Part shown: in pieces, positions 1 through 34,807 of the stretch
Layout: every line of letters starts with the position of its first letter
How positions within the stretch are numbered: the stretch's first letter is position 1
Assembly (NCBI GenBank): GCA_019428905.1
Contig: JAHYJN010000028.1
Location: forward strand, 1 to 34,807
DNA from: Candidatus Brevefilum sp.
Lineage (GTDB): Bacteria > Chloroflexota > Anaerolineae > Anaerolineales > Anaerolineaceae
Direction: 5' to 3'
Length of the DNA: 34,807 bases
Notes under the pieces: generated by a model
What the model was told of the DNA's origin: nothing
Database searches by the model: none
What the model saw: only the letters and a program-made list of their open reading frames with translations
Position numbers and translations under genes: made by a program

Positions 1-2
1 AA

Positions 3-164
3 CTTGATTTTCTGGGCATTTCTGAATTTCGGCAGCAAATCAAAACTTTCCGTTTGAAGTATGTTTTTCTGGCAGGGAAAATTATTAGAACGGCAAGATA
101 TGTGGTGATGAAGCTGCCGGCAAAATATCCCTTTAGAGACGTATATGAAAAATGCATGGCATAA
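3..164 (+). CDS. Transposase, C-terminal fragment (IS1380-like), cut by window edge
   Basis: An open frame runs from the window edge to a TAA at 162-164, giving 53 residues. The stretch IKTFRLKYVFLAGKIIRTAR, then VVMKLPAKYPF, resembles the C-terminus of IS1380-family DDE transposases, where a basic 'RLKxxxxGxxxRxxxRxVxxxL...P(F/Y)' segment closes the protein. The family assignment is from memory of the pattern. The catalytic DDE residues lie outside the window, so whether the element is intact cannot be judged. It fits the AT-rich, accessory character of the first 3.8 kb. Confidence 0.6.
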   Translation, partial: LDFLGISEFRQQIKTFRLKYVFLAGKIIRTARYVVMKLPAKYPFRDVYEKCMA

Positions 165-549
165 TCATCGGTCTCAATAAACCCAACCTGTTTTTCTATT
201 TAACCAATAGGGCGAGATCACATGAGAATACTGAAACACCCCTTGCTGAAAGTGATAAGTTATCCGAATTTGTGTGATTTTCAGCAAATATTTTGTTCAC
301 TATAAAGGTAGATGTGAACAGAACGAAGAATCAGCCAAAAGTTTCACCCGGTTTTTGAAAAAATGGTGTAAAATTATTGTTGATGTGGAATTTCGATTAT
401 ACTTATATTTAGATGGTATGGGAACCGACTTGGTTTAGGTGGTAAATCAAGGACAACAATCGCGAAAGACTGGTAAGAATGATTGCCAAAGTATTTCTGG
501 ATAATAGGCAAAGACAATGTTTCTCTTGTAAATAGACCGGAAGTAAATT
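165..549. other. Non-coding stretch after the transposase end
   Basis: I see no credible gene here. It contains two inverted repeats: TTGCTGAAA (243-251) with TTTCAGCAA (279-287), and TGTTCAC (294-300) with GTGAACA (314-320). The first could be part of the insertion-sequence end and the second is operator-like, but neither can be assigned. A weak -10 candidate TATACT lies at 398-403 with a poor -35 (TTATTG, 374-379), about 145 bp upstream of the next gene. The IS boundary cannot be fixed because the other end of the element is outside the window. Confidence 0.4.
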
Positions 550-1410
550 ATGAGAAAGAAAAAAAGCTGGGTTCCAGCACTTCTTGCGCTTCTAATAATT
601 GTGTTCGGTCTCGTGATCTACACAGAAGCTTCAGCACAAGCGCCAAAATGGCTAGGTTGGCTAATCCCTTCCGGGCAAGATCCCGCCGCGTCTGTTCAGG
701 TCCAAGAAGCCCCTGTTCCTAACCCAATCGGCGCACAATCTTACCCCACTACGAGCGACCCTATTTCAACAAGCTATCTGGAAATTCAACAGGTTATAGA
801 GAAAAACAATACAGAGGCAATAACGCTCTTGGCACCTGGCCTTTTGCATATTTCCAAGGAAAGGCAGGTTTTCTCCAGCAATTCCGCTACTTTTGCAAAC
901 GGCGAGCTCATTCCAACCTTCGAAAAAATTGATGAGTGGTATCAACTGGGAGAAGGTGGTCAGGTGATTGCATATGTAAGCATCACAGACACTGGTGATC
1001 CTGCAACTACCCAAACGGTTGTTTATAAGGATAAGAAGTTTACGAACCTTACCTTCCCCAATCTGGCCAGTACCGAACCCGAGGATTTCTTCCTAAAAAC
1101 ACTCGATTTTGGTTTTGCGGATATCTTTTCGGGAGAGAAAACAGCCGATCTTGTCGTGAGTCAAGAAGGAAATGAAACCAAATTTTCCATAACGACTCCA
1201 ATAGACAACATAGAAGTAAATCCTAAAGGAGTTAGTTATAGCGCGATCAGGGAAAACTATAGCATTTCAAATGATACTGGGCTGATTAGGCAGATCGGGC
1301 GCGATTATATCGATCTTGAGGGAAATGAGGTCCAGGCTTTCACCCTACAAATTCTCGGCATTGAGCGCGTTGAGGCCTTTCCTGAAGACATAAGCGCATT
1401 TTTTGAGTGA
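550..1410 (+). CDS. Unrecognised exported protein (286 aa)
   Basis: I do not recognise this family. The N-terminus is a clear export signal or membrane anchor: MRKKKSW, a hydrophobic run PALLALLIIVFGLVIYT, then EASAQAP, which could be a cleavage site (ASA|QA). The rest is soluble, low in Cys, and mixed alpha/beta in character. No lipobox is present. Only a weak purine-rich stretch (GGAAG near 540) precedes the ATG. The stop codon overlaps the TTG start of the next gene by 8 bp, suggesting coupled translation. It heads a run of three exported unknowns next to a transposase remnant. Confidence 0.75.
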   Translation: MRKKKSWVPALLALLIIVFGLVIYTEASAQAPKWLGWLIPSGQDPAASVQVQEAPVPNPIGAQSYPTTSDPISTSYLEIQQVIEKNNTEAITLLAPGLLHISKERQVFSSNSATFANGELIPTFEKIDEWYQLGEGGQVIAYVSITDTGDPATTQTVVYKDKKFTNLTFPNLASTEPEDFFLKTLDFGFADIFSGEKTADLVVSQEGNETKFSITTPIDNIEVNPKGVSYSAIRENYSISNDTGLIRQIGRDYIDLEGNEVQAFTLQILGIERVEAFPEDISAFFE

Positions 1411-1876
1411 TGGAGACAAAATTAAAAAGACAATTCTACTCATTTTCCTCACTGTTGTTCTTTGCATGGCAACGGTTTCAGTAGTACGAGCTGCCTCATC
1501 TAATTACCACAATATTACCACGATTACCTACAACAACAGAATTACCGATCAAGGGAATTATCGTTGGAACGGCGGGTACTCTATGAGCACGTCCCCGGTG
1601 ACATATATGGATCAATTAGGGCTAACGTACTGGCAAACCTATTGCAGTTGTAACTACACTATCGATTACGCATCAATCATAGCATACGATAGCAGTTACA
1701 GTTGGATGATGGGATATAACATTTCATCAAGAGCGGATGGCATGGCCCAACTGAAGACCAATTGTTCCGGTCAAACTCTCAGGGGACATGATTACATCCA
1801 ATACTACTGGCAGGATTCCGGTTACGCCGGAGATGGCGGTACGCTCAATACTGCGTCAATCATGACTTACCCATAG
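1403..1876 (+). CDS. Unrecognised small secreted Tyr/Ser-rich protein (157 aa)
   Basis: The only in-frame start before the signal sequence is the TTG at 1403. The nearby ATG at 1410 is in a different frame. Translation would be coupled to the upstream gene, which ends at 1410. The signal peptide is KIKK, then a hydrophobic TILLIFLTVVLCMATVSVV, with likely cleavage after VRA or RAA. The mature part, about 125 residues, is rich in Tyr, Ser, Asn and Trp and has three cysteines (TYCSCNYT and KTNCSG), typical of a small extracellular beta-rich protein. No family is recognised. A toxin, bacteriocin or adhesin role would be speculation. Confidence 0.7.
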   Translation: MSDGDKIKKTILLIFLTVVLCMATVSVVRAASSNYHNITTITYNNRITDQGNYRWNGGYSMSTSPVTYMDQLGLTYWQTYCSCNYTIDYASIIAYDSSYSWMMGYNISSRADGMAQLKTNCSGQTLRGHDYIQYYWQDSGYAGDGGTLNTASIMTYP

Positions 1877-2043
1877 ATTGATTGTTAATTTAGAACACAA
1901 AGCTAATGAGGACTGGACTGACAAATGCCGTTTCTAGTTACGGAAGTGATTAGAAGTTAAAAATATATTATAGAGTACATCTATTGAAAGCTTTTTCAAT
2001 CAACGACATAGATAAACTCAAAAATCGGAATGGAAGGGGACAG

Positions 2044-2502
2044 GTGAATGTAATGAAGTATCAGTTTTTTAAAAACAGGGTCATCACCCTTGCCATGACC
2101 TTATTGGCAGCGTTGGTCATGGTCACTCCTGTTATGGCAAACAGTAGCGGCTGGTATTTTCTCGCCTATTACGATGGCCGAGTAGTGAATGGTCACGACA
2201 ATGGGGTCTTTCACCAGATGAATGCCGGGTATTTAACCATCGCTGGAACCCTTGAAACAACTGCAATATACGGATCACCTAATGGGAACCAGGGATGGAC
2301 TTTCGAAGTATGGAAAGATACCCTTATACATCAAAAAATGTGCGCAGTTGGAAAAGTCGCTGCTCCAGCAAGTTGGGGAGACACAGTCTCTTTTAGTTAC
2401 GGATGCGCTAACGTAACATCGGGAAGCTACTTTATGAAAATTTGGAGAGCAGAAACGGATAATCGTGAAGTAGAAGGGTCGGGTACACTAAGTACACCAT
2501 GA
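2044..2502 (+). CDS. Unrecognised small secreted protein (152 aa)
   Basis: The frame is open upstream to a TTG at 1984, but GTG 2044 is preferred because GGAAGGGG at 2032-2039 lies just before it. ATG 2053 is also possible. The signal peptide follows (KNRV, hydrophobic ITLAMTLLAALVMVTPVMA, cleavage before NSSG). The mature part of about 120 residues is aromatic-rich and contains two cysteines (KMCAVG, YGCANV) that could form one disulphide. It looks like a single small beta-sandwich, which is inference only. It is the third exported unknown in a row, and a strong hairpin follows the stop. Confidence 0.7.
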   Translation: MNVMKYQFFKNRVITLAMTLLAALVMVTPVMANSSGWYFLAYYDGRVVNGHDNGVFHQMNAGYLTIAGTLETTAIYGSPNGNQGWTFEVWKDTLIHQKMCAVGKVAAPASWGDTVSFSYGCANVTSGSYFMKIWRAETDNREVEGSGTLSTP

Positions 2503-2512
2503 AAAGTATCTC

Positions 2513-2552
2513 GATTCTCGTGGACCGATGCTATTCTCGGTCCACGAGAATC
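2513..2552 (+). terminator. Perfect 16-bp hairpin after the secreted-protein genes
   Basis: GATTCTCGTGGACCGA at 2513-2528 pairs perfectly with its reverse complement at 2537-2552, around an 8-nt loop (TGCTATTC). It begins 10 bp after a stop codon and ends 19 bp before the VanZ-like start. There is no proper T-run after it, so it may be a terminator, an mRNA-stabilising 3' end, or a protein-binding palindrome. Confidence 0.55.
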
Positions 2553-2571
2553 CTTATTCAGAGGATCAAGA

Positions 2572-3225
2572 ATGTATATATACACTGGTAATCTAGGTAT
2601 TCCAGTATTCCCTTTAGTAACATTGGTGTTCATTGTAATTCTACTTACCCAATGGAGACGAAAGCATAATTTGCCATACATTTTTTTCTTATCTCTGTTT
2701 GGTGTGTACTTGATGTACGGAATTGACAAAGTATTTTTTCCCTTAGAAATAAGTGGATCATTTTCGGATGCAATGAGGCATTTACGGATATTGTCTTCTG
2801 TAAATTTTGTGCCGTTCTATTTTGGTCAATTTGGGTTGACCGCGGGTGGATTAAGATTCTTAGTTTACAACATTCTTCTAACTTTGCCCTTTGGATTTGG
2901 TATAAATTTTTTAACAAGGATGAATGTCAAAAAAATAGTTAGTGTTTCCATTTTCCTTGGATTAGGACTTGAGATAGCGCAATTTCTACTGTCTCTTGCA
3001 TTGAGATACCCTTACCGTGTAGTTGATATTAATGATGCAATGTTTAACGCATTTGGAGTTTTATTGGGTTATGGCTTATTTAAGTTGTTTTCACGGCTAT
3101 ACTTGTTGATAATAGGACAGGACACGAATAACGAGGACACATTGTCATTATATTTACATGATGTGGTCCATCAAAAAATAAGAGAAGAAGACATTGATAG
3201 TTTTGTACTGAATTCCAAAGAATAG
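2572..3225 (+). CDS. VanZ-like family membrane protein (217 aa)
   Basis: This is a multi-pass membrane protein with about five hydrophobic helices. It carries the VanZ-like signatures: an N-terminal 'FFPLE' region, a central NILLTLPFGFGI helix, then GLGLEIAQFLLS followed by RVVDINDAMFNAFGVLLGY, the conserved E..Q......R..D..D...N..G..LGY pattern. The original VanZ gives low-level teicoplanin resistance, but most relatives have no known function. AGAGGA lies about 6 nt before the ATG. The soluble C-terminal 40 residues are not part of the core family. It sits in the AT-rich island beside the exported unknowns, so a cell-envelope role is plausible but not shown. Confidence 0.85.
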   Translation: MYIYTGNLGIPVFPLVTLVFIVILLTQWRRKHNLPYIFFLSLFGVYLMYGIDKVFFPLEISGSFSDAMRHLRILSSVNFVPFYFGQFGLTAGGLRFLVYNILLTLPFGFGINFLTRMNVKKIVSVSIFLGLGLEIAQFLLSLALRYPYRVVDINDAMFNAFGVLLGYGLFKLFSRLYLLIIGQDTNNEDTLSLYLHDVVHQKIREEDIDSFVLNSKE

Positions 3226-3300
3226 GGTTTATATCCATGGCGAAAGTAATCGTTCTTACGTCATAGGTGAAGTTATAATTTTTGTTTCTTCCAACCACTT

Positions 3301-3653
3301 TTATATTTTCTCTGCTTTAACTATTCTTCCTAACTTTAGGTATGCTTGATGCTCGTATTCCAATGAAAGGACTGGAATTTTCATTTCTTCAAAATTCACC
3401 CAATGTCGGTATTGTTCGACTTTGAAAGGTTCTTCCCAGACTTGATTGTCTGACAATTTTTGAATATCACCTATGATTTCAACAGTGCTATTATTAATTT
3501 CAAAGAGCCAAAGTAAGAGCGTATGCGTTCGGAGGCTGAGTACCGAACTGTCCTGACAATGTATTCAGAAAATAGACTTTCAATATCATAGGCTCCATGC
3601 TCGTCTGTCTGAATGGCTATATCGTGGATTTCAATTACATGATAATTCTGCAT
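3301..3653 (-). pseudogene. Nucleotidyltransferase-fold gene remnant, truncated and frameshifted
   Basis: Two minus-strand frames join into one recognisable protein. Frame one (3653 down to about 3505) reads EIHDIAIQTDEHGAYDIE and continues to IRSYFGS. Frame two (about 3504 down to the stop at 3301) reads VEIIGDIQKL, then IPVLSLEYEHQAYLKLGR. Together they match the usual order of a nucleotidyltransferase-like family (HDIDIQTD, then IRSHFG, then VEIMGDIQK, then VLSLEYEYQAYLKLGR). Restoring one T in the TTT run at about 3502-3504 would give the expected FGSFEI. The N-terminal third is missing, and the second Asp of the D-x-D motif is Ala (DIAIQTD). It is probably a decaying gene; a sequencing error in the homopolymer would explain the frameshift but not the truncation. 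It fills most of the 3226-3800 interval. Confidence 0.75.
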
Positions 3654-3771
3654 TTGATGTTGTTTTTGAGTATAGAGAAAATATTATTTTCAACACCCTC
3701 TCAGAATTGATAATATTTTCCTATTATGGTTTTGTTAATTTATTTGTTTTTCAACACGCCCAGAAAAACAC

Positions 3772-3801
3772 TTGCTTTTAAGTAACCAAATCTACTATAA
3801 C
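3772..3801 (+). promoter_or_regulatory. Sigma70-type promoter for the APH-like gene
   Basis: TTGCTT at 3772-3777 and TATAAC at 3796-3801 are separated by 18 bp. The predicted transcription start, near 3808, leaves a short leader that still contains the GGAGGG ribosome site (3815-3820) of the gene starting at 3825. Confidence 0.6.
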
Positions 3802-3824
3802 AGAGGTAAGGATTGGAGGGACCG

Positions 3825-4706
3825 ATGTCTGAACAGGATGCCTACTGGCACGAACAGATTCACAGGGTAATGCCTGAGTTGGAGATAGCCGAGTATGAGC
3901 TCCATCAAGAAGGCCTGGTCAATGATGTCTTGATCGTTAATAATGAATGGGTGATCCGCTTCACCAAGACGGAGTGGGGCAAAGAACTGATGGCCAACGA
4001 AGACCGCCTGATGCGTTTTCTCCAACCCAGGCTGTCGCTATCGATCCCTACGCCTGTGAAGCGCGCAGATGGGGTGATCGTCTACCCACACCTGATTGGT
4101 GAGACACTATTACGTCAGACCTGGCAAGGAGCAGGAGAGGCGGTGATACAAACCCTGGCGGATCAACTGGGGCAATTTTTGCATGAGCTGCACAGCATTG
4201 ATGAGGAAGATTTGGATTGGGAGGTGCCCCACAGCTTTGCACCCACCACCCGTGAGACATGGTTGGAGATTCATGGCCGAGTTGTGGATAAAGTCTATCC
4301 TCTCTTACTGCCGCACCAAATTGATTGGGTTGAAGCGTTATTTCTTCCCGCATTAAGCGCGCCTGATTTCTTTAATCATGACCAAGTCCTGGTGCACGGC
4401 GACTTGGCACCGTACCATATCCTCTTTCATCCCGAACAAAAACGGATAACGGCTGTGATCGACTTTGGCGTGGCAGGTCTGGGCGATCCGGCCGCTGACA
4501 TCGGCAGCTTGCTGAATTATTACGGCGAATCCCTGGTAACCCGGTTAGGGAACACCTATCCCAACATGCAATCGCTGCTCACCCGGGCACGATTTTATGC
4601 CCACGCCATTGAATTGCAATGGGTGGTGTTAGGCATTGAATCCGGTGAACACTATTGGTTTACTTCCCACCTGGGGGGTGCCCGGGATATTTGGGGCAGG
4701 GGGTAA
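3825..4706 (+). CDS. Aminoglycoside phosphotransferase (APH) family protein (293 aa)
   Basis: This is a kinase-fold small-molecule phosphotransferase. The catalytic loop is HGDLAPYHILF (H191, D193) and the metal site is VIDFGVAGLGDPAADIG (D213-F-G). The position that is Asn in most APH proteins is His here (H198), which I recall from APH(2'')-type enzymes. The N-lobe carries VLIVNNEWVIRFTK, the beta strand with the likely ATP-binding Lys. ATG 3825 is chosen over the upstream TTG 3813 because GGAGGG sits 4 nt before it. The natural substrate is unknown, since chromosomal APH relatives phosphorylate many metabolites. It is monocistronic, with its own promoter and a hairpin downstream. Confidence 0.85.
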   Translation: MSEQDAYWHEQIHRVMPELEIAEYELHQEGLVNDVLIVNNEWVIRFTKTEWGKELMANEDRLMRFLQPRLSLSIPTPVKRADGVIVYPHLIGETLLRQTWQGAGEAVIQTLADQLGQFLHELHSIDEEDLDWEVPHSFAPTTRETWLEIHGRVVDKVYPLLLPHQIDWVEALFLPALSAPDFFNHDQVLVHGDLAPYHILFHPEQKRITAVIDFGVAGLGDPAADIGSLLNYYGESLVTRLGNTYPNMQSLLTRARFYAHAIELQWVVLGIESGEHYWFTSHLGGARDIWGRG

Positions 4707-4717
4707 AATAATTTCGT

Positions 4718-4775
4718 AACTACTCAGCCTGCGAAGGCACCTTTTAAGAGCAAGACTGCCTGAGTAGTTGCAATA
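4718..4775 (+). terminator. Terminator-like stem after the APH-like gene
   Basis: AACTACTCAG (4718-4727) pairs with CTGAGTAGTT (4760-4769), and AATATTTTT follows. The loop is long (32 nt), so the structure is less certain than a tight hairpin. Confidence 0.5.
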
Positions 4776-4805
4776 TTTTTAAGTGCTTGACCAAGGAGGT
4801 GTAGG

Positions 4806-5081
4806 ATGACATTTGGCGGGATTTTACTGTTATTGTTGATTGCGGCTGTGAGCGGTTCAATCGCCCAGGCATTGGTGGGCTACTCACATGGCGGGTGTAT
4901 CGTCTCGATCGTGTTGGGTTTTATTGGGGCTTTAGTGGGTTACTGGATTGCAGATGCCCTGAATTTACCTTTGCTGTTCACGGTCAACATCCAAGGCCAG
5001 AATTTCCCGGTGATTTGGTCGATCATTGGCGGGGCATTATTTGTGGCGGTTCTAAGCCTGGTGAGCGGGAGAAGGCGTTAA
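4806..5081 (+). CDS. GlsB/YeaQ/YmgE-type small membrane protein (91 aa)
   Basis: This is a short, very hydrophobic protein with three membrane helices and many small residues: GGILLLLLIAAVSGSIAQAL, then GGCIVSIVLGFIGALVGYWI, then WSIIGGALFVAVLSLVSGRRR. Length, Gly-rich helices and the basic C-terminus fit the transglycosylase-associated (GlsB/YeaQ/YmgE) family, which is linked to envelope stress but is biochemically undefined. A strong AAGGAGGTG lies just before the ATG. It is a single gene, ending in a shared hairpin that faces pncB. Confidence 0.85.
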   Translation: MTFGGILLLLLIAAVSGSIAQALVGYSHGGCIVSIVLGFIGALVGYWIADALNLPLLFTVNIQGQNFPVIWSIIGGALFVAVLSLVSGRRR

Positions 5082-5114
5082 ACGCCTATTTACACCCATA
5101 GACATCTTACATGG

Positions 5115-5147
5115 AAAAGGGCGGTGTGGATAACGCACCGCCCTTTG
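5115..5147. terminator. Bidirectional terminator between convergent genes
   Basis: AAAGGGCGGTG (5116-5126) pairs perfectly with CACCGCCCTTT (5136-5146) around a 9-nt loop. An A-run precedes it and T residues end it, so it can act for the plus-strand membrane protein gene and, less strongly, for the minus-strand pncB. Confidence 0.8.
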
Positions 5148-5225
5148 AGTTCGTAATGGCAGGCGTCTATGTTAGCCCAGTTCACGTCACTTTATCTCCA
5201 TGTCCAAGTTTGGTCATCACCAATC

Positions 5226-6782
5226 TCATTTAGCGTTTTGATTTTTGGTTTTCTTGATCAAAGATTGTTTTAAGTCCCACAGCTTTCTGGAAAGGGAGAC
5301 GTGGTAAATATGGGGGTTCATAATCCGGCGCACGCCCGGATCGAGGTATTCGATGTCAGCATCCCTAACTTCGCGCATGTGTTCAATGGTTGGCCTTTCA
5401 TAAACGACTTCTCCATTGAAGATAACTGGCTCAAGCAGCTTTTCGACATGGTCAATTTCGTCCTGGCCCAAGAAGCGGTGCTTGGTGGCCATGGTGGGAT
5501 GCCGCAGCTCAAGGGGTGAATAGGCTGTCACATCCTCACCCTGCAGGGTGATCAGGTCTGCGGTGGCTTTGCCGCGGTTATCGTAAACCCGCCACACACG
5601 TTTGTTGCCCGGGTTAAGAGTTTTATCGGGGTTTTCAGAGATCTTTAAGGTGGGAATCCATTGATTATCCTGGCAGATTGCAACCAGTTTATACACGCCG
5701 TCTAAAGCTGAATTACCGGTTGAGGTGATCAGATGGGTGCCGACGCCATAGGCGAGCCGTTTTATGAGTTTGTCGGGGTCAACACCGTAACGCTCAGCTT
5801 CTTCCTGGATCTGGGTGATAATCTGCCAGATAACCAACTCATCCAGGTCATTGGAGAGGACAATCGTTACATCCGGGAAGCCAGCGTTGTTGAGCATTTT
5901 GGCTGCGAGGATGCTTAAATGCGCCAGGTCGCCAGAATCAAGCCGGATGCCGACCGGGCGATGACCTTTGCGACGTAGGTCTTCAAAGACCCGGATGGCA
6001 TTGGGGACGCCGGATTGCAGGGTATCGATGGTGTCTACCAGCAGCAAGCAGTCATCTGGGTAGATCTCAGCATATGCTTGGAAGGCTGCTAGCTCGCCTT
6101 CGCCCAAGCCCATGAACACCTGCACCATACTGTGGGCGTGGGTGCCTTTGGGTGGGAAGCCAAAAATTTGGGATGCACCGACGTTCGACGAAAAGTCCGC
6201 ACCGCCAATCAGGGCAGCGCGTGCGCCTGAAATTGCGCCCAGGCTTTGCGCCCGCCGCAGTCCAAATTCCATCAAAAGTTGACCCCGACAGCTGTGTTTG
6301 ATACGGGCAGCTTTAGTGGCGATCAGGGTTTGGTAATTGGCGATATTCAGCAAGCCGGTTTCAATAATCTGGCCGACGGCCAGGGGTCCCTCGACGACAT
6401 GGATCGGCACATTGGGATGCACGACCCTGCCCTCAGGCAAGGCGTACAGGTTGATGGCTTTAGCTGAAAAATCATTGCCAAGCCAGCCCAAAAAGTCATC
6501 TGCGAAGAGCTGCCCACCGACCGAGCTTCTCTGACTGCGCAGGTATTCCAGCTCTTCCTCACCAAACACGACCCGGTCCAGCCAATCGAGGACCGTTTCA
6601 AGCCCAGCATTGATGCAATAGCCAGCTTTATGAACCCCGTAATCCGGGTTGCTGCGGTAAAAGTGATCGAATTGGGCGTTGGTCTCATGCAAGCCCATGC
6701 GGTAATACAGCTGTGCCATGGTCAACTGGTACTGATCGGTCATCAAGGGACCGCTGGCGTGTTTAATGTGATCGAGTTTCAT
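5226..6782 (-). CDS. pncB: Nicotinate phosphoribosyltransferase (518 aa)
   Basis: It converts nicotinate and PRPP, with ATP use, to nicotinate mononucleotide, the first step of NAD salvage by the Preiss-Handler route. It acts in the cytosol. Signatures in order are [15 protein letters not shown] near the N-terminus, [20 protein letters not shown], then GTHAHSMVQ (conserved His), GIRLDSGDL (the Asp-Ser-Gly-Asp phosphate site), VLSNDLDE, and [10 protein letters not shown]. Length is as expected for the longer bacterial form. AAGGAA lies 7 nt before the ATG. It follows the OsmC-like gene by 95 bp on the same strand with no hairpin that I can see between, so co-transcription from the 7330-7358 promoter is likely. 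Confidence 0.95.
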
Positions 6783-6877
6783 TTCGTATTCCTTTTGTTT
6801 TGGTTGGTCGAAACTGCTGAGGAAGTCGTTGCTCCTGAAAGGTGCCTTCGCGATCTGAGTCGTTACGATTGGTCAAT

Positions 6878-7294
6878 CTAATCGGTCACCACCCGGATGC
6901 CGTTTTCTAATAATCGCCTGACAGAGCATGCCTTGACGACCTGGTGCAGCCGTTTGAGCTGGGATTCATCGAGTTTTCCCTCGAAGTCGACGTGCTCACG
7001 GATTACCTCTTCATATTTTGAATCGGGGTCACAATCGTCGCAGTCATCGATAAATATGCGTTCATAAGAAGCATCGACGGTGATTCCCCTGAGTGGGATG
7101 TCGTGGTTGCTGGCATAGCTGTTGACCACAATGGCTGTACAGGCGGCAACGCTGGCCAGCAGCATGCCGTAAGGGGTTAAATTATGCAGATGCATCACGG
7201 GCTCAACTTCATTCGATGTCTCATCGTTCGGGTCCGCAGCTCTGAAATCGGTTCGAAAGCTCTTATCCTGGTAAACGACGACTCTTTCTGACAT
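6878..7294 (-). CDS. OsmC family protein (138 aa)
   Basis: OsmC/Ohr proteins are small dimeric thiol peroxidases that remove organic hydroperoxides. The two conserved cysteines are visible: C52 in LLASVAACTAIVV and C123 in VVKACSVRRLL. The usual TPYGMLLASVAAC helix is present. An unusual extra pair, C85 and C88 in DDCDDCDP, sits in a loop and might bind metal. AAAGGATC precedes the ATG. It is the first gene of a probable two-gene unit with pncB, which would pair redox defence with NAD salvage; that link is inference. Confidence 0.85.
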   Translation of the reverse strand: MSERVVVYQDKSFRTDFRAADPNDETSNEVEPVMHLHNLTPYGMLLASVAACTAIVVNSYASNHDIPLRGITVDASYERIFIDDCDDCDPDSKYEEVIREHVDFEGKLDESQLKRLHQVVKACSVRRLLENGIRVVTD

Positions 7295-7329
7295 GGCATG
7301 ATCCTTTCAATCGTGGTTTTTCAACCTTA

Positions 7330-7358
7330 ATTATAGGGGATGAAACCAGGTATCCCAA
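7330..7358 (-). promoter_or_regulatory. Sigma70-type promoter for the OsmC-pncB unit
   Basis: On the minus strand, TTGGGA (7358-7353) and TATAAT (7335-7330) are 17 bp apart. The predicted start near 7323 gives a leader of about 30 nt with an AAAGGA ribosome site. The promoter lies in the 69-bp gap after the lipoprotein gene that ends at 7364. Confidence 0.65.
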
Positions 7359-7363
7359 AATGG

Positions 7364-9571
7364 TTACGGGTTTTCATCAATCACGGCAAAGACATGCACC
7401 AGGCCGTCCTGTCTTCCCACCACAACCAGGGATCCATCGGGTGAGACGGCCATATCCACGGGTAAGTTGGTCCCCTGGCTGGGAGGCGAGAATGGCAGAT
7501 AACCTAAACTGGCTCCGGTGGCGGTAGACCAAAATTCTAAGCCATCTGAGGATGCGACGATCAATACCGCACCATCGGGGGTGAACGCCAGTGTACGGCC
7601 GTCATCACCGGTCCCAGGCGGAAATGTCTGGGCTCTCCGGATGGGATCGGGGCCGCTCACCGGGACCAGCCAGGTGCTTGACCCGGTGATCCCCAAAAAA
7701 TGCCCATCGCGTGGTAGGGCGACATCTACCAGGCGTGCGTTGGCTGAGGCAAAAAGATCTGTGAAGTCTGATCCTGTGATTTGGTAAACCGAATTTTGGT
7801 TTCCCAGCAGGTATTGGTCCCCGGTAAGGATGCATTGTTCGAGTGAAATCATCTGGAAGGGGTCCGACCCGCCCGGGTTCAGGTTTTGGCGGCGAAAGCG
7901 GCCGTCAAGGTCCCAAATGCTGATCCTGCAATCCCGGCTGCCTGAGTGGAGGGTCCTCCCGTCCTGTGAAAACACCAGGCCGGTCACCGCAGCTAAATGG
8001 CCGCCAACAAGATCAAAATACTGACCCGCATCAAGTTCATAGATGCGCACGGTGCCATCGAGGAGACCGGCAGCCAAAAAACGGCCATCCGGTGAAAAAC
8101 GCAGTGCAGAAGCGCTGCCGTCCAAAACACCCAGCAGCTCGCCGTTCAACGGGCTGTAGACCCGGACCCAACCGTCCGTGTATCCAACTGCCAGGATGCT
8201 GCCATTGGGCGAAAAACGAACCTCGGTCAGCTGGCTGGGATGTTGATGGAGGGGGAATAAGAGCTTCCCATCGATGATAGACCGTTTTTCGATCGAACCA
8301 TCCATCCGGAGGCCGAAGAAATAGTCGGTATTTGGAGAGAAGGCGACCTCTGTAAAGTGGACGTTAATGTCCCAAACCAGTGACCCATCAATGGTCTGAC
8401 GGAATTCGGAGCGGAGATCATTGCGTGACACCAAGAACATGGCATTATCCGGGGTCAGCACGACCGTTTCAATTGGTGGGAGGGTTGGTTCCTGGGGGCA
8501 TGTCCAGGAGAATCCCCCACGTGTATTCCGACAGGTCGTCGGGGCATCAAAACACGGATCCGCCAGCTGCACGGGGTACTGATCGAGGTAATAGGAGATG
8601 TCCTCCTCAAGCAAGTTCCAATGTAAAATGGATGTGCCGTTGTTAATCAGGATGAAATCCCCGGTGGAAGAAGGCGCGATTTCACCTTGGAAGAGGGGAA
8701 TGCTTTCCCAATAGGCACGCGGCAGGGAAGATGGCAGGTCAAGCAAGCGTGTTTCTTCTGAAAAACCGATAAACTGGAGGGTTAAGTGATCTTGATTAAT
8801 GATTCCGACTAGGTCAGCCGGGGGGTTGACGTACGTGACCAGGCCGCGATCGATCACCAACGCACTCACTCCTCGCCAGGATGCGGTTGTCCAGCGGTTG
8901 ATGTAAAGGTTGTCATTTGTCTCAGTCAGGTAGGTGAGGTAGGCACCGCCCCCCGAGAAAAGCACCGTCACCTGGTGGGGACGGTTGAAGGGCACGCTGC
9001 TGGCCGTGAGCCGGGTGACCAGTGAAAAACGTTCGAGTTCGTAAATATCGATAATACCCTGCGACTGACCCAAAGCGATAGAAAGGTTATCGGGTGAGAA
9101 TCCGATGGATTGGACGGGGAAGGGGGTTGGAAGGGTTGTAATGTATCCAAAATTCAGGCTGTCATACAGGAACGCGCCGATTCCGGTGCCCACGGCAAGG
9201 GTATTACCATCTGGAGAGAGGACAATTGTATTGGCGCGGCCGTTTCCCCAGGCAGCAAGAACACCCAAGCGGTCGATGTTTTCTGGCAGGATGCTCTCGT
9301 TGAACAGTGGGATGGGGGTCAAAGACAGTCCCCGATCATCCCATTGCATCGTCTCGGTTGGTACCATTGTAGCTGTCAGGGTAGGTTTGGGTGTGGATGT
9401 CTGGGTGCGGGTCGGGCTGACGGTGTCTGAAGGTGTCAGACCCAGCGTTTTGCTAGGTGTTTGGGTGGTCGTTGTGATTTCTGCTGGTTCAGAGGTCTTT
9501 TTGCTACAGGATGCCAGCAGTAAGCTGCTGACCAGCAACCCAATGATGAGACTGGATAAATTTCTCTTCAT
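7364..9571 (-). CDS. WD40-type beta-propeller lipoprotein (735 aa)
   Basis: The frame is open upstream to 9697, but ATG 9571 is chosen because it begins a lipoprotein signal: MKRNLSS, hydrophobic core, lipobox LASC with lipidated C22. A Thr/Pro-rich linker (about residues 35-75) follows, then many WD40-like blades with the motif 'FSPDGxxLAxGxxDGxVxVY', for example VRFSPNGSILAVGYTDGWVR, RFSPDGRFLAAGLLDGTVRI and VFSQDGRTLHSGSRDCRISI. There are at least ten candidate blades, enough for one or two propellers. Such surface propellers usually bind proteins or glycans; no enzyme motif is seen. The ATG overlaps the upstream stop as ATGA (9571-9568), so the two genes are translationally coupled. Confidence 0.85.
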   Translation of the reverse strand: MKRNLSSLIIGLLVSSLLLASCSKKTSEPAEITTTTQTPSKTLGLTPSDTVSPTRTQTSTPKPTLTATMVPTETMQWDDRGLSLTPIPLFNESILPENIDRLGVLAAWGNGRANTIVLSPDGNTLAVGTGIGAFLYDSLNFGYITTLPTPFPVQSIGFSPDNLSIALGQSQGIIDIYELERFSLVTRLTASSVPFNRPHQVTVLFSGGGAYLTYLTETNDNLYINRWTTASWRGVSALVIDRGLVTYVNPPADLVGIINQDHLTLQFIGFSEETRLLDLPSSLPRAYWESIPLFQGEIAPSSTGDFILINNGTSILHWNLLEEDISYYLDQYPVQLADPCFDAPTTCRNTRGGFSWTCPQEPTLPPIETVVLTPDNAMFLVSRNDLRSEFRQTIDGSLVWDINVHFTEVAFSPNTDYFFGLRMDGSIEKRSIIDGKLLFPLHQHPSQLTEVRFSPNGSILAVGYTDGWVRVYSPLNGELLGVLDGSASALRFSPDGRFLAAGLLDGTVRIYELDAGQYFDLVGGHLAAVTGLVFSQDGRTLHSGSRDCRISIWDLDGRFRRQNLNPGGSDPFQMISLEQCILTGDQYLLGNQNSVYQITGSDFTDLFASANARLVDVALPRDGHFLGITGSSTWLVPVSGPDPIRRAQTFPPGTGDDGRTLAFTPDGAVLIVASSDGLEFWSTATGASLGYLPFSPPSQGTNLPVDMAVSPDGSLVVVGRQDGLVHVFAVIDENP

Positions 9572-11958
9572 ACCTGTGCCTGCCTTTGATCGCTTTGGAT
9601 GACCAGGGGTTTCGTATCCTGGCCCTGGTATTGTGTGCCATCCGGAAAGACGATCTGTGTGTGAATGCCGTCTCTTCGCACCCATAGACCCTGCCAACGC
9701 ACTTCAATCGGCCAGGGAAATGGGTTGCAGCCCCAAATCGCAACCCGGTCTGGACGAATGAGTTTGATCCCTGCGATTTTCAGGAATAGACTTAAGGGGG
9801 CCAGCCCTGTGATGGCATTAGCCTGGCCTTGCGGGAAACCACCGGCGAGGTCGTGCGCAGGGAAAAAGCCTTTGAAATCTTGTAAACCATGAAGAATGGC
9901 CTTCATCAGGTTGGAAAAACCTGCCGCAGCTTCTTGCTGCAGCCCTTCCCGGGTCAGACCATCGATGATGAGGGTGTTCCAGAGAACGTTCACTTGCTCT
10001 CGTAATCCCACGGGTAGGGGATGCTCACCAGCCCAGGTTTCAGGGATGCCAAAAACATAGCCAGGTTTTTGCCAATCGATATGCGTATTAATTAGCGCTG
10101 TACTTTGTTCTTTGGTCAGTCCTCCCGACCATAGGGGAAGAAAACAGGAGATGTCGGGTTGAGAATAATCTGCGGTCTCGATCAGAAAACGGTCTTCTTG
10201 ATTAAAACCTTCGAAGGACAGCGATATTAACTCGGAAAACAGGTGATGGGTCGTGAGGTGGGCCTGACCGGCAACCCAACGCAATTCGGGTGCCCGAAAT
10301 TGTTCTTTGATTTGTCCTCCCTCATGATCGCGGCCTTCAATGTAAACCACACAGGCTCGTGTGCGTTCATCTGCCGTGGTCAGGTGAACCTGGAGCCTTA
10401 GGGGCTGGACAAAGTGTTTTTGGATGGAAAGTTGCGGCTGAACGCGCCCGGGATAATAGATCTCACGTGAGGGTGAACGCCGTGATTGCAGGTCACGATA
10501 GGTGAACAGTTTTTGTTCATCATCCCATAAGGCAAGGATCTCATCCTGATATTTTTTCCGAATTTTTCCGTAACGAAGACGAGCAGATCGATCGCCTAAT
10601 ATTTGGGCAATCTTTTGGAGGGCCTGGGCTTCCCTGTGCAGCATGGCAGCCAAAGCAGGGCTGAGTGTGGACCGGATATCAAGCCCTTTGCCGGTCGCAT
10701 CCCAAATATCATAATTAAAAAGTCCCGTTTCAAGCTGGAGTTGGGCAGGGTTTTCCCAGTGTGGCGGACAGGTAGGGTCAGAATCGCGTTTGGCCAGCCA
10801 ACCGGAATCAAAGAAACGCTGCAGCACAGGGAAAGCCTGCCGTAAAAATTCATCATCCTGGTTGATTTCAAACAGCGCTAGGCAGAGCGTGGCGAGCAAA
10901 GGGGCTTCGTTAATTGGACTGCCGGTGAATCCTCGATGAACGCGGGATGCCAGCATACCTTGGTCATCCACCCGGTGGATGAATTGCCCAACCAGTTGTG
11001 AGAGATGTGCCTGATGTGCCGGGAGGATCACCTGTGCCAGGTGAAGGATATCCAGCAAGGTGAGGTTGTCTAAGGCCTCAATTTCGGGACGGAAGAGCAT
11101 TGGTTTATCGGGCAGGCGCGTCCTGATAAAGGTGGGCTTCCCCCCTTCAGCGTCTGGATTGACAAGGTGGGTGAGGGCGTTAGCCTGGGCCAAGTAAAAG
11201 GCAGTATCCCAATCTTTCTCACCAGTGGTGATGTGGATCGTGTGCCCGGCATGAGATTTGATCTGTATTTGCGCGTCCTTGTACCAGGTTGGGGATGCCC
11301 ATTGCCTGGCTGACTTCAACGAAGCTGCTTGGCTGGTTTTGGAAACGAGTGCCCAGTGCAAATCCACAGGTTTTCCAGGTTCGATGGTTACTTCAGCACA
11401 CAATGCAGGGTAAGGATTACTGGTCCCTGAAGGGCCACCGCTCATAAATAGCACCGGAAAGAGCTCATCGGTTTCTCCGGCGAGGATCTGGTTGCCGCCA
11501 ACCCGTTCCGGGTGGGTCGGGCTGCCTTTACCCATTGGGATTAGGATGGCTGCCAGCTCACAGTCCAGGGTGATTGACGTTTGGGCCGAATTGCTGATAT
11601 TGATCGTGCCAACCAGGGCATCCGGTTCTGGTATAAAGCAGGATAGTTGAACATCGATACCATGGATGAAGCTGTAGCTAACTTCGAGGGTGCCAGGTGT
11701 ATAGCCGGTTACTGTTGGCAGCACGGAAAAATGGTCTGGTTTGGTCAACCGTTGGTGATCGACGACAATATTGGGAAATAAGCGCATCGACCTTGCCCGT
11801 AAATGATAGGTGGTCTGCAAGTAGAAGGCCGCTATGTCTGAAGAATCCAAACATAATGCCCAGATTTGGTCATTTTCCGCTGTGAAGGCAAGAAAATCGC
11901 CATCAGGTGCCAGGATAAAGGCTTGGGGTCCATCTCGGTTGACAGCAAGGGGTTGCAT
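9568..11958 (-). CDS. Six-hairpin (alpha/alpha barrel) glycosidase-like protein (796 aa)
   Basis: The N-terminal 250 residues are beta-rich (VSYSFIHGIDVQLSCFIPE). The rest looks like an (alpha/alpha)6 toroid of the amylo-alpha-1,6-glucosidase/GH63-like group. Supporting segments are FDSGWLAKRDSDPTCPPHW, GLFNYDIWDATGKGLDI, REAQALQKIAQILGD followed by KIRKKYQDEILALWDDE, and the C-terminal GGFPQGQANAITGLAPLSLF and VAIWGCNPFPWPIEVRW. No signal peptide is seen, so it is probably cytoplasmic. I cannot name the catalytic acids or substrate with confidence. Its stop codon overlaps the start of the beta-propeller lipoprotein gene, although that product is exported, which is an odd pairing. No strong ribosome site precedes ATG 11958. 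Confidence 0.65.
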   Translation of the reverse strand: MQPLAVNRDGPQAFILAPDGDFLAFTAENDQIWALCLDSSDIAAFYLQTTYHLRARSMRLFPNIVVDHQRLTKPDHFSVLPTVTGYTPGTLEVSYSFIHGIDVQLSCFIPEPDALVGTINISNSAQTSITLDCELAAILIPMGKGSPTHPERVGGNQILAGETDELFPVLFMSGGPSGTSNPYPALCAEVTIEPGKPVDLHWALVSKTSQAASLKSARQWASPTWYKDAQIQIKSHAGHTIHITTGEKDWDTAFYLAQANALTHLVNPDAEGGKPTFIRTRLPDKPMLFRPEIEALDNLTLLDILHLAQVILPAHQAHLSQLVGQFIHRVDDQGMLASRVHRGFTGSPINEAPLLATLCLALFEINQDDEFLRQAFPVLQRFFDSGWLAKRDSDPTCPPHWENPAQLQLETGLFNYDIWDATGKGLDIRSTLSPALAAMLHREAQALQKIAQILGDRSARLRYGKIRKKYQDEILALWDDEQKLFTYRDLQSRRSPSREIYYPGRVQPQLSIQKHFVQPLRLQVHLTTADERTRACVVYIEGRDHEGGQIKEQFRAPELRWVAGQAHLTTHHLFSELISLSFEGFNQEDRFLIETADYSQPDISCFLPLWSGGLTKEQSTALINTHIDWQKPGYVFGIPETWAGEHPLPVGLREQVNVLWNTLIIDGLTREGLQQEAAAGFSNLMKAILHGLQDFKGFFPAHDLAGGFPQGQANAITGLAPLSLFLKIAGIKLIRPDRVAIWGCNPFPWPIEVRWQGLWVRRDGIHTQIVFPDGTQYQGQDTKPLVIQSDQRQAQV

Positions 11959-12076
11959 ATCTCAATTTTACCAATGATTAGGGCTGGGTGACCCAATTTC
12001 CTCTTCCCGGTATTTAGAAACTGTGAAAGTGGGGGAACATTTAAATGACCCACAGCGTCTATATCTCAAGGATGAA

Positions 12077-12094
12077 TTGTGCTAGAATAAGGCC
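12077..12094 (+). promoter_or_regulatory. Extended -10 promoter giving a probably leaderless mRNA
   Basis: TGCTAGAAT (TAGAAT at 12083-12088) is an extended -10 element. A start 7 nt after it falls on the ATG at 12095, so the transcript would have no leader. AAGG at 12089-12092 is only 2 nt from the ATG, too near for a ribosome site. No good -35 is present. The 14-mer TTGTGCTAGAATAA is identical to the -10 region of the nusA promoter (19827-19840). Confidence 0.55.
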
Positions 12095-15000
12095 ATGTCT
12101 GACAAAAACGAACACGACACAAATAACATGGATCAACAGCCAGAAGAACCCCGTTCTGAAGAAGTCTCGAACCAGGGCTCCTTGGAAGATGAAGACACCC
12201 AAGAAATCAAAATTGGTTCAGACAGGGTGGATGAGCGCTCAGATGAGTCAGCGATAACCGAGGATCAAGCTGAGCCGCCTTCTGAATGGGTGGCTGAACT
12301 CGATGCTGATGATAAATCCGAATTGGACGAATCCAAACCTGAGACGCCTGAGGTAGGCGAACCTGAACTGGAAGAATGGGCATCGGAGGAACTCGGCGAC
12401 GAGGATCTTGATCTGGTAGATCCAGGCTTGGACGAACTCGATGAGGAAGAATTGCGCCAACCACCGGAAGAACCTGATGCCGCTGATGGTTGGTGGGCGG
12501 GAGCCCCGTTTACGCCCATCGATGATCTCGATGACGAAGATACCCAGCCGATCAATCTGGGACCGGAAAGTGATGCCGAAACCCGGGCTATCCCCACCGG
12601 CATGGCGATGGACCCCAGTGCGGATACGCGAGTCACTCCGGTGCAACCTACAAGGGATGACGAAAAAGCAACGCGTGCGATTCCCGTGGATCGCGGGTTT
12701 GATCCACGGGGGGCAACCCGCGTGACGCCTGCTGACCAAGGACCTCAACGCAGTTCGGATGACATACCGACCATTCCCCCGCCGCACGTTCCGAACGATT
12801 GGACGCCGCAAAGAGCTACACTGCCCAGGCATGTCAGTGAAGTCGATGCACAGGCCACACGGGTGACCCCGGCGGCTTACCAAGGTGCTAACCGCACCCC
12901 AACCCAGGCTCGGACGCCGCAGCCCAGCCCAAAGCCAGGCCGTCGCCCTACGGAGACAGCCCGTCCGCAAAAGCCAGTTAAGAAGAAATCATTTGGGGCG
13001 CGATTACTCAGATTTTTCTTAATCCTGTTTACCCTGTTGATCTTGGCGGCGATCATCGCTGGATCTTATGGGATTTACCAATATTTCCGGATCAAATCCA
13101 CGCTGCCCAACGTCAACGAATTGCGAGATCGCGCGGCACAATTTGAAACCACGCGCATCCTAGACCGTAATGGAAACGTGTTGTATGAGATCCTGGATCC
13201 CAACGCTGGGCGGCGAACCTACGTCCCGCTGGATGAAATTTCACCTTATTTGATCGCAGCGACGATTGCCACCGAGGATAAGGATTTTTATACCCACCCT
13301 GGCTTTGATTTATTGGCCGTGACCCGGGCGTTATGGCAAAACTATACCGCAGGTGAAATCCGCTCAGGTGCTTCAACGATCACTCAGCAGTTAGCCCGTG
13401 CCTTGCTGCTCGATCCAATGGAACGTTACGACCAATCTTACGAACGCAAAGCGCGCGAAATCGTTTTAGCTTACGAAATCACACGCTTGTATTCGAAGGA
13501 AGAGATTCTCGAGCTGTATCTGAATGAGAACTATTACGGCAATATGGCTTATGGCGTTCAGGCGGCGTCTGAAACGTATTTCAACACGAATGCAGGTTCG
13601 CTGAATTTATTCCAATCTTCTTTTTTGGCAGGGCTACCCCAGGCACCTTCAGTTTACGACATTTATAATAACCGGGAAGCCACATTGTACCGACAGCGGT
13701 CTGTGCTGGTCTTGATGTATGAAGCAAGCCGTGAGCGCAACTGCATTGAGATCGGTTCTGGCCGGCCACCGGTGTGTGTGGCTTATGAGGACGCGACAAA
13801 GGCCGGGATTGACCTGGAAAATTATGTATTTCCCGAGATTACTTTCAGCATGCGCTACCCCCATTGGGTGGTTTATGTCCGTTCTTTATTAGAGCAGGAA
13901 TTTGATCCTCAAACCATCTACCGCAGCGGCTTCACGGTCCACACGACGTTGGACCCCAGCTTGCAAAATGAGGCGGAACGTATCGTAGCAGCCCAAGTGG
14001 CTGCCCTGGCTGATAATAACGCCAGGAATGGCGCCCTAATTGCGATGGATCCTAACACCGGCGAAATTTTGGCGATGGTGGGGTCAGCAGATTTTCATAA
14101 CGATGCCATATCCGGCCAGGTGAATATGACCTTATCCCAAACACGTCAACCCGGATCGGCCATTAAACCCCTGACCTATGTCGCTGCATTTGAAATGGGG
14201 TGGACCCCCGCAACATTGATCTGGGATGTGCCCACTGAGTTTCCACCTTCAACGGATCCCTTTGACACCAGCCCGGTGTATAAACCGGTGAATTATGATA
14301 GAAGGTTCCACGGGCCAGTTACGGTCCGATCGGCTTTAGCCAATTCGTATAACATACCGGCCGTCAAAGCCCTGGAGTTTGTGGGTGTCTACGATGATCC
14401 CAATACCTCGGTGGAGGAAGGCCTGATCTCCTTTGCCCGCCGGCTGGGTATCACTAGCCTGACGCGCAACGAATATGGCCTGTCGTTGACCCTGGGTGGA
14501 GGCGAAGTCAGCCTGATGGAGTTAACATCCGCCTTTGCGACCTTCGCCAATGAAGGGCGCATGATGCCAATGGTGGCGATCTCAAAGATTGTGGATCATA
14601 CGGGCAACGTGGTGTATGAGTTTGAACCCCCGATTGGCTCCCAGGTTGTCAGGGTAGAGCATGCTTATTTGATCTCCGACATCCTGGCGGACAAGAATGC
14701 CCGTATCCCGATGTTTGGCACCAACCCGGTGATCAACCTGCCCTTTCAAGCTGCTGTCAAGACCGGTACGACCAACGATTTTCGTGATAACTGGACTGTT
14801 GGCTACACGCCTGACGTGGTGGTCGGCACCTGGGTGGGAAATGCCGACTATACCCCGATGGTCAACACCACCGGGTTAACCGGTGCGGGACCGATATGGG
14901 CGCAATTTATGACGTTTGCCATCAATGAAATGATGGGCGGTACGCCATCGCCCTTTGTCCGACCTCCCGGCATTGTTGACCGGGTGGTGTGCAGCGTCTC

Positions 15001-15748
15001 GGGTACCGAGCCTTCTGAATGGTGCCCGCAGCAGCGCAGTGAGATCTTCGCTGCAGACCAGCCCCCAAAACCGAAGACTGAAGACCTTTGGAAGCAGGTC
15101 GTGATCGATACCTGGACGGGCTTGGCATTTTCGGATGCCTGCAGCGATTTTGTCGATGAAGTATTTGCTGCCAATGTGACGGATCCCTGGGCTCGGCGCT
15201 GGTTGAGGGACGAATCTGAAGGTCAATCATGGGTTAATAACCTGGGCTTTACGACACCACTGGTGTTTGTGCCAGAGCGCGCTTGCCGGGCTGATGACCC
15301 CCGCCCGGTGATCACCCTGACAGGGCTCACGGACGGGCAGACAATTTCAACCAGCCCATTCGAAATTCAAGGGATGATCACTGCCACCCAAAACTTTGAT
15401 TATTTCCGCATCGAATGGGGTGAAGGTGCAGAACCTTCCTCCTGGGAGGTGCTGGTCGATAATGAACGCGATCCGCAAGAGACCCCCGGTCTTCTGCACG
15501 AATGGGACTTGGAAGAAATCGAACCGGGTGTGATTACGTTGAGGATCTACATCCATAGCACCGAAGATACCTATGCCGAGAAGTTGTTCCGGTTGAATAT
15601 CCAGGTGCCGACGCCCACGCCGACTTCGTCTCCAACGCCAACAGAAACGCCGACCATCACCGTCACACCAACCCCTACGGAGACCCTGACCCCGACACCG
15701 ACTGAAACACCAACCCCCACCCCAACGGAGACGCCTGCGGGACCGTAG
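12095..15748 (+). CDS. Class A penicillin-binding protein with long acidic cytoplasmic tail (1217 aa)
   Basis: It is a bifunctional peptidoglycan synthase. Residues 1-295 are an acidic, Pro-rich cytoplasmic region with repeated Thr motifs. One membrane helix follows (about 303-327). The GT51 glycosyltransferase has EDKDFYTHPG (catalytic E394) and SGASTITQQLARALLL. The transpeptidase has S687-AIK, S750-YN and K888-TG. A beta-rich domain of about 100 residues (about 1060-1170) and a Thr/Pro tail of about 48 residues end the protein. At 1217 aa it is much longer than the usual 700-850. It is divergent from the glycosidase-like gene. ATG 12095 looks leaderless. A shorter start inside the acidic region is unlikely, since the acidic frame is continuous and low in stop-free alternatives. 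Confidence 0.95.
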   Translation: MSDKNEHDTNNMDQQPEEPRSEEVSNQGSLEDEDTQEIKIGSDRVDERSDESAITEDQAEPPSEWVAELDADDKSELDESKPETPEVGEPELEEWASEELGDEDLDLVDPGLDELDEEELRQPPEEPDAADGWWAGAPFTPIDDLDDEDTQPINLGPESDAETRAIPTGMAMDPSADTRVTPVQPTRDDEKATRAIPVDRGFDPRGATRVTPADQGPQRSSDDIPTIPPPHVPNDWTPQRATLPRHVSEVDAQATRVTPAAYQGANRTPTQARTPQPSPKPGRRPTETARPQKPVKKKSFGARLLRFFLILFTLLILAAIIAGSYGIYQYFRIKSTLPNVNELRDRAAQFETTRILDRNGNVLYEILDPNAGRRTYVPLDEISPYLIAATIATEDKDFYTHPGFDLLAVTRALWQNYTAGEIRSGASTITQQLARALLLDPMERYDQSYERKAREIVLAYEITRLYSKEEILELYLNENYYGNMAYGVQAASETYFNTNAGSLNLFQSSFLAGLPQAPSVYDIYNNREATLYRQRSVLVLMYEASRERNCIEIGSGRPPVCVAYEDATKAGIDLENYVFPEITFSMRYPHWVVYVRSLLEQEFDPQTIYRSGFTVHTTLDPSLQNEAERIVAAQVAALADNNARNGALIAMDPNTGEILAMVGSADFHNDAISGQVNMTLSQTRQPGSAIKPLTYVAAFEMGWTPATLIWDVPTEFPPSTDPFDTSPVYKPVNYDRRFHGPVTVRSALANSYNIPAVKALEFVGVYDDPNTSVEEGLISFARRLGITSLTRNEYGLSLTLGGGEVSLMELTSAFATFANEGRMMPMVAISKIVDHTGNVVYEFEPPIGSQVVRVEHAYLISDILADKNARIPMFGTNPVINLPFQAAVKTGTTNDFRDNWTVGYTPDVVVGTWVGNADYTPMVNTTGLTGAGPIWAQFMTFAINEMMGGTPSPFVRPPGIVDRVVCSVSGTEPSEWCPQQRSEIFAADQPPKPKTEDLWKQVVIDTWTGLAFSDACSDFVDEVFAANVTDPWARRWLRDESEGQSWVNNLGFTTPLVFVPERACRADDPRPVITLTGLTDGQTISTSPFEIQGMITATQNFDYFRIEWGEGAEPSSWEVLVDNERDPQETPGLLHEWDLEEIEPGVITLRIYIHSTEDTYAEKLFRLNIQVPTPTPTSSPTPTETPTITVTPTPTETLTPTPTETPTPTPTETPAGP
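15601..15745 (+). repeat. Thr/Pro-coding short tandem repeat at the 3' end of the PBP gene
   Basis: The last 145 coding bases are degenerate repeats of ACNCCNACNGAN units encoding (TPTPTET)n. They encode an extracellular, possibly glycosylated wall-spanning tail, similar in style to the linker of the beta-propeller lipoprotein. Such DNA is prone to slippage, so length may vary between strains. Confidence 0.8.
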
Positions 15749-15755
15749 CCGCAGG
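15734..15755. terminator. Small hairpin across the PBP stop codon, between convergent genes
   Basis: CCTGCGG (15734-15740) pairs with CCGCAGG (15749-15755); the TAG stop lies in the loop. No T-run follows directly, although TTTTTT occurs at about 15788. Terminator function is uncertain. Confidence 0.3.
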
Positions 15756-15792
15756 TAAGAGATTCATCTAGCATCGGATTAAGCGGTGTTTT

Positions 15793-18030
15793 TTACAGCA
15801 GGGCTAACTGGGTGGCACGGTACTCTGGCGGGTCAGCGTGAATTAGATCTTTGAACAACTCGCGGGAAAGAAGCGGGTTGACTTCAAAATCCCGCACCAG
15901 GCGGTACTTGACCACGAGGAAATCGTGATCCAATCTCCCTTTCAGGATGGGGTCGCGTTGTCGTTTAAAAGCGAGCAGGTTGGCTCGGCTCCCTGGGATG
16001 ATCAAGATGTTGCTGTGAGCTGGGGGCGCTTTGACGTTCAGGTAGGGGGAGAGGATGGCGGAAGTGAGGATATGAAACCGGTAAGCGGGGGTGGAGTCAT
16101 GTTCATCATACCAGTTGATGGTATTTTTCCCTGACACATGGAACCCCAACTGCTGGGCAATCAGATCCAATGATTTTTCGATGGCTTGTTTATCGGCTTC
16201 TCGTGCAGCGGGGTGCTCTGCCTCTCGCAGTGACCATTGATGTAATTGAGGTTCCACCAATTCAGCATAAGAGGAGAGGCAGTTGAGGATTAGCTCATCC
16301 TGCGGGGTAAAGATCCCCGGGAGGGCTTGGTAAGCCACGCTTTTAACACTTTCAGCAGTGGTTGTAACGGCTTTAACCAGGTGTCCGTAAATATGTTCTT
16401 CCAGGTGATCCATCAGGGTCACCCTGACTTTACCAGAGTCCACCAGCCACCATTCGCCTGCTTCGAGGGATGCTTGCCCTCCGACGACCCGGGTGAGAGA
16501 ATGGGGTTCCTGGAAGAGGGTTTCAACCCATTTTTGGGTTTCAGAAGATGCTTGGTTGACATTAAGCAGGAAACGATCGATCGCCAGGCTGTTTTCAGCT
16601 GCCATGCCGGTGATGGCTGCTGCGTGTACCTGCTGATAAGAGGCTGGTTCCCCCTTTTTCTGTAAATAAGCAAGGGCAGCGTCCCTGGCAATGGATAAGG
16701 CCCTATCTGGCTGCGGCTTGGAGGGAGGCTGCTTCAGGGGCAGCCAGGTGCATTGGGCGAGCTGATCGTCCAACGATTGGGCAAAGGATTCCAGTTTGAA
16801 GGCTTTGGCATCCGCTGCCAGCAACGTCGCCAGCAAGAGCATGGGTTCATTTTCAGCGACCAACCCCCAAAACTTGAGATTGGCCTGGCTGAGCGGGTGG
16901 ACCGCGTCAAACACGCCCATTAATGCATGACTGTGCCAGTTCCAGTCGTAGCGTTGGCGAGCAAGCACCTGGCGGATGGGACCAACGGCTTCCTGACCCC
17001 AAATCCAGCCTGTCCATAAGGCGGAAAGGGTCCAGAAGGCCTGGTTCGGCCGGGGGATGGCGGCGATCACAGCAGAGAAAAACCCGGGTTCTGGTGGTGG
17101 GTCAAGCTCCCGAATGCGTCCATTGTACAGGTAAATACCGGAAGGTTGATCTGGTCTGCCCTGCCAGTGTGTAAGGGAGATGGGCACTTGTAGAACCTGC
17201 CAAGCAGAGACCGCCTGTTCCATCACCTTCCACAGGTTGCGCTCCTGGTAGACGGCGGGGACAAGCACCTGGCGGGGACGGTTGCGGGGGGAGGGATGGG
17301 CCCATAAGGTATTGCCGCGATCGGCTGCCGATAAAATCAGTGCGATCAGCAATTCGCGTCGACGGGGTGATTGTTCGAGCCCTTCGAGTTTATTAATGAT
17401 TGTCTGCAGGATAATCAGCGGCCGTGTGGGGTAGGCATTGAGGGCGTTTTCAACTTGGGAACGCAAGGCATCATCCCGTTCTGCGATGCGGTTAAGGGCA
17501 CGTGCTAGGTGCAAGCTTTTAGGGGGTAAGGGGGTTAAGCCTTCCAGCGCTGCAGCGGTTAGCGGTTGTTCACCGCTTGCGGCGCAGAAGGCGCATTCCA
17601 CCTTGGCGGCATATGGCTGGTTGGCATCTTTTTTCCAGAGGAAGGCATCTGCTTCGATCTGCTGGTTACAGTTGGCACACCGGACGTGATACAAACCCCG
17701 GATATAGGGTTCCATGCGTTCATCACCTTTGCTGGCGATGGCTAAATCCTGCAATGCGGCAGTCAGTTCATCTTCTTGTGGGGCACTGGCGAGTACTTGC
17801 AGCAGAAAGGCGTGGATCGGATTATTGACGGTGACCAGCACCGGGTAACCCGCTGCGGCAATTTCGATCACAAGCAATGGATTGAAGCCAAAGGGCTCTA
17901 ATACCCAATCACCGGGGTTTAAGTTCTCACGGCACCAAACCTGTGCCATCCCTGGTGGGATCGGCGGCAAAAATCGCCCGAGCGGCAGCTCAGGTGGCCG
18001 TGCATTGCCGGGGATATAGGGAACATTCAC
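15793..18030 (-). CDS. DNA methyltransferase-like protein with Zn ribbon, catalytic motif apparently lost (745 aa)
   Basis: The layout resembles large Zn-ribbon adenine-methylase proteins (DUF1156-like). Residues 40-75 (GDWVLEPFGFNPLLVIEIAA, then VTVNNPIHAF) match the AdoMet-binding 'DPFxGxGxxxxEAxxxG...(D/N)xNP' pattern. A zinc ribbon follows: C118-AN-C121 and C146-AF-C149. Where a (D/N/S)PP(Y/F/R) catalytic motif would be expected, residues 322-333 read IAAIPRPNQAFW, lacking the acidic residue. The C-terminal half is helical with no recognised domain. AAGGAAGG precedes the ATG. It may bind DNA or AdoMet without methylating. It stands alone between convergent and tandem neighbours. Confidence 0.5.
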   Translation of the reverse strand: MNVPYIPGNARPPELPLGRFLPPIPPGMAQVWCRENLNPGDWVLEPFGFNPLLVIEIAAAGYPVLVTVNNPIHAFLLQVLASAPQEDELTAALQDLAIASKGDERMEPYIRGLYHVRCANCNQQIEADAFLWKKDANQPYAAKVECAFCAASGEQPLTAAALEGLTPLPPKSLHLARALNRIAERDDALRSQVENALNAYPTRPLIILQTIINKLEGLEQSPRRRELLIALILSAADRGNTLWAHPSPRNRPRQVLVPAVYQERNLWKVMEQAVSAWQVLQVPISLTHWQGRPDQPSGIYLYNGRIRELDPPPEPGFFSAVIAAIPRPNQAFWTLSALWTGWIWGQEAVGPIRQVLARQRYDWNWHSHALMGVFDAVHPLSQANLKFWGLVAENEPMLLLATLLAADAKAFKLESFAQSLDDQLAQCTWLPLKQPPSKPQPDRALSIARDAALAYLQKKGEPASYQQVHAAAITGMAAENSLAIDRFLLNVNQASSETQKWVETLFQEPHSLTRVVGGQASLEAGEWWLVDSGKVRVTLMDHLEEHIYGHLVKAVTTTAESVKSVAYQALPGIFTPQDELILNCLSSYAELVEPQLHQWSLREAEHPAAREADKQAIEKSLDLIAQQLGFHVSGKNTINWYDEHDSTPAYRFHILTSAILSPYLNVKAPPAHSNILIIPGSRANLLAFKRQRDPILKGRLDHDFLVVKYRLVRDFEVNPLLSRELFKDLIHADPPEYRATQLALL

Positions 18031-18109
18031 TCAAACCTTCCTTTGTATGACTGGAAAGCAGCAGCGATGTGTTTCTCGATGTTGTTAAAGACGTTCATCT
18101 GAAATCAGG

Positions 18110-19690
18110 TCATTCAACTTTTTTGAACAGCCTGACATCGTAAGGGGCTAACGAGATCAACCCGTGATTGGGTTCATCTTCTCCAAATAAAGATACCCAG
18201 GTGCCTTCCGGGATGTCGTAGATCAGTTCACGGCTGCTGAAATTCAACACGACCAGCACCTGGTCATCCTGGTAGGTGCGTAAAAATGCCAGGAAGTGAC
18301 GCGGGTCTTTGACCAACGGGATGAAATCCCCGCGTTGCAAGACAGGTTCCTCTTTTCGGACCTGTATGATGTGTTTACAGAAAATCAGCAGTGATTCTGG
18401 ATCGGTGATTTGCTGATCGACATTACGCTTAGGGTAATTGGCATGCACTGGCAGCCAGGGTTCTGCGGACGAAAAGCCTGCATGGATTTGATCGTTCCAG
18501 TGCATAGGTGCCCGGCAGCCATCGCGGCCAGTAAAGAGCGGCCAGTAGGTTTTGCCAACCCGGTCTTTGACCTCCGAAATATTTCGTATAGGTATATCTC
18601 GTAAACCGATCTCCTCGCCGTAATACATAAAGGGGGTGCCTTTAAACGTCAGCAGCATGGCCGCAGCGACCTTGGCCCGTCGGTCATCCTCACCGAGGCA
18701 ATAACGCGAAGCAGCACGGCGCATATCATGGTTGCTGAGAAAGTTGTTTGGCCAGGCGCTATCGCCGAGCGACTGGTACCAGCGCAGGGCAGATTGCAGA
18801 AACCGCTTGGGGTGCCAGCGGTTTTGTGCAAAATCAAAGTTGAATGCGGCGTTTAGCTTGCCATCTCCGCAATATTGGGCGGTTTGCTGCGGGTCGGCCA
18901 AAAAGGTTTCACCCACCACAAAGGTATCTTTGCGCTTGTCCATCATGGTGCGGATTTCTTCTAATAATGGGAACATCTCGGGTTGAGAGACATCGTAGAT
19001 GTGTTTTTGGCGGTCGAAAGCACGGATTCCGAACTGGCTAGGGTTATCTTTGAATTCTGGGTCTTTGAAATAAGCGTTAAACACATCCAGGCGAAATCCA
19101 TCCACGCCTTTTTTGAGCCAGAAGTGGAATACATCCAGCATGGCCGCACGCACATCCGGGTTACGCCAATTGAGATCAGGTTGTTCTTTATGGAACATGT
19201 GGTAATAATATTGCCCTAAATCGGGGTCAAGTTCCCAGGCTGGGCCGCCAAACCAAGATTCCCAGTTATTGGGTGGTTCCCCATTGGGTTTAGGGTCCTG
19301 CCACAGGTACCAATCGTGGTAGGGATTATTCTGTGATTTTTTTGCTTCAAGGAACCATGGGTGCTGGTCAGAGGTGTGGTTCAACACCAGGTCGAGGATG
19401 ATGTGGATATTGCGTTTCTTAGCGCCTTTGACCAGGGCTTCGAAATCCTGCATGGTGCCGAATTTTGGGTCAATCTCGCAATAGTCCGCCACATCATAGC
19501 CAAAATCGACATCGGGTGAGGGGTAAATGGGCGACAGCCAGATGGCGTCCACACCGAGGGCCTGCAGGTAATCCAGTTTGCTGATGATGCCCGGCAGGTC
19601 GCCAATGCCATCATCGTTGGAATCCGCAAATGAGCGGGGATAGATCTGATAGATGATACCGTCACGCCACCAGAGAAAGTCTTTTTTCAT
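18110..19690 (-). CDS. GH13 alpha-glucosidase / oligo-1,6-glucosidase (526 aa)
   Basis: It is a cytoplasmic alpha-amylase-family hydrolase that releases glucose from short malto- or isomalto-oligosaccharides. The N-terminus WWRDGIIYQIYPRSFADSN is typical of this group. Conserved regions are DLVLNHTSDQHPWF (100-113), GFRLDVFN with nucleophile D202, VVGETFL with acid/base E261, and FLSNHDMRR with H321 and D322. Length is normal and no signal peptide is present. AAAGGAAA lies before the ATG. Substrate specificity cannot be set from sequence alone: sucrose or trehalose hydrolysis is also known in this family. A minus-strand TATAAT at 19731-19726 is a possible -10, without a good -35. Confidence 0.9.
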   Translation of the reverse strand: MKKDFLWWRDGIIYQIYPRSFADSNDDGIGDLPGIISKLDYLQALGVDAIWLSPIYPSPDVDFGYDVADYCEIDPKFGTMQDFEALVKGAKKRNIHIILDLVLNHTSDQHPWFLEAKKSQNNPYHDWYLWQDPKPNGEPPNNWESWFGGPAWELDPDLGQYYYHMFHKEQPDLNWRNPDVRAAMLDVFHFWLKKGVDGFRLDVFNAYFKDPEFKDNPSQFGIRAFDRQKHIYDVSQPEMFPLLEEIRTMMDKRKDTFVVGETFLADPQQTAQYCGDGKLNAAFNFDFAQNRWHPKRFLQSALRWYQSLGDSAWPNNFLSNHDMRRAASRYCLGEDDRRAKVAAAMLLTFKGTPFMYYGEEIGLRDIPIRNISEVKDRVGKTYWPLFTGRDGCRAPMHWNDQIHAGFSSAEPWLPVHANYPKRNVDQQITDPESLLIFCKHIIQVRKEEPVLQRGDFIPLVKDPRHFLAFLRTYQDDQVLVVLNFSSRELIYDIPEGTWVSLFGEDEPNHGLISLAPYDVRLFKKVE

Positions 19691-19809
19691 TCCATATTTT
19701 CCTTTGAAAGGGTGTGTATTTACTGATTATAATCGTTGTTTTAGTAATAATCTCTGATTCCTTAGTATCAAAATGTCCAACTCAAATAAGCTTTCTTAAT
19801 ATATCTCCC

Positions 19810-19838
19810 TTGCACCGGTTTTTTATTTGTGCTAGAAT
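19810..19838 (+). promoter_or_regulatory. Sigma70-type promoter of the nusA cluster
   Basis: TTGCAC (19810-19815) and TAGAAT (19833-19838) are 17 bp apart, and TG precedes the -10 as an extended element. The predicted start is near 19845, giving a leader of about 107 nt before nusA. This is the best promoter in the window. Confidence 0.8.
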
Positions 19839-19851
19839 AACATATGAGTTG

Positions 19852-19871
19852 ATAAGCTTCGGCTTATTTTT
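19852..19871 (+). terminator. First leader hairpin upstream of nusA (UUCG tetraloop)
   Basis: ATAAGC (19852-19857) pairs with GCTTAT (19862-19867) through the very stable C(UUCG)G tetraloop, and T residues follow at 19868-19871. It lies only about 7 nt after the predicted transcription start, so it could be a pause or an early terminator. Confidence 0.55.
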
Positions 19872-19887
19872 CATACCCTTGTCGTCG

Positions 19888-19912
19888 AAAAGTGGGTGCC
19901 CCCCACTTTTCT
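19888..19912 (+). terminator. Second leader hairpin upstream of nusA (attenuator candidate)
   Basis: AAAAGTGGG (19888-19896) pairs perfectly with CCCACTTTT (19902-19910) around a 5-nt loop. The T residues are partly within the stem. It is terminator-like and sits 40 bp before the nusA start. Confidence 0.6.
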
Positions 19913-19951
19913 GTGTAATAAGCACGTTAGTTATTTGGAGTAAGTGGAACG

Positions 19952-21841
19952 ATGAAAAGTGAATTTGCGCTCGCATTTAATGAGGTTGTTGAAGAAAAAC
20001 AGCTCAGCAGGGATGTGATCCTTGAGGCGTTAGAATCTGCGCTGGTTTCTGCCTATCGCAGGGCGGTCAATGCCTCAAATGCCCAGCATGTGGAAGCAAA
20101 AGTCAATATGGACACCGGTGAGGTGGAGATCTTTGCAGAGAAGGAAGTTGTTGAGGATGTCCAGGATGAACGCACCGAGGTGTTGTTGAGCGATGCTCGG
20201 GTGGTTGAACCAGAAGCTGAACTGGGTGATATGGTGGTTATGGAAACCACACCGGAGAATTTTGGCCGGGTGGCGGCACAAACCGCGCGCCAGGTAATCC
20301 AGCAGCGCATCCGCGAAGCAGAGCGTGAAATTCAATATGAATACTTTGAAAAACAAGTTGGTGAGATTGTCAGCGGTACTGTGCAGGCGGTCACACCACG
20401 AGCAGCGACCATCAGTTTGGACAAGAAAGCTGAAGGGCAGATGCAGCGCAAGGATATGATCCCGCGCGAACGCTTACGGGTGCATGATCGCATCCGCTGC
20501 TTGATCTATGAAGTTAAAGAATCCAACCGCGGACCGCAAATTTTGCTTTCCAGGGCTCACCGCGACTTCTTGCGCCGCTTGCTGGAAAACGAGGTACCTG
20601 AAATTTACCATGGTGTGGTGGAGATCCGCTCAATTGCCCGCGAGCCAGGTCAACGGGCTAAAGTTGCCGTATCGGCTACCCAGCAAGGTATTGATCCGGT
20701 AGGGGCGTGTGTCGGCGTGCGCGGCGTCCGCATCCAGGCCATTGTGCGCGAGCTCAGCGATGAGAAGATTGATGTCATTGAATGGAGCAAGGACTCAGCA
20801 GCCTTTATTGCCAAGGCGATCAGCCCAGCACGGGTGGTCGGCGTTTACCTTACAGAAGATGATGAAGAGGGCAAGACTGCCACTGTGGTCGTCCCAGAAG
20901 ATCAACTATCATTGGCAATAGGCCGTGATGGTCAAAACGCCCGGCTGGCTGCCAAACTAACGGGCTGGCGGATTGATATCAAGAGCCAGGTTGAGGGTGC
21001 GACGGATGCCCTGCAGAAGCTGCGGGAAGATCCTGCTTATGCGGGAATGGCGGAACGTGAAGCAGAAGCGATGGAAAAGGTCGCCATCATGCTTGACAAG
21101 AAAGCCGAAGGTCGACCGCTCCCGCCAGAAGATTATGATTTGATGGCGAAATTCATTAACCGGGTTGAAAAACGGGTTGAAGAAAAACGTCGCGAAGAGA
21201 GCCTGGAAGAGAAACGCCGCTACGAAGAGGCGTTGGCTACCGTCCCGAAATTGACGTTTGAGATTCCCATCCTGGATGTTGATTTGAAACAGCACATCTT
21301 GTTCATCTTACAAGAGGCTGAAATTGACTCCTTGGGTGACCTTGTACTGCAAATGCGGATGGATCCTGACCGGATTTTATCGCTGAATGGGGTCGGCCCA
21401 AAATCCTTTGAAGAAATCCAACAACTCACGGATGGTCTGAGAGTCATCCCTGGTGAAACTGTACCTGAAGAAGAGATACCGGTTGAGCCTGCACTCGAAG
21501 AAGAAGTGGTGATCGAAGCTGCAGAAGCTGAAGAGCAGCCCGATGCCGTAGAGGTTGAGGTTGAAGAGGTTGAAGAGGCTGAGCTTTCGCCAGAAATGCC
21601 TAAAGAGCCTGAACCCGTCGCAGAATCCAAACCCGAAGCACCTGCGGTTGCTGAAGAAGAAGAACAGGTAGACGAGTTTGACAAAATCTTTTCTTATGAC
21701 GCTTCCAAGTACGGTTATTTTGAACCAGAAAAGCGCGTGGTTGATGAAAGTGAACCAGAAGAGGTCAAACCGACGAAAAAGAAGAAACGCAAAAAGCGGC
21801 GACCCGCTCCCGATGAAACTGACGATTGGGATAATTGGTAA
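19952..21841 (+). CDS. nusA: Transcription termination/antitermination factor NusA (629 aa)
   Basis: It binds RNA polymerase and nascent RNA and controls pausing, termination and antitermination. The N-terminal polymerase-binding domain spans about 1-130, S1 about 135-200, KH1 about 230-300 (GACVGVRGVRIQAI) and KH2 about 310-350 (LSLAIGRDGQNARLAAKLTG). A helix-hairpin-helix-like module lies at about 440-495 (ILSLNGVGPKSFEEI), then an acidic tail (500-600) and a Lys/Arg cluster with a DDWDNW end. At 629 aa it is longer than the E. coli (about 495) and Bacillus (about 370) proteins. GGAG lies 11 nt before the ATG. It is the first gene of the cluster; rimP, the usual upstream partner, is absent. 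Confidence 0.97.
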   Translation: MKSEFALAFNEVVEEKQLSRDVILEALESALVSAYRRAVNASNAQHVEAKVNMDTGEVEIFAEKEVVEDVQDERTEVLLSDARVVEPEAELGDMVVMETTPENFGRVAAQTARQVIQQRIREAEREIQYEYFEKQVGEIVSGTVQAVTPRAATISLDKKAEGQMQRKDMIPRERLRVHDRIRCLIYEVKESNRGPQILLSRAHRDFLRRLLENEVPEIYHGVVEIRSIAREPGQRAKVAVSATQQGIDPVGACVGVRGVRIQAIVRELSDEKIDVIEWSKDSAAFIAKAISPARVVGVYLTEDDEEGKTATVVVPEDQLSLAIGRDGQNARLAAKLTGWRIDIKSQVEGATDALQKLREDPAYAGMAEREAEAMEKVAIMLDKKAEGRPLPPEDYDLMAKFINRVEKRVEEKRREESLEEKRRYEEALATVPKLTFEIPILDVDLKQHILFILQEAEIDSLGDLVLQMRMDPDRILSLNGVGPKSFEEIQQLTDGLRVIPGETVPEEEIPVEPALEEEVVIEAAEAEEQPDAVEVEVEEVEEAELSPEMPKEPEPVAESKPEAPAVAEEEEQVDEFDKIFSYDASKYGYFEPEKRVVDESEPEEVKPTKKKKRKKRRPAPDETDDWDNW

Positions 21842-21865
21842 ACCGCAACAATGAGCAGCGATTAG

Positions 21866-22189
21866 ATGGTCAAGAAAACAAAGCGTCGCAGCAAACATAT
21901 TCCACAACGGACGTGTGTGGGCTGTCGAGAAGTCTTACCCAAGCGATCGTTGATCAGGATTGTAAACGGCCCTGAGGGCATCCAGGTTGATTTGACCGGG
22001 AAAGCCCACGGCAGGGGGGCATATTTACATGATGATCGATCTTGTTGGGACCGCGGCATCAAAGGCGGCCTTGACCATGCCTTGAAAACCAGGCTGACGG
22101 ATCAGGAAAAAGTGGCGCTAATGTCATTTATTGAGAGCCATCTTCCTGATGATCGCCCAGCCCAAGAGGGGCCAGAGGACAAATCATGA
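21866..22189 (+). CDS. ylxR: YlxR/RnpM family RNA-binding protein (107 aa)
   Basis: The DUF448/YlxR fold is shown by HIPQRTCVGCREVLPKRSLI (the conserved R-x-C-x-x-C-R), then the middle segment IQVDLTGKAHGRGAYLH (the GRGAY motif). In Bacillus this protein was reported to modulate RNase P. It is basic at the N-terminus (KKTKRRSKH), as expected for RNA binding. It lies 24 bp after nusA, in the standard nusA-ylxR-infB order. The ribosome site is weak (GAGCAGC), so it may depend on readthrough from nusA. The ylxQ gene, often next, is missing. Confidence 0.93.
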   Translation: MVKKTKRRSKHIPQRTCVGCREVLPKRSLIRIVNGPEGIQVDLTGKAHGRGAYLHDDRSCWDRGIKGGLDHALKTRLTDQEKVALMSFIESHLPDDRPAQEGPEDKS

Positions 22190-22240
22190 TGAATTAAGAT
22201 CATCTGATCGCTCCTCAGCAGTAAAATAATCATTTAGGGT

Positions 22241-22266
22241 CTGCAGGTAAACCACCCTTCCTGCAG
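22241..22266 (+). other. Small hairpin in the ylxR-infB gap
   Basis: CTGCAGG (22241-22247) pairs with CCTGCAG (22260-22266) around a 12-nt loop, 27 bp before the infB start. No T-run follows; it may pause polymerase or protect mRNA. A processing signal is also possible. Confidence 0.35.
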
Positions 22267-22293
22267 GCAGGGGAATTATAACGGAGGTGTTGT

Positions 22294-24081
22294 ATGAGCG
22301 ATAGTGAACTTAATAAAATCATCTTACCTTACAGTATCAGTGTGCGAGACCTGGCTGAAAAGATGGAGACCAGCCCGATTGAGGTCATCAAAGTTTTGAT
22401 GGCCAATGGCGTCATGGCCAGCATTAACCAAAATGTTGACTTTGACACGGCTGCGGTTGTTGCCAGTGAGTTAGGGTTCGAGCCTGAGCTGGAGCAAATT
22501 GAAGAAGAGAAACCGGAAGATGCCGGTGAAGTTCCATTATGGCGGCGGGTGATCGCCAAGGAGGCTGATAAAGATTTACAGCCTAGGCCGCCAGTCGTGA
22601 CAATGTTGGGTCATGTTGACCACGGAAAAACCTCCCTGCTGGATGTGATCCGTCAATCCAACGTGGCGGGCGGAGAAGAAGGCGGCATCACCCAGCATAT
22701 CGGGGCTTACCAGGCGGAACATCAGGGCAGGAAGATCACCTTTTTGGATACACCCGGTCATGCTGCCTTTACATCCATGCGGGCGCGCGGCGCGCAGGGC
22801 GCCGATATTGTCATCCTGGTCGTCGCTGCAGACGATGGGGTGATGCCCCAGACCCGTGAAGCGGCGAACCACGCCAAAGCAGCCCAGGTGCCAATTGTGG
22901 TGGCATTGAACAAAATGGATCTACCTTCTGCCAACCCCGAACTTGTCAAGAAGCAATTGTCTGAAATTGGCCTGGTGCCTGATGAGTGGGATGGGGATAC
23001 GATTGTGGTGCCGGTCTCGGCGACCAAGAAGCAGGGTTTAGATGACCTGATGGAAGCGATCCTGTTGGTGGCTGACAATAAAGAAATTAAAGCCAACCCC
23101 AAAGGTGAGGTTTTGGGGACGGTGGTTGAGGGTGAAGTGGACCGTTCCCGCGGCGTGATGGCGACCTTGCTGCTGCAAAATGGCACCATAAATGTTGGTG
23201 ATACAATCCTGGCAGGCAAAGCGCACGGCCGGATCAAGGCGATGTTCGATTTTCGGGGCAATCGCATACAAAAAGCTGGGCCAGCCACACCGATCATGGT
23301 GATGGGGCTGAATGATGTGCCTAAAGCGGGTGACCTTTTCAGGGTGGTTGAATCTGAAAAAGAAGCCCGAGCGATTGTTTCTGAGATGGAACTTGCCGGA
23401 AAGGTGAGGAGTATTGCGCCAAAGGTATCCCTTGAGGAGCTTTATGCACAATTGCAAGCCGGTGAAGTTAAAGAGTTAAGGCTGATTATCAAGGCGGATG
23501 TGCAAGGTTCACTGGAACCAATCGTCAATTCTTTAAACGAACTAGCTGAAAAGCAATCAGAAGTTTCGATCTTAATCCTGCACCAGGAGACGGGCAACAT
23601 TTCTGAAAGCGATGTGATGCTGGCTGCTGCCTCTGATGCGATCGTGCTTGGTTTTGCTGTTGAAGCGGATAACGCTGCTGAACGGCTGGCTGAAAAAGAA
23701 GGCGTATCCATCCGCTCTTATACCATCATTTACCGCCTGATTGAGGATATCGAGAAAGCGCTCAAAGGTATGTTGAAACCCGAGCTGGTCGAACGGAACA
23801 TTGGCCGCGCCCGGGTGCTGGCGACCTTCAGCGTTTCTCGGTTTAAAGTCGCTGCCGGCTGCCGTGTGGTGGATGGGGAAATCCGCCGCAATGGGCATAT
23901 CCGGGTGGTGCGGCACGACCAGGTGATTTTTGATGGCGAAATCGGCTCGCTCAAGCGTGAGAAAGATGATGTGCGTGAAGTGCGGGAAGGTTTCGAGTGC
24001 GGGATCGCGCTCAAGCAATTCCATGAATTTGAGGTCGGGGACACGCTCGAATGTTATGTGATCGAGCAGGAATCACGGTAG
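22294..24081 (+). CDS. infB: Translation initiation factor IF-2 (595 aa)
   Basis: This GTPase brings fMet-tRNA to the 30S subunit and promotes 50S joining. An IF2-N-like module starts the protein (ISVRDLAEKMETSPIEVIKV). The G domain has GHVDHGKT (106-113), DTPGH (152-156) and NKMD (206-209), followed by domain II and the C-terminal tRNA-binding part (GCRVVDGEIRRNGHIRVVRH). The N-terminal extension is minimal, about 95 residues before the G domain, as in short IF-2 forms. GGAGGTG lies 4 nt before the ATG, a stronger ribosome site than most in this cluster. Confidence 0.97.
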   Translation: MSDSELNKIILPYSISVRDLAEKMETSPIEVIKVLMANGVMASINQNVDFDTAAVVASELGFEPELEQIEEEKPEDAGEVPLWRRVIAKEADKDLQPRPPVVTMLGHVDHGKTSLLDVIRQSNVAGGEEGGITQHIGAYQAEHQGRKITFLDTPGHAAFTSMRARGAQGADIVILVVAADDGVMPQTREAANHAKAAQVPIVVALNKMDLPSANPELVKKQLSEIGLVPDEWDGDTIVVPVSATKKQGLDDLMEAILLVADNKEIKANPKGEVLGTVVEGEVDRSRGVMATLLLQNGTINVGDTILAGKAHGRIKAMFDFRGNRIQKAGPATPIMVMGLNDVPKAGDLFRVVESEKEARAIVSEMELAGKVRSIAPKVSLEELYAQLQAGEVKELRLIIKADVQGSLEPIVNSLNELAEKQSEVSILILHQETGNISESDVMLAAASDAIVLGFAVEADNAAERLAEKEGVSIRSYTIIYRLIEDIEKALKGMLKPELVERNIGRARVLATFSVSRFKVAAGCRVVDGEIRRNGHIRVVRHDQVIFDGEIGSLKREKDDVREVREGFECGIALKQFHEFEVGDTLECYVIEQESR

Positions 24082-24104
24082 GAAAACATAAGAAAGAGGA
24101 TAGT

Positions 24105-24524
24105 ATGCCTTCGGAAATTCGAATGAAAAGGATCCAGGATCAAATTAAACGGGTCCTGACAGAAATTTTAGAAACCAAAGTTAATGACCCCCGCTTGGAC
24201 ACCGTGTATATTACGGATGTGTCTGTTGATCGTGAATTGGATTATGCCAATATCTATATTCACGCTTTGGGCGGTCAGAGTTTGGCTGAGGGAATTCTCG
24301 ATGGTCTGGAAAAGGCCAGCGGTTTTATCCGTTACACCCTTGGCCAGGAAGTGCAATTACGTGCAATGCCGAAATTGCGTTTCTATTGGGATGAAACGCC
24401 AGATCGAGCTGATCGGATCGAGTCCATCTTGGAAGAAATCCGGAAAGAACGTGAAGCGCGTGGCGTTGATGGGGAAGACCTGACCGAAGAAACCGCAGAG
24501 GAGATGGATGACGAAGACAATTGA
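24105..24524 (+). CDS. rbfA: Ribosome-binding factor A (139 aa)
   Basis: RbfA is a KH-like protein needed for late 30S maturation, acting on the 5' end of 16S rRNA. RMKRIQDQIKRVLTEILETK is the typical first helix; VYITDVSVDRELDYANIYI and RYTLGQEVQLRAMPKLRFYWDE (given here in part) follow the family pattern. The frame is open from 24051, but ATG 24105 is chosen for its AGAGGA site and agreement with the family start. An acidic tail (EETAEEMDDEDN) ends the protein. Its 3' end overlaps nrnA by 17 bp. Confidence 0.93.
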   Translation: MPSEIRMKRIQDQIKRVLTEILETKVNDPRLDTVYITDVSVDRELDYANIYIHALGGQSLAEGILDGLEKASGFIRYTLGQEVQLRAMPKLRFYWDETPDRADRIESILEEIRKEREARGVDGEDLTEETAEEMDDEDN

Positions 24525-25467
24525 TCAGCGGGTTGCGGAACAGATCAAAAACAGTCAAACATTCCTGGTCGTTTCCCACATCAGGCCTGATGCGGATGCC
24601 GGTGGATCGGTGTTGGGGTTGGGTTTAGCTCTGAAGAGCGCGGGTAAAACGGTTCAACTGGTGCTGGCTGATGGCGGCGAAAAATTTCATTATTTGCCAG
24701 GGTGGCAACAGATCGTCTCTGCGCCAACCAGGCCAGCGGATATGATCATTATCGTTGACTGTTCTGGAACCGACCGGGTGGGCGATGTGCTCGATAATTA
24801 CGGTAAGCCGCACCTGGTCGTTGACCATCACAAGACCAACCTGGCCTTTGGTGAGATTAACGTGGTAGAACCCGAACAGGTAGCCACAGCTGCCATCTTG
24901 TTTGACCACATACCCTCGTGGGGCCTGACGATTAATGCGGATATCGCCACCTGCCTGCTGGCCGGGATCGTCGGGGATACGATTGGCTTCAGAACGCCTA
25001 ATGTGGATGCAGAGCTGATGCGCAAAGCAGCCGCGTTGATGGACCTAGGCGGGGACCTGCCAAGAATTTACAATGAAGAGTTGGTGTTGCGTTCCTTTAT
25101 CGCCACCCGTTATTGGGGGGCGGGACTCACCCGTTTGGAATCCAACCAGGGATTGGTTTGGACCAGTTTAACCCTTGCTGATCGGGAAGAAATCGGTTAT
25201 CCTAGTGACGATGATGCTGACCTGGTGAACGTCTTATCCGCGGTACGAGAAGCCAAGATCGCATTAATTTTTGTTGAACAACCCAACAATTCAGTAAAAG
25301 TTAGTTGGAGAACAGGACCTGAATTTGATGTCTCGGGGATTGCATACCAGTTTGGTGGTGGGGGGCATGCAGCCGCAGCGGGGGCGGACATTGAGGGCAC
25401 ATTGGCGGATGTGAAACGCCGTGTGCTTCAAGAAACACGAAAATTATTAGAAAGCAGCTCACACTAA
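24508..25467 (+). CDS. nrnA: DHH-family phosphoesterase, NrnA-like nanoRNase / pAp phosphatase (319 aa)
   Basis: NrnA enzymes degrade 2-5 nt RNAs and dephosphorylate 3'-phosphoadenosine 5'-phosphate. Motifs: SHIRPDADAGGS (usually HxxPDGDxxGS), IIVDCSGTDR, and VVDHHKTN (the DHH motif), with the C-terminal DHHA1 substrate-binding part ending in GGGGHAAAAGADI. Metal ligands therefore look intact. The start lies inside rbfA, with GAGGAG at 24498-24503, so translation is coupled. NrnA is often found between rbfA and truB in Firmicutes and relatives. Confidence 0.92.
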   Translation: MTKTIDQRVAEQIKNSQTFLVVSHIRPDADAGGSVLGLGLALKSAGKTVQLVLADGGEKFHYLPGWQQIVSAPTRPADMIIIVDCSGTDRVGDVLDNYGKPHLVVDHHKTNLAFGEINVVEPEQVATAAILFDHIPSWGLTINADIATCLLAGIVGDTIGFRTPNVDAELMRKAAALMDLGGDLPRIYNEELVLRSFIATRYWGAGLTRLESNQGLVWTSLTLADREEIGYPSDDDADLVNVLSAVREAKIALIFVEQPNNSVKVSWRTGPEFDVSGIAYQFGGGGHAAAAGADIEGTLADVKRRVLQETRKLLESSSH

Positions 25468-25474
25468 GAAGGAG

Positions 25475-25485
25475 TATAATTACCC
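25475..25485 (+). promoter_or_regulatory. Possible internal -10 element before truB
   Basis: TATAAT occurs at 25477-25482, 31 bp before the truB start, without a convincing -35. It may give extra expression of the distal genes. Chance occurrence in an AT-rich gap is a fair alternative. Confidence 0.3.
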
Positions 25486-25513
25486 AATCCCTTGGGGAGT
25501 TAGGAACAATACT

Positions 25514-26431
25514 ATGATGGAACAAGAATTTAATTTAAAAGATGCAATCTCAGGGGTGTTGGTGGTTGACAAGCCTGTGGGCATGACTTCCCATCAAGTT
25601 GTCCAGGTGGTGCGAGAGGGGACCGGGATACGCCGGGCAGGGCATACTGGCACTTTGGACCCACGCGCCTCAGGTGTGCTGGTGGTGCTGGTCGGCCCCG
25701 CAGTGCGATTGAGCGAATATGTATCCGCTTCGGATAAACGCTACCAGGCGATCATCCGCCTGGGTGAGACGACCGATACCTATGATGGCGATGGCGAGGT
25801 CCTGAGCCGCTCGGCGGTGGACATCACCGCGGAAGAAATCGAAAGTACCTTAACCCAATTTGAGGGCACGATTGAACAAATGCCCCCAGCCTATTCAGCA
25901 AAAAGAATCCATGGGCAAAAAGCCTATGAGCTGGCGCGTGACGGTGAAGAGTTCGAACTGGAACCCAAAGAAATTGATGTTTACCATCTCGAATTGCTTG
26001 AGTGGGACCCACCCGAGGCGATTGTGGATGTGTTCTGCTCTTCTGGCACCTATGTGCGCTCCCTGGCGAGTGACCTGGGTGAGGTGTTAGGGTGCGGCGG
26101 TCATTTGGTTGGCCTGCGCAGAACGAAGAGCGGCGAATTTGCCTTACGCGATGCAGTCCCGCTGCGAAAGCTTGAGGAAGCCTTCGATTATGGGGATTGG
26201 TACAAGTACCTGATCCCAGCAGCAGAAGCCCTGGGTGACTGGCCATCACGGGAGTTGAGCTTTGAAGAGGTCGATTTGGTGCGGCATGGTCATCGTGTGC
26301 CGGTTGAGGTCCCGCCTGAGAACCCCGATCACTGGGTCAGGGCGATCAGTCAGCAAGGCGAATTGGTGGCGTTGATGGAGTACTTGCCGGAAGAAAAAGA
26401 ATGGCAGCCCCGGAAAGTCTTCTTTACGTAG
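25514..26431 (+). CDS. truB: tRNA pseudouridine-55 synthase (305 aa)
   Basis: It isomerises U55 to pseudouridine in the T-loop of tRNAs. The N-terminus GVLVVDKPVGMTSHQVV and the catalytic segment GHTGTLDPRASGVLVV (D49) are diagnostic; the KRYQAIIRLGETTDTYDGDG segment and GTYVRSLASDLGE also match. A PUA-like C-terminal region follows (RELSFEEVDLVRHGHRVPV). Two adjacent ATG codons (25514, 25517) are possible starts; AGGAAC lies upstream. It lies 46 bp after nrnA. Confidence 0.96.
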   Translation: MMEQEFNLKDAISGVLVVDKPVGMTSHQVVQVVREGTGIRRAGHTGTLDPRASGVLVVLVGPAVRLSEYVSASDKRYQAIIRLGETTDTYDGDGEVLSRSAVDITAEEIESTLTQFEGTIEQMPPAYSAKRIHGQKAYELARDGEEFELEPKEIDVYHLELLEWDPPEAIVDVFCSSGTYVRSLASDLGEVLGCGGHLVGLRRTKSGEFALRDAVPLRKLEEAFDYGDWYKYLIPAAEALGDWPSRELSFEEVDLVRHGHRVPVEVPPENPDHWVRAISQQGELVALMEYLPEEKEWQPRKVFFT

Positions 26432-26465
26432 CCAGCCTGATTCAAACCATTTTGAGTTAATAAAT

Positions 26466-26501
26466 CGCCCTTTCTTCAATTCTTGAGGGAGGGGTGCTTT
26501 T
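26466..26501 (+). terminator. Hairpin with T-run between truB and ribF
   Basis: CGCCCTTTCTTCAA (26466-26479) and TTGAGGGAGGGGTG (26483-26496) form a 14-bp stem with four G-U pairs and a 3-nt loop; CTTTTA follows. It resembles an intrinsic terminator or attenuator that would lower expression of ribF-thyX relative to upstream genes. Confidence 0.55.
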
Positions 26502-26524
26502 ATGATCGAGAGCCCTAGTACCTG

Positions 26525-27484
26525 ATGGATAACACCTTCCAACCTGATATAAACATTATCGACTTCAATCGGTTAGAAGCACTGCCCTATCAGGATGCAT
26601 GCATCACGATTGGGAACTTTGATGGCGTTCACCTGGGACACCAGGCGATCATCACCCGGATGGTGCGAAAAGCGCAAAGGCAAAACCGACCAGTGCTGGT
26701 GGTGACCTTCTATCCCAACCCGTTTGTGTATTTTAATCACCCGGAACTGCCCTTTTATCTTTCAACACCGGGTGAAAAAGAACGGTTGCTGGTGTCCCTG
26801 GGTGTGGAACGGGTGATCACCCTGCGCTTTGACCGTGAATTTGCCAACCTGACGGCAGAAGCCTTCCTCGCTGAATTGAAGCAAAAGCTGGGATTGGGGG
26901 TGCTGGTCGTTGGCGAGGATTTCGCCCTGGGGAAAGGTCGCCAGGGGACGATCCCGGTGCTCAAGGATATCGGGCGTCAGCATTCATTTTCGGTCGAGGT
27001 CATCTCCCGTATCGAGACGGCCGGTAAGGAAGTCTCATCGACCCTGGTGCGGCAGGCGCTGGATGTTGGCCAAGCGGACCAGGTGGCTGAACTGTTGGGA
27101 CGCCCTTACCAGGTGGCTGGGGTGGTGACCCACGGCTCAGATCGGGGGAGTAAGATCGGTCTGCCCACCGCGAATATCTCGCCCTGGGCGCAGAAAAAGC
27201 TGCCCGCTGTTGGCGTATATGCGACCCTGGTACACCTCTGGGACCAGGTTTACCAGGGGATCACCAATATCGGTGTCCGGCCGACCTTTGAAGACCAGGC
27301 ACAGGTGAATGTAGAAACCCATATCCTGGATTTTGATGGTAACATCTATGGGGAAAAAATGAACTTGGCTTTCATCGAAAAGCTGAGAGACGAGCAAAAA
27401 TTTAGCGGTGTTGAAGCGTTTTTGGCTCAAATTGAGCGCGATAAAGCTACAGCACGAAGGATCTTTCAGCATGTCAAAACCTAG
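26525..27484 (+). CDS. ribF: Bifunctional riboflavin kinase / FAD synthetase (319 aa)
   Basis: It makes FMN and then FAD from riboflavin. The N-terminal nucleotidyltransferase part carries ITIGNFDGVHLGHQAII and SSTLVRQALDVG. The C-terminal flavokinase carries GSKIGLPTANI (the PTAN motif) and GVYATLVHL, ITNIGVRPTFE, then VETHILDFDGNIYGEKM. Length is normal. The ribosome site is poor, and a terminator-like stem precedes it. Its 3' end overlaps thyX by 14 bp, linking FAD supply to a FAD-dependent enzyme. Confidence 0.95.
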   Translation: MDNTFQPDINIIDFNRLEALPYQDACITIGNFDGVHLGHQAIITRMVRKAQRQNRPVLVVTFYPNPFVYFNHPELPFYLSTPGEKERLLVSLGVERVITLRFDREFANLTAEAFLAELKQKLGLGVLVVGEDFALGKGRQGTIPVLKDIGRQHSFSVEVISRIETAGKEVSSTLVRQALDVGQADQVAELLGRPYQVAGVVTHGSDRGSKIGLPTANISPWAQKKLPAVGVYATLVHLWDQVYQGITNIGVRPTFEDQAQVNVETHILDFDGNIYGEKMNLAFIEKLRDEQKFSGVEAFLAQIERDKATARRIFQHVKT

Positions 27485-28901
27485 ACGGATTTACCTGCTC
27501 AGCCCAAAAGCTTATAGCCCGGAGACGATCGCAGTCGCCTTTGCCAAGACCTCGCGCTCGCCGAAACCCTTTGATGAAATTGCCGCCGAGTTGAACGATG
27601 AAAGCTCGGCGCGTTTTCATGAAAAATGGGTGGTGGGGTATGGGCACGCTTCAGTGGCTGAGCATGCAGTGCTGCACCTGGCGCTGGAAAACGTCTCGCG
27701 GCTGGCGATTGAATCGATCGAGGGCAACCGGCTGGCGTCTTATACCGAAAAATCGACCCGCTACCAGCAATGGGACCCGGATGCTTTTTATGTGCCCGAT
27801 GAGCTGGCCGGGCACCCCCTTGAGGGCAACTTTATTGGCACCTGCCGGCAATTATTTGACACCTATCAGCGGGGCATCCCAAAAGTGAAGGCCTGGCTAG
27901 CTGAAAAGATGCCTCAAGATGCGGATGAATCGGATGCAGCCTTTGAACGCCGGCTGGCGCCGGCTGCTGTGGATATCTGCCGATTCCTGTTGCCGGCAGC
28001 ATCCCTGGCCAATGTCGGGGTGACGATCAATGCCCGGGCGCTGGAGTACGCCATCTGCAAGCTGCTCAGTTCCCCACTGGAGGAAGTGCGAGCCATTGGT
28101 GAAGGGCTGCGCGCCGTTGGGCAGTTAGAAACCCCAACCCTGATTAAATATGCCGCCTGTAACCCTTATTTGCAAGCTGTGGAAGCGAAAATGGCACAGC
28201 ACAGCCAATCGGTTTCGGGTGGGGATGATGGGGTGGGCTTTCGCCTCCTGGGCTGGGATGCCGACGGCGAGGACCGCATTTTGGCTGCAGCCTTGTTCCG
28301 CTTTGGGGGGGCGGTCGATTACCAGCGCTGTTACCAGCATGTGGCAGGCCTGTCGCCGGAGCAAAAAGCGGCCTTGGCAGCTGACCTGATGGCCGAGCGG
28401 GGGAAATACGATCAACCCCTGCGGGAATTTGAATATGCCCAGATGATGTTTGAAGCGGTGATGGACCAGGGCGCCTATTTTGAATTCAAACGGCACCGCA
28501 TGATGACGCAGACGGTCCAGCCTTTGTCGGCTGACCTGGGTTTTGCCCTGCCAATCGGCATCACCGCTGCCGGCTGTGAAGGCGATTACCAGTCTGCCAT
28601 GCGCCGGGCTGCTGAACTATATGACCGGATCCACGAATGGAACCCGGCAGTTGCCAGTTACATCGTCCCAAACGGCTTTAACCGGCGGGTTTTGTTCACA
28701 ATCAATTTACGGCAGGCCTTCCACCTGTGCCGCCTGCGTGGGGCCAGCAACGCCCATTTTTCCATCCAACGGGTGGCCCAGCAGATCGCTGAAGCGGTGG
28801 ACCAGGTTTACCCGGTGTTGGGGAAATACCTCGACCTGCCACAAGACGTTTCCTGGCGTTCGATTGAAGCGGACTATTTTAGCCAGATTGCAACACGATA
28901 A
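27471..28901 (+). CDS. thyX: Tandem (double-length) ThyX-like flavin-dependent thymidylate synthase (476 aa)
   Basis: ThyX makes dTMP from dUMP using FAD, NADPH and methylene-tetrahydrofolate. A usual subunit is about 220-250 residues; this protein holds two ThyX-like halves. Half 1 (about 1-225) has GHASVAEHAVLHLALENVSR and a motif GNRLASYTEKSTR (85-97), keeping R-x-x-S-x4-S-x-R but lacking the leading R-H of RHRxxSxxxxSxR. Half 2 (about 290-476) has RHRMMTQTVQPLS (341-353), keeping RHR but with S to T346, S to P351 and R to S353. Both have the C-terminal R/N-rich helix (NVGVTINARALEYAICKLL and FTINLRQAFHLCRLRGASN). ATG 27471 is chosen for GAAGGAT upstream. It overlaps ribF. Confidence 0.85.
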   Translation: MSKPRRIYLLSPKAYSPETIAVAFAKTSRSPKPFDEIAAELNDESSARFHEKWVVGYGHASVAEHAVLHLALENVSRLAIESIEGNRLASYTEKSTRYQQWDPDAFYVPDELAGHPLEGNFIGTCRQLFDTYQRGIPKVKAWLAEKMPQDADESDAAFERRLAPAAVDICRFLLPAASLANVGVTINARALEYAICKLLSSPLEEVRAIGEGLRAVGQLETPTLIKYAACNPYLQAVEAKMAQHSQSVSGGDDGVGFRLLGWDADGEDRILAAALFRFGGAVDYQRCYQHVAGLSPEQKAALAADLMAERGKYDQPLREFEYAQMMFEAVMDQGAYFEFKRHRMMTQTVQPLSADLGFALPIGITAAGCEGDYQSAMRRAAELYDRIHEWNPAVASYIVPNGFNRRVLFTINLRQAFHLCRLRGASNAHFSIQRVAQQIAEAVDQVYPVLGKYLDLPQDVSWRSIEADYFSQIATR

Positions 28902-28979
28902 ACTCGTGATCGTTTTGATGCTGGATTGCCCTTTAATCTACGAAATTCATCCATTAATTTCTTTGATCGAGGTGTGCTG

Positions 28980-30050
28980 ATGGGATTATCAAAACTCGTG
29001 ATTGGCGCATTTTGGAACCCAAAGGAACAGCGATTCCGGGCATTTTGGCGTTTGGGTTTGCACACCCTTTTGGTGATCCTGCTGACCTCGGCCTTTACCG
29101 TTGGGTTGATGTTATTGGCGGTCCTGTTAGATTTGGCCTCTGGGGCAAACCTGGCGGATATCATTATGGGCGCGAGCCCGATCGCATTGGTGGAAGCAAC
29201 CTGGGTGACGCAGGTGATCGTCCCTTTGGCGGCCTTGATGGGGGTGTTGTCGGCCACCTTCCTTACAGGCCGCTGGTTTGACCACCGGCGGTTTGAACGT
29301 TTTGGCATCCGTCTTACTAAGGCCTGGTGGGCCGATTTTGCCTTTGGCCTGGTCCTGGGTGCGGTTTTGATGGGGTTGGTCTTCCTGGTGGGCTGGCTGA
29401 CCGGAAGCCTGCGGGTGACTGGCTATTACGAGGTGTACAACCCTGACACCCGTTTCTTCTCGGGTTTGGTCATGAGTTTGGTGTTCTTCATCTGTGTGGG
29501 CATCTATGAGGAGTTGCTGTCGCGCGGCTATCACCTGGTTAACCTGGCGGAAGGGCTCAACCATCCGCTGTTGGGTCAGCGCGGGGCTTTGATCTTGGCC
29601 TTTCTGATTTCTTCGCTGGCCTTTGGCCTGCTGCACCTGGGCAACCCCAATGCCACCTGGGTCAGTACCCTCAACATTGCTTTTGCGGGGGTCTTTCTCG
29701 GTTTGGGGATGGTCTTGACGGGCAGCCTGGCGATCCCGATCGGGTTGCATATCACCTGGAATTTCTTCCAGGGGAATGTGTTTGGATTCCCGGTCAGTGG
29801 GATTCAAACCGGCGCGACGGTGATTGCCACCGAGGCCATAGGCCCGACCTGGCTGACGGGGGGCAGCTTTGGACCAGAAGCCGGCACCCTAGGGTTAGGC
29901 GCGATGCTGGTCGGAAGCGTGCTGACCGTATTGTGGGTGCGTCGGAAGGGAAAATTGGCGCTGGCTGAGGACCTGGCGGTCTACGAACCGCGCACGAGGC
30001 GATTGGATCAACAAACGGGATTTGACACCCCCAATTTGGATGTTGATTGA
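28980..30050 (+). CDS. CPBP family intramembrane metalloprotease (356 aa)
   Basis: This is a membrane protein with about eight helices and the Abi/CPBP protease motifs: EELLSRGYH (E177, E178, R182), FGLLHLGN (H219) and GLHITWNFFQGN (H257, N261). Bacterial members cleave membrane proteins or serve in bacteriocin self-immunity; eukaryotic relatives process CAAX proteins. The substrate here is unknown. ATG 28980 is preferred over the frame start at 28926 because GAGGTG lies just before it. It lies 78 bp after thyX on the same strand and may be co-transcribed. Confidence 0.9.
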   Translation: MGLSKLVIGAFWNPKEQRFRAFWRLGLHTLLVILLTSAFTVGLMLLAVLLDLASGANLADIIMGASPIALVEATWVTQVIVPLAALMGVLSATFLTGRWFDHRRFERFGIRLTKAWWADFAFGLVLGAVLMGLVFLVGWLTGSLRVTGYYEVYNPDTRFFSGLVMSLVFFICVGIYEELLSRGYHLVNLAEGLNHPLLGQRGALILAFLISSLAFGLLHLGNPNATWVSTLNIAFAGVFLGLGMVLTGSLAIPIGLHITWNFFQGNVFGFPVSGIQTGATVIATEAIGPTWLTGGSFGPEAGTLGLGAMLVGSVLTVLWVRRKGKLALAEDLAVYEPRTRRLDQQTGFDTPNLDVD

Positions 30051-30228
30051 TGTGAGAGGGGATTGATTGACAAGGTTGGTCCGGGGTGAGAAATGCCTTC
30101 CGAGGTTCATAAAATCAAGACCAAAATCGAATGTTAAGGGGTGATACTTACCATTTCACAAAAGAAGGCGCGTTTTTAATATATAATTATCCGTAGGCAA
30201 CCATCCTGTTGACATAAAATCGGAGCGC

Positions 30229-31923
30229 ATGGTGAGTCTTCAAAATGCTTTCACCCCTCACATCTGGCCTTCGATCATTGGCATATTGGTGATGATCGGG
30301 CTGGCCGTGTATAGCATCAGGAATCGGGGTGTACCGGGGGCGATTCCCTTTACTTTCGCCTGCTTGTTTGGCATTCTGTGGTCGCTGGCCCTTGTGCTTG
30401 AGGCTTGGGCGGTAGACCTTGAGGTAATGATCTTCTGGCGCAAATTCGAAGTCATGTGGCAATTACCTTCGGCCACAGCCATCACCTGCTTCTTGTTAGA
30501 GTATGCCAGGCCTAAACGTTGGCTGACCCGGCGCAACCTGGTCCTGCTTTCGATTCTTCCACTGCTGGGGATCCTCTTGATCCTCACCAACGATTTTCAT
30601 CACCTGTTCTGGACAAGTTTTGAATTTGATGGTGCGTTGGTGGCGAATCTCGGTCCCATCGCCCAAGTTTTTTTGGCCTACGTTTACCTGTTGAGCTTTC
30701 TTAATATTGTCATTTTAATCTGGCTGTTTATCCGTTCTCAAGAAAATCGATTGCCTGTTGCGATCATTGTGGTCGGGCAGATCATCCTTCGGTATCTTTA
30801 TTTTTCTGATGTAACCGGTCATGCTCGTTTCAATTTTCCCCAAACGGCGGTTGGATTGGCACTCATAACGCTGGTCTATGCGGTGGTCTTGTTCCGCTTT
30901 CGGTTTTTGGGTCCGATGACCTTAGCCCGCCAGGCTGTGATCGAGCAGATCCCGATCGGGATGCTGGTGTTGGACCATCAATCGCAGATCAACAGCCTGA
31001 ACCCGATTGCCGAACATTTGCTGGGGGTTTCCGCTAAGAAAGCTAACAACAAGCTCATCTGGGATGTGCTGGATGTTTATCCACATGACCCGATGAATGC
31101 GGATCAGGACCTTCAACTTGATTACAGCCGTGCTACCGATGGCAGTGTGCGTGACTACCAGCTGGACATCATTCAACTCAAAGATTGGCGCTGCGATCAC
31201 GTCGGCCAGCTGTTGCTGGTAACAGATGTGACCGAGGAGCGCAAAGCCCAGGCCAAGCTCCTCCAGCAGGGGCGTGTGCTGGCCACCCTGCAAGAGCGCG
31301 ATCTGCTAGCGAGCGAGCTGCACGATGACCTGGCGCAGGTGCTGGCCTTTATCGACACCCAGGGACAAACCATCCAACGATTGCTCAAGCGGGGTGACCT
31401 GGAAACAGCAGACCGCTACCTGGAACGTTTGGTGGAGGCAGCCCGGGGGGGAGAAGTGGACTTACGCGATACGATCCACGCCATGCGGCAGACCTTAACC
31501 GAACATGGGCTGATCGGCACTTTGGAACAGCATCTTAAGCAGTTTGAACAATCCTACGGGATCCGCACGGAACTGGCTAGGTCTGATGGGTTTGACGACC
31601 TGGTTTTGGACGAGATGGTTGAGGTGCAGATGCTGCGAATTTTGCAGGAGGCGTTAACCAATATTCGCAAACATGCCGGTGCTGACCAGGTTTCGCTGAA
31701 GTTTGACGTAAACGATCATTTGCTGTGTGTCTCTATTGTGGATAATGGGCGCGGCTTTGACGTGCCTGATGGTGAGATTGGCCGAGAAAAGCATTTTGGC
31801 TTGCAGATGATGCGGGAGAGGGCAGCGGCGATTGGTGGAAAAATCCGATTTACGTCTTCGCGGGGGATCGGGACGGAGATCAAGGTATGTGTGCCCCTTG
31901 ATGGAAATAGGGTGATCGGATGA
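30229..31923 (+). CDS. Sensor histidine kinase, 7TM-PAS-HisKA_3-HATPase (564 aa)
   Basis: Residues 1-225 contain seven hydrophobic helices matching the 7TM sensor region common in such kinases. A PAS domain follows (about 235-340: IPIGMLVLDHQSQINSLNPI). The HisKA_3 dimerisation segment is ERDLLASELHDDLAQVL, with H365 as the phospho-acceptor. ATP-binding boxes are LQEALTNIRKHAGAD (N box), VDNGRGFDVP (G1) and FGLQMMRERAAAIGGK with SRGIGTEI (G2). GGAG lies 3 nt before ATG 30229 or 6 nt before GTG 30232. A TATAAT at 30182-30187 without a good -35 may be the promoter. It overlaps the response-regulator gene by 4 bp. The signal is unknown. Confidence 0.95.
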   Translation: MVSLQNAFTPHIWPSIIGILVMIGLAVYSIRNRGVPGAIPFTFACLFGILWSLALVLEAWAVDLEVMIFWRKFEVMWQLPSATAITCFLLEYARPKRWLTRRNLVLLSILPLLGILLILTNDFHHLFWTSFEFDGALVANLGPIAQVFLAYVYLLSFLNIVILIWLFIRSQENRLPVAIIVVGQIILRYLYFSDVTGHARFNFPQTAVGLALITLVYAVVLFRFRFLGPMTLARQAVIEQIPIGMLVLDHQSQINSLNPIAEHLLGVSAKKANNKLIWDVLDVYPHDPMNADQDLQLDYSRATDGSVRDYQLDIIQLKDWRCDHVGQLLLVTDVTEERKAQAKLLQQGRVLATLQERDLLASELHDDLAQVLAFIDTQGQTIQRLLKRGDLETADRYLERLVEAARGGEVDLRDTIHAMRQTLTEHGLIGTLEQHLKQFEQSYGIRTELARSDGFDDLVLDEMVEVQMLRILQEALTNIRKHAGADQVSLKFDVNDHLLCVSIVDNGRGFDVPDGEIGREKHFGLQMMRERAAAIGGKIRFTSSRGIGTEIKVCVPLDGNRVIG

Positions 31924-32618
31924 ACCCTTTAGCGGACTTGCGGGTGATGCTGGTGGATGACCATAACCTGTTTTTGGAGGGGTTGACCAACCTGCTGGCT
32001 TCGGAGGGCATCCCGGTCGTGGGGACAGCGCATGATGGTTTTAAGGCGTTGACCCTGGCCCGTCAGCTCAAGCCCGATGTGATCCTGATGGATATCCACA
32101 TGCCCAGGTGTGACGGGGTCTCCGCCACCCGCTTAATCAAGGCCGAAATGCCGGAAATTAAAATTGTGATGCTGACCACATCTGAAGACGAGGCGGACCT
32201 GTTTGAGGCTGTGCGAGGTGGTGCCTTGGGCTACTTGCTGAAGAGTTTGGAGGCTGACGCGTTCTTCGCGTATCTGCGGGACCTGCAGTCAGGCCATGCG
32301 CCTTTTTCGCCGGGGCTGGCGGAGAAGATCCTCAAAGCTTTTGCGGAGCAGCCCACCCGGCCGGTGGGCCAGGGTCTACCTGAGGGCCCGGAAGCGGGTG
32401 ATGCCCGGTGTGCCCAGCAGTTGACCCCGCGCCAGATGCAGATTCTGACCCTGGTCGGTCAGGGGCAGACCTACCGTGAAGTGGCGGTCACGTTGAGCAT
32501 CACTGAGCGCACGGTCAAATACCATATGGGTGAGATCCTGGACTGCCTGCACCTGGAGAACCGCGCCCAGGTGATCGCCTACGCCGAGCGGATGAGGTTG
32601 ACGCGGCCGGGGGAATAG
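31920..32618 (+). CDS. NarL/FixJ-type response regulator (232 aa)
   Basis: The receiver domain has the acidic pair in LVDDH, the phospho-acceptor D58 in ILMDIHMPRCDG, the switch Thr in VMLTTSED and the Lys in GYLLKSLEAD. A linker (about 135-165) with a Gly/Glu-rich stretch precedes the LuxR-type helix-turn-helix: LTPRQMQILTLVGQGQTY, then VAVTLSITERTVKYHMGEIL. It is the partner of the kinase: ATGA overlap, same strand. Target genes cannot be told, though the CPBP gene and the downstream repeat-rich region are near. No clear terminator follows. Confidence 0.96.
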   Translation: MNPLADLRVMLVDDHNLFLEGLTNLLASEGIPVVGTAHDGFKALTLARQLKPDVILMDIHMPRCDGVSATRLIKAEMPEIKIVMLTTSEDEADLFEAVRGGALGYLLKSLEADAFFAYLRDLQSGHAPFSPGLAEKILKAFAEQPTRPVGQGLPEGPEAGDARCAQQLTPRQMQILTLVGQGQTYREVAVTLSITERTVKYHMGEILDCLHLENRAQVIAYAERMRLTRPGE

Positions 32619-32666
32619 GGTGTGGCTGGTGGTTGATAGTTGTTAGTCGGTAATTACCCATTTTGT

Positions 32667-32706
32667 ATTGCGAGGAACCTCGACAGAGGTGACGAAGCAA
32701 CCTCAG
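32667..32706 (+). repeat. GCGAGGAACCTCGACAGAGG repeat, copy 1
   Basis: This 40-bp copy has the core GCGAGGAACCTCGACAGAGG followed by TGACGAAGCAA and CTCAG. The inner GAACCTCGACAGAGGT part is weakly self-complementary (CCTC with GAGG). Two further copies are at 32932-32971 and 33205-33244; related inverted ends are at 33157-33190 and 33430-33462. Confidence 0.85.
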
Positions 32707-32775
32707 CCAGTGTTGTGCTCTGATGATGGTACTGTTGGCAACTGGACCAATCTTTCAAACCAACTACTCATCGTA

Positions 32776-32797
32776 GCGACGTTGCATGCAACGTCGC
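32776..32797. repeat. Perfect 22-bp palindrome (REP-like)
   Basis: The half-site GCGACGTTGCA is followed directly by its reverse complement TGCAACGTCGC, a perfect palindrome with no loop. It is not near a promoter. It resembles short palindromes repeated many times in environmental bacterial genomes; only one copy is in this window. Confidence 0.75.
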
Positions 32798-32841
32798 CAC
32801 GGTATAAATTACCAATCATCTCCCACTTTTAGTTCATGGTC

Positions 32842-32911
32842 GATTGGCGGGAATTGTGTGTCCTTTTGATGTGTTGGCGAATTGACCCATTGTTTTGATG
32901 CCCCCCAACCC
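32842..32911. repeat. Covarying hairpin element, copy 1 (divergent)
   Basis: Left arm ATTGGCGGG (from 32843) pairs with CCCCCCAAC at the right end (32901-32909); the interior carries CTTTTGATGTGTTGGCGAA and TTTTGATG. It has the same arrangement as the copies at 33534-33611 and 34251-34330 but is more degenerate. Confidence 0.6.
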
Positions 32912-32934
32912 ACCCTACGCCAACCTTCGTCCTT

Positions 32935-33189
32935 GCGAGGAACCTCGACAGAGGTGACGAAGCAATCTCAGGGGTGGAGGAGGTGGGGAATAATTCATTG
33001 GCATCCATTCACCAAAAGCTAAATCTCAAATTGCTCATTTCCATGATGCATTTCAGTTGGTACTGCGCTCGGTGTAAAGAAAGGTGATGCTGCGCTCATT
33101 ACAATGCCAAGGTATTTTTTGACCATTCACTATTCACCGTGTACCATTCACTATCACTGAGATTGCTTCTTCGCTGCGCTCATCGCAAT
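32935..33189. mobile_element. MITE-like element, unit 1 (255 bp)
   Basis: This non-coding unit begins GCGAGGAACC and ends with CTGAGATTGCTTCTTCGCTG then CGCTCATCGCAAT. Its ends are imperfect inverted repeats (GACGAAGCAATCTCAG against CTGAGATTGCTTC, and GCGAG against its counterpart near CGCAA). A near-identical unit lies exactly 273 bp downstream. No transposase is encoded. Target-site duplications are not obvious. Confidence 0.6.
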
Positions 33190-33207
33190 GACACCCATTT
33201 TGTCGTG

Positions 33208-33462
33208 GCGAGGAACCTCGACAGAGGTGACGAAGCAATCCCAGTGGTGGACGAGGTGGGGAATAATTCGTTGGCATTCGTTCACAGAAAGCTGTATCTC
33301 AAATTGCTCATTTCCACGATGCATTTCAGTTGGTACTGCGCTCGGTGTAAAGAAAGGTGATGCTGCGCTCATTACAATGCCAAGGTATTTTTTGACCATT
33401 CACTATTCACCGTGTACCATTCACTATCACTGAGATTGCTTCGTCGCTGCGCTTCTCGCAAT
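33208..33462. mobile_element. MITE-like element, unit 2 (255 bp)
   Basis: A second copy in the same orientation, with a fixed offset of 273 bp across its whole length and only scattered substitutions (for example ATTCATTGGC against ATTCGTTGGC). An 18-bp spacer (33190-33207) separates the units. The right end abuts the first ACCCTAACGGGCAC repeat. Confidence 0.6.
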
Positions 33463-33532
33463 ACCCTAACGGGCACACGTGACAGAAGGTGGTGCGCTCC
33501 TCGCAATACCTTAACGGGCACGCGTGACAAAA
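33449..33532 (+). repeat. Tandem repeat with ACGGGCAC(A/G)CGTGACA core, 45-bp period
   Basis: GCGCTTCTCGCAATACC then CTAACGGGCACACGTGACA (33449-33484) recurs 45 bp on as GCGCTCCTCGCAATACC then TTAACGGGCACGCGTGACA (33494-33530). A third copy of the ACGGGCACGCGTGACAAAA part is at 34224-34250. The last two copies each lie directly before a covarying hairpin element. Confidence 0.75.
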
Positions 33533-33533
33533 T

Positions 33534-33611
33534 GGTGGGGGGGCGGGGAAAGCGCTTCATTTTGATGTGTTGGTGAAACCATGCTTATTATGATGCCCGC
33601 CCCCCCTCCCC
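33534..33611. repeat. Covarying hairpin element, copy 2
   Basis: Left arm GGGGGGGCGGG (33537-33547) pairs perfectly with CCCGCCCCCCC (33596-33606). The interior AGCGCTTCATTTTGATGTG then TTGGTGAAACCA is almost identical to that of copy 3, while the arms differ in step. Confidence 0.75.
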
Positions 33612-33719
33612 GCACAAGCTGGATGGGTATTCGTTCCGAAAAAAAACGAACCGAAACGAATAAAAGGTTGCCTTAGCGTTCATCGATCCCCAACTCTTCT
33701 GCAAACTCGTGAATGGTCC

Positions 33720-33782
33720 CGCTTCAGCCCCTTACGCTGCGCAACAGGGGTTCCGCTATGCTCTAGGGAGGCTGCGCACTGA
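33720..33782 (+). repeat. 63-bp CGCTTCAGCCCCTTACGCTG repeat, copy 1
   Basis: It begins CGCTTCAGCCCCTTACGCTG, has AACAGGGGTTCCGCTATGCT inside, and ends GGGAGGCTGCGCACTGA. Internal pairing of CCCCT with AGGGG and of AGCCCC with GGGAGGCT suggests a folded element. Other copies: 34056-34117 and 34132-34194. Confidence 0.8.
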
Positions 33783-34055
33783 GTTGTCCCATTTCGCTGC
33801 GCTTTCGCCCCCTGGCGGTGGTTTCTGCCGACATGATCAAAGCTCCTTTCGTGGTATGTGCGCGTGAGGACAGAACATGTGTTCTGGTTTAATGAGAGGA
33901 TAACATAAAGCACGCGGGTTTTCAATCCGTTAAAAGCGGCAAAAAGAGGCGTTTTTCTGCCACAAGCGGCAGCCCAGGGAGAAAGTCGGTAGAGGGTAGG
34001 CGGTAGAGGGTCGTCGGTAGTTGGTAGCTGATAGTTGAAAGGTCCCACTCAGCTT

Positions 34056-34117
34056 CGCTTCAGCCCCTTCGCTGCGCGTCAGGGGTTCCGCTGCGCTACA
34101 GGGAGGCTTCGCACTGA
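34056..34117 (+). repeat. 63-bp CGCTTCAGCCCCTT repeat, copy 2
   Basis: It is one base shorter, with CCCCTTCGCTGCGCGTCAGG and ACAGGGAGGCTTCGCACTGA. It is only 14 bp from copy 3. Confidence 0.8.
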
Positions 34118-34131
34118 ATGGTGAATAGTCA

Positions 34132-34194
34132 CGCTTCAGCCCCTTACGCTGCGCGACAGGGGTTCCGTTATGCTCCAGGGAGGCTGCGCACTGA
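34132..34194 (+). repeat. 63-bp CGCTTCAGCCCCTTACGCTG repeat, copy 3
   Basis: It is closest to copy 1: only a few substitutions (GACAGGGGTTCCGTTATGCT inside), ending GGGAGGCTGCGCACTGA. Confidence 0.8.
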
Positions 34195-34250
34195 TTTGTC
34201 GCATAATTATCGACACAGAGGGATACCCTAACGGGCACGCGTGACAAAAA

Positions 34251-34330
34251 ATTTGTGGGTTGGCGGGGAATGCGCTTCATTTTTATGTGTTGGTGAAACC
34301 ACGATTGTGGTGATGCCCGCGAACCCAAAT
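34251..34330. repeat. Covarying hairpin element, copy 3
   Basis: Left arm ATTTG-TG-GGTT-G-GCGGG (34251-34267) pairs with CCCGC-G-AACC-CAAAT (34316-34330), apart from a 2-nt bulge and one mismatch. The interior TGCGCTTCATTTTTATGTG then TTGGTGAAACCA matches copy 2. Confidence 0.75.
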
Positions 34331-34396
34331 TCCTAATACCTGATTCCTAATACCTCATTACTATTCACTATTCACTTTTCACTGCTCACCAAATCA

Positions 34397-34429
34397 AGAC
34401 TGTACTTTTTTTTCGCCCAGACTGTACTT
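34397..34429 (+). promoter_or_regulatory. Direct repeat, operator-like, upstream of the last gene
   Basis: AGACTGTACTT occurs exactly at 34397-34407 and 34419-34429, start to start 22 bp (two helical turns), just upstream of the promoter at 34437-34466. This is the spacing expected for tandem regulator binding on one face of the DNA. Confidence 0.5.
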
Positions 34430-34436
34430 AAGGACA

Positions 34437-34466
34437 TTGCCTTGGGGGGTAATAACCTTGTATGCT
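34437..34466 (+). promoter_or_regulatory. Sigma70-type promoter for the last gene
   Basis: TTGCCT (34437-34442) and TATGCT (34461-34466) are 18 bp apart. The predicted start near 34473 leaves a leader of about 22 nt containing AGAGG (34484-34488), the ribosome site of the gene at 34495. Confidence 0.55.
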
Positions 34467-34494
34467 GTTACTATCCACAGAAAAGAGGCACGGG

Positions 34495-34807
34495 ATGGCC
34501 GTTAAAAAATGTGTATTGGTTTACGGTCGGTGTTTGAATTTAGCCGGCGTGGCCGCCTGCCTTAAGTTGGACGCGGGCCTGGATGTCCACCTGGCTGACC
34601 CCTACCAGTGCAGCGCCAAGGAGGTGCTGGAGGCCTTTAACCCCGAGACGATCATCTACGACCTGACCGACCCGCCCGCCGACCTGGACCTGGCCCTGCT
34701 GGGTGACCGGCCCGGCACCCAGCTGATCGGCGTGGACCCCTCCAGCGATGACGTGCTGGTGCTGACGGGCAAGCGCAGCCGGGCCGTGACGATGGGCGAA
34801 CTGACCG
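34495..34807 (+). CDS. Receiver-like protein of unknown function, N-terminal part only
   Basis: The gene runs off the window after 104 codons. The visible part starts MAVKKCVLVYGRCLNLAGVA and has alternating beta strands and helices like a response-regulator receiver: VLVYG, then VHLADP, then ETIIYDLTDPP (D at the phospho-acceptor-like position) and QLIGVDPSSDDVLVLTGKR. The acidic pair after strand 1 is missing, so it is a degenerate receiver at best. AGAGG lies 6 nt before the ATG. Codon use is strongly GC3-rich (CTG, GAC, GCC), unlike the AT-rich left part of the window and more biased than most neighbours. Confidence 0.65.
   Translation, partial: MAVKKCVLVYGRCLNLAGVAACLKLDAGLDVHLADPYQCSAKEVLEAFNPETIIYDLTDPPADLDLALLGDRPGTQLIGVDPSSDDVLVLTGKRSRAVTMGELT

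Follow-up and report, generated by a model that had tools for sequence, protein, structure and literature searches.

A short hairpin is the usual defining feature of REP elements. The GTAG-tagged REPs surveyed by Di Nocera et al. (2013; PMC3733652) are 20–40 bp long, with stems of 6–13 bp and loops commonly of 2–4, in some types up to 27, and the survey discarded repeats whose loop length or composition was unusual for their family. In the REPINs of Bertels and Rainey (2011; PMC3116915), two REP sequences are joined in a doublet, commonly at a distance of 71 or 110 bp. TnpA-REP recognises its elements through the GTAG and the stem-loop, as described in PMC8266576, and published REP detection has been filtered on a short hairpin (PMC6006769, PMC3733652).

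The window, by which we mean the whole 34,807-nt stretch that was analysed, is contig C129 of a 3.04-Mb draft genome (G000; 149 contigs; a 92%-complete assembly) and contains three hairpins that we compared with these systems. Our favoured interpretation, which we hold with good though not full confidence, is that they are decayed singlets of a GTAG-headed, REP-like family, presumably mobilised by RAYTs (REP-associated tyrosine transposases), with a long loop and a restricted length. Like the GTAG REPs of the survey (PMC3733652), intact elements of this family carry GTAG at one end of a palindrome, often form head-to-head dimers, are extragenic and, in two sister genomes, flank RAYT genes; unlike them, their length is 80 nt, with a loop of about 48 nt, or 91 nt, with a loop of about 67 nt. 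They share with REPINs (PMC3116915) kept ends and a kept spacer length, but each GTAG-headed unit here has a single stem made from two distant arms, and it is two such units that form a pair. As with the TnpA-REP subclasses of PMC6006769, whose REPs include "double foot" and atypical forms, a RAYT lineage is matched to a REP shape and a few "double foot" copies occur; the automatic detection described there required a loop of 2–5 nt or a second paired stem, and the elements here have neither. The window copies themselves are extragenic and repeated, the arm family occupying 15 places in the genome, a moderate number. At 80–81 nt, with a loop of about 48 nt, they exceed the 20–40 bp and short loop of GTAG REPs, and none of the three has the head-to-head family partner beside it that would give the two inverted REPs of a REPIN. 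Because published GTAG REPs are short and we found no recognisable description of GTAG REPs with long, fixed-length loops in the main texts of the open-licence literature, we class the window copies neither with canonical REPs nor with REPINs. They look like REPs, probably work like them, and represent a variant with a long loop.

The hairpins lie in a repeat-rich stretch between the end of a gene at 32618 and an open frame that starts at 34495 and runs off the contig. Mechanical ORF calling gives two minus-strand frames (122 and 132 aa) that overlap the stretch, one of them also copy 3. The earlier note had described three related hairpins with a common core; this held, with bounds corrected to those in Table 1, which on the minus strand start at the end equivalent to GTAG and extend as far as the distant arm, and the three arm pairs agreed with its reading when we re-read them in the sequence. 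Other repeats were seen in the same region: a 264-nt direct repeat (32926–33189 and 33199–33462; 94% identity) between copies 1 and 2 that contains TTGCGAGGAACCTCGACAGAGGTGACGAAGCAATCTCAG-type repeats, an 84-nt repeat rich in CAGCCCCTTACGCTGCGC and CAGGGGTTCCGCT (33709–33792, 34044–34127 and 34121–34204, the latter two 62 and 92% identical to the first), and, at 32772–32801, a loopless, near-perfect 15-nt palindrome, CGTAGCGACGTTGCA/TGCAACGTCGCCACG.

Table 1. Hairpin copies and box motifs in the window.
Feature	Position	Strand	Description
Copy 1	32838–32918	−	81-nt GTAG-headed long-loop element; CTAC at 32915–32918 is an intact GTAG on the minus strand; without box
Copy 2	33534–33613	−	80-nt element; head GCGG; G-C in place of T-A at arm pairs 7 and 8, with both sides changed
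Copy 3	34254–34333	−	80-nt element; head GGAA; single mismatch within the stem
Box AACGGGCACGCGTGACAAAA	33513–33532	+	Directly before copy 2
Box	34230–34249	+	Directly before copy 3
Third box	33468–33487	+	2 mismatches; followed only by GGTGG (33488–33492)

Read on the minus strand, the hairpins are GTAG-headed and take the form GTAGGGTGGGTTGGCGGG...CCCGCCAACCCACC. A fourth copy, with both core and box, lies on another contig of the same genome (G000:C97:5712-5814). GTAG is preserved in only two of the four copies, copy 1 and the C97 copy, which on the minus strand start with GTAGGGTGGGTTGG and end with the complementary arm, with mismatches; its absence from copies 2 and 3, like the want of a head-to-head partner at all three window copies, counts against the mobile reading. 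The core GATGTGTTGGTGAAACCA matched twice in the window at up to 3 mismatches, where 0.04 matches were expected; copy 1 is more diverged and was recovered through repeat finding and BLAST. As the conserved part of the element, which is how it had been presented, the core stands within the four-copy subfamily and gives way in the wider family, where conservation falls on the arms and the loop varies freely. We also tried the core as a family marker: at up to 3 mismatches it matched in 10 of 400 genomes of the phylum, namely its own and nine others at 2–3 mismatches, and because a reversed control matched in six genomes, the nine were taken as chance and not read individually. A gapped core pattern gave four matches in genome contigs and one in viral contigs, with flanks that displayed no matching arms. 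Copy 2 together with its boxes had no BLAST match among plasmids and phages.

Judged from the arms, the window hairpins belong to a larger family that is centred on the window's genus. An intact member consists of GTAG, an arm of 10–14 nt (GGTGGGTTGGCGGG), a loop of free sequence and the complementary arm, for a total of about 80 or 91 nt. Searching with an 18-nt arm at up to 3 mismatches gave 32 matches in the own genome, where the reversed control gave 12, and 43 in G004, where it gave 4, while many of the 37 genomes searched were at control level. A search for exact matches to both arms 48–78 nt apart, which in the relatives included an exact GTAG, gave matches in 13 of 147 genomes of the family against none for the reversed control; in the own genome this pattern occurred at nine places (control, 0), and viral contigs yielded no match. 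On reading the matches, we recognised typical members in eight of the genus's 16 genomes (G000, G003, G004, G006, G007, G008, G012 and G014) and one member with a GCAG head in G002. Outside the genus, G531 has one member and G551 a variant, and the matches in G013, G546 and G547 look different. The 15 places in the own genome are on C19 (2), C67, C82, C110, C111 (4), C124 (2), C97 and the window (3); partnerless single arms occur on C87 and C121. Among neighbouring pairs no more than 60 nt apart in the fetched loci, which were not randomly chosen, 26 of 33 are head-to-head, five tail-to-tail and two in tandem. At three loci of G004 (L101, L102 and L150), pairs of a short and a long element or of an 80- and a 91-nt element recur in tandem, with periods of about 238, 250 and 221 nt.

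The link to mobility comes from RAYT genes. Y1 transposases, RAYTs among them, were detected in 35 of 37 relatives, compared with 5 of 14 control genomes. The search for a REP-type (Y1) transposase that the earlier note had proposed was positive, with RAYT genes present in the own genome. Seven RAYTs exceeded the 80-bit cut-off of NCBIfam NF047646, five of five at 141.6–184.3 bits and the G551 and G028 proteins at 175 and 187.4; three of four passed the Pfam Y1_Tnp cut-off, the other missing it at 21.2 versus 23. The RAYT of G012:C1, whose protein matches the TnpArep structure PDB 4er8 at 4e-33, has 91- and 93-nt elements on both sides, one with the head GCAG, and that of G014:C61 has 79–80-nt elements on one side and a decayed 63-nt element on the other. 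A RAYT flanked by elements of the family was not found in the own genome, nor was a RAYT of the long-loop clade in its 92%-complete assembly, which speaks against our favoured interpretation, and no excision or empty site was seen. In a tree of 33 RAYTs the two genes are sisters (99/93), and the G028:C9 RAYT, flanked by 62/63-nt elements, joins them (95/90). Mapping REP labels onto the tree required two changes, as few as in 1 of 500 shuffles, a post hoc test given that G028 was labelled after its closeness was known and that 14 of the 33 rows have no REP label. The G551:C37 RAYT, which lies beside 82- and 106–107-nt elements, sits apart in the tree, and the long-element trait therefore arose twice or was repeatedly lost.

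At seven other inspected RAYTs of the genus (own C53 and C113, G012:C9, G006:C33, G003:C71, G014:C33 and G010:C2) we found GTAG REPs of 28–30 nt; the two in the own genome carry other GTAG REPs, of 29 nt, which counts against our favoured interpretation. No such REP pair was found near own C89 (the third Y1 match), G004:C5 or G003:C193. The RAYT on G000:C53 (L085, 1384–3267) lies amid about two dozen head-to-tail copies of the 29-nt REP GTAGGGTGGGCAGTTCCCGCCTGCCCACC, mostly 43–45 nt apart. Because relatives of the hairpins flank a RAYT gene in sister species, the window hairpins are probably mobile DNA rather than RNA genes. Hairpin-guided mobility of the REP type, one of the readings offered earlier, is thus the best supported, with RAYTs in the own genome and related hairpins flanking RAYTs in two sister genomes. 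The four-copy subfamily, which has no visible cognate RAYT in the window genome, is probably dead or nearly so.

The earlier note had taken compensatory changes in the arms as a sign of selection on folding or of hairpin-guided mobility. The three window copies alone cannot establish covariation, but the wider 80-nt class supports it: with the window copies included, 11 double-changed cells were counted, against 2.7–3.0 in shuffles (0 of 1000 reached 11), and without them 8, reached by 2 of 1000. Sliding the partner by 1–3 columns reduced pairing in this class from 0.93 to at most 0.54. The 91-nt class showed no excess of compensatory change (10 versus 11.4 in shuffles); it retains one reverse-complement duplicate pair, while the 80-nt class was recounted without its duplicate. 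Such changes could instead arise by template switching at imperfect palindromes rather than by selection, a process compatible with RAYT-driven mobility and one that we think less likely than not. In copy 2 a run of seven Gs is paired by a run of seven Cs, as arm copying could produce, and some of the compensatory changes in the 80-nt class could have this origin; template switching alone, however, would not keep arms and lengths across many elements with unrelated loops.

Length is the other feature that these elements keep. In a length-blind sample taken by the left arm only, which includes tandem copies and is biased towards the GGCGGG arm, 36 of 39 arms had a partner, at 33 nt (3), 77–82 nt (21) or 90–93 nt (12), and no partner was found at other distances up to about 240 nt; in about 106 shuffled bases, a partner would arise by chance in 0.5% of cases. 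Of 109 loop clusters we kept 74, dropping 25 by locus (other genera or subfamilies), six with non-GTAG heads and four outside 77–95 nt. The kept clusters comprise 25 of 80.1 nt (sd 1.5) and 49 of 91.4 nt (sd 1.1), with about 14 paired positions in the 80-nt and about 10 in the 91-nt class. Lengths of 84–88 nt did not occur outside G551 among 127 distinct exact-GTAG elements; the 17 of 172 entries with such lengths in the raw list start inside or just before an element or are G551 members. Median loop identity was 0.479 in the 80-nt class and 0.493 in the 91-nt class, versus 0.460 and 0.477 after shuffling, a near-shuffle level at which common descent is almost erased and length still kept. Near copies differed by 47 indels versus 537 substitutions in 80 pairs, which are not independent; at this ratio a saturated loop would be expected to have gathered several indels. 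On the sequences compared, fixed length despite the expected indels is an argument for a constraint on length, not proof of it, and descent from two ancestors could explain part of the near-constancy. As a candidate source of the loops we considered captured spacers: the 14 own-genome matches of eight own-genome loops were all the elements themselves, and no phage match was found.

The two sizes could also be explained if the arms were paired sites of a protein that loops double-stranded DNA, the 11-nt step between them being one helical turn. The spacing of the classes and the empty interval between them in the length-blind sample agree with this explanation, which we nevertheless regard as quite unlikely: other lineages have elements of 62/63, 82–85 and 106–107 nt, which form no clean 10.5-nt ladder and make us doubt helical phasing as the sole rule, and the association with RAYTs would go unexplained.

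Slightly less probable still is that the hairpins are structured RNAs or transcription terminators selected for RNA folding. As RNA, copies 1–3 gave folding z-scores of +1.0, −2.6 and −2.2 on the plus strand and −0.4, −2.3 and −2.1 on the minus strand, so that folding is somewhat better than in shuffles for copies 2 and 3; as DNA, the minus strand gave 0.0, −2.0 and −2.2, and the C97 copy, at −5.1, folds far better than shuffles. The compensatory arm changes and one terminator-like pattern inside copy 2 (33540–33558) also fit an RNA function. Set against this, folding of the window copies is modest and alike on both strands and copy 1 does no better than shuffles, Rfam had no match in the window, terminator-like sites are about as frequent in the region as in shuffles (2 versus 1.9), and the loops have next to no common sequence and no clear internal pairing, mutual information over 26 sequences (no formal test) revealing no clear stem. 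An RNA function would moreover leave the GTAG head and the RAYT neighbourhood unexplained, and the RNA half of the "mobile or RNA unit" suggested earlier was not upheld. An ordinary MITE, in which filler lies between terminal inverted repeats and a DDE transposase works on the double-stranded ends to move the element, is just as improbable: inverted ends around unrelated filler and tandem arrays would suit it, but the ends are asymmetric, most copies having GTAG at one end only, and the transposase beside the relatives is a Y1/RAYT enzyme.

A box motif accompanies the subfamily. That the same box directly precedes copies 2 and 3 had been observed before; the third box, the minus-strand GTAG head and the many elements with the same arms and unrelated loops go beyond that description. 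At up to 3 mismatches the box matched three times in the window against 0.02 expected, and the GGTGG after the third box may be the remnant of a further hairpin arm. A hairpin or putative arm remnant follows the box at four of four sites in the own genome, whereas the same hairpin follows at none of three sites in G012; the box has four copies in G000 and three in G012, is absent from the other 35 relatives and is present in 9 of 400 genomes of the order, adjoining other sequences outside the own genome. Given the three G012 boxes, the composite of box and hairpin postulated earlier is not obligate; the box is a motif in its own right, which came to be joined to the four-copy subfamily. It accompanies three of the four subfamily copies, which counts against a unit running only from GTAG to the far arm, since such a unit leaves the box unexplained. 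We also considered the box as a hairpin-loop motif, but just two of 16 box sites had a stem beyond shuffles (reached by no more than 10 of 200). On visual inspection, the core of the box, ACCCTAACGGGCACACGT, lies between the arms of other palindromes at L217, L218, L219, L222 and L225 (near 1503), with CTCCCCCAAAT...ATTTGGGGGAG as an example from L218.

If the hairpins are indeed a long-loop form of RAYT-mobilised REP, the two distant arms would pair in the single-stranded DNA of the element, and a RAYT (an HUH/Y1 transposase) would recognise the GTAG and the stem, cut, and move the element. Selection would then act on head, arms and length and not on loop sequence. More tentatively, and with rather less than even confidence, we propose that one RAYT lineage reads GTAG, stem and loop length and ignores the sequence of the loop, which would account for unique loops, two set sizes and the frequent 80/91 heterodimers. 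Should this be true, such elements could in principle serve as carriers of any short single-stranded cargo. The family behind the three copies is more interesting than the copies themselves: the association of a RAYT clade with a family whose long loops vary freely in sequence and are nearly fixed in length suggests that counts of REP diversity are too low, and the family offers a direct test of what RAYTs measure, be it sequence, stem or distance.
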